Positions 1 through 64,000 of a stretch of 64,000 bases of DNA are shown one piece after another. The notes under the pieces are model-generated. The model worked only from the letters and a program-made list of their open reading frames with translations, was not told the origin of the DNA and ran no database searches. The translations under genes and the position numbers were made by a program. Source of the stretch: Alphaproteobacteria bacterium (GTDB lineage Bacteria; Pseudomonadota; Alphaproteobacteria; GCA-2746255); NCBI GenBank assembly GCA_021296325.1, contig JAGWAR010000002.1:1-64000 (forward strand). Direction: 5' to 3'. Numbering within the stretch: position 1 is the first letter of the stretch; each line of letters starts with the position of its first letter.

Positions 1-584
1 GACAGCCTGGCCTTCACGATCCCGCCCCCATGCGGCAACACCTTGAAGTAACCGCCTTCGCGGCCGATCAGAGGCAAGAAGCGGTTCCAGCGTGAAAAGA
101 CGCGCCTTGCCGTAACCGAATGGTCCCAGGCGTATTGCTTTTCCTGCGGGTCCTTGTCGAAAAGGTACTCGTGGGCTTCGACGAATTCCTTCACGAATTT
201 CCGGTTGACGATCTCGAGATTCGAAAGCACCCAGCAGCGGTCCTCGAATTCCCAGAAATAGCCGAGGCCAACGAAATCCCCTTCACGGGTAATGTAGGGA
301 AAGAAGGGAAAGGCCCGGCAAGCCAGCGTCCGGTTGTCGCGTTCGCAAAAGCGCGCGCCCTTGCATTCGATCGCCCTGCAATCGGAGGACATCTCCTCGA
401 CGATTTGACGCGAGGCGGCATCCACCGGCTTGAAGCGGTGCCATAAATCCGTCCGCGACTTGAGCAGGCGCCATTCGGATTTGTGGGCGATGGGCACGGC
501 GGCTTCCGTCGTGCAACACACCGGGTTGCCGCCATTGAGCGGCGCGCAGCGTTTCCCGCAGTCGTAGCGCGAGAAACCGCGCAT
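1..584 (-). CDS. Cys-rich protein with CxxxC and CC motifs (YkgJ/zinc-iron-chelating-like), 3' end truncated by window edge
   Basis: Translated by eye on the minus strand from ATG at 584: MRGFSRYDCGKRCAPLNGGNPVCCTTEAAVPIAHKSEWRLLKSRTDLWHRFKPVDAASRQIVEEMSSDCRAIECKGARFCERDNRTLACRAFPFFPYITREGDFVGLGYFWEFEDRCWVLSN..., open to position 1; AGG just upstream of ATG. Not in the ORF track because there is no stop inside the window. Confidence 0.75.
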   Translation of the reverse strand, partial: MRGFSRYDCGKRCAPLNGGNPVCCTTEAAVPIAHKSEWRLLKSRTDLWHRFKPVDAASRQIVEEMSSDCRAIECKGARFCERDNRTLACRAFPFFPYITREGDFVGLGYFWEFEDRCWVLSNLEIVNRKFVKEFVEAHEYLFDKDPQEKQYAWDHSVTARRVFSRWNRFLPLIGREGGYFKVLPHGGGIVKARL

Positions 585-686
585 AGACCTGATCGAAATG
601 TTTGGGCTGAAGCTTTAGCTTCTTTTTCTTTGCCATGGGCTGGAACATACCAACCGTCTGACAGGATTCAAGTGAAGATAAAAGAA

Positions 687-716
687 AAGGGCGGCCCGTC
701 TTCATGGGCCGCCCTT
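687..716 (-). terminator. Rho-independent terminator of the GFA-family gene
   Basis: Perfect 11-bp inverted repeat AAGGGCGGCCC/GGGCCGCCCTT, loop 8 nt; minus strand continues TTTTCTTTTATCTT. Confidence 0.85.
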
Positions 717-743
717 CTGCCGCCGCGCCAGTGCGCCGGTGAT

Positions 744-1157
744 TTACGCATCCGGCATCTTGGCAAATTTCGCAAGGCCGTCGTCCGGAATCGAATCCCA
801 CGGCTGGGCGCTTGATGTGTAGAGCTGCATCGCCGGCTTGTAGAGGCTTGGATCGTCCAGGCTGCCTGCCTTTACGGCGATCGTATCCGGCGCCATCTCG
901 AGCTCGGTAAACACCGGCGAGCCGCATTCCGGGCAGAAACCCCGCCGGATCCAACGCCCGCTGTCCGCCTTGAGCTCATGGTATTTCGCCTTCCCTTCCT
1001 GATGGAAACCTTCCTTCGGGAACAACAAGATCGAAGCCATCGCCGAGCCCGAAGAACGCTGGCAGTCGCGGCAATGGCAATTGCCCTCGAGCGCGGGGTC
1101 GGCCGAGGTTTCGTAGCGGATCGCGCCGCACGCGCAGCCACCTTTATACGTCGTCAT
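744..1157 (-). CDS. GFA family protein (glutathione-dependent formaldehyde-activating enzyme/CENP-V fold)
   Basis: MTTYKGGCACGAIRYETSADPALEGNCHCRDCQRSSGSA...FCPECGSPVF: CxC, CHCxxC and CxxC zinc ligands typical of GFA domain. Confidence 0.9.
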   Translation of the reverse strand: MTTYKGGCACGAIRYETSADPALEGNCHCRDCQRSSGSAMASILLFPKEGFHQEGKAKYHELKADSGRWIRRGFCPECGSPVFTELEMAPDTIAVKAGSLDDPSLYKPAMQLYTSSAQPWDSIPDDGLAKFAKMPDA

Positions 1158-1470
1158 GATTGCCTGTCTCCCGTCTTTGCTTGCTTCACCGTCCGATTTC
1201 CTGCTCAAGCTTTACCCCCTGGATGGGGCGGAAGCAATGCCACCGGGACCCGGCCGGGGACCGAATAGGTCAGCGTCCCTTTACCAGTTCCTGTGGATAT
1301 TTTCGCACCGCGCAAAAAACCTCTCCGAATCCAACAGGGATAGGGCGGCCTTCCGGTGCCGCGCTGCAACACCATGCGGTCAGTTGTGATTCGACAGCCC
1401 CCCCATGGGGAGGGGATGCTGGTGGCCTTCCATCCATCCTGAAGAGCCGCCCAGATAGAGGAGTGCAGGC

Positions 1471-1590
1471 ATGACTGCCCGACCGCGTTTTGCCTTTTTC
1501 CGCAGGGAAGCCGACATGCCCTTGAAGATTTTATCGGTTCTCGTGATCGTCCTGCTCATGGCCCTGACCGTCTGGACCGGTGGCTGGTAG
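1471..1590 (+). CDS. Small putative single-pass membrane protein (39 aa, or 24 aa from inner Met at 1516)
   Basis: MTARPRFAFFRREADMPLKILSVLVIVLLMALTVWTGGW; single hydrophobic segment; GAGGAGTG upstream of ATG 1471. Confidence 0.4.
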   Translation: MTARPRFAFFRREADMPLKILSVLVIVLLMALTVWTGGW

Positions 1591-1685
1591 GCCGGCAGCC
1601 GCCGGTTGCGTGGACGGCGGCAAGACCTTAGGCTTTTCCGTGCAAGTCGATGAAAACCGTAAGGCAAGCGGAAGGCGGCACGGCT

Positions 1686-1916
1686 ATGACGGAAAAATCG
1701 GATGTTTATAAGTGGGGATTGCGTCTCGTCCTTGGCGGGATGTTCGGCCTCGGTTTTCTATGGACGGCCCATATGTTCGGCTGGGTCTATTCCCTTTTCA
1801 TGACGCCGATCCGTAACGTCGGCTGGCTGGAATGGATGGTCGTTGGCGCCTTTGCCACCGGCATTTTCTGTCACTTGATGGGGTTCATCCGCTTCACGCT
1901 TGGCGAAGAAAGTTGA
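1686..1916 (+). CDS. Small hypothetical membrane protein (76 aa)
   Basis: MTEKSDVYKWGLRLVLGGMFGLGFLWTAHMFGWVYSLFMTPIRNVGWLEWMVVGAFATGIFCHLMGFIRFTLGEES; two predicted TM segments. Confidence 0.6.
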   Translation: MTEKSDVYKWGLRLVLGGMFGLGFLWTAHMFGWVYSLFMTPIRNVGWLEWMVVGAFATGIFCHLMGFIRFTLGEES

Positions 1917-1932
1917 GCCGGAACAGCCCGGT

Positions 1933-2463
1933 CTAAAGGTCCTTCGGCGCGACGAAACGGACCAGCCGGCCAACCCCCGGCACGACGTCACCCCACCGTT
2001 TGCTTTCGAAACATAATTCCGTGAGGCCCGCGGTCGGGTATTTCCCTTTCAGGCGCCGTAGCGCCTTCGGTTTCGCGTCGGCCCCCGGCAGGCGCAGCGC
2101 CAGGCGGGCGATGCCCGGGTTGTGACCGATCACGAGCACGCAGCCGACCGCGTCCGGCGTACGATGCAGCACATCGAGGATGCGGCTTGGCGAGGCCAGG
2201 TAAAGGCTGCGCAGTTGCTTTGCCGGGATGGAATCGGCGCCGGCGCCGGCCAGCGCCACCCGCGCCAGCGTCCAGGTTTCGACCGCTCGCGCCGCCGCCG
2301 AACAGAGCACCAGCTCCGGCACCAGCCCGCTGGCGCGAAGAAAGGCCCCCATCTTCGGGGCCGCGTCGCGCCCACGCGCGTTCAGCGGGCGGTCGAAATC
2401 GTCGAGCACGCTGCCCGTCTGGTCCGATTTCGCATGGCGTAACAGCAGCAGCGTCTTTGTCAT
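1933..2463 (-). CDS. sixA: SixA-like histidine phosphatase family protein
   Basis: [17 protein letters not shown] (RHA catalytic motif), ...[10 protein letters not shown] (second His). Confidence 0.85.
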
Positions 2464-2586
2464 GGCCGGCCGGTCAAGGGTTTTCGTCCCACGGCGCAAC
2501 GTCTTGGATTTGGCGCTGCATCATGCCATCGGATGTGTACCGGAGGAAAAGACGGGCGGCAACCGACCGCTGCGTCGCCGGGGCAA

Positions 2587-2604
2587 CTGTCACAGAACCG
2601 TAAC
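2587..2604 (+). promoter_or_regulatory. Putative Pho box upstream of ppk
   Basis: CTGTCAC-AGAA-CCGTAAC: two 7-mers on an 11-bp period, followed by an extended -10-like TGCTAGGAT (2625-2633). Confidence 0.55.
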
Positions 2605-2697
2605 AGATCGGGTCCGCCGACCCATGCTAGGATTTTGCGATCCGCGTCGGAAAAGGACGACGGAACCCCAGAAACGCAAAAAACGACGGAAAAAGGC

Positions 2698-4875
2698 GTG
2701 GAGGAAGCGAGCAAACCAACGGCGTTGCAGCCGGAAACGGCGTCTTCCGAGGAAAGGGCGGAGGCAACGCCTTCCGGCGATCGCTATATCAACCGCGAAC
2801 TTTCCTGGCTCGCCTTCAACGAGCGCGTCCTGGAAGAGGCATACAACGCCGCGCACCCCCTGCTGGAGCGGTTGCGCTTTCTTTCCATTTCCTCAAGCAA
2901 CCTCGACGAGTTCTACATGGTGCGCGTCGCCGGCCTGAAGGGGCAGGTCCAGGCCCAGGTGACGACGCCAAGCCCGGAAGGCCTGACGCCGGCCCAGCAG
3001 CTTGCCGCCATCAACGAGCGGGTCGCCAGCCTGATGGCGCGCCAGCAGGCCTGTTGGCGCGAACTGCGCGACACCATGGAGGAAAACGGGGTCGAAGTCC
3101 TGCAGACGAGCGAGCTGACGGACGCCGAGCGGCAGTGGCTTAGCCGTTACTTCTTCGACGAAATCTTCCCGGTCCTGACGCCGGTCGCGATTGACCCGGC
3201 GCACCCCTTTCCCTTCATTCCGAATTTCGGCTTTGCCATGGTGCTGGAGCTTTACCGCAGCTCGGACGGCGAAAGCCTCGACAGCCTGCTGCCGCTGCCG
3301 AACCAGCTTGGCCGCTTCATCCGGCTGCCTGGTTCCGGCGTCCGCTTCATCCGGCTGGAGCAGGTCGTGCGCATGCATCTGGCTCGCGTCTTTCCCGGCT
3401 TCGAAGTCCGCCATTACGGTTTCTTCCGGGTCCTGCGCGACAGCGACCTCGAAATCGAGGAAGAAGCGGAAGATCTGGTACGGGAGTTCGAATCCGCCCT
3501 CAAGCGGCGGCGGCGCGGATCGGTGATCCGGCTGACCGTGAACGCCGACATGGATCAGGGTTTGAGGGATTTCGTCATTCGCGAGCTTCGGGTTTCGGAC
3601 GAAGACGTCTTCTCGCTGAACGGCCTGCTCGGGCTTTGCACGATTTCGGAACTGATCGTCGACGACCGGCCAGACCTGCTGTTTCCGCCTTTCACCGCGC
3701 GCTTTCCCGAACGCATCCGCGATCATGGCGGCGACTGCTTCGCGGCGATCCAAGCCAAGGACATCGTCGTTCATCACCCGTATGAAAGCTTCGACGTCGT
3801 CGTGCAGTTCCTGCGCCAGGCGGCGCGCGACCCCGCCGTGGTGGCAATCAAGCAGACGCTTTACCGCACCAGCGACAATTCGCCGATCGTGGCGGCGCTG
3901 ACCGAGGCGGCGGAAGCCGGCAAGACGGTGACGGCCCTGGTCGAACTGAAGGCGCGCTTCGACGAGGAACGCAACATCCGCTGGGCCCGCGATCTGGAAC
4001 GCGCCGGCGTGCAGGTCGTCTATGGCTTCATCCGATTGAAGACCCACGCCAAGGTTTCGCTGGTGGTCCGGCGCGAAGGCACGGAGTTGCGCTCCTATTG
4101 CCATTTCGGCACCGGCAATTACCACCCGGTGACGGCGAAGATATACACCGATCTTTCCTTCTTTACCTGCGACGCAGCACTTTGCCGCGACGCGGCGCGG
4201 CTGTTCAACTACATGACAGGCTATGCGCGGCCGGAACGGATGGAGAAGGTCGCCGCCTCGCCGTTGAACCTGCGCGAAACCCTGCTTGAGCTAATCGAGG
4301 CGGAGGCGGGCCGCGCCGAGGCGGGCGAGCCCGCCGCCATCTGGGCCAAGCTCAACTCGCTGGTCGACCCGGTCATCATCGACGCGCTGTACCGCGCCTC
4401 CAGCGCCGGGGTCCGGATCGAACTCGTCATCCGCGGCATCTGCTGCCTGCGCGCCCAGGTACCGGGCCTTTCCGACCATATTCACGTCAAGAGCATCGTC
4501 GGCCGCTTCCTCGAGCACAGCCGGATCGTCTGTTTCGGCAACGGCCACGACCTGCCTTCCCCGCAGGCGAAGGTCTTTATTTCCTCGGCCGACTGGATGC
4601 CGAGGAATCTGGATCGCCGGGTCGAAACCCTGGTCCCCATCGAGAACCCGACGGTGCATCAGCAGATTCTCGACCAGATCATGACCGCCTGTTTGAAAGA
4701 CGAGTCCCAAAGCTGGTATCTTGAGCCGGACGGTAACTATCGCCGCGCACGGGTCGGTCCAAAGGCTTTTAGTGCCCACCTTTACTTCATGACCAACCCC
4801 AGCCTTTCGGGACGCGGCTCGGCGCTTAGAAAGAACATGGCCCGACATCCACGCCTCGTGCGTAAAGACGATTGA
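2698..4875 (+). CDS. ppk1: Polyphosphate kinase 1
   Basis: [71 protein letters not shown]. Start uncertain: ORF is open from 2533; GTG 2698 preferred because a Pho box and -10-like element lie at 2587-2633. Confidence 0.9.
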
Positions 4876-6386
4876 GCTTCACAAAGGTGCGCCGTAGCGT
4901 GGCCCCGCGGGCAAGGTCAGCCCTGGGCCGGGTCGCGGTGATTGATATTGGCTCGAACTCGATCCGCTTGGTGGTCTTCGACGGCCTGAAGCGAGCCTTC
5001 CTTCCGCTGTTCAACGAAAAGGCCATGTGCGGCCTGGGCCTCGGGCTGCGGTCCAGCGGGCAGCTGTCAGAGGAAGGGATGGCGTCGGCGCATGCCAATC
5101 TGGCGCGGTTCGTCGCCATGGCCGGGGCGATGGAGGTGAGCGAGCTGCACATGGTGGCGACGGCGGCCGTGCGCGAAGCGGCGAACGGCCCGGATTTCGT
5201 GGCGGAGGTCGAGCGGCGCTGCGGCCATCCCGTCCGGGTGCTGAGCGGCGCGGAAGAGGCGCATCTGGCCGCCCACGGGGTGTTGGCCGGCCTGCCCGGC
5301 GCCGACGGGATGATGGGCGACCTGGGCGGCGGTAGCCTGGAACTCGTCGCCCTTGACGGCGGCGAACCGGGGGCGTCGGCGACGCTCAACCTGGGGCCGC
5401 TCAACCTGATGGACGTCGCCAAGAACGGGCCGAAGCAGGCGCTCGAGACGATCGAAAGCGCGCTCGACAAGGTGACCTGGCTCGACGCCGTCAAGGGCCG
5501 CGACTTCTACGCGGTCGGCGGCGGCTGGCGCAACCTGGCGCGGCTTCACATGGAGCAGACCGGATACCCGCTGCACGTGTTGCACAACTACATCCTGCCG
5601 AGGGACGAGGCCGAAGCCTTTGCCCGCCTCGTCGCCGGCCTTGGCAAGCGTTCGATCGCCCAGATCCAGGGCATCTCGCGCCGCCGCGCCAAGACCCTGC
5701 CCTACGCCGCCCTGCTGCTGGACTCGCTCCTGCGCCGGGCCCGCCCGGCGCGCCTGGTGGTGTCGGCTTACGGCCTGCGCGAAGGCCTGATCTTCGACCG
5801 CCTGCCGGCCCGCCTGCGCCGCCGTGATCCCCTGATCGAGGGCACCGCCGAACTGGCGACGGTGCATGGGCGTTTCGGCGATCTGGGCGAGGCCCTGGCC
5901 AGCTGGACCGACCCGCTGTTTCCCGACGAGGCGGCAAGCCTGCGCCGGCTGCGCCTGGCGGCCTGTCACCTGTCCGACCTGGCCTGGCGCGAGCACCCGG
6001 ACTACCGGGCCGATCAAGCCCTGCAGCGGATCCTGCACTACCCGTTCATGGCGGTGGACCATCCCGGCCGCGCCTTCCTCGCCGTCACCGTCTCGATGCG
6101 TTACGGCGGCAACACGCTGGCGCCATCCATCGACCCGGCGCTGGCCCTGTTGCCGGATGACGAGATGCGCCGCGCCCGGATCACCGGCCTGGCGCTTCGG
6201 CTAGCCTATACGCTGTCGGCCGGTGTGCGTTCGATCCTGGACAAGACGTCGCTGGAATACCGGGACGGGCGGCTGTGCCTCGAGCTGCCCAACAACGGTT
6301 CGATCCCTTCCGGCGAAACGGTCGAGAACCGCCTCCAGGCCATGGTCGAGGCCCTGGAGGCCAAGAGCGGCAGCATCCTTACCTGA
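4872..6386 (+). CDS. ppx: Exopolyphosphatase (Ppx/GppA family)
   Basis: [32 protein letters not shown] start overlapping the ppk TGA (TTGA). Confidence 0.9.
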
Positions 6387-7022
6387 TCAGAGATCGACGG
6401 CGCTGCGGGCGAGCGCGCGTTCCCACTTCGTCTCCGCCGCGTCGTCGAAGACGATGTGCTCGTCGTAAGGAACGGTGACCCAGGTGCCGCGTTCCAGCTC
6501 GCTTTCGAGCTGGCCCGGCCCCCATCCCGCATAGCCCAGCGCGAAGAGGCTGCGCTTCGGCCCCCGGCCGGCGGCGATGTCGCGCAAGGCATCGAGCCCG
6601 ACATCGATGGCAACCTGGGCGCTGACGTCCATGTCCCCGTCGTAGAGCCGGTCCGTCGAATGGAGCACGAAGCCGGCCCCCGGTTCGACGGGGCCGCCGA
6701 AATGGACCCGGACCTCGCCTTCGACGCCCTCGCTATCGAGCCCGAAGCCTTCGAGCAGGGTGCCGACGGGACCGGCCCCGATGGGGCGGTTGACGATGAG
6801 ACCGAAGGCGCTTTCCGCCGTGTGGCGGGCGACGTAGATGACGGTGCCGGTGAAGATGGAGCCCTGCATCTCGGGCGCCGCGACAAGCAGCCAACCGGTG
6901 AGGTCGCGCCCCTCGGGTGCCGGCCCCTCGGGAAAGGTCGTCCCCTTGTTGGCGGTGGCCGGAAAGCCGAGCAGGAGAAGAAACAGCCCCGCTACCAGCA
7001 ACCGAAACGCGCACCGTGCCAT
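6387..7022 (-). CDS. YqgE/AlgH family protein (DUF179)
   Basis: LTGWLLVAAPEMQGSIFTGTVIYVARHTAESAFGLIVNRPI; FGGPVEPGAGFVLH; FALGYAGWGPGQLESEL. Confidence 0.9.
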   Translation of the reverse strand: MARCAFRLLVAGLFLLLLGFPATANKGTTFPEGPAPEGRDLTGWLLVAAPEMQGSIFTGTVIYVARHTAESAFGLIVNRPIGAGPVGTLLEGFGLDSEGVEGEVRVHFGGPVEPGAGFVLHSTDRLYDGDMDVSAQVAIDVGLDALRDIAAGRGPKRSLFALGYAGWGPGQLESELERGTWVTVPYDEHIVFDDAAETKWERALARSAVDL

Positions 7023-7116
7023 GGCCTGAACCTTCCGAATGCCAAGCCCATTCTAGCACGGGCAGGTCGCGTGGAAACGGTGGCGGAGTTTCGCCCGGCA
7101 CGCCGGCCAAATCCGC

Positions 7117-7164
7117 GCCCATTGCAAGCCGGCCCCGGCAGCGCCAGGCGCCGCTGCAATGGGC
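7117..7164. other. Structured intergenic element (10-bp outer inverted repeat with inner hairpins)
   Basis: GCCCATTGCA (7117-7126) pairs perfectly with TGCAATGGGC (7155-7164); the spacer holds GCCGGCCCCGGC (7128-7139) and GCGCCAGGCGC (7141-7151). Confidence 0.5.
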
Positions 7165-7255
7165 TTACGATTCGTTTCCTTGAAGCGGGAGGCGGGCTAG
7201 TCTTCGACAAAGATGGTAACAAAACTCTCCTGCTGTGCGGTGTAAGAGAGGAGCG

Positions 7256-7642
7256 ATGGACAAGGCCAGCAATCGTCAGCAAAAGGACTGGGTGGGCAAT
7301 CCCCGCGGCTATATGGTCGCATGGGGATTGCCAATAGCCGCGTTGATCGTCGCCGTCTTTCTGCCCCCTCTCGCGAGAACCATCGTTGGGACGGCGGCCC
7401 TTCTATGGATGGGCATGGCCTGTCTTGCCAACGCAGCGCGCTGCGGCCGGACACACTGTTACTTTACCGGTCCCTTCTTTCTTGTCCTGGCAGCCGCCGT
7501 AGCCTTGCATGGCTTTGGGATTCTTTGGCTGGGGCCCAATGGCTGGATCTGGTTGGGAACCGCCATCGTGGTGGGTTCCGTTATCCTTTGGTGGTTGCCA
7601 GAACGGGTCTTTGGAAAGTTCGCCCGGTCTTTCAGAGACTGA
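7256..7642 (+). CDS. Hypothetical integral membrane protein
   Basis: MDKASNRQQKDWVGNPRGYMVAWGLPIAALIVAVFLPPLARTIVGTAALLWMGMACLANAARCGRTHCYFTGPFFLVLAAAVALHGFG...; AGAGGAG SD; several TM segments. Confidence 0.75.
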   Translation: MDKASNRQQKDWVGNPRGYMVAWGLPIAALIVAVFLPPLARTIVGTAALLWMGMACLANAARCGRTHCYFTGPFFLVLAAAVALHGFGILWLGPNGWIWLGTAIVVGSVILWWLPERVFGKFARSFRD

Positions 7643-7700
7643 CTGGGAATAGAACCAAGGATCACTAGGACACCATATGCCTCATCAGCCAACAAGGCGG

Positions 7701-7777
7701 TGGTGGGCCCGGCAGGACTCGAACCTGCGACACGACCGTTATGAGCGGCCAGTTCTGACCAGCTGAACTACGGGCCC
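7701..7777 (-). tRNA. tRNA-Ile (anticodon CAT, probable lysidine-modified Ile2)
   Basis: Minus strand GGGCCCGTAGTTCAGCTGGTCAGAACTGGCCGCTCATAACGGTCGTGTCGCAGGTTCGAGTCCTGCCGGGCCCACCA: cloverleaf, CTCATAA anticodon loop, encoded CCA. Confidence 0.92.
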
Positions 7778-7797
7778 GGTTTCAGGATAGACCCGAA

Positions 7798-9798
7798 TCA
7801 GGTGTCGAGGAAGCTGCGGAGCTTGCGCGAGCGGGAGGGATGCTTGAGCTTGCGCAGCGCCTTCGCCTCGATCTGGCGTATGCGCTCGCGGGTGACGGCG
7901 AATTGCTGGCCGACCTCCTCGAGGGTGTGGTCCGTGTTCATGCCGATGCCGAAACGCATGCGCAGCACGCGTTCCTCGCGCGGCGTGAGCGAAGCCAGGA
8001 CCCGCGTCGTCGTTTCGCGCAAATTGCCCTGGATCGCGGCGTCCAGCGGCTGAACCGCGTTCTTGTCCTCGATGAAGTCGCCGAGATGGCTGTCTTCCTC
8101 GTCGCCGATGGGGGTCTCGAGGCTGATCGGTTCCTTCGCGATCTTCAGGACCTTGCGCACCTTCTCGAGCGGCATGCTGAGCTTCTCGGCAAGTTCCTCC
8201 GGCGTCGGCTCGCGGCCGATTTCGTGGAGCATCTGGCGCGAGGTACGGACCAGCTTGTTGATCGTCTCGATCATGTGGACGGGGATGCGGATGGTGCGCG
8301 CCTGGTCGGCGATCGAGCGGGTGATCGCCTGGCGAATCCACCAGGTCGCATAGGTCGAGAACTTGTAGCCGCGGCGGTATTCGAACTTGTCCACCGCCTT
8401 CATGAGGCCGATGTTCCCTTCCTGGATGAGATCGAGGAATTGCAGGCCGCGATTCGTGTACTTCTTGGCGATCGAGATGACGAGACGCAAATTCGCCTCG
8501 ATCATTTCCTTCTTCGCCTGGTTGGCCTGCTGTTCGCCGTCCTGCACGGTGTGCACGATGCGCCGGAATTCGCTGATGGGAAGGCCGGCTTCCTGCGAGA
8601 TTTCGGAAACTTCGGCGCGGATTTCCTTGATCTCCGGCCCGTGCTTCTTGGCGAAGTTCTTCCAGCCGGCTGCCTTGAGGCGCGCCACCCGGCGCAGCCA
8701 GTTCGGATCGAGCTCGTGGCCAAGGTAGCGTTCGAGGAAGTCCTCGCGCTTCACCTTGCAGGCCATGGCGAGGCGCAGCATGCGCCCTTCCAGCGTCACC
8801 AGGCGCCGGTTGAGAATCTTCATGTAGTCGACGAGGTCTTCGATGCGCGCGTTGTTGAGGGGGACGTCCTCCATCAACTCGACGAGGTCCATGTTCAGCC
8901 GCTCGTAGCGCTTTTCCTGGGCGGGGCTGGTCTTCTGGGCCGTCTGCAGGGCACCGAGGCGCTTTTCCTGGAGGCGGTGGAACTTCTTATAGGTCGAGGA
9001 AATCTCGTCGAAGATTTCGAGGATTTCGGGCAGCAGCTCCTCTTCCATCACCGCCAGCGAAACGGGGGCTTCGTCGTCTTCGCCGTCATCGCCCTTGTCG
9101 CGCCCGTTTTCCTTTTCCTTTTCCTCTTCTTCTTCCTCTTCTTCCTCTTCGCCCTCCTCGTACTCGCCCTCTTTGTATTCCTCCTCGTCCTCGTCTTCTT
9201 CCTCTTCGGCCGCCGAGTTCGTGCCGCCGTAGGTCGCGTCCAGATCGATGATGTCACGCAGCAGGATCGAGCCGTCCATCAGGCCCGTGCGCCAATCCAC
9301 GATCGAGCGAATCGTCGTCGGGCTTTCGCAGATGCCGCCGATCATCTTGTTGCGGCCGATCTCGATCCGTTTGGCAATGGCAATTTCGCCCTCGCGGGAA
9401 AGGAGTTCGACGCTGCCCATTTCGCGGAGATACATGCGAACCGGATCGTCCGTGCGCCCAAGCTCGGTGTCGTTGTAGTTGCCGGCGTTGTCGCTTTCCT
9501 CTTCTTCCTCGTCTTCCGCCTCTTTCTTGGCGTCCGTCGAGCTTTCTTCGTTTTCCTCGGTCTCGACGAGGTTGATGCCCATCTCCGACAGCATGGCCAT
9601 GATGTCTTCGATCTGTTCGGAGGAAGCCTGTTCCGACGGCAGTGCCGCGTTCAGTTCGTCATAGGTGACGTAGCCACGCCCCTTGCCGCGGGTCAGCAGC
9701 TTCTTGACCGCCGCGTTGACGGTATCAATCAGCGGGGAATCGCCCGTCGATTCTTCTGATTTTGCGTTTTCCGTTGCCGGCGCCGTTTTCGCAGCCAT
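7798..9798 (-). CDS. rpoD: RNA polymerase sigma factor RpoD (sigma-70)
   Basis: [96 protein letters not shown], region 4.2 [34 protein letters not shown]. Confidence 0.98.
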
Positions 9799-9891
9799 GA
9801 AATCGTAAGCCCCTTCTTGAACCCGAATGCCCTTGTCTCGCGTGGTCGCGGCCCTTGGCAAAAGAAAGGCCGAAACCCTTGAACTGTTTCC

Positions 9892-11694
9892 TTAGTCCCG
9901 CGTCGCCGCCTTGCCGCCGGCCAGATCCTCGGCCGCCGATTCGTCCGAGCGCTTGTGAACCTTCATCCGTTGCCACGCCTCTTCCGTCAACTCGTCCGCC
10001 ATCGCTTGCTTTGCCGCCTGCAAATCCGCCTCCCGGGCCGCCCGATGCAAGCGGTGGAGGGTTTCCTCCCAGCCATCCAGGGCCTGTTCCGACGGCGCCT
10101 CGGGCCGGACGAAGGCCCCGGCGGCGGCGTAAAAATCGGACGTCTGCAGCGGCGCCAGCGCCTCCGAAAAGCCCCGCCCTTCGAGGTGGCGGATCAGCGC
10201 CTCCGAATCCAGCTCGGCCCGGGCGCCGAAAGCCTCGACGATGGCCTGGCGCAGCCGGTCCAGATCTGGAAGCGGGAAAGTGAGGCTTCCGAAGCGCTCG
10301 GCGACCTCGTCATACAGATCGGGATGGTTCAGCACAACCGCAACGAGAATTTGCTGGCATTTTTTCAGCGGATCGGGGGGCGGCGTGGACAGCTTTTCCT
10401 CGACCGGACGCCGGTTTTTGGCCGGTTTTGCGCGGTCCCAGAGGCGGGCGCGGAAGTCGGAGCGGTAATGGGCCTGGACGCTGCGGTCCCGGATGCGGCG
10501 AACCATCTCCTCGAGGCGGCGTTCCAGGGCGGCGCGGCGCTCGGGCGTGTCGGCGGGCCGTTCGCCCAGGCCGGCGTCCCAGAGCAGATCGGCCAGGGGA
10601 CGGGCCTGTTCGAGGCAGCGCCCCATCGCCTCCGCCCCGCTTCCCTGGAGCAGGCTGGCCGGGTCCTCGCCGGCGGGCATCGCCGCAAAACGCAGGGAGT
10701 GTCCGGCGGTAAGCATGGGCAGCGCGCGTTCGGCGGCGCGGGTGGCGGCGCGCGCACCGGCGGCATCGCCGTCGAAGCAGAGCACCGGCTCCGGGGCCAG
10801 CCGCCACAATTCGCGGATCTGGTTTTCGGTCAAGGCCGTGCCGAGGGGGGCGACGGCGTTGCGCAGGCCGGCCCGGTGCAGGGCCAACACGTCGAGATAG
10901 CCTTCCGTGACGATGACCTCGCGGCGGCGGCGCGCCATCTCCCTGGCGGCGGCGAAACCATAGAGGACGCTGCCCTTGTTGAAGAGGCGCGTTTCCGGCG
11001 AATTGACGTATTTGGCGAGCCCTTCGGCCTCGCCGAAGATGCGCCCGCCAAAGGCGATGATGCGCCCGCGGCGATCCGTGATCGGAAAGAGGATGCGCCG
11101 GCGGAAGCGTTCGTAAGGCTCCTTCGGGGGATCCACCGTGACGAGCAGGCCCGCCTCGATCATCTCCTTTTCCGAAAAGCCCTGATCGGTTAGCGCCTTT
11201 TTCATCAGCCCCCGGCCTTCCGGCGCGAAGCCCACGCGAAAGGCGCGGAGCGTCGCCTCGTCGAGGCCGCGGCCTTTCAGGTAGTCGAGCGGACCGGCGC
11301 CGCGGGGGCCAAAGAGTTCCGATTCCGCCCATTTCGCCGCCGCCTCGAGCAGGGTGACGAGGCGGTCGGCCTCGCGCGCCCGGGAGGCGGCCTCGGGGTC
11401 CGGCTTCGGCATGGCCAGCCCGGCCAGCCCGGCCAGCTTTTCGACCGCCTCTGGAAAGGACAGGCCACCCGTCTGCATTTCGAAATTGATGACGTCGCCA
11501 TGGGCGCCGCAACCGAAGCAATGGTAGAAGCCCTTGTCCTCGTTCACGGTGAAGGAGGGCGTCTTTTCCTTGTGGAAGGGGCAAAGGCCGAGATGTTCGC
11601 GGCCGCGGCGCTTCAGCTGCACGCGCCGGCCCACCACGTCGGCAAGCGGCACCCGGTCGCGAATTTCGTCAAGAAACTGGGCCGAGAAGCTCAT
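9892..11694 (-). CDS. dnaG: DNA primase
   Basis: HLGLCPFHKEKTPSFTVNEDKGFYHCFGCGAHGDVINF zinc-binding domain; Toprim EGYLDVLALHRAG, CFDGDAAG. Confidence 0.97.
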   Translation of the reverse strand: MSFSAQFLDEIRDRVPLADVVGRRVQLKRRGREHLGLCPFHKEKTPSFTVNEDKGFYHCFGCGAHGDVINFEMQTGGLSFPEAVEKLAGLAGLAMPKPDPEAASRAREADRLVTLLEAAAKWAESELFGPRGAGPLDYLKGRGLDEATLRAFRVGFAPEGRGLMKKALTDQGFSEKEMIEAGLLVTVDPPKEPYERFRRRILFPITDRRGRIIAFGGRIFGEAEGLAKYVNSPETRLFNKGSVLYGFAAAREMARRRREVIVTEGYLDVLALHRAGLRNAVAPLGTALTENQIRELWRLAPEPVLCFDGDAAGARAATRAAERALPMLTAGHSLRFAAMPAGEDPASLLQGSGAEAMGRCLEQARPLADLLWDAGLGERPADTPERRAALERRLEEMVRRIRDRSVQAHYRSDFRARLWDRAKPAKNRRPVEEKLSTPPPDPLKKCQQILVAVVLNHPDLYDEVAERFGSLTFPLPDLDRLRQAIVEAFGARAELDSEALIRHLEGRGFSEALAPLQTSDFYAAAGAFVRPEAPSEQALDGWEETLHRLHRAAREADLQAAKQAMADELTEEAWQRMKVHKRSDESAAEDLAGGKAATRD

Positions 11695-11750
11695 CTGGCG
11701 TCGATCCGTCCCACGTTATCCAACGGCCTTCCCATATAGGGAAGCGCGTC

Positions 11751-12206
11751 TCAACCTAGCATCTCTTTTACGATGCCGCTCGCCTTCGCAAAATCCATGC
11801 GCCCGGCATAGCGCTCGCGAAGGGCCGCCATGACCCGCCCCATGTCCTTGAGGTTGGAGGCGTCCGCCTCGCCCACCACGGTTTCGACCGCCTGGCGCAG
11901 CTCGTCCCCCTCCATCTGCTTGGGCAGGAAGCGGTTGATGACCTCGACCTCGGCCCGCTCGCGGTCCACCAGATCCTGGCGGCCGCCCTGGAGGTAAAGC
12001 GCGATCGATTCGTCGCGCTGCTTCACCATCTTCTGCAGGAGCTGCAGGATTTCGTCGTCCTCGAGGCCGGCCTCGCCCCGTTCCGGCCGCACGGCGATCT
12101 CGCGATCCTTCAACGCGGCAAGAATCAGGCGAATCGTCGAGACGGCAACCTTGTCCTGGGACTTGAGCGCGGACTTGAGCGCCTCGTTCAGCTGGGTGCG
12201 CAGCAT
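11751..12206 (-). CDS. yqeY: GatB/YqeY domain-containing protein
   Basis: MLRTQLNEALKSALKSQDKVAVSTIRLILAALKDREIAVR...YLPKQ-like RFLPKQMEGDEL...KDMGRVMAALRERYAGRMDFAKASGIVKEML. Confidence 0.92.
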   Translation of the reverse strand: MLRTQLNEALKSALKSQDKVAVSTIRLILAALKDREIAVRPERGEAGLEDDEILQLLQKMVKQRDESIALYLQGGRQDLVDRERAEVEVINRFLPKQMEGDELRQAVETVVGEADASNLKDMGRVMAALRERYAGRMDFAKASGIVKEMLG

Positions 12207-12337
12207 GCGGTCAGGTATGGAAGATGTATGGACATGATTGCGGAAACCTCTGAAGGTACAGGAATCGAACCGGCTTGGCAACCGTCGGAGATTTGATAAG
12301 CGTCTGATACAAAAACGCTTTTTCGGACAACGCCCCC

Positions 12338-12366
12338 TTGACGGCGGCATGGCTTTTGCTTATGTA
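12338..12366 (+). promoter_or_regulatory. Putative sigma-70 promoter upstream of carAB
   Basis: TTGACG (12338-12343), 17-nt spacer, TATGTA (12361-12366). Confidence 0.45.
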
Positions 12367-12504
12367 ACGCCGGGTCCCCAGAAAAAACCCGCCCGATCCA
12401 AGGTGCCGGCACGGCGTTGCGAAGCCCCTTGAGCCGAACGGGTTCGCCTGCCGGAAAGACCCGCGAAAAGGACGGCACATGCCTTACGGAACGCTCCGGT
12501 AACG

Positions 12505-13684
12505 ATGACGCCTGCGCAGCCCCAACGGAGCCTGCGTACAGACGGGAGTCCCCCTCCCGGAACGACGGCGGTATTGGTGCTGGAGGACGGCCACGTGTTG
12601 TGGGGCAAGGGCCTGGGCGCCCAGGGGGAGGCGGTCGGCGAGGTCTGCTTCAACACGGCGATCACCGGCTATCAGGAGATCCTGACGGACCCCTCCTATG
12701 CCGGCCAGATCATCACCTTCACCTTCCCCCATATCGGCAATGTCGGCACGAACCCGGAGGACCGGGAGCGCGCCCACCCCGCCGCCCGCGGTTTCGTGCT
12801 GCGCTCCGCCATTTCCGAGCCCTCGAACTTCCGAAGCGCCGCCCATCTCGACGCCTGGGCGAAACAGGAAGGCATGATCGGCATTTCCGGCGTGGACACG
12901 CGCCGGCTTACCCGACGCATCCGGGATGCGGGTGCGCCGAAAGGCATCGTCAGCTTCCCCGGGGACGGGCGCTTCGACCTCGATGCGCTCCACGCCGAAG
13001 CCCGGGCCTGGCCGGGGCTGGAGGGCATGGACCTGGCCAAGGAAGTGACGACGAAGGACGCCTACGATTGGGACGAGACCTGCTGGCGGCTGGGCCGGGG
13101 CTACGACCGGCAGCGGGCGCCCGACCACCACGTCGTCGCCATCGATTACGGGGCGAAGTGGAACATCCTGCGCTCGCTGGCGAATGCGGGGGCGCGCCTC
13201 ACCGTGTTGCCGGCCAGCGCCAAGGCGAACGAGATCTTGAGCCTGAAGCCCGACGGCATCTTTCTTTCGAACGGGCCAGGCGACCCGGCGGCTACAGGGG
13301 CCTACGCCGTGCCGGTGCTGAAGGATTTGATCGCCTCGAGCGTGCCGATTTTCGGCATCTGCCTCGGCCATCAGCTACTGGCGCTTAGCCTGGGAGCGAA
13401 AACGAAGAAGATGTTTCTCGGCCACCGGGGCGCCAACCATCCGGTCAAGGATTTGAAAACCGGGCGCGTCGAGATCACCAGCCAGAACCACGGCTTCGTC
13501 GTCGTCGAGGAAAGTCTGCCCAAGGGCGTCACGATGTCCCACGTCTCGCTGTTCGACGGTTCGCTCGAGGGCCTCGCCGTCGAGGGCAAACCGGTTTTCT
13601 CCGTCCAGTACCACCCGGAAGCCTCGCCCGGCCCCCATGACAGCCACTATCTGTTCGAGCGGTTCCTGCAGCGGATCAAAGACC

Positions 13685-13692
<8 letters not shown>
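12505..13692 (+). CDS. carA: Carbamoyl-phosphate synthase small subunit
   Basis: [37 protein letters not shown]; GATase [34 protein letters not shown]. Confidence 0.97.
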
Positions 13693-16942
<3,250 letters not shown>

Positions 16943-17023
16943 GCCTACCGGAGAACCGGAAAGTAGAAGGCCCCTTGCCGGGGTGTGGTTGCCATCGGCG
17001 GGAGGCGGGAGTGCTTTATCGCA

Positions 17024-17497
17024 ATGGACAAGATTCCCATGACCGTATCCGGATTGGAGCGGCTTCAGGACGAGCTGAAGCGGCTCAAATCCATCGACCG
17101 GCCGGCGGTGATCCAGCAAATCGCCGAGGCGCGCGACCATGGCGATCTTTCCGAAAACGCCGAATACCACGCGGCGCGCGAACGCCAGGCCTTCGTCGAA
17201 GGGCGCATCGCCGAGATCGAGGAGATCACCAGCCGCGCCGACGTCATCGATGTCAGCAAGCTTTCCGGCAAGTCGATCAAGTTCGGCGCGACGGTGAAAC
17301 TGGTCGACGAGGACACCGATGAAAAGGTGACTTATCAGATCGTCGGCGCCGACGAATCGGACATCAAGCAGGGCTTGCTTTCCGTCTCCTCGCCCCTGGC
17401 CCGCGCCCTGATCGGCAAGGAGAAGGGCGACTCCGTCGAGGTGACGACGCCGGCCGGTTCAAAGTCCTACGAAATTCTTTCGGTGAAATACCGCTAG
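17024..17497 (+). CDS. greA: Transcription elongation factor GreA
   Basis: [62 protein letters not shown]. Confidence 0.97.
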
Positions 17498-17527
17498 GGC
17501 CGGACGGCGAAGAAGCGTCGCGTGCGG

Positions 17528-18073
17528 TTAGGCGCTTTTTTTCCGGGTAGCGGGCGATGCGTCCCCGGATTGGGCGCGCAGCGATTTCGGCGTGGGCGCA
17601 TCGACGTCGATCGGCACGCCCGGCGTGTATTTCGAGGAACGGATAGCGAGCGCCGATTTGACATGGCCGACGTTCGGCGCCGGCGTGAGGCGCGTGGTGA
17701 GAAAGCGCTGGTAGCTGTCCCAGTCCTCGGCAAAAATCTTGAGCAGAAAATCCGTTTCGCCAGCCAGCATGTGACACTCGCTGACTTCCGGCCAGCTGCC
17801 GACCATCGCCTCGAAGGCTTCGAGGTCCGACTCGGCCTGGCTGTTGAGGCCGACCTGGGCAAAGACGGTGACCCCGAAGCCGAGCTGCTCGGCATCGACG
17901 TCGGCGTGGTAGCCACGGATGTAGCCCGCCTTCTCCAGCGCGCGCACCCGGCGCAGGCAGGGCGGCGGGGAAATGCCGACGCGCTTGGCCAGTTCGACGT
18001 TCGTCATGCGGCCGTCCGTCTGCAGGTCGCGCAGGATCTGCCGATCGATTCGATCAAGTTTCACGCGCGCCAC
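17528..18073 (-). CDS. Lrp/AsnC family transcriptional regulator
   Basis: KLDRIDRQILRDLQTDGRMTNVELAKRVGISPPPCLRRVRALEKAGYIRGYHA; RAM domain. Confidence 0.93.
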   Translation of the reverse strand: MARVKLDRIDRQILRDLQTDGRMTNVELAKRVGISPPPCLRRVRALEKAGYIRGYHADVDAEQLGFGVTVFAQVGLNSQAESDLEAFEAMVGSWPEVSECHMLAGETDFLLKIFAEDWDSYQRFLTTRLTPAPNVGHVKSALAIRSSKYTPGVPIDVDAPTPKSLRAQSGDASPATRKKSA

Positions 18074-18240
18074 GATTCGAAAGCTCTCTGTTTCCGGAAA
18101 AATTTGAAATTATATTACTCAATCTTACCCGAGGCGGCCGGGAAGGCAAGCCGCCAATTGGCCGGCCGGTTTTCGCCCCTCCCTCCCCGGCTTCGCCCCT
18201 ACCTCCGGGCCAAGGGGCCGCGTATGCTGCGGGCAAGCCC

Positions 18241-19203
18241 ATGACCGAAAAAAGCTGCTGGATTTTGACGGAAGGCATGGCGGGCACCGAGAACCAGGCG
18301 CTCGGCCTGGCCGAGGCGTTGGGCATGCGCCCGGAGGTGAAACGCGTCCGGGCCCGCGCACCCTGGCGGTGGCTGCCAGCCGCGCTTTGGCCCTGCCCGC
18401 TCGCCGCCCAGGCGTCCGGTGCCGACCCGTTGCGCCCGCCCTGGCCGGACCTGCTGATCAGCGGCGGGCGGAAAAGCGTCGCCATGGCGCTGGCCATCAA
18501 GGCGAAGAGCCGGGGCCGGACCTTCGCGGTCCATCTGCTGAATCCCTATGGCTGCGCGAAAGGCTTCGACCTTGTCACCGTGCCGCGCCACGACCACCTG
18601 GAAGGCAACAACGTCGTCGTGACGGAAGGCGCACTGACCCGGATCACGCCGGCCCGGCTGGCGGCGGCGCTCGGCCGCCACGGCGAGCGCCTGGGCCGGC
18701 TGGCGATGCCCCGCTTCACCGTGTTGCTGGGCGGCGCCAACAAGCATCTGCGCTTCACGCCGCGGGCGGCCGAAGAACTGGCCGTGCTGCTGAAGGCCGC
18801 CGTCGGGGAAACGGGGGGCTCGTTGCTGATTACGCCCTCGCGGCGAACGCCGGCCGAGGCGCTGGCGCGGCTTCGCGCCGGCCTCGAAGGGGTGGCGGCG
18901 GAAATCTGGGAGGGTGGCGGCGACAATCCCTACTTCGCCTATCTGGCGGCGGCGGACGCCATCGTGGTGACGAACGATTCGATCTCGATGGCCTCGGAAG
19001 CGGCCAGCACCGGCAAGCCGGTCTATGTTTTCGACCTCGAAGGGGAGGCCCGGAAATTCCGGACGTTCCACGAAAATCTAAGGGCGAAGGGCATCGCCCG
19101 GCCCTTTGACGGCACGTTCGAACGCTGGGTCTATGCGCCGCTCGACGACACGGCCCGCGTGGCGGAAGCGGTGCGCACCCGGATGGCGTCAAAAGGTGGT
19201 TAA
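18241..19203 (+). CDS. Mitochondrial fission ELM1 family protein (DUF1022)
   Basis: CWILTEGMAGTENQALGLAEALG...; LLGGANKHLRFT; LLITPSRRTP; NPYFAYLAAADAIVVTNDSISMASEAASTGKPVYV. Confidence 0.85.
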   Translation: MTEKSCWILTEGMAGTENQALGLAEALGMRPEVKRVRARAPWRWLPAALWPCPLAAQASGADPLRPPWPDLLISGGRKSVAMALAIKAKSRGRTFAVHLLNPYGCAKGFDLVTVPRHDHLEGNNVVVTEGALTRITPARLAAALGRHGERLGRLAMPRFTVLLGGANKHLRFTPRAAEELAVLLKAAVGETGGSLLITPSRRTPAEALARLRAGLEGVAAEIWEGGGDNPYFAYLAAADAIVVTNDSISMASEAASTGKPVYVFDLEGEARKFRTFHENLRAKGIARPFDGTFERWVYAPLDDTARVAEAVRTRMASKGG

Positions 19204-19268
19204 AGGCCGGCCCTTCCTTGCAAGGGCCAGATGAGAAACCTATGTTAGCCTCCGGAGGCAACGCCCGG

Positions 19269-20255
19269 ATGGCACCCATCGTCACGAAAACCCTGATCAT
19301 CGGTTCCGGTGCCGCCGGGTATACGGCGGCGATCTATGCGGCACGGGCGGGGCTTGACCCCGTTCTCGTCCAGGGCATCCAGCCGGGCGGGCAGCTGACG
19401 ATCACGACGGACGTCGAGAACTATCCGGGCTTCGCCGACGTCATCCAGGGCCCCTGGCTGATGGAACAGATGGAGGCCCAGGCGAAACATGTCGGCACCC
19501 GAATCGAATCGGACACCATCGTCGAGGTCGATTTTTCGAAACGCCCCTTCGTCGCCAAGGGCGATTCGGGCAACGTCTATCAAGGCGAGACGCTGATTAT
19601 CGCGACCGGCGCGCAGGCGCGCTGGCTTGGCCTGGAGAGCGAGCAGAAATTTCAGGGCTTCGGCGTTTCGGCCTGCGCCACCTGCGACGGGTTCTTCTTC
19701 CGGGACAAGGTCGTCGCCGTCATCGGCGGCGGCAACACGGCGGTCGAGGAAGCGATCTACCTGACCAACCACGCCAGCAAGGTTTTCCTGATCCACCGGC
19801 GCGACGAGCTTCGGGCCGAGAAGATCCTGCAGGAGCGCCTGTTCCGGAACGAGAAGATCGAACCCGTCTGGAACCACGTCGTCGAGGAAATCCTCGGCAC
19901 GGAAAAACCCGTGCTTGGCGTCACCGGCGCCCGCATCCGCGACGTGAACACGAACAAGACCCGGGACCTGGCCGTGGATGGCGTCTTCGTCGCCATCGGC
20001 CATACGCCGACGACAAAACTGTTCGAAGGCCAGATCGACATGGACAAGGAGGGATACATCCTCACCGCCGCCGATAGCACCCGCACAAACGTGCCGGGCG
20101 TCTTCGCCGCCGGCGATGTCCAGGACAAGATCTATCGCCAGGCCGTCACCGCGGCGGGCACCGGCTGCATGGCAGCGCTGGAAGCGGAGAAGTTCCTCGC
20201 CGCCCATGAATCGGAAGCCGCCCCCGGCCAGGCGCCGGCCAGCGCCACGGCCTAA
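19269..20255 (+). CDS. trxB: Thioredoxin-disulfide reductase
   Basis: TKTLIIGSGAAGYTAAIYAARAGLDPVLVQGIQPGGQL; redox CATCDGFFF; AVIGGGNTAVEEAIYL. Confidence 0.96.
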   Translation: MAPIVTKTLIIGSGAAGYTAAIYAARAGLDPVLVQGIQPGGQLTITTDVENYPGFADVIQGPWLMEQMEAQAKHVGTRIESDTIVEVDFSKRPFVAKGDSGNVYQGETLIIATGAQARWLGLESEQKFQGFGVSACATCDGFFFRDKVVAVIGGGNTAVEEAIYLTNHASKVFLIHRRDELRAEKILQERLFRNEKIEPVWNHVVEEILGTEKPVLGVTGARIRDVNTNKTRDLAVDGVFVAIGHTPTTKLFEGQIDMDKEGYILTAADSTRTNVPGVFAAGDVQDKIYRQAVTAAGTGCMAALEAEKFLAAHESEAAPGQAPASATA

Positions 20256-20270
20256 ATCCAAGAACGTTTT

Positions 20271-21410
20271 CTAGCCCGGCTTCTTTTCCCGCTGTTCGAG
20301 CCACCAGCCATATTGGCGGGGCCAGAGCGCGAAATCGGGATCGACGCCCAGCTCGCGCGCCGCGTGCAGCGGCCAGTTCGGGTTGAAGAGAAGCTCGCGG
20401 GCAAGCGCCACGAAATCCGCCCGGCCTTCCCGAACGATCGCTTCGGCCTGCACGGCCTCGCGAATAAGCCCGACGGCGACGGTGGCGATGCCGGCCTCCT
20501 TGCGCACGCGTTCCGCAAAGGGCACCTGATAGCCCGGATGCTGCGGGATCGTCATGAGCGAAACGGGCCCGGTCATGCCGCCGGAGGAACAGACGACGGC
20601 ATCGACACCGCGCATCTTCAGGCCACGGGCAAGCTCGACCGTATCGTCCAGCGTCCAGCCACCTTCCGCCCAGTCCGTCGCCGAGCAACGGAAGAAAAGC
20701 GGCCGCTCCTCGGGCCAGGCATCGCGCACGGCTTCGACGACTTCGAAGGCAAAGCGCGTGCGGTTGGCAAGCGGGCCGCCATAGGCGTCCTGCCGCCGGT
20801 TCGAAAGCGGGGAAAGGAACTGGTGAATCAGGAAGCCGTGGCCGCCATAAATCTCGGCGACGTCGAAACCGGCCGACGCGGCGCGGCGGGCGGCAGCATG
20901 AAACGCATGTTTGACCTTTGCGATGCCCGCTTCGTCGAGGGCGTCCGGCACGACCCAGCCTTCGCCGACCGGGATCGCGGAAGGGGCGACCAGGGGCCAC
21001 GGTCCCTCGCCGCGGGCGGCCTCGGCGGGACCGAGCGGGCCCTTGCCTTCCCAGACGCGCTGCTCGCTTCCCTTGCGGCCGCAATGGCTTAGCTGGATGC
21101 CGGCGCGCGCGCCCTGGGCATGGAGGAAACGGGCGATGCGTTCGAGCGGTGGGACGTGATCGTCCGTCCAGATGCCGAGATCGCCGTGGGTACGGCGCCC
21201 GTGCGCCTCGACGGCGGTCGCCTCGGTGAAGACGATGCCGGCACCCCCCAGCGCGAGCCGGCCGAGATGGGCGAAGTGCCAGTCATCCGCCACGCCCTCC
21301 CTGGCGGAATACTGGCTCATCGGGGAGACGACGATGCGGTTTGGTACCGTCACCCCCCGCAGGCGGCAGGGCTTAAAAAGGGCGGAAGCGGACTGGCTCA
21401 TCCGTCGCAA
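20271..21410 (-). CDS. NADH:flavin oxidoreductase/NADH oxidase (YqjM/NamA-like old yellow enzyme)
   Basis: LFKPCRLRGVTVPNRIVVSPMSQYSAREGVADDWHFAHLGRLALGGAGIVFTEATAVEAHGRRTHGDLGIW; IQLSHCGRKGS; GFDVAEIYGGHGFLIHQFLSPLSNRRQDAYGG. Confidence 0.93.
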   Translation of the reverse strand: MRRMSQSASALFKPCRLRGVTVPNRIVVSPMSQYSAREGVADDWHFAHLGRLALGGAGIVFTEATAVEAHGRRTHGDLGIWTDDHVPPLERIARFLHAQGARAGIQLSHCGRKGSEQRVWEGKGPLGPAEAARGEGPWPLVAPSAIPVGEGWVVPDALDEAGIAKVKHAFHAAARRAASAGFDVAEIYGGHGFLIHQFLSPLSNRRQDAYGGPLANRTRFAFEVVEAVRDAWPEERPLFFRCSATDWAEGGWTLDDTVELARGLKMRGVDAVVCSSGGMTGPVSLMTIPQHPGYQVPFAERVRKEAGIATVAVGLIREAVQAEAIVREGRADFVALARELLFNPNWPLHAARELGVDPDFALWPRQYGWWLEQREKKPG

Positions 21411-21434
21411 TATAAACCAACCGATGGGTCGGAA

Positions 21435-22412
21435 TTACATGTAAAGGGGTTCGCCGCTCAGGCCCGTGTAGAGGTCGGCCACGAATTCCGCATAGCCGTT
21501 GTAGAGCTGGGTCCGCACGATATCGGAGGTACCGAGCACGCGTTCCTGGGACTGGGCCCAGCGCGGATGCGGCACTTCCGGATTAACGTTCGCCCAGAAG
21601 CCGTATTCGCGCGGCGACACTTTTTCCCAGAAGGTTTCGGAGCGTTCGGAGACGAAGGAGAAACGCACGATCGACTTGATCGACTTGAAGCCGTATTTCC
21701 ACGGCACCGCCAGCCGCAAGGGCGCACCGTTCTGGGGCAGCACCGGCTTGCCATAGGCGCCGGTGACCAGGAAGGCGAGCTCGTGCGTCGCCTCCTGCAT
21801 CGTCAACGCCTCGACATAGGGCCAGGGGTACCAGTGCTGTTTCTGGCCGGGCGCCGTCTTCGGGTCGAGGAAGGTTTCCATCATGACGTATTTCGCTTCC
21901 GCCCGGGGCTTGGCGAAATCCACCAGCGCCTTCATGGGAAAGCCGCTCCACGGCACGACCATCGACCACGCCTCGACGCAGCGGTGCCGGTAGATGCGTT
22001 CCTCGAGCGGCATTTTCTTCAGGAGATCATCGATGCCGATCTCGACCGGCTTTTCGACGAGGCCGTCGAGGACGACCGTCCAGGGACGGATCTTCAGCGC
22101 CTGGGCTGCCTCGCTGATCTTCTTGTGGGAGCCGAATTCGTAGAAATTGTTGTAGGTAGTGACGAATTTCTCGCCCGTAATGGCGCGCCCGCCAACGTAG
22201 CGGGGATTGTGTTCGACGGGATAGAGATGCGCGCTCGGGTCCGCCTCGGCGGCGAAGGCGGAGCCGGCGAGCGAAGCCATCAGCGGCGAGGCGGCGGCCA
22301 GGATCGAGCCCGCGGCGATGTCGCGCATGAGCTGGCGCCGGCTGCGGAAGAGGGCCTCCGGGGTGACGGCGCTTGCGGGGAGTTCCCAGTCGCGTCGGGT
22401 GGGTGATGTCAT
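21435..22412 (-). CDS. msrP: Protein-methionine-sulfoxide reductase catalytic subunit MsrP (YedY)
   Basis: Tat-like SRRQLMRDIAAGS; TTYNNFYEFGSHKKI; RCVEAWSMVVPWSGFPM (molybdopterin-ligating Cys). Confidence 0.93.
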   Translation of the reverse strand: MTSPTRRDWELPASAVTPEALFRSRRQLMRDIAAGSILAAASPLMASLAGSAFAAEADPSAHLYPVEHNPRYVGGRAITGEKFVTTYNNFYEFGSHKKISEAAQALKIRPWTVVLDGLVEKPVEIGIDDLLKKMPLEERIYRHRCVEAWSMVVPWSGFPMKALVDFAKPRAEAKYVMMETFLDPKTAPGQKQHWYPWPYVEALTMQEATHELAFLVTGAYGKPVLPQNGAPLRLAVPWKYGFKSIKSIVRFSFVSERSETFWEKVSPREYGFWANVNPEVPHPRWAQSQERVLGTSDIVRTQLYNGYAEFVADLYTGLSGEPLYM

Positions 22413-22488
22413 CTTGCCATTCTCCGTTGCCTCTTGGGAGAGGTAAAGGGTGGATGGCCGCCTTGCCACTCAACTTCCCGTGACGGGG

Positions 22489-23694
<1,206 letters not shown>

Positions 23695-24501
23695 CTAGCG
23701 TCCCTTGAAGGGGTTGGGCTTGCGTTTCTCCAGGAAGGCAGCGACCGCCTCGCGGTGGTCTTCCGTGTTGTGGCAGATTGCCTGCAGCGCCGAAGAAGTG
23801 TCGAGCAAGTCGTCGAGGCTGGACGTCAGGGCCTGGCGAAGCAGGATTTTCGTGAAGCGAAGCGCCACCTGGGGGCGGGAGGCGATGTGGGCGGCCAGTT
23901 CAAAGGCGCGGGGAAGCAGCCGGTCCGGTTCCAGGCATTCGAGGGCGAGGCCGATGTCGGCGGCCTCCCTGCCATCGACGACGCGCCCGGTGAAGAGAAG
24001 TTCCGCCGCGCGCTGGGTGTTCACGAGGCGCGAAAGCGCCCAGGTCCCGCCATCCCCGGAAATGATTCCGAGATTGATAAAGGCTTCCGAAAACTTCGCC
24101 TCGGTCGAGGCCAGCACGATGTCGCAGAAAAGCGCCAGATCGCAGCCGGCGCCGATCGCCGGCCCCTGCACGGCGGCGATCGTCGGCACGTTGAGGGCGT
24201 GGAGCGCCTTCGGCAGGCGCTGGATGCCGAGCACGTATTTCTTCTGGAGCACGCCCGGCCCGCCGCCATAGGGCCCTTCCGGATCGGCAATCTCGCGCAG
24301 GTTGCCGCCAGCGGAAAAGGAGCTGCCCTCGGCCGAAAGGATGAGCACGCGCGCGTCCGAGCCGGTCTCGACCCGGTGCAGCACGTCGAGCATCTCTTCG
24401 ACGAGGCCGCCGACGGCAAGCGCGTTGCGGGTGTCGTCCCGAGCCAGCACCAGGTGGCCGATGCCGTCTTTTACAGAGAATTTCACATGTTCATAGGACA
24501 T
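23695..24501 (-). CDS. Enoyl-CoA hydratase/isomerase family protein
   Basis: LILSAEGSSFSAGGNLREI; AAVQGPAIGAGCDLALFCDIVLASTEAKFSEAFINLGIISGDGGTWALSRLVN. Confidence 0.93.
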   Translation of the reverse strand: MSYEHVKFSVKDGIGHLVLARDDTRNALAVGGLVEEMLDVLHRVETGSDARVLILSAEGSSFSAGGNLREIADPEGPYGGGPGVLQKKYVLGIQRLPKALHALNVPTIAAVQGPAIGAGCDLALFCDIVLASTEAKFSEAFINLGIISGDGGTWALSRLVNTQRAAELLFTGRVVDGREAADIGLALECLEPDRLLPRAFELAAHIASRPQVALRFTKILLRQALTSSLDDLLDTSSALQAICHNTEDHREAVAAFLEKRKPNPFKGR

Positions 24502-24536
24502 ATCCGGAGGCGCTCCTGAAAAAAGGTAGGGTGAAT

Positions 24537-24595
24537 GGCCCGCGCCAGTTTAGCGGGCCTCCCCCGCCCGTGCCACCTGCCGCGAGGGGGTGGCA
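24537..24595. other. Tandem pair of perfect hairpins in the divergent spacer before uvrB
   Basis: GGCCCGC-N9-GCGGGCC (24537-24559) and TGCCACC-N11-GGTGGCA (24571-24595). Confidence 0.4.
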
Positions 24596-24625
24596 AGGAA
24601 AGGGGCAAGGCGCCTAAAGTGAGCC

Positions 24626-26761
24626 ATGCGCAACGACATCACACCGCTTGCGCCGGAGGCCCCGCCGCCAGAGGCGGAACGGCCTTTGCGCGTGGTTTCC
24701 GACTTCGAGCCGGCCGGCAACCAGCCGGAAGCGATCACCGAGCTGGTTAGCGGCGTCCGGGCCGGCGAACGCGAGCAGGTGCTGCTGGGCGTTACCGGTT
24801 CCGGCAAGACCTTCACGATGGCTCATGTCATCGAGAGCGTGCAGCGCCCGGCGTTGATCATCGCGCCGAACAAGACGCTGGCCGCCCAGTTGTACAGCGA
24901 GATGAAGGCCTTCTTCCCCGACAACGCCGTCGAATATTTCGTCTCCTACTACGACTACTACCAGCCGGAAGCCTACGTGCCGCGGTCGGACACCTATATC
25001 GAGAAGGACGCCTCGATCAACGAACAGATCGACCGCATGCGCCATTCGGCGACGCGCGCCGTGCTGGAGCGCCGGGACGTCATTGTCGTCGCCAGCGTTT
25101 CCTGCATCTACGGCATCGGCACGGTGGAGTCCTATTCGCGCATGGTGATCGACGTGCGGGAAGGAATGAACCTCGAGCGTAACGATTTCCTGCGCCGCCT
25201 CGTCGAGCTTCAGTACCGGCGGAACGACGTCGACTTTCACCGCGGCACGTTTCGGGTGCGCGGCGATTCGGTCGAACTGTTTCCCGCCCATCTGGAAGAC
25301 CGGGCGTGGCGCGTCTCGCTGTTCGGCGACGAGGTCGAGACGCTGACGGAGTTCGATCCCCTGACCGGCGAGAAGACGGACCGGCTGGCGGGCGTCCGCA
25401 TCTATCCGAACAGCCACTACGTGACGCCGCGCCCGACGATGCAGCAGGCGATCAAGGAAATTCGGGTGGATTTGAAACGGCGCCTCGAGGCGTTCACCGC
25501 CGAGGGCAAGTTTCTGGAAGCCCAGCGCCTTGAGGAACGCACGACCTTCGATCTGGAAATGATGGAAACGGTCGGCACCTGCGCCGGCATCGAAAACTAT
25601 TCCCGCTATCTGACCGGGCGCGAGCCCGGCGAGCCGCCGCCAACGCTGTTTGAGTATCTGGCGCAAGATGCGCTTTTGATCGTGGACGAAAGCCACGTCA
25701 CCGTGCCCCAGCTTGGCGGCATGTACCGCGGCGACTTCCGGCGAAAATCGACGCTGGCGGAATACGGTTTTCGGCTTCCCTCCTGCATCGACAACCGGCC
25801 GCTGAAATTCGAGGAATGGGATCGCATGCGGCCCCAGACCCTGTTCGTGTCGGCCACGCCGGGCTCCTGGGAAATGGAGCGCACGGCCGGCACCTTCGTC
25901 GAACAGGTCATCCGCCCGACCGGGCTGATGGACCCGCCGGTCAGCGTGCGGCCCGTCGAGACCCAGGTCGACGACCTCCTGGCCGAATGCCGGGAATGCG
26001 CGGACAAGGGCCAGCGCGTGCTGGTGACGACGCTGACGAAACGGATGGCGGAGGATCTGACGGAATATATGCACGAGGCCGGCCTTCGCGTGCGCTATCT
26101 CCATTCCGACATCGACACGCTGGAGCGCGTCGAGATCATTCGCGACCTGAGGCTTGGCGCCTTCGACGTGCTGGTCGGCATCAATTTGCTGCGTGAGGGC
26201 CTCGACATTCCGGAATGCGCACTGGTGGCGATCCTGGACGCCGACAAGGAAGGATTCCTGCGATCGAAGACGTCCCTCATCCAGACGATCGGGCGCGCCG
26301 CGCGCAACGTGGATGGGCGCGTCATTCTTTACGCGGACACCATGACGGAATCGATGACGAAGGCGATCGATGAGACGGACCGGCGGCGCGCCAAGCAGGA
26401 AGCCTACAACACCGAACACGGCATCACGCCGGCAAGCATTCGCAAATCCATCGGCGAGGTGCTGCAAAGCGTTTACGAGCAGGACCACGTCACCGTCGAA
26501 CTGGAGGAAGGCGAACATCTCGTCGGTGGCAATCTGCAGGCCCACCTCGCCCATCTCGAGAAACGGATGCGGGAGGCGGCGGCGGATCTGGAATTCGAGG
26601 AAGCGGCGCGGCTGCGCGACGAAATGCACCGTCTCGAGGGACGCGATCTGGAAATTCCGGGCCGTGCGCTCGACGCCAGGACGCTGCCGGGCGGGCCCGG
26701 CGCCCATCCCCGCGCCGCCAAACGCAAGCGGAAATCAAAAAGCCGGTCCCGCCGGCCCTAA
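24626..26761 (+). CDS. uvrB: Excinuclease ABC subunit B
   Basis: [62 protein letters not shown]-terminal UVR motif. Confidence 0.98.
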
Positions 26762-28500
26762 GAAGCGGGCGTTTCCTTCGCCGCCTGGCGGGAGCTGCCG
26801 GGGGGCTGAATCTGGTTTGCGAAGGAGGCGTAGTTGTCGGCCCGCGCCTCTTCCATCAGGCGGTTGATATCCTCTTCCGAGGCACCGGAGGCGCGCAGCA
26901 CGGTGCCGGCCAGCTGCAGACTGGCCTCCATCGTTTCCGACACGGCGGCCGTGGCCCCGGCCGCCTCGAGCGCGCGGCCGTGCCGGTAGTCGTGGGCGCG
27001 CACGACGATCGGCAGTTCCGGGAAATGACGACGCAGCTGCGCCAGCGTCTGTTCCGCCGCCTGGACGCCGCTGACCGCGATCAGCGCCGCCAGCGCGCGG
27101 GAGGCACCGGCCGCCTGAAGGACGTCCCGCCGGCTGACGTCCCCGAAAAAGACCGGTAATTCCTGGGCCCGCCAGACGGCCACGTTCTGGGCGTCCATGT
27201 CGACCGCGATGTAGGGGATGCCCTGTTCCGTGAGCAGGCGGGCCACCGTCTGCCCCTGGCGGCCAAAACCGGCGATGATGACGTGGCCGCGCAGGCGTTC
27301 GGTTTCTTCCGAGATCTCTTCGAGTTCGGGTTCGGGCGCGGCGACCATCGCCTTCGAAAGCCAGGCGCCGAGCAGCGCCAACAGGGGCGTCAGCGCCATC
27401 GTCAGCGAGACGGCCGCCAGCAGAAGCTGGGCCGTCGCCTCCGGCAGCACGCCGCCCTGCATGCCGGCAGCGAACAGGACGAAGGCAAACTCGCCGCCCT
27501 GGGCCAGCAGCAGGCCGACGCGCAGGCTGCGGAACCACGGATAGGCAAAGGCGCGGCAAAGCAGCGTGATGAAGAACGTCTTGACCAGCAAAATCGTCGT
27601 CACCAGCACGCCGACGACGGCCAGGTTTTCCAGAATGAACGGCAGGTCGATCAGCATGCCGACGGTCATGAAGAAAAGACCGAGGAAGATGGCGCGAAGG
27701 GGCTGGATGTCGGCGGCGACGTGGTGACGGTATTCCGTCTCGGCCAGCATCATCCCGGCGAGAAAGGCGCCCAGCGCCATGGAGATGCCGACCTGTTCCG
27801 TCGCCCAGCCGATGCCAAGCACGATCAAGAGCGTCATGGCGGACAGGATTTCCGGATTCGCCGTCGAGGCGATCACCCGGTAGATCGGGCGCAGCAGCAA
27901 GCGGCCGACGATGAAGATCGCGACCAGCGCCAGCGCCGCCTTCACCGCGGTCACCCCCAGCACCATCGGAATGGACGCCGCGTCCCCGCCGAGCGTGCCG
28001 GCAAGCAGCAGCAGCGGTCCCACCGCCAGGTCCTGGAACAGCAGCACGCCGAAGGCGGTGCGCCCGACCCGGTTGGCAAGCTCGCCGCGCTCGACCAGAA
28101 TCTGCACGACCAGCGCCGTCGACGACAGCGCCAGCCCCGCTCCGATCAAAATCGCCGCCGGGATCGTTTCCCCCCACCACACCGCCAGCCCGCCCAGCGC
28201 CACGCCGCAGAGAACGACCTGGGTGGTGCCGAGCCCGAACACCAGCCGCGCCATGACGCGCAACCGTTCGACCGAAAGCTCGAGCCCGATCATGAAAAGA
28301 AGGAAGACGACGCCGAACTTGGCCAGCGTCTCGATGCCCTTGACGTCGTCCAGAAGGGCGAAGCCATAGGGCCCGATCAGGGCGCCGGCGACGAGGTAAC
28401 CGAGGATGGGGCTTAGACGGAAGCGCTGGGCGATCGGGACGACGAGAACGGCGGCAACGAGCAGAAAGAGAATGTCGAGGAGAAAGCCCGATTCTGGCAT
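26758..28500 (-). CDS. Monovalent cation:proton antiporter-2 (CPA2) family protein with TrkA-N domain (KefB/KefC-like)
   Basis: [77 protein letters not shown]. Confidence 0.93.
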
Positions 28501-28645
28501 CCTTTGCCGCGCCTCCTGTCCCGCCCATGCGGGATCTTTAACGTTTGAATGTAACGATGGTGGCCCGGAACTCCAAGGGTCCCTTCGCGCCGCGCCGGGG
28601 GCCATGCTAAAGAAGGGTGGCGCGGTTGCAAAATGGCGGAAAGAC

Positions 28646-29614
28646 ATGATCTGGCTTGAAACGGCGTTCGGCTTCGTCCTGCTTTTCGCGGGCGGCGAAT
28701 TCGTGGTGCGCAGCGCCGTCGGCCTCGCCCACCGGCTTCGCGTCCGCCCGGCCCTGATCGGGTTGACCGCCGTGGCCATGGGCACGTCGCTTCCGGAAGT
28801 GTTCGTAAGCTTGAAGGCGGCCCTGATCGGCGCGCCCGCCATTGCCATCGGCAACGTGGTGGGCAGCAACATCGCCAACGTGCTGCTTGTGGTCGGGGCG
28901 AGCGGTCTGTTGACCACGATTGCCTTCGGGCGCGGGCTTCTGAAACGGGACGGCGTCGCCGTCATCGTTGCCACCCTGGTCTTTCTTGCCGTCGCCGCGA
29001 CGGGAGAGATTAGCCGGCCGGTGGCCGGCGCGTTCCTGGCGAGCCTGATCATCTACATCGTTCTTTGCTACCGCATGGAACGCAGGGATGCGGCGATGGC
29101 CGATCTGCACGCCCGCGAGGCGGCGGAGTTTGCGGACCTGCGCCCGCTTTGGCAGAACCTCGTGATGCTGGCCTTCGGCTTTTCCGGCGTCTTGCTTGGC
29201 GCCGAGCTTCTGATCACGGGCGCCGTCGAGATCGCGCGCCTGGCCGGCCTTTCGGAGGCGGTGATCGGGCTGACGCTGGTCGCCATCGGCACCTCGCTGC
29301 CGGAAATGGCGACCTCGGCCATTGCCGCCTGGCGCGGCCATGGCGACGTGGCGATGGCGAACATCCTGGGCAGCAATTTGTTCAACCTGCTTGGCATTCT
29401 CGGCGTGGTGGGCCTGGTGGTGCCCTTGCCGGTGCCGGAGGAAATCGTCCGTTTCGACAACTGGGCCATGCTCGGCGTCACCCTTGCCTTCGTCTGGCTG
29501 GCCGTGCGCGGCAGCGGATTTTCGCGCCCGCTTTGCGGGCTTTTCCTGCTGGCCTATGGCGTCTATCTCGCCACCCAGTTCGTCGGGTTTTCCGGCGTCG
29601 AGCTCGCCGGCTAG
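28646..29614 (+). CDS. Calcium/sodium antiporter (CaCA family, YrbG-like)
   Basis: MIWLETAFGFVLLFAGGEFVVRSAVGLAHRLRVRPALIGLTAVAMGTSLPEVFVSLKAAL...GNVVGSNIANVLL; second repeat GLTLVAIGTSLPEMATSAIAAWRGHGDVAMANILGSNLFNLL. Confidence 0.93.
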   Translation: MIWLETAFGFVLLFAGGEFVVRSAVGLAHRLRVRPALIGLTAVAMGTSLPEVFVSLKAALIGAPAIAIGNVVGSNIANVLLVVGASGLLTTIAFGRGLLKRDGVAVIVATLVFLAVAATGEISRPVAGAFLASLIIYIVLCYRMERRDAAMADLHAREAAEFADLRPLWQNLVMLAFGFSGVLLGAELLITGAVEIARLAGLSEAVIGLTLVAIGTSLPEMATSAIAAWRGHGDVAMANILGSNLFNLLGILGVVGLVVPLPVPEEIVRFDNWAMLGVTLAFVWLAVRGSGFSRPLCGLFLLAYGVYLATQFVGFSGVELAG

Positions 29615-29659
29615 GGGGGTGCGCTTGCGAATCCCCGCGCGCTCGCGCATCCTCGAGCG

Positions 29660-30430
29660 ATGACGGATGCAACCCACAAGACCGCGTTGATCACCGGTGC
29701 TGCGCAGCGGATCGGCCGGGCCATCGCGCTGGACCTCGCCCGGCATGGCTGGCGCATCGGCGTCCACTACTACCAGTCGCCAGACGCCGCCCAGGCCGTG
29801 GCCGAGGCGATCCGGGAGGCCGGTTCCGAGGCCGTGCTGCTGGAGGCGGACCTCGCCAGGGAAACGGCGACGGCGGACCTCGTGGCGAAGGCGGTGGCGG
29901 CGCTGGGCCCGCTGGGCCTGCTCGTCAACAACGCCTCCGTCTTCGAGCTCGACACGGTGGAAAGCGCGACGCGCCAGTCCTGGGACGATCACCTGGAGGT
30001 CAATCTGCGCGCTCCCTTCGTGCTGGCCCAGGCCTTTGCGAAAAGCCTGCCGCCGGAAGCCCGCGGCAACATCGTCAACCTGGTCGACCAGCGGGTCTGG
30101 AACCTGACGCCGCACTTTGTTTCCTACACGCTGAGCAAGGCCGGGCTGTGGACCCTGACCCAGACGATGGCGCTGGCGCTGGCGCCGCGCATCCGGGTGA
30201 ACGCCATCGGCCCCGGCCCGACGCTGCCCTCGCCCCGGCAAAGCGAGGCCGAGTTCGCCCGCCAGGCGGCGCGGATGCCGCTTGGGCGCGGCACAACGCC
30301 GGAGGAGATATGCGACGCGCTTCGTTTTCTGCTTGCCGCTCCGGCCGTGACCGGGCAAATGATTGCGCTGGACGGCGGGCAGCATCTCGGTTGGGCCCAA
30401 GGGCCCGCCGACGGCACCGGACCGGAATAG
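29660..30430 (+). CDS. SDR family oxidoreductase (pteridine reductase/FolM-like)
   Basis: KTALITGAAQRIGRAIALDLARHGWRIGVHY; VNNASVFELDT; SYTLSKAGL; neighbour of folB. Confidence 0.85.
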   Translation: MTDATHKTALITGAAQRIGRAIALDLARHGWRIGVHYYQSPDAAQAVAEAIREAGSEAVLLEADLARETATADLVAKAVAALGPLGLLVNNASVFELDTVESATRQSWDDHLEVNLRAPFVLAQAFAKSLPPEARGNIVNLVDQRVWNLTPHFVSYTLSKAGLWTLTQTMALALAPRIRVNAIGPGPTLPSPRQSEAEFARQAARMPLGRGTTPEEICDALRFLLAAPAVTGQMIALDGGQHLGWAQGPADGTGPE

Positions 30431-30447
30431 GAACCGCGACGCGAAAG

Positions 30448-30876
30448 ATGGCGCAACTCACCCTCATCCAGCCGAAACCCCAGGTCGAACCGGCCAAGCC
30501 GCTTCGCCAGGTTTTCGTCCGCGATTTCGTGCTGGCCTGCCAGATCGGCGTCCATCGCCACGAACAGGGACGCAAACAGCGCGTGCGGATCAACGTCGAC
30601 CTCGCCGTCGAGGAAAACGACGCCGCCGCCGAGGACCGGCTCGAGGGGGTCGTCTGCTATGAGAAGATCGTCGCAGGCTGCCGGGCCATCGCGGCGGCCG
30701 GCCACCTCAATCTGGTGGAAACCTTCGCCGAGCGGATCGCCGCGCTTTGCCTGACGGACACCCGCGTCGCGGAAGCCCGCATACGCGTCGAAAAGCTGGA
30801 CGTCTTCGCGGACGTCGGCAGCGTCGGCGTCGAGATCACCCGCACCCGATCGGGGACGGGTCAATCCAACAATTAA
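30448..30876 (+). CDS. folB: Dihydroneopterin aldolase
   Basis: QVFVRDFVLACQIGVHRHEQGRKQRVRINVDLAVEENDAAAEDRLEGVVCYEKIV...NLVETFAERIAALCL...VEKLDVFADVGSVGVEI, nested in a longer ORF in the track. Confidence 0.88.
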   Translation: MAQLTLIQPKPQVEPAKPLRQVFVRDFVLACQIGVHRHEQGRKQRVRINVDLAVEENDAAAEDRLEGVVCYEKIVAGCRAIAAAGHLNLVETFAERIAALCLTDTRVAEARIRVEKLDVFADVGSVGVEITRTRSGTGQSNN

Positions 30877-31099
30877 ACCAACGCTTTACTGCAAACACCT
30901 GAAGCCAGAGTTGTGCACAGGGGCGAAGCCTTCGCTTCGGCGTTAACAAATGTGCCGCGGTCACAAACGCTTAATCGAACGGCAAACATTTCCTCTTTAC
31001 GAATCAGATCATTAACGATGATTTCACCCCGGGCAACCGCCATCGAACCGCCCGCAGCGATGCGGATTCGCCTAAATTTCGGGCATGTCATCCTCAAAC

Positions 31100-31122
31100 T
31101 TATCCACAGCTTTGGTGGATAA
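31100..31122. promoter_or_regulatory. Inverted DnaA-box pair upstream of uvrC
   Basis: TTATCCACAGCTTTGGTGGATAA: TTATCCACA is the canonical DnaA box; TTATCCAC and GTGGATAA form a perfect 8-bp inverted repeat. Confidence 0.5.
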
Positions 31123-31164
31123 TTCCCCGTCGCCATATCTTATACTTCTTCTAAGAAAACCCGG

Positions 31165-33090
31165 ATGCCCTGCATGGAAAAGGAACCCGCTTTGCGACAG
31201 GACGCCCCGCCCGCCGGCGCGGAAGGCGAAACGGCGACGGCGACCGGGCCCGAGGTGATCGCCGGCTACTTGGCGGGCCTGCCCGAGGTCCCCGGCGTCT
31301 ACCGGATGATCGGGCGGGACGGCAACGTCCTTTACGTCGGCAAGGCCAAGAATCTGCGCAAGCGCGTCACCACGTACCGCAAGCCCGGCCGGCTGGAACC
31401 CCGGGTCGCCCGGATGGTGGCAGAAACCGCCGCGATGGAATTCATCACGACCCATACGGAGGCCGAGGCGCTGCTGCTGGAAGCGAACCTGATCAAGAAG
31501 CTGAAGCCTCACTACAACATTCTGCTTCGGGACGACAAATCCTTCCCCTACATCCTGATCACCGGCGATTCGGACTGGCCGCGGATCATGAAGTATCGCG
31601 GCGCGCGCAAGGAGGCCGGCGAGTATTTTGGCCCCTTCGCCTCGGCCGGTGCGGTCAATCAGACGCTGGCCGCGCTGGAACGCGCCTTTCCGCTGCGCTC
31701 CTGCTCGGACAGCATCTTCGCAAGCCGCACCCGCCCCTGCCTGCAATATCAGATCAAGCGGTGTTCGGCGCCCTGCGTGGCGCGCATTGCCCACGAGGAT
31801 TACGCGCGGATCGTCGAGGAGGCCCGCGACTTCCTGGCCGGGCGTTCGCGCCGGGTCCAGGACGGTCTCGACAAGAAGATGCGCCGGGCGAGCGAGGCGC
31901 TCGACTACGAGAAGGCCGCCGTCTTCCGCGACCGCATCCAGGCCATGACCCAGATTCAGGCGCGCCAGGACGTCGCCGTCGCGGGCCTCGACGCGGCCGA
32001 CGTCATCGCCGTCCATCAGGCGGGCAATGCGAGCTGCATTCAGGTTTTCTTCTTCCGGGCCGGCCAGAATCTCGGCAACCGTTCCTATTTTCCGTCCCAG
32101 GCGAAGGACGCCGAGGCGGCGCAGGTGCTGGCGGCCTTTCTCGGTCAGTTCTACGACAACAAGCCGCCGCCGAAACACGTGCTGCTTTCCCACCGAATTC
32201 CGGACGCCGGCCTGATGGCCCAGGCGCTTTCCCTGAAGGCGGGCCACAAGGTCACCGTCACCCGGCCCGAACGCGGGGCGAAACGCAAATTGCTGGAGCA
32301 CGCGCTTACCAACGCACGCGAGGCGCTTGGCCGGCGGCTTTCGGAAAGCGCCACCCAGCGCAAGCTGCTGGAGGGCGTCGCCCAGGCCTTCGGCCTCGAA
32401 TCGGCGCCGGAGCGGATCGAGGTTTACGACAACAGCCACGTTTCCGGCACGAACGCGGTCGGCGCCATGATCGTGGCGGGGCCAGCCGGGTTCACGAAGA
32501 ACGCCTACCGAAAATTCACCGTCCGCGCGGCCACCGCCGGCGAGATCACGCCGGGGGACGATTACGGGATGATGCGGGAGATGCTGCATCGGCGTTTCTC
32601 GCGGGCGTTGAAGGAAGACCCCGAACGGGCCAGCCCGAACTGGCCGGACTTGCTGTTGATCGACGGCGGGGCCGGGCATCTGAACGTGGCGGTCGAGACG
32701 CTGGCGGATCTGGGCCTGGGCGATCTTGCCGTCGTCGCCATCGCCAAGGGGCCGAACCGTACCGCCGGGCGCGAGCGTTTCTTCCAGGCCGGCCGGACCG
32801 CCTTCACGTTGAAGCCCCGCGATCCCGTGCTGTACTTTCTGCAACGGCTTCGCGACGAGGCGCACCGTTTCGCCATCGGCACGCATCGCTCGAAACGTTC
32901 GAAGGCAATCGGTCAATCGACGCTGGATGCGATTCCGGGCGTCGGCGGCAAGCGCAAGCGCGCGTTGCTGCACCATTTCGGATCGGCCCGCAGCGTCGCC
33001 GGCGCCGGTCTTGACGATCTGGAGAAGGTTGAGGGAATCAGCCGAACGGTTGCCAAAAAAATTTATGATCATTTCCATGGCGGTCGCTAG
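31165..33090 (+). CDS. uvrC: Excinuclease ABC subunit C
   Basis: PEVPGVYRMIGRDGNVLYVGKAKNLRKRVTTY (GIY-YIG); VYDNSHVSGTNAVGAMIVA; C-terminal HhH. An ATG at 31174 is an alternative start. Confidence 0.97.
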   Translation: MPCMEKEPALRQDAPPAGAEGETATATGPEVIAGYLAGLPEVPGVYRMIGRDGNVLYVGKAKNLRKRVTTYRKPGRLEPRVARMVAETAAMEFITTHTEAEALLLEANLIKKLKPHYNILLRDDKSFPYILITGDSDWPRIMKYRGARKEAGEYFGPFASAGAVNQTLAALERAFPLRSCSDSIFASRTRPCLQYQIKRCSAPCVARIAHEDYARIVEEARDFLAGRSRRVQDGLDKKMRRASEALDYEKAAVFRDRIQAMTQIQARQDVAVAGLDAADVIAVHQAGNASCIQVFFFRAGQNLGNRSYFPSQAKDAEAAQVLAAFLGQFYDNKPPPKHVLLSHRIPDAGLMAQALSLKAGHKVTVTRPERGAKRKLLEHALTNAREALGRRLSESATQRKLLEGVAQAFGLESAPERIEVYDNSHVSGTNAVGAMIVAGPAGFTKNAYRKFTVRAATAGEITPGDDYGMMREMLHRRFSRALKEDPERASPNWPDLLLIDGGAGHLNVAVETLADLGLGDLAVVAIAKGPNRTAGRERFFQAGRTAFTLKPRDPVLYFLQRLRDEAHRFAIGTHRSKRSKAIGQSTLDAIPGVGGKRKRALLHHFGSARSVAGAGLDDLEKVEGISRTVAKKIYDHFHGGR

Positions 33091-33147
33091 AATGTTGCCG
33101 CAAACGAATCGAGCGGCCAGCCTGTCACGACGCTCTGGACTCAAGCC

Positions 33148-33789
33148 ATGATTGTGAACTTGCCGAATCTGTTGACGATTTCGCGGATCGTCTTTCTTCC
33201 CCTGTTCATCGGCGCTTTTTATCTGGACGGCCCGATCGCCAACTGGGGCACGCTGACGATTTTCGTAGCAGCCGGGATCACCGATTTTCTGGACGGCTAT
33301 TTCGCCCGCGCCTGGAAGCAGCAATCGAATTTTGGCCGGTTTCTCGACCCGATCGCCGACAAGCTGCTGATCGCGGCCGCCATCGTCATGCTGGTCGCGT
33401 TCGACCGCATCCATGGTCTCACCGTGCGGGCAGCGCTGGTCATCCTTTGCCGGGAAATCCTGGTATCGGGCCTGCGGGAGTTTCTGGCCGAAATCCGGGT
33501 CAGCGTGCCGGTGAGCCGCCTTGCCAAATGGAAGACGGCGATCCAGATCACGGCCATCGGCTGCCTGTTGCTGGGGGATGCCGTCCCGGCGTTGCCGTTC
33601 GACGAGCTGGGCGTGGTGGGCATCTGGGTGGCGGCGGTGCTGACGCTGATCACCGGCTATGACTATTTTCGCTCCGGACTTCGCCATTTTTCCGAAGAGG
33701 GGCCCAAGGGAAACGCCGCCCCGGAACCGGCGAAGGAAGACCGGGCCGGCGAAAACGGCGCCAGCGACCTGAAGCCCCTGCGGAAATAG
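33148..33789 (+). CDS. pgsA: CDP-diacylglycerol-glycerol-3-phosphate 3-phosphatidyltransferase
   Basis: NLPNLLTISRIVFLPLF; DFLDGYFARAWKQQSNFGRFLDPIADKLL (CDP-alcohol phosphatidyltransferase motif). Confidence 0.95.
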   Translation: MIVNLPNLLTISRIVFLPLFIGAFYLDGPIANWGTLTIFVAAGITDFLDGYFARAWKQQSNFGRFLDPIADKLLIAAAIVMLVAFDRIHGLTVRAALVILCREILVSGLREFLAEIRVSVPVSRLAKWKTAIQITAIGCLLLGDAVPALPFDELGVVGIWVAAVLTLITGYDYFRSGLRHFSEEGPKGNAAPEPAKEDRAGENGASDLKPLRK

Positions 33790-33818
33790 ACGGCGGGACC
33801 GGCGCGAGGGAGCGGCAG

Positions 33819-35591
33819 TTGGAACGGCGTTTCGAACCCATCTTCGGCATCACCGGCCCAAGCGGCAGCGGCAAGACGACCCTGATCACGAAGCTGGTGC
33901 CGGAACTGAAGCGCCGTGGCATCACCGTCTCGACGATGAAGCTTTCCCATCACGACATCGAGGTGGACAAGCCCGGCAAGGACAGCCACGAACACCGCGC
34001 CGCGGGCGCCACGGAGGTCATGCTGGCCGCGAAGGGCCGCTGGACGCTGTTTCACGATTACGCGACGGCGGAAGACGGCCCGGACGTTCGCGCCCTGGCG
34101 GCGCGGATGGCGCCGGTTGACCTGATTCTGGTCGAGGGACGCCAGCCCTGCCCGCTTGGCAAGCTGGAGGTCCACCGCCCGGACACGGGGCGCGAGCTTT
34201 TCTGCAAGGCGGACGCCGAGATCGTCGCCGTCGCAAGCGACGGCCTGGTCAACGGCCTCGACCTGCCCGTGCTGGACCTTAACGACGTGCAGGCGATCGC
34301 CGATTTCGTGCTGAAGCACGTGGACGAAGTCCGGATGAACAAATTGAGCGATGACTGTTTCGACGCGGCCGGCCAGCGCATGCCGATCGGCGAGGCACTG
34401 GAGCTTCTGAAAGCGCGCCTGAGCTGTGCCGTCGGCAAGGAGGAAGTCCCCCTGAACGCGGCTTCGGGGCGCATCCTCGCCGAGGCGATCGTTGCGCCGT
34501 GCGACGTGCCGCCCCACGACAACGCCGCCGTCGACGGCTACGCCGTTTTCTTCGACGATCTCGAAAGCGCGGGCGACACGCGGCTTCCCGTCGGGGGCCG
34601 AGTCAGCGCCGGGCATCCGCTGGAGCGCTTTGCAAAGCGCGGCGAGGCGTTGCGCATCTTCACCGGCGCCCCGGTGCCGGAGGGTCCGGACACGATTTTC
34701 ATGCAGGAGGACTGCACCGAGGAGGGCGACACGGTCCGCCTGCCGGCCGGCATCCGGCAAGGAGCCAATTTCCGCAAGCGTGGCGAGGACCTTCGACAAG
34801 GCGAGCGCGTGCTCGATCAGGGCCGCCGGCTGAGGCCCCCGGATATCGGGCTTGCCGCCTCGGTCGGCTGCGTCGCGCTTCCGGTTTTCCAGCCGCTTCG
34901 GGTCGCCGTCTTTTCGACCGGCGACGAGGTGACGGAGCCGGGACGCGCCCTGCCGGACGGCGCCATCTACGACGCCAACCGCTACATGCTGATGGGGCTG
35001 CTGGAGGGGCTCGGCGCCAAGGTAACCGATCTCGGCATCCTGCCGGACGACCTGCATACGGTCGAGCACGCGCTGAACGAGGCCGCCCGGAACCACGATC
35101 TGCTGTTCACCTCGGGCGGCGTTTCCGTCGGCGAGGAGGACCATGTGCGCAAGGCGGTCAGCCGACTGGGGAGCCTGCATCTCTGGCAGCTGGCCATCAA
35201 GCCGGGCCGACCCGTCGCTCTTGGCCGGGTCGGGCAGATCCCCTTCATCGGGCTGCCCGGCAACCCGGTCGCCGTCGCCGTCACCTTCCTGCGGTTCGCC
35301 CGCGTGGCCGTGCTGCGCCTGGCCGGGGCGACGGTCACGGAGCCGGTGCGCTACCGGGTAAAGGCCGGCTTCGCGATGACGAAGAAGGGCGGGCGGCTGG
35401 AATGGGTGCGCTGCCGGCTTCGCCGCGACGAGGAGGGCGCGCTGGTGGCCGAACGTTTCCCCCGCGAGGGGTCCGGGATCCTGGCCTCGATCGTCGGCAC
35501 GGACGGCCTTGCCGAGCTGCCCGAGGACCTCACCCGGGTCGAAAAAGGCATGGCGGTCGACTTCCTGCCTTACGTAGAGTTGATGCCATGA
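33819..35591 (+). CDS. Fused MobB (molybdopterin-guanine dinucleotide adaptor)-MoeA (molybdopterin molybdotransferase)
   Basis: N-terminus PIFGITGPSGSGKTTLITKLVPELKRRGITVSTMKLSHHDIEVDKPGKDS (MobB P-loop); C-terminus PCDVPPHDNAAVDGYAVFF, VFSTGDEV, LFTSGGVSVGEEDHV, GLPGNPVAVAVTF (MoeA). Confidence 0.95.
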   Translation: MERRFEPIFGITGPSGSGKTTLITKLVPELKRRGITVSTMKLSHHDIEVDKPGKDSHEHRAAGATEVMLAAKGRWTLFHDYATAEDGPDVRALAARMAPVDLILVEGRQPCPLGKLEVHRPDTGRELFCKADAEIVAVASDGLVNGLDLPVLDLNDVQAIADFVLKHVDEVRMNKLSDDCFDAAGQRMPIGEALELLKARLSCAVGKEEVPLNAASGRILAEAIVAPCDVPPHDNAAVDGYAVFFDDLESAGDTRLPVGGRVSAGHPLERFAKRGEALRIFTGAPVPEGPDTIFMQEDCTEEGDTVRLPAGIRQGANFRKRGEDLRQGERVLDQGRRLRPPDIGLAASVGCVALPVFQPLRVAVFSTGDEVTEPGRALPDGAIYDANRYMLMGLLEGLGAKVTDLGILPDDLHTVEHALNEAARNHDLLFTSGGVSVGEEDHVRKAVSRLGSLHLWQLAIKPGRPVALGRVGQIPFIGLPGNPVAVAVTFLRFARVAVLRLAGATVTEPVRYRVKAGFAMTKKGGRLEWVRCRLRRDEEGALVAERFPREGSGILASIVGTDGLAELPEDLTRVEKGMAVDFLPYVELMP

Positions 35592-35845
35592 AGCTTTACT
35601 ACTTCGCCTGGGTCCGCGAGAAGGTGGGCGTGAAGGAGGAGGTGCTGACCCCGCCGGAAGGGGTGCGGGACCTGGCGGGCCTGATCGCCTGGCTGAAGGA
35701 ACGCAGCCCGGCCCACGCCGAGGCCCTGGCCGACCCCCGGATGGTGCGGGTCGCCATCAACCAGAATTACGTGGCCGGCAACCCGCCGGTGGGGCCCGAG
35801 GACGAGATCGCCTTCTTCCCGCCGGTCACCGGAGGGGCCCCATGA
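35588..35845 (+). CDS. moaD: Molybdopterin synthase sulfur carrier subunit
   Basis: MKLYYFAWVREKVGVKEEVLTPPEGVRDLAGLIAWL...INQNYVAGNPPVGPEDEIAFFPPVTGGAP, GG near C-terminus; ATGA overlaps on both sides. Confidence 0.93.
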   Translation: MKLYYFAWVREKVGVKEEVLTPPEGVRDLAGLIAWLKERSPAHAEALADPRMVRVAINQNYVAGNPPVGPEDEIAFFPPVTGGAP

Positions 35846-36300
35846 TCCGCGTCCAGCAGGAGGACTTCGACGTCGGCGCCGAGCTAGCGAAGCTGGCGGC
35901 CGGCAATCCGGGGATCGGAGGTATTACCTCCTTCGTGGGGACCGTCCGGAATCACGCGGAAAACCAGGAAATTCAGGCCATGACCCTGGAGCACTACCCA
36001 GGTATGACCGAGAAGGCCCTAGAGGACATCGAGGCCGAGGCCCGCCGCCGCTGGCCGCTGGAGGCGAGCCTGATCATCCACCGGGTCGGCCGGCTCGAGC
36101 CGGGGGACCGGATCGTGCTGGTGGCAACCGCCTCGAAGCACCGGGAGGCCGCCTTCGAAAGCTGCCGCTTCCTGATCGACTGGCTGAAGACGAAGGCCCC
36201 CTTCTGGAAGCAGGAGGAGACCGTGGAGGGGCCCCGTTGGGTCGCGGCGCGCGCGGAAGACGACGCGGCGGCGGACCGCTGGACCAAGGAAGGAGCCTAG
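35842..36300 (+). CDS. moaE: Molybdopterin synthase catalytic subunit
   Basis: GGITSFVGTVRNHAENQEIQAMTLEHYPGMTEKALEDI; HRVGRLEPGDRIVLVATASKHREAAFESCRFLIDWLKTKAPFWKQE. Confidence 0.97.
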   Translation: MIRVQQEDFDVGAELAKLAAGNPGIGGITSFVGTVRNHAENQEIQAMTLEHYPGMTEKALEDIEAEARRRWPLEASLIIHRVGRLEPGDRIVLVATASKHREAAFESCRFLIDWLKTKAPFWKQEETVEGPRWVAARAEDDAAADRWTKEGA

Positions 36301-37178
36301 GCCCCCTCGCTGCGGACCAACCGGTCGTAATCCTCCATCAGGGTCCGGGTAAGTTCGCCCACATCGAAGCGGAACTCGCCGATCTCGCGGATCGGGGTCA
36401 CCTCGGCGGCGGTGCCGGTGAGGAAGGCCTCCTCGAAGCCAGCCATTTCCTCGGGCTGGATGGCCCGCTCGACGATCTCGACGCCGCGGGCCCGGGCCAG
36501 GGCCATGACGCTGCGCCGGGTGATCCCGTCGAGGAAGCAGTCGGGGGTCGGCGTCACCAGCGCGCCGTCTTTCACGAAAAAGATGTTCGCCCCCGTCGCC
36601 TCGGCGATGCGGCCCCGCCAGTCCAGCATCAGGGCATCGTCATAGCCTTCCTGCTCGGCGGCGTGTTTCGAGAGCGTACAGATCATGTAAAGGCCGGTCG
36701 CCTTTGTCTGGGTCGGCGCCGGGTTGGGGGCGGGGCGCGCCCATTTCGAGATGGTGAGGCGCAAGCCCTTCAGCCGCGCTTCCTTCGAGAAGTAGGAGGG
36801 CCACTGCCAGGCCGCGATCGCCACGTGGATCTGGGTCTGCTGGGCGGAGACGCCCATCATCTCGCTGCCCCGCCAGGCGACGGGACGGACATAGCCGTCC
36901 TCGATGCCGAGTTCCCGGATGACCTGGCGGCTGGCGTCGTCGATCTCGGCCACCGTGAACGGCAGCGTGAAGCCAAGCGCGCGGGCGGAGGCGAAGAGGC
37001 GTTCAGTGTGTTCGGTCAGCTTGAAGATGGTGCCGCCATAGACCCGCTCGCCCTCGAAGACGCAGCTTGCGTAATGCAGGCCATGGCTGAGTACGTGAAG
37101 TTTTGCGTCGCGCCACGGGACGAGCGAACCATCGTACCAGATGACCCCGTCGCGATCATCGAAGGGCAGCGTCGCCAT
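36297..37178 (-). CDS. ilvE: Branched-chain amino acid aminotransferase
   Basis: VIWYDGSLVPWRDAKLHVLSHGLHYASCVFEGERVYGG; DALMLDWRGRIAEATGANIFFV; FLTGTAAEVTPIREIG. Confidence 0.94.
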   Translation of the reverse strand: MATLPFDDRDGVIWYDGSLVPWRDAKLHVLSHGLHYASCVFEGERVYGGTIFKLTEHTERLFASARALGFTLPFTVAEIDDASRQVIRELGIEDGYVRPVAWRGSEMMGVSAQQTQIHVAIAAWQWPSYFSKEARLKGLRLTISKWARPAPNPAPTQTKATGLYMICTLSKHAAEQEGYDDALMLDWRGRIAEATGANIFFVKDGALVTPTPDCFLDGITRRSVMALARARGVEIVERAIQPEEMAGFEEAFLTGTAAEVTPIREIGEFRFDVGELTRTLMEDYDRLVRSEGA

Positions 37179-37262
37179 CGCGAGTGTCTTTCCGGGATAA
37201 AAACCCTAGGAATCCCTGTCCCCCTGGAAAGGGTGTTGATTCGAGTATCATTCCCATCCATA

Positions 37263-37283
37263 TATGTCAACATGGCTGACATA
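37263..37283. promoter_or_regulatory. Palindrome overlapping the marR start codon (candidate autoregulatory operator)
   Basis: TATGTCA-ACATGGC-TGACATA, perfect 7-bp arms; start ATG is at 37272. Confidence 0.4.
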
Positions 37284-37769
37284 AAATCCGGAGCGAACCC
37301 CCTCTTTCTCCGCGAGGAGGAGTTACGGCAGGGGATGGAGCTTCTGTTTTACGCCTATCGGGACTTTACCGCCGAGCCGGACGCCATCCTTGCCAAGCAC
37401 AAGCTTGGCCGGGCGCACCACCGGGTGATCTATTTCGTCGGCCGTTACCCGTTGATCAGCGTCAGCGAGCTGCTTGCCATCCTTCGCATCACCAAGCAAA
37501 GCCTGTCGCGCGTCCTGGGCGAGCTCGTCCGCGAAGGGTTCATCACCCAGCAGCCGGGGCAGCGCGACCGCCGCCAGCGTCTGCTGGAACTTACCGCGAA
37601 GGGTGCCGAGCTGGAGCACAAGCTTTCCGAATCCCAGCGCCAGCGCGTGGCCCGCGCCTACCGCGCCGCCGGCGCCGCCGCCGTCGAGGGCTATCGCAAG
37701 GTCCTGAGCGGGATGGTCGACGACGACCGGCGGGCCAAGCTTCCGCGCAACCGCGGCCCCCGGGCCTGA
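37272..37769 (+). CDS. MarR family transcriptional regulator (PetP-like)
   Basis: LGRAHHRVIYFVGRYPLISVSELLAILRITKQSLSRVLGELVREGFITQQPGQRDRRQRLLELTAKG (winged helix, DxR wing). Confidence 0.92.
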   Translation: MADIKSGANPLFLREEELRQGMELLFYAYRDFTAEPDAILAKHKLGRAHHRVIYFVGRYPLISVSELLAILRITKQSLSRVLGELVREGFITQQPGQRDRRQRLLELTAKGAELEHKLSESQRQRVARAYRAAGAAAVEGYRKVLSGMVDDDRRAKLPRNRGPRA

Positions 37770-37804
37770 ACCTGATTGCCGGGCGTTCATCGGAACCGCC
37801 GCCC

Positions 37805-38488
37805 ATGACAACGGAATGCAAACATATTCTGGTCGTCGACGACGACACCCGGCTTCGCGGGTTGCTTCGGCGTTACCTTTCGGAAAACGGTTTCCGGGTG
37901 ACGACGGCGCACGACGCGGCGGAGGCGCGGGAAAAGCTGCGCAGCCTCACCTTCGACCTGATCGTGCTGGACGTCATGATGCCGGGTGAAAGCGGCATCG
38001 AGCTGACCGATTCGCTTCGCAAGGAGGACAATTTGCCCATTCTGCTGCTGACGGCGATGGGTGAAGCGGACGATCGCATCAAGGGCCTAGAGGCGGGCGC
38101 CGACGACTACCTGCCGAAACCTTTCGAGCCGCGGGAGCTGGTCCTGCGCATCCAGACGATCTTAAGGCGGGCGCCGCAGGAAGAAGCGGCGGCGGAAATC
38201 CACCTCGGCGATTGCTCCTTCGACCTGGCGCGGGAAGAGTTGCGGCGCGGCGGCGAACTGGTTCGCCTGACCGGGGTCGAGGCCAGCCTGCTGGCCACCC
38301 TTGCCAAACATGCGGGCACCGCGCTTAGCCGGGAGAAGCTGGTCGAGGAAAGCCGCATCCGCGGCAGCGCGCGGACGGTCGACGTGCAGGTAACGCGGCT
38401 TCGCCGCAAGATCGAGCCGGACCCGAAATTTCCCCGCTACTTGCAGACCGTGCACGGGCAGGGTTACGTGCTGCGCCCGGACCGCTAG
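37805..38488 (+). CDS. OmpR-family response regulator (PetR-like)
   Basis: LVVDDDTRLRGLLRRYLSENGFRVTTAHDAAEAREKL...DLIVLDVMMPGESGIEL...LLTAMGEADDRIKGLEAGADDYLPKPFEPRELVLRI; winged-helix C-terminus. Confidence 0.95.
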   Translation: MTTECKHILVVDDDTRLRGLLRRYLSENGFRVTTAHDAAEAREKLRSLTFDLIVLDVMMPGESGIELTDSLRKEDNLPILLLTAMGEADDRIKGLEAGADDYLPKPFEPRELVLRIQTILRRAPQEEAAAEIHLGDCSFDLAREELRRGGELVRLTGVEASLLATLAKHAGTALSREKLVEESRIRGSARTVDVQVTRLRRKIEPDPKFPRYLQTVHGQGYVLRPDR

Positions 38489-38499
38489 GAGAGAAAGGC

Positions 38500-39810
38500 A
38501 TGATCAAACGCTTTCTGCCGCAAACCCTGCTCGGGCGTTCGCTGATGATCATCGTCATGCCGCTGGTGCTGCTGCAGGTGATTGCCACCTATATTTTCTA
38601 CGAGCGCCACTGGGACACGATCACCCGCCGCCTGGCCCGCGACCTGGCCGGCGAAATTACCGTCATCATTCATCTGATGGAGCGCCATCCCGGCGAGGAA
38701 GAGGAGAAGTGGATTCTCGACCAGGCGCTGACCTTCCTCGAAATCCGCGCCTTCCTGAAGGAAGGCGCCGTGCTGCCGCCCGAAGACGCGGCGGCGCCCG
38801 CCTTCAGCTTCCTCGACGACACGCTGCACCACGAGCTCGAGCTGCTGCTGCGCCGGCCCTTCCGGATCGATACCCAGAGCTATGACCGGGAGGTGGAAAT
38901 CCAGGTTCAGCTGCCGGAAGGCGTGCTGAAGGTCATCACGCCGCGCAAGCGGCTGTTCAGCTCGACGACGTACATCTTCATCATGTGGATGGTCGGGATC
39001 TCGCTCATTCTGTTCGCCATCGCGACGCTGTTCATGCGTAATCAGGTACGCCCGATCCGCCGTCTTGCCATGGCGGCGGACCGTTTCGGACGGGGGCTGG
39101 ACGTGCCCGACTTCAAGCTGGCCGGCGCGCTGGAGGTGCGCCAGGCAGCCAGCGCCTTCAACCTGATGCGCGAGCGCATCCAGCGCCAGATTTCGCAACG
39201 CACGGACATGCTGTCGGGCGTCTCCCATGACCTGAAGACGCCGCTGACGCGGATCAAGCTGCAGCTTGCGATGCTGAAGGACAACCCGGACGTGGCGAAC
39301 ATCCAGGCCGACGTCGCCGACATGGAAACGATGTTGGAAGGTTACCTCGCCTTCGCCCGCGGCGAGGGCGGCGAGGAACCGGCGGATGTGAATTTGAGCG
39401 CCCTGCTCCGCGAGGTGGCGGGAAGCGCGCGGCGGGAGGGGGCGGCGATCGACCTGCACATCGAGGGCGAGATCGTGCTGCCGTTGCGGCGCGACGCCTT
39501 CAAGCGCTGCCTGACCAACCTCGTCGCCAACAGCATGCGGCATGCCGAACACATCGCCATTCGGGCCGGGCGGCGGGAGGACAGCGTCGTGCTGACGATC
39601 GACGACGACGGACCCGGCATTCCGGCCGACCAGCGCGAGGAAGTCTTTCGGCCGTTCTATCGGCTGGACACGTCGCGCAACCGGGAAACCGGCGGCATCG
39701 GGCTTGGCCTTGCCATCAGCCGGGACATCATCCGCGGCCATGGCGGCGAGATCGCGCTCGACGATTCCCCGCTTGGGGGCCTGCGCGCCCAGATCCGCCT
39801 GCCTTTTTAA
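38500..39810 (+). CDS. EnvZ-like sensor histidine kinase
   Basis: TM-HAMP architecture; SGVSHDLKTPLTRIKLQLAML (H box); DDDGPGIPADQREEVFRPFYRLDTSRNRETGGIGLGLAI. Confidence 0.95.
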   Translation: MIKRFLPQTLLGRSLMIIVMPLVLLQVIATYIFYERHWDTITRRLARDLAGEITVIIHLMERHPGEEEEKWILDQALTFLEIRAFLKEGAVLPPEDAAAPAFSFLDDTLHHELELLLRRPFRIDTQSYDREVEIQVQLPEGVLKVITPRKRLFSSTTYIFIMWMVGISLILFAIATLFMRNQVRPIRRLAMAADRFGRGLDVPDFKLAGALEVRQAASAFNLMRERIQRQISQRTDMLSGVSHDLKTPLTRIKLQLAMLKDNPDVANIQADVADMETMLEGYLAFARGEGGEEPADVNLSALLREVAGSARREGAAIDLHIEGEIVLPLRRDAFKRCLTNLVANSMRHAEHIAIRAGRREDSVVLTIDDDGPGIPADQREEVFRPFYRLDTSRNRETGGIGLGLAISRDIIRGHGGEIALDDSPLGGLRAQIRLPF

Positions 39811-39829
39811 CGGGACGCCCAAAAGGGCA

Positions 39830-39855
39830 GAGGCCGTCGGTTGCCCGACGGCCTC
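39830..39855. terminator. Strong hairpin between convergent kinase and phasin genes
   Basis: GAGGCCGTCGG-TTGC-CCGACGGCCTC, perfect 11-bp stem; minus strand then reads TGCCCTTTT. Confidence 0.55.
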
Positions 39856-39882
39856 GATGCAGCCCGATCCTGTGGAACGGCG

Positions 39883-40365
39883 TTAGGCCTTCGCAGGCGC
39901 CTTACTGGCCGGCTTGGCCGTCGGTGCCTTGGGGGCCGATTTCACCTGGCCGTTCACCGCCGTGCGGAATTCACCCAGGCTCTCCGAAAAACGTTTCTCG
40001 ATGACATGAAAAATCGCGTTTGCGGATTTCCGCGTGAGGTCCGTAAGCTCGTTGAAATCGGAAACCGTCTCTTCGAAGAGCGTCTCGACGAGGTCTGCCT
40101 GCTTGGCGACCTTTTCCTCCGGCGTGCCGGCTTCGATTACCGCGTTGGCACCCTGCGTGTAGGACTCGAAACAGCCTTTCGCGAGTTCGGCCTGCCGCTT
40201 GGCGAGCAACTGGAAACCGTCGAAGGCGAGCTGGCCGACGGCCGCTGCGGCTTCCAGGTTCTTGCGCTGGCTGGAGAGCAGCGATTCGACCTCGACTTCC
40301 GGCAGACGGATGTCACCGAAGATCTTGGTGACGTCCACGTTCATAAATGGGTTCGCTTTATCCAT
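39883..40365 (-). CDS. Phasin family protein
   Basis: NPFMNVDVTKIFGDIRLPEVEVESLLSSQRKNLEAAAAVGQLAFDGFQLLAKRQAELAKGCFES; PAKA-rich C-terminus. Confidence 0.9.
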   Translation of the reverse strand: MDKANPFMNVDVTKIFGDIRLPEVEVESLLSSQRKNLEAAAAVGQLAFDGFQLLAKRQAELAKGCFESYTQGANAVIEAGTPEEKVAKQADLVETLFEETVSDFNELTDLTRKSANAIFHVIEKRFSESLGEFRTAVNGQVKSAPKAPTAKPASKAPAKA

Positions 40366-40415
40366 AACATCCTCTGTTCATTCCCGGCCCGCGTCGGACG
40401 CGATCTGGCCGTTTA

Positions 40416-40430
40416 TGTTGCAATGCACAA
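40416..40430. promoter_or_regulatory. Operator-like repeat 1 (downstream of phasin -10)
   Basis: TGTTGCAATGCACAA; 13/15 identical to repeat 2. Confidence 0.5.
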
Positions 40431-40439
40431 TCAAACAGG

Positions 40440-40468
40440 AATATGCGCTCGGCGACCCCCACCGTCAA
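40440..40468 (-). promoter_or_regulatory. Putative phasin promoter
   Basis: Minus strand TTGACG (40468-40463), 17-nt spacer, CATATT (40445-40440). Confidence 0.5.
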
Positions 40469-40474
40469 GATTTT

Positions 40475-40489
40475 TTTTGCACTGCACAA
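40475..40489. promoter_or_regulatory. Operator-like repeat 2 (upstream of phasin -35)
   Basis: TTTTGCACTGCACAA. Confidence 0.5.
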
Positions 40490-40521
40490 TAATGACGGAA
40501 AATGGCCGTTTTGGCCGCTTT

Positions 40522-41343
40522 TCAGTCGCCGAGCTGGCGCGAGCGGGCAGTGGCGGCGGCAATCGCCCGGTCGATCAGGGCCTGCAGGCCGTCACCGGCG
40601 AGGAGTTCCCCAAGGGCCGCTTCCGTCGTGCCGCCGGGGCTGGTGACGTGCTGGCGCAGCACGTCCGGCGCCTCGTTCGAACGGTGCAGCAGGGCCCCCG
40701 AGCCGGAAACCGTGACCTGGGCTAGCCGCCAGGCCAGCGACGCCGGCAACCCCGCCTTGATGCCGGCCCGGGCTAGGCATTCCGTGAACAGGAAGACGTA
40801 GGCCGGGCCGCTGCCGGAGACCGCCGTGACGACATCCAGCAGGCCCTCGTCGCCGACCCAGTCGCTTTCGCCGACCGCCTCAAGCAGGCGCTGGCAAAGC
40901 GCCCGCTGATCCTCGCTGACGAGGGCGTTCGCAAAGGCGACCGAGATGCCGCGGCGGACGGCGGCGGGCGTGTTCGGCATGGCGCGCACGATGGCGGCTC
41001 CCGCCCCCAGGCCCTCCTCGAAGAACCGGATGCGTTTTCCGGCGACGATGGAAAGAAAGACCGTGCCCTCGCCGACAAACCGGCGGCAGGTTTCGAGCAC
41101 CGCCGCTATCTCCTGGGGCTTGACGGCGAAGACGACGACGGCGGGCCGATAGGCGGCGTCCAGGGCCTCGCCGGAAGGCAGGATGCGAAGCCCGGCCCGG
41201 CAGCGGAAGGCTTCGGCGGCGGCGGGGTTTGGTTCGATGACGGTGACGCGTTCCGGCAACACCCCGCGCTCGAGCCAGCCATCGAGCATGGCGCCGCCCA
41301 TCTTGCCGCATCCAATAAGAAGTAAGGGCTCTTCCAAGGCCAT
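40522..41343 (-). CDS. proC: Pyrroline-5-carboxylate reductase
   Basis: PLLLIGCGKMGGAMLDGWLERG; RAMPNTPAAVRRGISVAF; DVVTAVSGSGPAYVFLFTECLARAGIKAGL; GGTTEAAL. Confidence 0.95.
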   Translation of the reverse strand: MALEEPLLLIGCGKMGGAMLDGWLERGVLPERVTVIEPNPAAAEAFRCRAGLRILPSGEALDAAYRPAVVVFAVKPQEIAAVLETCRRFVGEGTVFLSIVAGKRIRFFEEGLGAGAAIVRAMPNTPAAVRRGISVAFANALVSEDQRALCQRLLEAVGESDWVGDEGLLDVVTAVSGSGPAYVFLFTECLARAGIKAGLPASLAWRLAQVTVSGSGALLHRSNEAPDVLRQHVTSPGGTTEAALGELLAGDGLQALIDRAIAAATARSRQLGD

Positions 41344-41361
41344 GCCCACGCCCGGCAAGGC

Positions 41362-41865
41362 TTAGGCTTCGCCGATGGTATCGAGCAGTGCGAGCCGGAG
41401 CGCCTCGGACGGTTCCTTGTTCCCCCAGAGCACGAACTGCAACGCCGGGTAGAAGCGGTCGCACTCGATCAACGCCGTCTCCATCAGGTCCTCGATCTGT
41501 TCGGAACTCGCCCCGTGCATGCCGCGCAGCGGCAGCGTGTGGCGAAACATCGGCAAGCCGTCCTGGGACCACATATCGAAATGGCCAAGCCACAGTCGCT
41601 CGTTCGCCGAGGTCAGCAGCTCGGCGATCGGCTGGCGTTTCGGCGTCGGCACCCGCAAATCCATCGCGCAGGAAAAATGCAGCGCGTCCGCCTCCTTCCG
41701 CCAGGCGAAATAGAGGTTGAGGTCGCACCACCGCCCCGGCACCTCAGCGGAAAGCTCCTCCCGATTGGCCCGCTTGAACAGCCAGTCGTGATGGATGAGC
41801 AGGTCCTCGATGAGGTCGAGGGGGTTGGACGGACGGCTACGTATGGATGTGTACAGCTCGGTCAT
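41362..41865 (-). CDS. YbjN domain-containing protein
   Basis: NPLDLIEDLLIHHDWLFKRANREELSAEVPGRWCDLNLYFAWRKEADALHFSCAMDLRV; adjacent to proC. Confidence 0.85.
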   Translation of the reverse strand: MTELYTSIRSRPSNPLDLIEDLLIHHDWLFKRANREELSAEVPGRWCDLNLYFAWRKEADALHFSCAMDLRVPTPKRQPIAELLTSANERLWLGHFDMWSQDGLPMFRHTLPLRGMHGASSEQIEDLMETALIECDRFYPALQFVLWGNKEPSEALRLALLDTIGEA

Positions 41866-42005
41866 CAAAACGTTCCCTGGCGGATGACGGGCCCCTGGAA
41901 AACACGAGATATGGGGTACTACCCTCCCGTAATACACCACACCGGCTAAGTTGCCAGAATGTCTGACGCCGCGCAACCGGCGAGTCGGGAACGGGGCGCA
42001 CCGGT

Positions 42006-42284
42006 TCAGGAACGGGGTTCGGACGGGCCCTTCGTCGCCTTCGCCAGGGCCGCCTCGAGGTCCCGGAGGCGTTTTTCCAGCGCTTCCTGTTCGGCGCGGG
42101 CCTTCGCCGCCATCGCCTTGACGGCTTCGAACTCTTCCCGGGTCACCAGGTCCCAGTCCGCCAGCAGGCGGTCGGCCTGCTGGCGGATCGCCTCCCGGAT
42201 CTCCTCGCGAAGCGCACCAAGCGCGCTGGCGGCGCCGCCGGCGAGGCGGGCCAGATCGTCGAAGGGGCGGTTTCCGGAATCCAT
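42006..42284 (-). CDS. ubiK: Accessory factor UbiK family protein (BMFP)
   Basis: FDDLARLAGGAASALGALREEIREAIRQQADRLLADWDLVTREEFEAVKAMAAKARAEQEALEKRLRDLEA. Confidence 0.85.
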   Translation of the reverse strand: MDSGNRPFDDLARLAGGAASALGALREEIREAIRQQADRLLADWDLVTREEFEAVKAMAAKARAEQEALEKRLRDLEAALAKATKGPSEPRS

Positions 42285-42289
42285 GGCAG

Positions 42290-42308
42290 GGTCCTTTGGC
42301 GAAGGACC
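42290..42308 (-). promoter_or_regulatory. 5'UTR hairpin covering the ubiK Shine-Dalgarno
   Basis: Minus strand GGTCCTT-CGCCA-AAGGACC followed by CTGCC-ATG; the SD AAGGA is entirely in the 3' arm. Confidence 0.45.
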
Positions 42309-42402
42309 GCATTATGGGAAGGGCGCCGGCGCCTGGCAACCGGGCGCACGAGTTGCCCCGGCCGGGCCCCGGTCCTATAAGGGGTCTAAGGAAGGAACAA
42401 CC

Positions 42403-43389
42403 ATGATCGTGGTAACGGGCGGCGCCGGTTTCATCGGCTCAAACCTGCTGGCCGGCCTGGAGGCCCAGGGCGAAGGCCCGCTGGTCGTCTGCGACCGCCT
42501 CGACGACGGGGAGAAGTGGCAGAACGTCGCCAAGCGCAGCCTCTACGACATTGTGCGCCCCGACGAGCTGCCGGCCTTCCTTGAGAATCACCGCGGCGAG
42601 GTGAAAGCGGTTTTCCACCTCGGCGCCATTTCCGACACCACCGTGCTGGACACGGACCGCCTGCTGGAGACGAATTTCCGTCTTTCCGTCATGCTTTGGG
42701 AACACGCCGCCGAGGAAGGCATCCGTTTCTTCTACGCCTCCTCGGCCGCCACCTACGGGGACGGGTCCCAGGGCTTCGACGATGACGGATCGCCGGAGGC
42801 GCTGGCCAAGTTCCGGCCGCTGAATCCTTACGGGTGGAGCAAGCACCTCTTCGACCAACACGTCGCCAAGGCCGTGCGCAACGGCGAGCCGGAACCGCCC
42901 CAATGGGTGGGGCTTAAATTCTTCAACGTCTACGGACCGAACGAATACCATAAGGGCCGACAGAAAAGCGTCATCGCCCAGATCTTCCCGGACGCCAAGG
43001 CCGGCCGGCCGGTGCGGCTTTTCCGGTCGCACCACCCGGACTATTCGGATGGCGGCCAACTGCGCGACTTCCTGTGGGTCGGCGACAGCGTCGACGTGCT
43101 GCTGTGGCTTTATGCGAACCCGAACATCAGCGGACTTTTCAACCTTGGTTCCGGCCGGGCGCGCAGTTTCCTGGAACTTGCCAACGCGCTTTTCGCCGCC
43201 CTCGAGACGGAGCCGCGCATCGAATTCATCGACACGCCGGAAGGCGTGCGCGAGCGTTACCAGTATTTCACCCAGGCGGAGATGTCGCGCCTGCGCCAGG
43301 CCGGCTATGACCGTCCGTTCCATTCCCTGGAAGAAGGGGTTACGCGTTACGTCCGCGACCACCTGAACCAGGCGGACCCCTACCTATAG
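42403..43389 (+). CDS. hldD: ADP-glyceromanno-heptose 6-epimerase
   Basis: MIVVTGGAGFIGSNLLAGLEAQG; FHLGAISDTT; SSAATYGDGSQGFDDD; NPYGWSKHLFDQH; KFFNVYGPNEYHKGRQKSVI. Confidence 0.95.
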   Translation: MIVVTGGAGFIGSNLLAGLEAQGEGPLVVCDRLDDGEKWQNVAKRSLYDIVRPDELPAFLENHRGEVKAVFHLGAISDTTVLDTDRLLETNFRLSVMLWEHAAEEGIRFFYASSAATYGDGSQGFDDDGSPEALAKFRPLNPYGWSKHLFDQHVAKAVRNGEPEPPQWVGLKFFNVYGPNEYHKGRQKSVIAQIFPDAKAGRPVRLFRSHHPDYSDGGQLRDFLWVGDSVDVLLWLYANPNISGLFNLGSGRARSFLELANALFAALETEPRIEFIDTPEGVRERYQYFTQAEMSRLRQAGYDRPFHSLEEGVTRYVRDHLNQADPYL

Positions 43390-43399
43390 GCACGGCCGC

Positions 43400-44203
43400 A
43401 TGCTGACCGCGCTTGCCTTCCCGGCCATTGACCCCGTGCTGTTCGAGTTCGGCCCCATCACGGTTCGCTGGTACGCGCTGGCCTATGTGGCGGGCCTGCT
43501 GCTGGGCTGGTGGTACCTGCGTAGCCTTGCGCGCCGGCCGCCAGCAACGGCGATGACGGAGCGCCAGGCCGACGACCTTTTGCTGTGGGTGACTTTCGGC
43601 GTATTGCTGGGCGGGCGCGTTGGCTATGTCCTCATCTACAATCCCGCGTTTTACCTCGACCACCCGATGGAGATTCTGGCCGTGTGGCGGGGCGGCATGT
43701 CCTTCCACGGCGGGCTGGCCGGCGTGTTGCTGGCCATCGGCCTTTATTGCTGGCGGCACGGGCTTTCCTTCCTGGCCGTCGGCGATCTGGTGGCGTGCGC
43801 GACGCCGATCGGGCTGTTCCTCGGCCGCATCGCCAATTTCATCAATGGCGAGCTGTACGGACGGGCGACGGACCTGCCCTGGGGATTCATCTTTCCGAAC
43901 GGCGGGCCGAAGGCGCGCCACCCAAGCCAGCTTTACGAAGCGCTGCTGGAAGGCGCGTTGCTGTTTCTTCTTCTCTATGCGCTAGTGCGTTACGCGGACG
44001 CGCTGAAGAAGCCGGGGCTTGTGGGCGGCGCCTTTCTCGGCGGCTACGCCGTTTTGCGCTTTGGCGTCGAATATGTGCGCCAGCCGGATTCGCAGATCGG
44101 GCTCATCGGACCGGGGCTCACCATGGGGCAGACGCTTTCCCTGCCGCTTTTCTTCGCCGGCCTCGCACTCTTTCTGTGGGCATGGAGGAAACGGCCCGTC
44201 TGA
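43400..44203 (+). CDS. lgt: Prolipoprotein diacylglyceryl transferase
   Basis: PITVRWYALAYVAGLLLGWWYL; GGRVGYVLIYN; WRGGMSFHGGLAGVLLA; GRIANFINGELYGR; HPSQLYEALLEG. Confidence 0.97.
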   Translation: MLTALAFPAIDPVLFEFGPITVRWYALAYVAGLLLGWWYLRSLARRPPATAMTERQADDLLLWVTFGVLLGGRVGYVLIYNPAFYLDHPMEILAVWRGGMSFHGGLAGVLLAIGLYCWRHGLSFLAVGDLVACATPIGLFLGRIANFINGELYGRATDLPWGFIFPNGGPKARHPSQLYEALLEGALLFLLLYALVRYADALKKPGLVGGAFLGGYAVLRFGVEYVRQPDSQIGLIGPGLTMGQTLSLPLFFAGLALFLWAWRKRPV

Positions 44204-45285
44204 ACGAAATGACCCAGCTGCTCCGCCAGCGCATTGCACGCGGCGGACCCATGGCGCTTGCCGAATACATGGCGCTGGCGCTCGGCCATCCGAAATACGG
44301 CTACTACCAGCAGCACGACCCCTTCGGCCAGGCCGGCGACTTCGTCACCGCGCCGGAAGTCAGCCAGGTCTTCGGCGAACTTCTGGGCGGATGGTGCGGG
44401 ACCGTCTGGGAGACGATGGGCGCGCCGGACCCGTTCCTGCTTGTCGAGCTGGGGCCGGGGCGCGGCACGCTGATGCGGGACGCGCTGCGCACGGCCTGCC
44501 GGAAGGACGGGTTTCAAAAGGCGGCACGGGTGCACCTGGTCGAGACGAGCGAACGGCTGCGGAAGGTGCAGGCGGAAGCGCTTCAGCCCTTTCACCCCGT
44601 CTTTCACGCGCATCCGGGCGACGTGCCGGAAGGGCCGGCGCTGTTCATCGCCAACGAATTCTTTGACGCCCTTCCTATCCGCCAGTTCGAGCGCACGGAA
44701 AGCGGCTGGCGCGAACGTCTCGTCACTTTCGTACCGGAGGAAGACGCCTTTCGCTTCACCCTGGCGCAAGGGAAAACCCACGACCTGCAGATCCCGGCGC
44801 CCTTACGAAAGGCGCCGGCGGGCAGCATCGCCGAGGTTTCACTGCCGGCGCTGGCCCTGGCGCAGGACATCGGCGGGCGGGTAAGCCGGTTCGGCGGCGC
44901 CGCCCTCCTTCTCGACTACGGCGCGACCGAGACGGACGGGCGCGCCACCTTCCAATCCGTCCGCGCGCACGGCTTTCACGACCCGTTGGCGCGGCCGGGC
45001 GAGGCGGATTTGACCGCCCATGTCGATTTCGAATCCCTGGCCGAGACGGCGCGCGCCGCCGGCGCCCGGGCAACGGCGCCGATCCCCCAGGGCGCGCTGC
45101 TGGAACGCCTCGGTATCCACGCCCGCAGCGAACGCCTTGCGGAAGGCGCGGACCCGGCCGACGCCGAGGCCATCCGCGCCGCCTGCCGCCGCTTGATCGA
45201 CCCGGAGGAAATGGGCACCCTCTTTCGGGCCATGGCGATCGCGCATCCGGATCTGGTCGCCCTGCCCGGCTTCGATGACGATTGA
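44182..45285 (+). CDS. Class I SAM-dependent methyltransferase (MidA/NDUFAF7-like, DUF185)
   Basis: GPMALAEYMALALGHPKYGYYQQHDPFGQAGDFVTAPEVSQVFGELLGGW; LVELGPGRGTLMRD; IANEFFDALPIRQF. Overlaps lgt by 22 nt; nested in a longer ORF. Confidence 0.93.
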   Translation: MEETARLNEMTQLLRQRIARGGPMALAEYMALALGHPKYGYYQQHDPFGQAGDFVTAPEVSQVFGELLGGWCGTVWETMGAPDPFLLVELGPGRGTLMRDALRTACRKDGFQKAARVHLVETSERLRKVQAEALQPFHPVFHAHPGDVPEGPALFIANEFFDALPIRQFERTESGWRERLVTFVPEEDAFRFTLAQGKTHDLQIPAPLRKAPAGSIAEVSLPALALAQDIGGRVSRFGGAALLLDYGATETDGRATFQSVRAHGFHDPLARPGEADLTAHVDFESLAETARAAGARATAPIPQGALLERLGIHARSERLAEGADPADAEAIRAACRRLIDPEEMGTLFRAMAIAHPDLVALPGFDDD

Positions 45286-45294
45286 AACGGTTCC

Positions 45295-46062
45295 GTGCTG
45301 ACGCATCCGACCCTTGAACGCCTGCCTCACGTCGTCCACGCCTTTTTCACCCGCGAGGGCGGAACGAGCGACGGCATTTACGCGTCCCTGAATTGCGGCC
45401 CCGGCTCGAACGACGCCCCGGCGCGCGTCGCCGAGAACCGCCGCCGCGCCATGGCCCGCCTCGGGCTGGAACCCGCCTCCCTTGCGACGGTCCATCAGGT
45501 CCATGGCCGCGACGTCCTTCGGGTCGAGGCGCCGGTGCCGGCGGGCGAAGGGCGGCAGGCGGACGGGCTGGTGACGAACCGGCCCGGCATCGCCATCGGC
45601 ATTCTCACGGCGGATTGCGCGCCGGTGCTGCTGGCCGATCCCGAAGCCCGCGTCATTGGCGCCGCCCATGCCGGCTGGCGCGGAGCCGCCGCGGGCGTGG
45701 TGGAAGCCGTCGTCGGGGAAATGGCGAATCTCGGCGCCCGACCAGCACGCATTCACGCCGTCATCGGGCCTTGCATCGGCGCCGAATCCTACGAGGTCGG
45801 CCCCGAATTTCCCGCGCCGTTCCTGGCGGCGGACCCGACCCACGACCGTTTCTTCAAACAGGCGAAGGCGGGACGTTTTCGCTTCGACCTTGCCGGTTAC
45901 GTCGGGGCGCGGCTGGCCGGGCTTGGCCTTGGTTCCATTGCAAGCGTCCAGGCCGATACCTGCGCGGACGCGACGCGGTTCTTCAGCTATCGCCGCGCCG
46001 TGCTCGCGGGCGAACCGGATTACGGCCGCGCCCTTTCCGCCATCGCGCTGAAGGAGGCCTGA
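45295..46062 (+). CDS. pgeF: Peptidoglycan editing factor PgeF (YfiH, laccase-like)
   Basis: VVHAFFTREGGTSDGIYASLNCG; TVHQVHGRDVL; ADCAPVLLADPEARVIGAAHAGWRGAAAGVVEA; IGPCIGAESYEVG. GTG start. Confidence 0.95.
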   Translation: MLTHPTLERLPHVVHAFFTREGGTSDGIYASLNCGPGSNDAPARVAENRRRAMARLGLEPASLATVHQVHGRDVLRVEAPVPAGEGRQADGLVTNRPGIAIGILTADCAPVLLADPEARVIGAAHAGWRGAAAGVVEAVVGEMANLGARPARIHAVIGPCIGAESYEVGPEFPAPFLAADPTHDRFFKQAKAGRFRFDLAGYVGARLAGLGLGSIASVQADTCADATRFFSYRRAVLAGEPDYGRALSAIALKEA

Positions 46063-46068
46063 ACGCCG

Positions 46069-46146
46069 GTGCCCCATCTGGTGCACTTCCTGATTCTTCT
46101 TTTTGCCGCCACCCTTCTCGCGCTGGTGGCGAGCTGCGTTTTTTAG
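46069..46146 (+). CDS. Candidate 25-aa hydrophobic peptide, GTG start
   Basis: VPHLVHFLILLFAATLLALVASCVF-stop, ends at 46146; next gene starts ATG at 46147. Confidence 0.3.
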   Translation: MPHLVHFLILLFAATLLALVASCVF

Positions 46147-47022
46147 ATGCGCCCCTTCCGCCCCGGAGCGTTCCTGGCCAGCCTTGGCATCCTGCTGCTG
46201 ACCGGGTGCGGGCTTCCCCATCCCTTCGCGCCCGAGGCGCGCACGCCGCAGGAACAGGCGGCCCTGCTGCCGCCCCACGGGCAGGGCGTCTGGGTCGGCG
46301 ATTTCCACGGCCTGCCCGCCGAGCAGAGCGTGCGCGTCGCCGGCACCCTGCTGGCCGCCCTGCACGCCGAGGGCATCCCGGCCAGCGCCGCCAACCGCAA
46401 TGAGGCGAGCTTCGTCCTCAACGGCGCGGCGGACGTGACGGGGGACGACCCGGAACGGGTGCGCATCGTCCTTCGCTGGACCCTTACCACCGCCGCCGGC
46501 GAAACGGTCGGCACCGTCGAGGAGACGAACACCCTGCCCAAGGCGCGGTGGGAGAACGACGCCCGCCCGTTGGACCGGCTCGCCCTCTCGGCGGCGGGCA
46601 AGATCGCACGGCTTGCCCGCGGGGACGAACCGCGTCCGCCACCGCCGCCGGCCGTCGCAGTGTGGCCGGTGGACGGTGCGCCGGGGGACGGCCGGCGGGC
46701 GCTTACCTTCGCCGTGCGCACGGCCCTGGCGGATGCCGGCATCCCACTGGCACGGGCGGGCCAGGAGCCAGGCCTGATCCTGCTGGGCGGGGTCGAGCTG
46801 GACGCGGCCGAGGCGGGCCAGCAGGAGGCCCGGCTCAACTGGTCGCTGATCCGCCCGGACGGCGAGACGGTCGGCGCCTTCACCCAGGTGAACCGGATCG
46901 CCGCGGGCCGCATGGACGGTCCCTGGGGGATTCTGGCCAGCGCCATCGCCGCCGGCACGGCGGAGGGGGTTGCCGCGCTGATCGAACGGATGGCGGACGA
47001 AAAACCGGCGGAAACCCAGTGA
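46147..47022 (+). CDS. Putative lipoprotein with internally duplicated domain
   Basis: Lipobox [13 protein letters not shown]; two homologous halves. Confidence 0.75.
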
Positions 47023-47131
47023 CTTGGCGCCGCCTGGCGGGCGGATTCCTTTGCCCTTGGTCATTTACAAGGCGGGCGCGACGCTGCTACATTCCGCCCG
47101 CATTCGGCCGACGGGCCGCGAGGAAATCCGC

Positions 47132-48064
47132 ATGAAGGTGATCAGCTGCAACGCCAATCGGCCCCTTGCCGAGGCCATCTCGACATGGCTCAAGCTGCCG
47201 CTTGCCACCGCCGAAATCCGGCGGTTTGCCGACAACGAGGTCTTCGTCGAGGTCCATGAGAACGTCCGCGGCGAGGACGTCTTCGCCATCCAGCCGACGT
47301 CGTACCCCGCCAACGACAATCTGATGGAACTGCTGGTGGCGCTGGACGCGCTGCGCCTGGGTTCGGCGCGCCGGATCACCGCCGTCATTCCCTATTTCGG
47401 CTATGCCCGCCAGGACCGGAAAACCGGGCCGCGCACGCCGATCTCGGCCAAGCTGGTGGCGAATCTGATCAGCGTCGCCGGCGCCAACCGCGTGCTGACG
47501 CTGGATTTGCACGCCGCCCAGATTCAGGGCTTCTTCGACATTCCCGTCGACAACCTGTTCGCCGCCCCGGTCTTTACCCGCGACATCCGCACACAATACG
47601 ACGGTGAGGAGCTAACCATCGTGTCCCCAGACGTCGGCGGCGTCATCCGCGCCCGCGCCATCGCACGGCGCCTGGACGCCGACCTCGCGATCATCGACAA
47701 ACGGCGCGAGCGGGCCGGTGTTTCCGAAGTCATGAACATCATCGGCGAAGTGAAGGAACGTCATTGCCTTTTGATCGACGACATCGTCGATTCGGCCGGC
47801 ACGCTTTGCAACGCGGCGACGGCGTTGAAGGAAGCAGGCGCTGCGTCCGTCTCGGCCTATGCCACCCACGGCGTGCTTTCCGGCGAGGCGGTGAAACGGA
47901 TCGAGGCCTCCCCGCTTGCCACCCTGGTCGTGACCGACAGCATCAAGGCAACCACGGAAGTCGAAAAATCGAAGTCGATCCGGCAAATCTCGATCGCGCC
48001 GTTGCTCGCCGAAGCCATGCTGCGAATCAGCGAAGAAAGTTCCGTTTCCTACCTCTTTAACTAG
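47132..48064 (+). CDS. prs: Ribose-phosphate pyrophosphokinase
   Basis: [37 protein letters not shown]-like [39 protein letters not shown]. Confidence 0.97.
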
Positions 48065-48081
48065 GGATCAGGAAACGCGGG

Positions 48082-48105
48082 CGCCGGCACCCCTGGAGGC
48101 CGGCG
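48082..48105 (+). other. Hairpin in rplY 5'UTR (possible r-protein leader)
   Basis: CGCCGGC-N10-GCCGGCG, perfect 7-bp stem, no T-run; 30 nt upstream of the rplY start. Confidence 0.35.
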
Positions 48106-48134
48106 TCGCAAGTGCCAAGAAAGGAGAACATTCC

Positions 48135-48839
48135 ATGGCCGACATTACCTCCATTACCGCGGAAGTCCGCGAACGGGCCGGAAAGGGGGCCGCCCGTGCC
48201 GAACGTCAGGCAGGTCGCGTGCCCGCCGTCATCTACGGCAACAAGGAACAGCCCGTTACCGTTTCGGTTTCCCCCCGCACGCTGCAACAGGAACTGCACA
48301 AGCCCGGTTTCTTCACGCGCGTCTTCGAGGTCGAGGTGAACGGGAACAAGCATCTCGTGCTGCCCCGCGACGTGCAGCTGCACCCGGTGACGGATTCGCC
48401 GATCCACGTCGATTTCCTGCGCGTCACGAAAGACACGAAGATCAACGTCGGCGTGCCGGTCATCTTCCTGAACGATGAAAAATCGCCCGGCCTCAAGCGC
48501 GGCGGCGTGCTGAACATCGTTCGCCATGAGATCGAGCTGGCTTGCAACGCGATGGAGATTCCCCATTCGCTGACCGCCGATCTCGACGGGCTCGACATCG
48601 GGGACGCCATTCACATCAGTCACATCGCCCTGCCCGAAGGCGTGCAGCCGGTGATTTCCGACCGCGACTTCACGGTCGCCACGATCGCCGCACCTTCCAA
48701 GTTGAAGTCCGCCGAGGAAGAGGCCGCCGAGGCTGCCGAAGCCGAGGCTGCCGAAGCCGAGGCTACCGAAGCCGGCGAAGGCGAAGCCAAGCCCGAAGGC
48801 GAGGCGAAGAAGGAAAAAGAAGAAGAAAAGGGCGAATAG
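48135..48839 (+). CDS. rplY: 50S ribosomal protein L25/general stress protein Ctc
   Basis: ERAGKGAARAERQAGRVPAVIYGNKEQPVTVSV; HPVTDSPIHVDFLRV; acidic Ala/Glu C-terminal tail. Confidence 0.96.
   Translation: MADITSITAEVRERAGKGAARAERQAGRVPAVIYGNKEQPVTVSVSPRTLQQELHKPGFFTRVFEVEVNGNKHLVLPRDVQLHPVTDSPIHVDFLRVTKDTKINVGVPVIFLNDEKSPGLKRGGVLNIVRHEIELACNAMEIPHSLTADLDGLDIGDAIHISHIALPEGVQPVISDRDFTVATIAAPSKLKSAEEEAAEAAEAEAAEAEATEAGEGEAKPEGEAKKEKEEEKGE
48729..48773 (+). repeat. Three 15-bp tandem repeats in the rplY C-terminal tail
   Basis: GAGGCTGCCGAAGCC at 48729 and 48744, GAGGCTACCGAAGCC at 48759 (1 mismatch). Confidence 0.9.
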
Positions 48840-48851
48840 GCGGGCCAGGCC

Positions 48852-49460
48852 ATGCTGCTTTTGGTGGGCCTCGGCAATCCGGGCCCCGAATCCGCGAACC
48901 ATCGCCACAATGCCGGCGCCATGGCGATCGATGCGATCGCCGCGCGTCACGGCTTCGGGCATTTCCGAAGCCGGTTCCACGGCAAGACCGCGACGGGCAC
49001 GCTGGACGGGGAGCAGATAATCGCGCTAAAGCCGGAAACCTTCATGAACGCCTCCGGCGAGGCCGTGGCCGCCGCCGTCCGTTTCTACAAGCTCTCGCTC
49101 GACGACGTGCTGGTCGTGCATGACGACATCGACCTCGCCCCCGGCAAGATCAAGGTCAAGCAGGGGGGCGGCGATGGCGGGCATAACGGGCTGCGCAGCA
49201 TCGACAGCCATCTGGGCCCCGACTACCGCCGCCTTCGCATCGGCGTCGGTCATCCCGGCCACAAGGACGAGGTGGCCGACTACGTGCTGAAGAATTTTTC
49301 GAAGGCCGAGCAGGCCTGGCTCGATCCCCTGATCGCGGCCATCGCCAAGGAAGCGGACCTGCTGGTCACCGACGAGGCGCGCTTCCTGACCCGCGTCGCC
49401 CTGCTGCTTGCGCCGCCGAAGCCCAAGGCACCGTCCGACGAGGGCGAACGTGGGGTTTAA
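48852..49460 (+). CDS. pth: Aminoacyl-tRNA hydrolase (peptidyl-tRNA hydrolase)
   Basis: LLLVGLGNPGPESANHRHNAGAMAIDAIA; KPETFMNASGEAV; VVHDDIDLAPGKIKVKQGGGDGGHNGLRSI. Confidence 0.97.
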   Translation: MLLLVGLGNPGPESANHRHNAGAMAIDAIAARHGFGHFRSRFHGKTATGTLDGEQIIALKPETFMNASGEAVAAAVRFYKLSLDDVLVVHDDIDLAPGKIKVKQGGGDGGHNGLRSIDSHLGPDYRRLRIGVGHPGHKDEVADYVLKNFSKAEQAWLDPLIAAIAKEADLLVTDEARFLTRVALLLAPPKPKAPSDEGERGV

Positions 49461-50550
49461 CTGCGGCATCGTCGGCCTTCCGAACGTCGGAAAATCCACC
49501 CTGTTCAACGCGCTAAGCGCAACTGCGGCGGCCCAGGTGGCAAACTACCCGTTCTGCACGATCGAGCCGAATGTGGGCCGCGTCGCCGTGCCGGACCCGC
49601 GGCTGGACGCGATTGCAAAGCTTGCGAAATCGGCCAGCGTGGTCCCGACCTATCTGGAATTCGTCGACATCGCCGGGCTCGTGCGCGGCGCGAGTCAGGG
49701 CGAAGGCCTTGGCAACCAGTTCCTTGGCAACATCCGTGCGGTCGATGCGATTCTGCACGTGCTGCGCTGTTTCGAATCGGAAGACGTGACCCATGTGGAC
49801 GAAAGCGTCGATCCGGTCCGCGACGCCGAGACGGTGGACACGGAACTGATGCTGGCCGACCTGGCCAGCCTCGAACGGCGCACGGAGGCGCTGGCCAAGA
49901 AGGTGCGTGGCGGCGAGAAGGCGTTGAAGGCAGAGTTGGCCGTCATGGAACGCGCCCAGGCGACGCTGGCGGAAGGAAAGCCCGCCGCTATGACACCGGT
50001 CGAGGACGACGAACGGCCCATCTTCGAACGCCTGCAACTGCTGACGGCGAAGCCGGTCCTGTTCATCGCCAATGTCGAGGAGGCCGCCGCCGGCGATGGC
50101 AACGCCCGGTCAAAGGCGGTGGAGGACTACGCGACGGCGCGCGGCGCCGGCGCCATCGTCATCTCGGCCGCCATCGAGGCGGAGGTGGCGGCGCTGGAAA
50201 GCCCCGAGGAACGGGCGGATTTCCTGGCCACGCTGGGGCTGAAGGAAACCGGGCTCGCCCGCGTCATCCGGGCGGGATACGGGCTTTTGGACCTGCTGAC
50301 CTTCTTCACGGCGGGGCCGAAGGAGGCCCGCGCCTGGACGGTCGAGAAAGGCACGAAGGCGGCGGGCGCGGCCGGGGCCATTCACACGGATTTCGAGCGC
50401 GGCTTCATCGCGGCAGAGACGATCGCCTATGCGGATTTCATCGCCCACCAGGGCGAACAGGGCGCCAAGGACGCGGGCAAACTACGCCTCGAAGGGCGCG
50501 ACTACGTCGTCAAGGATGGCGATGTCATGCATTTCCGCTTCAACGTCTGA
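49450..50550 (+). CDS. ychF: Redox-regulated ATPase YchF
   Basis: GFNCGIVGLPNVGKSTLFNALSATAAAQVANYPFCTIEPNVGRVAVPDPRL; TGS domain; GTG start overlapping the pth stop. Confidence 0.97.
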   Translation: MGFNCGIVGLPNVGKSTLFNALSATAAAQVANYPFCTIEPNVGRVAVPDPRLDAIAKLAKSASVVPTYLEFVDIAGLVRGASQGEGLGNQFLGNIRAVDAILHVLRCFESEDVTHVDESVDPVRDAETVDTELMLADLASLERRTEALAKKVRGGEKALKAELAVMERAQATLAEGKPAAMTPVEDDERPIFERLQLLTAKPVLFIANVEEAAAGDGNARSKAVEDYATARGAGAIVISAAIEAEVAALESPEERADFLATLGLKETGLARVIRAGYGLLDLLTFFTAGPKEARAWTVEKGTKAAGAAGAIHTDFERGFIAAETIAYADFIAHQGEQGAKDAGKLRLEGRDYVVKDGDVMHFRFNV

Positions 50551-50553
50551 CGC

Positions 50554-51198
50554 CTATGCCTTTCCCGCGCCATAGGTGCGGAACTTCTCGAGCACAATTT
50601 CCATCTCGGCGTCAGACAAGAGCGCCGGCTCTCCGATCTGCAGGGCTTGCGCGTATTGTTCGGACAAGGCCTCGACCTCGACGGCAAGGTCGAGCGCCTG
50701 GGCCGGCGTCTTGCCAAGGGCGATGAGCCCGTGATTGGCGAGCAGGCAGGCGCGCCGCCCTTCCAGCGCCGCAACCGCGTGGTCCGAAAGCTCCTGGCTG
50801 CCGAAGGTGGCGTAGGGCGCGCAGCGGATCGAAGGACCGCCCGCCACCGCCACCATGTAATGGAAGGCCGGGATCGGACGGTGAAGGCAGGCAAGCGCGG
50901 TGGCAAAGATCGGGTGGGCGTGCAGGACGACATCGACGTCGGGACGTGTCGCCAGGATGTCCCGGTGAAAACGCCATTCCGAGGAAGGCTCGCGATTGCC
51001 TTTGACGCCGCCCTCGAAATCCATCGCGACGAGGTCGGAAGGCGCCATCGCGTCGGGGTCGAGCCCGGAAGGCGTGATCAGGAAGCGATCGCCCTCGCGG
51101 GCACTTAAATTGCCGGAACGCCCGCGGTTCAACCCAAGCGTCACCATCCGGCGCACGGTTTCGATCATCGTCTCGCGCAGATCGGGGTTCGCCTTCAT
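50554..51198 (-). CDS. Class II aldolase/adducin family protein (FucA/Ald2-like)
   Basis: [39 protein letters not shown]...[49 protein letters not shown] (HxH metal ligands). Confidence 0.92.
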
Positions 51199-52307
51199 CC
51201 GGTCTTTTCCCTGGGCGCGCGGTGTTCGGGGTACAGCGCCTCGAGCCCCACGCGGGAAGGTTTCGCAATCCCGCGTTCGGTGATGAGCCCGGTGACAAGC
51301 CGGGCCGGCGTCACGTCGAAGGCGACGTTTTTGACCCGGCCCCCTTCCGGCAGGAGGCGGACGGTCGCCGGTTCGCCCTTTGGGTTGCTGCCGGTGACGG
51401 TCGCGACCTCCGCTGCGTCGCGTTCCTCGATCGGGATGTGGCCGACGCCTTCCTCCATCCGCCAGTCGATCGTCGTGCCGGGCAGCGCCACGTAGAAGGG
51501 GACCCCGTTGTCGAAGGCGGCGAGCGCCTTCAAATAGGTTCCGATCTTGTTGCAGACGTCGCCGCCGCCGGTCGTGCGATCCGTGCCGACGATGCAGAGG
51601 TCGACCTCGCCCTGCTGCATGAGGTGGCCGCCGGCGTTGTCGACGATGACGGTGTAGGGCACGCCGTGCTGGCCCAGCTCCCACGCGGTGAGGCCGGCGC
51701 CCTGGTTGCGGGGACGCGTCTCGTCCACCCACACATGGACCGGGATACCGGCGTCGTGGGCCATGTAGATAGGGGCAAGGGCCGTGCCCCAATCGACGGT
51801 GGCAAGCCAGCCGGCGTTGCAATGGGTGAGTACGTTGACCGGCGCGGCACCCTTGCGTTGACGGGCCGCCTCGATCAGGGGAAGGCCGTGGCGCCCGATC
51901 GCTTCGTTCTGGGCCACGTCCTCATCGGCGATGGCAGCGGCCCTGGCGTAAGCCGCGGCCATGCGCTCGCCCGGCGCCAAGGGTTCAAGGCGGGCGGCCA
52001 TGTCCTCGAGCGCCCAGCGGAGATTGACCGCCGTCGGCCGGGTAGCGAGCAGGACGCGGAGCACCTCCTTCAACGCCGGATCGGAAGCGTCGGTCCGCAT
52101 GGCGAGCGCCACACCATAGGCCGCCGTCACTCCGATGAGCGGCGCACCGCGGACCTCCATGTCGGCAATCGCCCGTGCGGCGTCTTCCAGCGTCTTCAGG
52201 GAAATGCGTTCGAGGCGAAAGGGAAGTTTCGTCTGGTCGAGGATGCCGACCGACCAGCCGTCGTCGTCGAGCCAGATGGTTCGCGTCGGTCTGCCTTCGA
52301 CTTTCAT
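51195..52307 (-). CDS. mtnA: S-methyl-5-thioribose-1-phosphate isomerase
   Basis: [85 protein letters not shown]. Confidence 0.96.
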
Positions 52308-52331
52308 CCGAAAGCCTTTCCCTCTTTGCGC

Positions 52332-53213
52332 CTATGCCTTCAGCACGCGGCCGGCAACGGCATCGAGCCTAGCCACGAGCTTGGCATCCCGGACATCCTC
52401 GGCCGTCACGATGGCGTGGTCCAGCGCCCGGTTGCAGCCTTCCGGACAGGGCACCTCGCCGCCGGTAAGCGGCACGACGCCGCGCACCAGCTCGCGCGCA
52501 CGATCGGCATTTGCAAACAACACCTTCAGGATCGCCTCCACGGTAACGCTGTCATGGTCCGGATGCCAGCAGTCATAGTCGGTGACCATGGCGACGGTCG
52601 CGTAACAGATTTCCGCCTCGCGGGCGAGTTTCGCCTCGGGCATGTTTGTCATGCCGATCACGTCGAAACCGGCGCTGCGATAAAACTCGGATTCGGCAAG
52701 GGTGGAGAATTGCGGCCCTTCCATCACCAGATAGGTGCCGCCCTGGACGTAAGCAATGCCCGCGTTCCGGCACGCCTTCTCGACGGCCTGGCTCAGACGC
52801 GCGCAGACCGGCTTTGCCATGGCGACGTGGGCGACGAGGCCGGCCCCGAAGAAGCTTTTCTCCCTTTGCGTCGTGCGGTCGACGAACTGATCGACGATGA
52901 CGAAGGTGCCGGGCGCCAGCGTTTCGCGGAGAGAGCCCACCGCGCTTAAGGAGAGGATCTCGGTGACGCCGGCCCGCTTCATCGCGTCGATGTTCGCCCG
53001 GTAGTTGATGGCGCCCGGCGAAAGCCGGTGGCCGCGGCCGTGGCGGGGAAGAAAGACGAGCGGGCGCCCGGCAAGCTCGCCAAAAAGGAATTCGTCCGAC
53101 GGCGCGCCGAAAGGGCTTTCCAGCGAAATCCAGCGCGTGTTCGCAAGCCCTTCGATCTCGTAAAGGCCGCTGCCGCCGATGATGCCGAGCGCGCCCGATT
53201 GCCTTTCCGCCAT
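52332..53213 (-). CDS. mtnP: S-methyl-5'-thioadenosine phosphorylase
   Basis: ALGIIGGSGLYEIEGL; FLPRHGRGHRLSPGAINYRANIDAMKRAGVTEILSLSAVGSL; TYLVMEGPQFSTLAESEFYRS; GMTNMPEAKLAREAEICYATVAMVTDYDCW. Confidence 0.96.
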   Translation of the reverse strand: MAERQSGALGIIGGSGLYEIEGLANTRWISLESPFGAPSDEFLFGELAGRPLVFLPRHGRGHRLSPGAINYRANIDAMKRAGVTEILSLSAVGSLRETLAPGTFVIVDQFVDRTTQREKSFFGAGLVAHVAMAKPVCARLSQAVEKACRNAGIAYVQGGTYLVMEGPQFSTLAESEFYRSAGFDVIGMTNMPEAKLAREAEICYATVAMVTDYDCWHPDHDSVTVEAILKVLFANADRARELVRGVVPLTGGEVPCPEGCNRALDHAIVTAEDVRDAKLVARLDAVAGRVLKA

Positions 53214-53282
53214 GCGGTCCTTAACCCCCCGATGCGCCGCTGGTGGCGGCTTCGGCCCTCATCCTAGCCCGGCCGGGGCCCC

Positions 53283-53314
53283 AGAAAAAGCAAAGGCCGC
53301 CGAAAACGGCGGCC
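53283..53314 (-). terminator. Rho-independent terminator of petABC
   Basis: Minus strand GGCCGCCG-TTTT-CGGCGGCC then TTTGCTTTTTCT. Confidence 0.85.
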
Positions 53315-53340
53315 CTGGAATCCGTAAAGCCGGCAGGGGA

Positions 53341-54114
53341 TCAGTGCAGCTTCGACCAGACCCGCCGTTTCACCGCGTAGAGCATCGCCGTCAACAGGAT
53401 CATGAACAGCAGGACCTTGAGACCGAGGCTTTTCCGCGCCTCCAGTTCGGGCTCGGCCGCCCAGGCGAGGAAGGTGGTGACGTCCTTCGCCTGCTGCTCG
53501 ACGGAGGCCGGCGTACCGTCCTCGTATTCGATTAAATCTTCGTAAAGCGGCTGCGGCATGGCGATCTGATGCCCCGGGAAGGCGCGGTTGTAGGACATGC
53601 CATCCATCATCTCCATGCCTTCGGGCGCCTCGTCCGCGTAACCGGTCATCAGGCTGTACAAATAATCCGCTCCGCCTTTGCGCGCCTTCACGATGAGCGA
53701 GAGATCCGGCGGCAGGGCACCGTTGTTGGAATAGCGGGCGGCCTGATCGTTCGGGAAGGGAGAGACGAAACGGTCCGAAAGCTTGCCGGAACGGTCGAAC
53801 ATTTCGCCTTCGTCGTTGGGGCCGTCCGTGACTGTGGCCTCGGCGGCGATTTCCTTCGCCTCTTCTTCCGAGAAGCCGATGTCCATCAGATTGCGGTAGG
53901 CGATGCGCTTGAGCCCGTGGCAGGCCGAGCACACTTCCCGGTAGACCTGGTGGCCGCGGCGCAGCGCCGCCCGGTCGAAGCGGCCGAAGATGCCGTTGAA
54001 GGTCCATTCCTGGTGCTCGTATTCCGCGCCGCCGGCGGCAATGGCTGGCCGCGGACCGCCCGACAAAAGGCCGAACCCGATGGCAATGACAAGAAGGAGC
54101 GTTACCTTGCGCAT
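53341..54114 (-). CDS. petC: Cytochrome c1
   Basis: EVCSACHGLKRIAYRNLMDIGFSEEEAKEIA (CxxCH); C-terminal TM anchor VLLFMILLTAMLYAVKRRVW. Confidence 0.96.
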   Translation of the reverse strand: MRKVTLLLVIAIGFGLLSGGPRPAIAAGGAEYEHQEWTFNGIFGRFDRAALRRGHQVYREVCSACHGLKRIAYRNLMDIGFSEEEAKEIAAEATVTDGPNDEGEMFDRSGKLSDRFVSPFPNDQAARYSNNGALPPDLSLIVKARKGGADYLYSLMTGYADEAPEGMEMMDGMSYNRAFPGHQIAMPQPLYEDLIEYEDGTPASVEQQAKDVTTFLAWAAEPELEARKSLGLKVLLFMILLTAMLYAVKRRVWSKLH

Positions 54115-54118
54115 CGCG

Positions 54119-55339
54119 TTAATCCTTCGGCGGGCCGGTGGTCGTCACCGCCGCGGCGATGCTTTCCGGCAGGGGTTTCGTTTTCTCAACCAAACCCAGC
54201 AAGGGAAGGATGATCAGGAAGTGCGAGAAATAGTAGGCCGTCGCCACCTGGCCGATGAGGACGAACTTGCCCTCCGGCGGGTTGGCTCCAACCCAGCCCA
54301 GCACGATGCAGTCCACCAGGAAGAGCCAGAAGAACTGCTTGTAGATGGGACGGAAGCGTGCGCTTCGCACCTTCGAGCGGTCGAGCCAGGGAAGCACGAA
54401 GAGAATCAGGAGCGATCCGAACATCGCGATAACGCCGCCAAGCTTGTCGGGAATGGCGCGCAAGATTGCGTAGTAGGGCAGGAAGTACCATTCCGGCACG
54501 ATGTGCGGCGGCGTCGCCATCGGGTTGGCCGGAATGTAATTGTCCGGCTCGCCGAAGAAGTTCGGCGCGAAGAAGACGATCGCCATGTAGGCGATGAGGA
54601 AGACGCCGAGGCCGAAATAGTCCTTCGCCGTGTAATAGGGGTGGAAGGGGATGCTGTCCTGCGGCCCCTTCATGTCGATCCCGAGCGGGTTGTTCGACTT
54701 CACCGTGTGCAGCGCCCAGATGTGCAGGATGACAACGCCGACGATGACGAAAGGCAGCAAGTAGTGAAGCGCATAGAAGCGGTTGAGCGTCGGATTGCCG
54801 ACGGCAAACCCGCCCCACAGCCAGGTTACGATGCTTTCCCCCACCAGCGGCACCGCCGAGAACAAATTCGTGATCACCGTCGTCGCCCAGAAGCTCATCT
54901 GGCCCCAGGGCAGCACGTAGCCCATGAAGGCCGTCGCCATCATCAGAAGCAGGATGACGACGCCGAGCCACCACAGAAGCTCGCGCGGGGATTTGTAGGA
55001 GCCGTAATAGAGGCCCCGGAAAATATGGATGTAGACGACGATGAAGAACATCGTCGCACCGTTCATGTGCAGGTAGCGGAGCAGCCAGCCGTAATTGACG
55101 TCGCGCATGACGCGTTCGACGCTGTCGAACGCATAGTCCACATGCGGCGTATACTGCATGGCCAGCACGATGCCGGTGACGATCATGATCACCAGCGTAA
55201 TCCCGGCGAGCGAGCCGAAATTCCACCAGTAATTCAGGTTCCGGGGCGTCGGGTAATCGACCAACGAATGTTTTGCAAATTCAAAGATCGGCAGGCGGTC
55301 TTCGATCCATTTGCCGATGCCCTTGTCCGGTGAAATCAT
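54119..55339 (-). CDS. petB: Cytochrome b (bc1 complex)
   Basis: [108 protein letters not shown]. Confidence 0.98.
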
Positions 55340-55349
55340 TCGCGGCCCC

Positions 55350-55907
55350 CTAACCGATCCGCACGGTGGTGTCGTCGATGAAGACGTAGGGCGGCACTTC
55401 GAGGTTCTTCGGCGCCGGCCCCTTGCGGATGCGGCCCGAGCTGTCGTAGTGGGAGCCGTGGCAGGGGCAGAACCAGCCGTTCCAGTCGCCGCGCGGGTCG
55501 CCCTGCTTCTGGCCCAGCGGGATGCAGCCGAGATGGGTGCAGACGCCGACCAGGATCAACCATTCCGGCTTCTCTGCCCGTTTCTGGTCGGACTCGGGGT
55601 CGCGCAGATCCGCCACGTCGACGTCCTGGGCCGCCGTGATCTCGGCCGCCGTGCGGTGGCGGACGAAGACCGGCTTGCCGCGCCACTGAATGGTGATCGC
55701 CTGACCTTCCTCGATCGGCGAAATGTCGAGTTCCGTCGATGACAGCGCCAGCACATCGGCGGACGGGTTCATGCTATGGATGAACGGCCAGACGGAAAGG
55801 ACGGCCCCGGCGCCACCGACGGCGCCCGTGGCAAGGATTAGGAAATCCCGACGGCTTGCGCCGTCTTCGTCTGCCGTCGTCTTTCCGGGCCTCGCCTTAG
55901 CTGTCAT
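55350..55907 (-). CDS. petA: Ubiquinol-cytochrome c reductase Rieske iron-sulfur subunit
   Basis: Tat [68 protein letters not shown]. Confidence 0.98.
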
Positions 55908-55949
55908 GTTTTGGATGTCGCAAATGAAGAGATCGTGGATTGCGTTTCC

Positions 55950-55962
55950 GGACCAATGGTCC
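55950..55962. promoter_or_regulatory. 13-bp palindrome in the petABC/trmL divergent promoter region
   Basis: GGACCA-A-TGGTCC, followed by TATACT -10-like element toward trmL. Confidence 0.35.
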
Positions 55963-56009
55963 ACGGGTATACTAAAATTTCAACGCCTTGCAAAGCCCTA
56001 GCCCCGGCA

Positions 56010-56486
56010 ATGCGCCTTGCCCTTTTCGAGCCCGATATTCCCCAGAACGTAGGTGCGATCCTTAGGCTCTGTGCCTGCCTGGGCCTGCCGCTCGACGTGA
56101 TCGAGCCGTGCGGTTTCGTTTTCGACGACCGCAGGCTCAAGCGTGTGGCGATGGATTACCTCGACAAGGTCACGCTTTGCCGCCACGATTCGTGGGCCGC
56201 CTTCCTGGGCGCGCACGAACAAGCGGCGCAGGCAGGCCGGCTGGTGCTGCTTTCCACACGCGCGGAAACTCCCTATACGGCGTTCGCCTTTCGCGAAGAC
56301 GACACGCTGCTGCTTGGGCGTGAAAGCAAGGGCGTGCCGGAGACCGTCCACGAAACCGCCGATGCGCGGGTGAAGATTCCACTGCAAAGCGGCCTTCGGT
56401 CATTGAACGTGGCGCTTGCCGCTGCGATGGTGGCGGGTGAAGCGCTGCGCCAGACGGCGGGCTTTCAACCGGGAAACGGAACATGA
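56010..56486 (+). CDS. trmL: tRNA (cytidine(34)-2'-O)-methyltransferase
   Basis: [77 protein letters not shown] (SPOUT). Confidence 0.95.
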
Positions 56487-57328
56487 CGGCGGACGAGCAA
56501 AAAGCAAGGGCGAGTGCCTGGTTCGAGGCGCTTCGGGACCGGATCTGCGATCGCCTCGAGGCGATCGAGGCGGCCCATGACGGCCCCGGCGCCGAACGGG
56601 AGGCCGGCCGCTTTGCGCGCACACCCTGGCAGCGCGAGGAGGGCGGCGGCGGCGTGATGGCGATCCTCAAGGGCCGCGTCTTCGAGAAGGCCGGCGTCAA
56701 CGTCTCGACCGTCTTCGGAGAATTTACGGAAGCCTTCCGCAAGGAAATCCCCGGCGCCAACGAAAACCCCGCCTTCTGGGCAAGCGGCCTCTCGCTGGTC
56801 GTTCATCCGCGTTCGCCTCACGTGCCGGCGGTGCACCTGAACACGCGCCACATCGTAACGACGAAAGGCTGGTTCGGCGGCGGCAGCGACCTCACGCCCA
56901 CCTTCCCCGATGCGGAGGACACGCAGGCCTTCCACGCCGCCCTGAAGGCGACCTGCGACGGTTACGACGCCGATTGCTATCCGCGCTTCAAGGAAGCCTG
57001 CGACCGTTACTTCTATTTAAAACACCGGGACGAGCCGCGCGGCGTCGGCGGCATCTTCTACGACTATCTGGACAGCGGCGACTGGGAGAAGGACTTCGCC
57101 TTCACCCAGACCGTGGGCCTCGCCTTGCTCGACATCTATCCGGCGATCGTCGCCCGCCACGCACAAACACCCTGGACGGAGGAAGAGCGCCAAGCCCAGC
57201 TCGTCAAGCGCGGGCGTTACGTCGAGTTCAACCTGCTTTACGACCGCGGCACGAAGTTCGGATTGATGACCGGCGGCAACGTTGAGGCGATCCTGATGTC
57301 CCTGCCCCCCGTCGTCACCTGGCCCTGA
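56483..57328 (+). CDS. hemF: Oxygen-dependent coproporphyrinogen oxidase
   Basis: [98 protein letters not shown]. Confidence 0.98.
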
Positions 57329-58552
57329 CTAGCCGACGAGTTCCTTCGCCTTTTCGAGGCAGGCCGCGCGGGAAGCCTGGAAGTCGCCGTCGATCCACCA
57401 GGCCTCGAGGCTTTCCAGAAAGGCCCCCATCTCGGGCCCCGGAGGGACGCCGAGCGCCTGCAAGTCTTTGCCTTTCAACGGAAATTCGACCGGCTGCCAG
57501 GCCCTGGCCTCGGCCAGCGCGGCCCTGGCCGCGGCGGCGAACCCCTCCCCTTGCCGCGCCCAGTGCAGCAGGGCCTCGTCCTGCACGCGCTCGGTCCCGA
57601 AGCCGTAAAGGACGCGGCGCACGTCCCGGGCGCGGTCGAACTCGGACGTGCCGATGGGCGAGGTGACCAGCGCCAGCAGGCGGCGCTTCTCGACGTTGGA
57701 AAGTTTGAGCCGGGCGGCAATCTCGCCTACCGCCTCGCCGGTCATGCGGTCCCGGGCCAGCAGGATGGCAAGCCTGCGGACGGGATGACCGCCTACCGTT
57801 TCCTTCTCGCAGGCAATGAGGGCGGCGAGCGCGTCCGTCTCCGTCGCTTCGGGCAACAGGCGGGCGAGGATATTTTCCGCGACCATCAGCCGGACGACAT
57901 CGGCGGCCGCATCGGACGCCAGCAGGCGCAGCATCTCGGCCCGCACCCGTTCGCCGGACAGGTTCGGCAACAGATGCGCAAACTCGCGGCAGGCCTGAAG
58001 CGCCTCGGCATCGGGCGCGGCGGTGCCGTATTCGGCATAGAAACGGAAGAAGCGAAGCAGGCGCAGCACGTCTTCCTGGATTCGCTCCTTCGCGTCGCCA
58101 ACGAAGCGCACGCGGCCCGCGTGCAAATCCCCAATCCCGTCGAAGAAATCGTAAAGCGCCCCGTCCGGGTCGCAGAAGACGGCGTTCATCGTGAAGTCGC
58201 GACGCGCCGCGTCCTCCTGCCAATTGTCCGTATAGACGACCTTGGCGTGCCGACCGTCGGTTTCGACGTCGCGGCGAAGCGTGGTGATCTCGAACGGCTT
58301 ATGATTGACGACCGCCGTCACCGTCCCGTGGGCGATGCCGGTCGGCACCGTATGGATGCCGGCCTTCTTCAGAAGGGCCAGCGCACTTTCCGGTGGTTCG
58401 GTGGTGGCGATGTCAACGTCATGGACGTCGCGGTTCAACAGCGCGTCGCGCACGCAGCCGCCGACGAAACGGGCCAGCGCGCCCTTTGCCGTCAGCGCTT
58501 TCAACACGGCCTGCGTTTCCGGCGCCGTCATCCAGGGCTGGGTTTCCATCTT
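57329..58552 (-). CDS. CCA tRNA nucleotidyltransferase
   Basis: ARFVGGCVRDALLNRDVHDVDIATTEPPESALALLKKAGIHTVPTGIAHGTVTAVV; RRDFTMNAVFCDPDGALYDFFDGIGDL. Confidence 0.94.
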   Translation of the reverse strand, partial: KMETQPWMTAPETQAVLKALTAKGALARFVGGCVRDALLNRDVHDVDIATTEPPESALALLKKAGIHTVPTGIAHGTVTAVVNHKPFEITTLRRDVETDGRHAKVVYTDNWQEDAARRDFTMNAVFCDPDGALYDFFDGIGDLHAGRVRFVGDAKERIQEDVLRLLRFFRFYAEYGTAAPDAEALQACREFAHLLPNLSGERVRAEMLRLLASDAAADVVRLMVAENILARLLPEATETDALAALIACEKETVGGHPVRRLAILLARDRMTGEAVGEIAARLKLSNVEKRRLLALVTSPIGTSEFDRARDVRRVLYGFGTERVQDEALLHWARQGEGFAAAARAALAEARAWQPVEFPLKGKDLQALGVPPGPEMGAFLESLEAWWIDGDFQASRAACLEKAKELVG

Positions 58553-58582
58553 CCCGGATGGCTGCAAGCTAGGACCTCCGCC

Positions 58583-59182
58583 TCAATCGCGGAGGGCTTC
58601 GCAGAGATTCCTCAACATCCCCGCCGTCGCCCCCCAGATGTACCGATCTCCGTAGGGAATCGCATAGTAGTAGGCGCTTCGGCCACCGTATAGGCGTTCG
58701 TGGCGCAGGTAGTTCGCGGGTTCGAGAAGGTGGCCGAGCGGCACCTCGAAGACGTCGGCAACCTCGAAGCGGTCGGGCTTCAAGGGAAAGGGCGGCGTCA
58801 GCAGGCCCACCACCGGCACCACCTCGAAGCCGGTGCGGGTGAGGTAGGTGTCGAGGCGGCCGACGAGTTCGATGGCGGTGCGCGGAATGCCGAGTTCCTC
58901 TTCCGTCTCGCGAAGCGCGCCGGCCTCGGGGTCGCGGTCGGTGCTTTCCAGCCGGCCGCCGGGAAAACTGATCTGGCCGGCATGGTCCGCCAGATGGTCC
59001 GTGCGCCGGGTGAGCAGAACCGTCATGCCGCCCTCGCGTTCAACCAGCGGCACCAGCACGGCGGCCGGCCGCCAAGGCGCGGGCGGGGCGAGATGGGGCG
59101 AGAGCACGTGGTCGCCGCGCAACGCTGCAGGGTCCGTTTTCGGCTGGTAGGCGGCAAGCTGGGTGGAGACGTGGTAGCGCAT
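58583..59182 (-). CDS. NUDIX hydrolase (CoA pyrophosphatase-like)
   Basis: LTRRTDHLADHAGQISFPGGRLESTDRDPEAGALRETEEELGI (Nudix box). Confidence 0.94.
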   Translation of the reverse strand: MRYHVSTQLAAYQPKTDPAALRGDHVLSPHLAPPAPWRPAAVLVPLVEREGGMTVLLTRRTDHLADHAGQISFPGGRLESTDRDPEAGALRETEEELGIPRTAIELVGRLDTYLTRTGFEVVPVVGLLTPPFPLKPDRFEVADVFEVPLGHLLEPANYLRHERLYGGRSAYYYAIPYGDRYIWGATAGMLRNLCEALRD

Positions 59183-59733
59183 TAGGGCGCCTCCCCGGCC
59201 GGGCCCAAGGCGAAGAAGGCGTTCTTGCTCCACACGCCGAAGGTGGCCTTCTCTTCGACGCCAAGCGCGACGAGTTCGTAATAGACGGAACGGACGATCA
59301 GCGCCTCGAGTCCGTCGCGCACCAGAAGGTAGGGCCGCGGTTCGCGGGTTTGCGGATCCTCCGTGACACGAATCGGATGGTCGGGCCCTGCCTCGATCCA
59401 TGTGTCCACGTTCGTGCGGAACTGAAGCACCCGGTCGCGGCTCCGCCCGGCGACGGCCAGCTCGACCGCCGTGAAGGGGGCGTCCTCGACCTCGACCCGC
59501 CCCTTCTCGACCGGCGTCTCGAGCCAGTAGACGCCGTCGGCGTCCCGTTTGAGCACGGTCGAGAACAGGCGAACCAAGGCCGGCCGCGCGATCGGCGAGC
59601 CCTCGTAATACCAGGTGCCGTCGCGGGCGATGCGGATTGCGAAATCGCCGCAGTCGCGGGGCACGCGCCGGGCCGGCCTGGCCGGGGCGCCTGGGTTCCG
59701 TTCCGGGGTTCTTTCCTGCGGTTGGTCGTTCAT
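59182..59733 (-). CDS. DUF1285 domain-containing protein
   Basis: CGDFAIRIARDGTWYYEGSPIARPALVRLFSTVLKRDADGVYWLETPVEKGRVEVEDAPFTAVEL; TAATG overlap with the Nudix gene. Confidence 0.88.
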   Translation of the reverse strand: MNDQPQERTPERNPGAPARPARRVPRDCGDFAIRIARDGTWYYEGSPIARPALVRLFSTVLKRDADGVYWLETPVEKGRVEVEDAPFTAVELAVAGRSRDRVLQFRTNVDTWIEAGPDHPIRVTEDPQTREPRPYLLVRDGLEALIVRSVYYELVALGVEEKATFGVWSKNAFFALGPAGEAP

Positions 59734-59823
59734 TCGGGCCCTTCCAGGGGGCTATACTTCCATCAAGTTACGCCTTTATAACGTAGGTCTTCCCAGGACA
59801 AAGACGAGCGGAAAGATCGGGCA

Positions 59824-61200
59824 ATGGAAGCGGGCCGCCTTCGCAAAACAAACGCCCAGACCGCCGGCGCCCATGTCCGAACCCTGGCCGAAACCTGCGA
59901 TCTTCTGCCGCTCCACGGGCTTAAGCGCGAACGCTACCCCTTCCTTCTGGAAAGCGCGAGCCAGGGCGGCCCCCGGGCGCGCTACGACATCCTGTTCGCC
60001 TTTCCCGAAGGGGAATTGAGTCTGCGCCCGGACCACCCCCTGGAAGGCGGCTTCCTCGAGGCCCTCGACCGTCAGTGGCGGGCGGCGCGGCTGCAGGAAA
60101 CGGCCCCGCCCCTTCCCTTCACCGGCGGCTGGTTCCTTTACCTGGGCTACGAACTGGCGGGCGAGATCGAGCCCACCCTTCGCCTGCCGCCCGCCGGAGA
60201 CGGCTTTCCCATCGCGGTGGCAACCCGCATCCCGGCCGCCATCCTCTGCGACCACGAACGGAACGAGACCCACCTCGTCGCCGAAGCCGGGCGGGCGGAT
60301 TTGCTGGACGCGCTTGAATCCGATCTGCGGGCGGCGGCGAACCGGCCCTGCCGCCCCGGAGGCGGCCCGTTGCTGGCCGCCCCCCTGCACGAAGACCGGG
60401 CCGAGCGCTACCTCAAGGGCATCCGGCGGGTGCAGGACTACATCGCCGCGGGCGACGTCTTTCAGGTGAACCTGTCGCGCCTTTGGAAGGGGCATTTGCG
60501 GACGGGACTTACCCATGCCGAGATTTACGCCCGTCTTCGCGAACGCAACCCCGCCCCCTTCGCCGGCCTTGCCGCGTTTGGCGATCGCGCGATCCTGAGT
60601 TCCTCGCCCGAGCGTCTGGTCGAGCGGCGCGGCACGCGTCTGCAAACCCGCCCCATCGCCGGCACAAGGCCAAGGGGCGAGGACGAGGCCAGCGATCGCA
60701 GCCACGCGCAAAACCTGCTGGCCCATCCGAAGGAGCGGGCCGAGCACGTCATGCTGATCGACCTCGAGCGCAACGATTTGGGCCGCGTCGCCATTCCGGG
60801 CAGCATCACGGTCGACGAATTCATGGGGATCGAGTCTTACGCGCACGTCCATCACATCGTTTCGAACGTGCAAGGCATGGTGCGGCCGGAAACGACGCCC
60901 GGCCAGATCATCCGCGCCGTTTTTCCGGGTGGCACGATCACGGGATGCCCGAAGGTGCGCTGCATGGAAATCGTCGCCGAGCTGGAAGGGGTGGGCCGCG
61001 GTCCCTATACGGGCGCGCTGGGCTATCTCAATCGCAACGGCGACATGGACCTGAACATTTTGATCCGTTCGATCCTGCGTGAAGGGGACGGCGTTTCGAT
61101 CCGCACGGGCGCCGGCATCGTCGCCGATTCGGTGCCCTTGCGCGAACTGGAAGAAACCCGCGACAAGGCCCGCGGCATGCTCCGCGCACTCGCCGGATGA
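59824..61200 (+). CDS. pabB: Aminodeoxychorismate synthase component I
   Basis: IRRVQDYIAAGDVFQVNLSRLW; SSSPERLVERRGTRLQTRPIAGTRPRG; EHVMLIDLERNDLGRV; FPGGTITGCPKVRCMEIVAELE; IRTGAGIVADS. Confidence 0.95.
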   Translation: MEAGRLRKTNAQTAGAHVRTLAETCDLLPLHGLKRERYPFLLESASQGGPRARYDILFAFPEGELSLRPDHPLEGGFLEALDRQWRAARLQETAPPLPFTGGWFLYLGYELAGEIEPTLRLPPAGDGFPIAVATRIPAAILCDHERNETHLVAEAGRADLLDALESDLRAAANRPCRPGGGPLLAAPLHEDRAERYLKGIRRVQDYIAAGDVFQVNLSRLWKGHLRTGLTHAEIYARLRERNPAPFAGLAAFGDRAILSSSPERLVERRGTRLQTRPIAGTRPRGEDEASDRSHAQNLLAHPKERAEHVMLIDLERNDLGRVAIPGSITVDEFMGIESYAHVHHIVSNVQGMVRPETTPGQIIRAVFPGGTITGCPKVRCMEIVAELEGVGRGPYTGALGYLNRNGDMDLNILIRSILREGDGVSIRTGAGIVADSVPLRELEETRDKARGMLRALAG

Positions 61201-62057
61201 CAAGGGCGGTTCCCAATCTGCTGGTGAACGGGTTGCCAGCGGGCGCCCTCCCGGCCGACGACCGGGGGTTGCGTTACGGCGACGGCGTCTTCGAGACGAT
61301 CAAAATCGGCGAGGGGGCGCCCGAGTTCTGGGCACGGCATCTGCGAAGGCTCAAGCTGGGCGGCGAACGGCTTGGCATCGAGGTCCCGGCAGACGCGACA
61401 CTGGCCAAGGAGGCAGGCGCATTGTTGCGCGGCAGCGGCGAGGGCGTGTTGCGCATCTGGCTCACGCGGGGCAGCGGCGGGGACGGCTACCGGCCACCGG
61501 CGGCGGCGCGGCCCACCCGCATCCTGCGCCTAGACCCTTTCCCGACGCAGCCGGAAGCGGCGCGCGCGCAAGGGGTCGCCATCCGTCTTGCCGAGACGCG
61601 GCTTGGGCAGAACCCGGCGCTTGCCGGCATCAAGCACCTGAACCGGCTGGAACAGGTTCTGGCCGCCAAGGAAGCAACGGAACCCGACATCGCCGAGGCG
61701 TTGATGCTGGACCGGGCCGGCCACGTGATCGAGGGCACGCGAACGAACGTCTTTTTTGTTATCGAAGGCGTTTTGACGACGCCCGATTTAAGCGAGGCGG
61801 GAGTCGCCGGCATTTTGCGCGAGGTCGTGCTGGAGGAAGCGGCGCATGCCGGATACCGGATCGCCATTCGCCCGGTCGAACCGGCCGAAGCCCACCGCGC
61901 CCAGGAATGTTTCCTGACGAACAGTCTTATTCATCTGTGGCCGGTGCGGCGTTTCGCAGAAACGTCCTATGACATCGGCGCCGTTACGCGCGAGCTGGCC
62001 CGGCGCATCGCGGCGCGCGTGCCCGGCGAACGCGGCCTGCCTGCCTTGCCGATGTGA
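61197..62057 (+). CDS. pabC: Aminotransferase class IV (aminodeoxychorismate lyase-like)
   Basis: DDRGLRYGDGVFETIKI; IKHLNRLEQVLAAKEA; HVIEGTRTNVFFV; overlaps the pabB stop. Confidence 0.9.
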   Translation: MTRAVPNLLVNGLPAGALPADDRGLRYGDGVFETIKIGEGAPEFWARHLRRLKLGGERLGIEVPADATLAKEAGALLRGSGEGVLRIWLTRGSGGDGYRPPAAARPTRILRLDPFPTQPEAARAQGVAIRLAETRLGQNPALAGIKHLNRLEQVLAAKEATEPDIAEALMLDRAGHVIEGTRTNVFFVIEGVLTTPDLSEAGVAGILREVVLEEAAHAGYRIAIRPVEPAEAHRAQECFLTNSLIHLWPVRRFAETSYDIGAVTRELARRIAARVPGERGLPALPM

Positions 62058-62135
62058 CGCTTGCCGGGAACCGGACGGCGACGCATGATAAACGGCGGGG
62101 CAACGTGGCGCCCTGAACCTTCGGGAGGATGCCCA

Positions 62136-62588
62136 ATGAACAATCTTTTCATCCCCGCCCTTGGCGGGATTTACGAGAAGCTTGCTTGTCTTTCCTATCC
62201 CCTGATCCGGATTACGGCCGGGCTTTTTCTGATCCCGCACGGGGCGACGAAACTGTTCGGATGGTTCGGTGGCGACCCGGCAAGGACCGCCGAATTCTTC
62301 AGCAAGATCGGCCTCGAGCCGGCCGGGCCGCTGGTGACCGCCACCGGCATCGTCGAATTCTTCGGCGGGATTTGTCTGGTGCTGGGGCTGCTCACGCGCC
62401 CGGCGGCGGCGGCCATCTTCGTGCTGCTGATCGTCGCCGTCGAACGGGTCCATCTCGCCAAGGGCTTCTTCATCTACAATGGCGGCTATGAGCACGCTCT
62501 GATGTGGGCGTTCATCGTCCTGGCGATCCTGTTCCGGGGCGCCGGGGCGTTCTCCATCGACCGCAGCGTCATCGGCAAGGAATTCTGA
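62136..62588 (+). CDS. DoxX family membrane protein
   Basis: CLSYPLIRITAGLFLIPHGATKLFGWFGGDPARTAEFFSKIGLEPAGPLVTATGIVEFFGGICLVLGLLTRPAAAAIFVLLIV; GGGAGGA SD. Confidence 0.9.
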   Translation: MNNLFIPALGGIYEKLACLSYPLIRITAGLFLIPHGATKLFGWFGGDPARTAEFFSKIGLEPAGPLVTATGIVEFFGGICLVLGLLTRPAAAAIFVLLIVAVERVHLAKGFFIYNGGYEHALMWAFIVLAILFRGAGAFSIDRSVIGKEF

Positions 62589-62737
62589 GCGAAAAACCCA
62601 TCCCCGCGGCGGCCTGGAACCGGCCTTGAAATAAAATTTCGTGGGCGGGCTGGTTTCTTATCTTTATGCAACGATATAAATATCTTGTTAGTATCCGCAG
62701 TTACGCCAGGGGGATGGCGCCATGAGTGAGAAATAGT

Positions 62738-64000
62738 ATGTCAACCACCGCATCAGCCAAGGTGGAACAGCCCGCTCGAAGCCCGCGTCAGGAACTGGAG
62801 ACGGCGGTGGTCCGTTTCGCAGGCGATTCCGGCGACGGGATGCAATTGACGGGCGGCCAATTCACGTTGACGACGGCTTTGGCCGAGAACGATCTTGCGA
62901 CCTTTCCGGATTTTCCGGCCGAGATTCGCGCACCCGCCGGCACGACCTACGGGGTTTCCGCCTTTCAGATCAATTTCGGTGCGCGCCGCATCAAGACCGC
63001 CGGCGATGAACCCGACGTGCTGGTCGCGATGAACCCGGCCGCGCTGAAAGTAAACCTGAAAGACCTGAAGGAAGGCGGCCTAGTCATTCTGGACACCGGC
63101 AGCTTTACCGAGCGCAATTTGCAGAAGGCGGGTTACGAAAAAAATCCGCTCGAGGACGAAACGCTTGCCCCGTACCGGCCGGTCAAGATCGACATTTCGC
63201 GACTGACCCTGGAAGCGGTGAAGGAGTTCGGCCTTTCCCAGAAAGAGGCGCTGCGCTGCAAGAACCTGTGGACGCTTGGTCTCATCTACTGGATGTACGG
63301 ACGCGACCGGAAGGCCACCACCGCCTGGCTCGAGCAAAAATTCGCCAAGCGCCCGGAACTGGCCAAATCGAACATCGCCGCCATGGACGCCGGCCATGCC
63401 TTCGGGGAAACGGCGGAAATGCCGGCCGAGATCGGCGGCTTCACGATCGGCGAAGCGGACATCGAACCCGGCCTGTACCGCACGGTGACGGGAAGCGAGG
63501 CGCTGGCCTGGGGACTGGTGGCGGGCGCCAAGCTGGCCGGCCTCAAGCTGACCTTTGCCTCCTACCCGATCACGCCGGCCTCGACGCTGTTGCACACGCT
63601 GGCGAAGTTGAAGGCCTATGACGTCGTCACCTTCCAGGCAGAGGACGAAATCGCCGCCGTGTGCGCGGCCATCGGCGCATCCTACGCCGGCACCCTTGGC
63701 GTAACGTCGAGCTCGGGACCGGGCCTGGCGCTCAAGATGGAGGCGATCGGCCTGGCCATCAGCGTCGAGCTGCCGCTGGTCATCGTCAATTCCCAGCGCG
63801 CCGGCCCTTCGACCGGCATGCCGACGAAAACGGAACAGTCGGACCTGTTTCAGGCGGTATGGGGCCGCAACGCCGACAGCCCGGTGGCGGTGGTGGCAAG
63901 CCGTTCGTCATCGGACTGCTTTGACGTGGCGATCGAGGCCGTGCGCCTTGCAACGAAATACATGACGCCGGTGATTTTGCTGACGGACGGCTACATCGCC
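62738..64000 (+). CDS. korA: 2-oxoacid:acceptor oxidoreductase, fused gamma-alpha subunit (2-oxoglutarate:ferredoxin oxidoreductase KorA), truncated by window edge
   Basis: Translated by eye: MSTTASAKVEQPARSPRQELETAVVRFAGDSGDGMQLTGGQFTLTTALAENDLATFPDFPAEIRAPAGTTYGVSAFQINFG...SEALAWGLVAGAKLAGLKLTFASYPITPASTLLHTLAKLKAYDVVTFQAEDEIAAVCAAIGASYAGTLGVTSSSGPGLALKMEAIGLAISVELPLVIVNSQRAGPSTGMPTKTEQSDLFQAVWGRN... Confidence 0.93.
   Translation, partial: MSTTASAKVEQPARSPRQELETAVVRFAGDSGDGMQLTGGQFTLTTALAENDLATFPDFPAEIRAPAGTTYGVSAFQINFGARRIKTAGDEPDVLVAMNPAALKVNLKDLKEGGLVILDTGSFTERNLQKAGYEKNPLEDETLAPYRPVKIDISRLTLEAVKEFGLSQKEALRCKNLWTLGLIYWMYGRDRKATTAWLEQKFAKRPELAKSNIAAMDAGHAFGETAEMPAEIGGFTIGEADIEPGLYRTVTGSEALAWGLVAGAKLAGLKLTFASYPITPASTLLHTLAKLKAYDVVTFQAEDEIAAVCAAIGASYAGTLGVTSSSGPGLALKMEAIGLAISVELPLVIVNSQRAGPSTGMPTKTEQSDLFQAVWGRNADSPVAVVASRSSSDCFDVAIEAVRLATKYMTPVILLTDGYIA

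Follow-up and report, generated by a model that had tools for sequence, protein, structure and literature searches.

The Pho boxes of E. coli and of Alphaproteobacteria consist of two CTGTCAT-like direct repeats of 7 bp, which are separated by a 4-bp spacer, recur with an 11-bp period and are followed by a -10 element without a -35. Both Pho boxes and Pho-controlled ppk genes are already known. According to one review, ppk induction is Pho-dependent and serves phosphate storage (PMC4415409). For Alphaproteobacteria, the published accounts of ppk diverge. For Sinorhizobium meliloti, ppk is given as a member of the Pho regulon, with reference to Krol & Becker and Yuan et al. (PMC3596328). In Caulobacter, ppk1 is induced by phosphate starvation, but its induction was reported to be PhoB-independent and to respond to cytoplasmic phosphate (PMC11208175).

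We analyzed a ppk locus in a window of 64 kb (the whole stretch of DNA under study). A Pho box of the same architecture as those of E. coli and Alphaproteobacteria precedes ppk and, like the other boxes of this genome, is GC-shifted at the second bases and the ends of its repeats (CCGTAAC). Unlike in this type, the second repeat and the candidate -10 are 23 nt apart and not ~10 nt. From these sequence features, we consider it very probable that positions 2587-2608 are the PhoB operator of the ppk-ppx operon, which would bring the operon under phosphate-starvation control. The locus would thus be a further instance of Pho-controlled ppk, possibly with an unusual spacing. As in S. meliloti, an alphaproteobacterial ppk would be under PhoB; the S. 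meliloti assignment draws on expression data and a box prediction, whereas that of the present ppk draws on sequence. Caulobacter ppk1, also alphaproteobacterial, differs by its reported PhoB independence.

A Pho box faces ppk in the sixA-ppk gap

The original prediction described a double 7-mer with an 11-bp period upstream of ppk and suggested scoring it with a PhoB matrix. The letters are as described: CTGTCAC (2587-2593) is followed by agaa (2594-2597), and CCGTAAC (2598-2604) by agat (2605-2608). The box is located in the gap of 234 bp that separates GTG 2698 of ppk from a divergent sixA-like gene starting at 2463 on the minus strand (Table 1).

pstS is the canonical PhoB target. We took the 260 bp in front of pstS from other Alphaproteobacteria, leaving this genome out, and trained a PhoB matrix on them; the resulting 26 sites give the motif CTGTCATaaaaCTGTCATataa. 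The 22-bp ppk site scores 21.96 bits with this matrix, equal in strength to the genome's own pstS box (22.1 bits), and ranks first of the 128,000 positions and strands in the window, where the runner-up reaches 11.5. When compared to a first-order Markov null, none of 2,000,000 positions reached the score of the ppk site (null maximum 14.0). The reverse strand at the box scores 9.6, from the same bases.

A stricter, leave-genus-out matrix was limited to the 18-bp core, with congeners excluded, the two weakest sites dropped and a background of 65.4% GC. Here too, no site in the window outscored the ppk box, which reached 17.75 against 14.2 for the runner-up (p = 5e-7 per position). About 1.6 such sites are expected across the genome and ~0.06 across the window, compared to ~2e-4 for the sixA-ppk gap; the site is convincing because of its place and orientation, not because of its score alone. 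A pattern search of the 1.63 Mb assembly returned only four perfect CYGTMAYNNNNCYGTMAY matches, the ppk box included. The other three fall in 11-bp tandem arrays, two of them overlapping in the array on contig C4 and one in the array on contig C27. The Pho-box-like repeat described at 2587-2608 is confirmed.

Table 1. Features of the ppk locus and tandem Pho arrays elsewhere in the genome
Feature	Coordinates	Strand	Evidence and remarks
sixA-like histidine phosphatase gene	1933..2463	-	His_Phos_1 above cut-off, TIGR00249 below; divergent from ppk
Pho box, two 11-bp units (CTGTCAC-agaa + CCGTAAC-agat)	2587..2608	+	Directed towards ppk; PWM and consensus match
Probable extended -10, TGC-TAGGAT (TGCTAGGAT)	2625..2633 (hexamer 2628-2633)	+	Sequence; predicted TSS ~2640
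ppk, polyphosphate kinase 1	2698..4875	+	NF003919, 1236 bits (cut-off 908); start GTG 2698 preferred
ppx-type exopolyphosphatase gene	4872..6386	+	TIGR03706, 309 bits (cut-off 307); overlaps ppk end
Pho array, five 11-bp units	G000 C4:87482-87532 (L093 3983-4033)		Ends 10 nt before TAGGGT, followed by a 49-codon ORF
Pho array, four units	G000 C27:67667-67706 (L094 3668-3707)		Precedes a Porin_4 gene truncated at the contig end

The genome encodes PhoB and further candidate Pho targets

The genes phoR-pstS-pstC-pstA-pstB-phoU-phoB are complete on contig 15 of the same genome. PhoB passes the curated cut-off of TIGR02154 (342.5 bits against 296.2), and PhoR, at 316 bits, falls slightly short of its cut-off of 334. 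This PhoB shares 82-87% identity with the PhoB proteins of three congeners, and its C-terminal stretch YVELRTVDVHIRRLR closely resembles the recognition region known from E. coli PhoB. The pstS box, GCGTCATaaatCCGTAATagaa, is located ~100 bp upstream of pstS and has the same two-unit motif, which is also found upstream of pstS in most relatives.

The 49-codon ORF that follows the C4 array (MTALISHFVNEGGG...) has no Pfam match and no relative in the 58 other genomes searched; it may encode a small Pho-induced protein. The Porin_4 gene behind the C27 array is a candidate phosphate-starvation porin. We also observe a further two-unit candidate ~280 bp upstream of the C27 array, before a small lipoprotein-like ORF. 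Another candidate box, CCGTCACaagaCCTTCAT (17.1 bits; G000 C22:21793-21810, L101 2294), is found ~80 bp upstream of an apparent acyl-CoA carboxylase beta subunit gene. It has no -10 at the usual distance and is possibly a chance match.

Pho boxes recur upstream of ppk in about one third of loci

Comparison with the ppk upstream regions of relatives, also suggested in the original prediction, gave a divided answer. Using the trained matrix, a threshold of 12 bits, and strand and permuted controls, we scanned 300 bp upstream of 108 other ppk genes. On the forward strand 33 of the 108 regions exceeded 12 bits. The reverse strand gave 6 such regions, ppk coding sequence 1, and column-permuted matrices 1.1 on average (maximum 5). 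Forward boxes before ppk are thus significantly enriched but patchy; boxes recur, and about two thirds of the relatives have none. A strict consensus count in the ppk upstream regions of 29 relatives had indicated non-conservation, but this count was too strict, given the enrichment seen with the matrix and its controls.

A divergent sixA next to ppk-ppx is a common arrangement: a sixA gene diverges within 500 bp of ppk in 43 loci studied, the present one included, and 15 of these 43, again including the present one, have a box. Mapping the box onto the ppk tree takes 23 changes, compared to 27.7 with shuffled labels, indicating that it has been gained and lost freely.

Two of the three congeners have no ppk match. 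The ppk of the third (G001) is 68% identical, but it and the window's ppk do not form a sister pair in the tree, so it does not provide a clean test of the closest orthologue. Upstream of it, ACGTAACcgatTTGCCAT is a weak candidate box that scores 8.4 bits with the full matrix and 6.0 (p 3e-4) under the stricter matrix; TATTTT follows after exactly 10 nt. Among the four genomes examined from the same order (G000-G003), only two have ppk, and their copies do not group together as sisters; this distribution points to transfer or differential loss.

Spacing between the Pho box and the candidate -10

A -10 had been predicted to follow the box. TGC-TAGGAT is indeed there and is probably an extended -10, judging by the TG one base upstream of TAGGAT and a GC-TAGG string common to the promoter of the C4 array. 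A search of 2400-2800 for a sigma-70 two-hexamer promoter with a -35 found none. The distance is at odds with the usual one. From the end of the box to TAGGAT there are 23 nt, while in the genome's pst, C4 and C27 boxes a TA follows 10 nt after the box end. Among relatives, offsets of 10 nt (8/25 pstS and 15/33 ppk regions) and 21 nt (9/25 pstS regions) are the commonest for the TA. The ppk spacing is therefore 13 nt longer than the main class and 2 nt longer than the 21-nt class, and the locus departs from the canonical Pho promoter, in which the box replaces the -35 and ends ~10 nt before the -10. This spacing weakens the claim of a standard Pho promoter but is not a defining feature for a PhoB binding site.

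Neither offset 10 (CGCCGA) nor offset 21 (GCTAGG) has a -10-like hexamer. TAGGAT is the best -10 candidate nearby, yet it is the weakest link of the model. In 9 of the 33 other ppk regions a TA is found at offset 23, although 6 of these come from two near-copy groups. A search of these 23 nt for a further, third Pho unit found none that would be usable (best unit score -2.7).

The unusually long gap from box to -10 is filled by an inverted repeat, GGGTC-CGCC-GACCC (2610-2623), which we set aside as likely chance because its arms are 5 bp in GC-rich DNA. Two approximate repeats within 2464-2760 were also judged to be chance, and a terminator-like stem on the minus strand (2570-2556) is weak and at chance level.

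Operon structure and start codon of ppk

ppx is probably co-transcribed with ppk, which it closely follows in 86 of 102 related loci. In-frame start candidates for ppk are ATG 2533, TTG 2635, GTG 2698 and TTG 2725. The original prediction called the start at 2533 annotated and discarded it on the grounds of a TSS near 2640. We saw no annotation for this start, which is a mechanical limit of the ORF, and its rejection holds without recourse to the TSS. GC by codon position in 2533-2697 is 0.56/0.62/0.58, without codon periodicity, compared to 0.66/0.42/0.81 in the ppk core and 0.72/0.51/0.81 in sixA. Because its codon-position GC is unlike that of ppk and sixA, this segment is very unlikely to be coding, and translation is unlikely to start at 2533.

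GTG 2698, the start originally predicted, remains the best candidate and is preferred here; GGAAAAAGG is located just upstream of it. TTG 2725 is also possible. The conserved NRExSW is preceded by 31 residues from GTG 2698 and by 22 from TTG 2725, and both are inside the range of the nearest starts in relatives (1-52 residues).

Proposed mechanism and alternatives

The sequence shows the site, the regulator and the arrangement of the operon. We propose that, when phosphate is low, the Pst/PhoU/PhoR complex would phosphorylate PhoB, and two PhoB protomers would occupy the two 11-bp units in a head-to-tail arrangement. Bound PhoB would then recruit RNA polymerase to a promoter with the TAGGAT -10 and without a recognizable -35. 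Transcription would begin at ~2640 and translation at GTG 2698. The phosphate-starvation control of ppk-ppx foreseen in the original prediction is supported by the matrix score and by the recurrence of boxes; the role of PhoB is deduced from sequence, and Caulobacter provides a counter-example.

PhoB may bind the box and yet serve a promoter other than TAGGAT 2628, either by acting from a distance or through another -10. The excess of 13 nt over the main spacing class, and of 2 nt over the 21-nt class, would be explained in this way, but we consider it rather unlikely, since offsets 10 and 21 offer nothing -10-like and no good candidate other than TGC-TAGGAT is present nearby. A TA at 23 is likewise seen in some ppk promoters of Thalassospira and Rhodobiaceae, although these promoters are near-copies and those of Rhodobiaceae carry a further TA at 12. 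The box could also be involved with the divergent sixA, instead of ppk or in addition to it, given that it is located within their shared gap. Pho boxes are directional, however, and the reverse-strand score of only 9.6 comes from the same bases, making a role for sixA very unlikely.

Other explanations would leave PhoB with little or no part in the regulation of ppk. If ppk induction by low cytoplasmic phosphate took a different route, as it does in Caulobacter, where ppk1 is upregulated by starvation but reported outside the PhoB regulon (PMC11208175), then the box would be a relic or of minor importance. A relic should have decayed, but this box matches the genome's own pstS box in strength, and we regard such a route as improbable. 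That the box is a chance match is barely credible. The stricter matrix does expect such a site in a genome of this size, and most relatives have no box upstream of ppk. However, the expectation for the gap itself is minute, place and orientation are both right, and the only other perfect matches in the genome sit in tandem Pho arrays.

Control by PhoB through the box at 2587-2608 therefore remains our preferred reading. A more far-reaching version is that PhoB control of ppk has been repeatedly gained and lost in Alphaproteobacteria, and that PhoB here acts as an activator from a position (23 nt) roughly one helical turn farther upstream, with the extended -10 replacing the usual -35 overlap. 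Taken as a whole, we hold this version only as a speculative and not very likely one.

The patchiness of the ppk-PhoB wiring across the class fits the contrasting reports from S. meliloti and Caulobacter. The pst operon and ppk-ppx, together with a porin and a small protein, provide a first sketch of the Pho regulon of the lineage. If the box functions as proposed from its sequence, polyphosphate synthesis in this alphaproteobacterial lineage would be placed under phosphate-starvation control.
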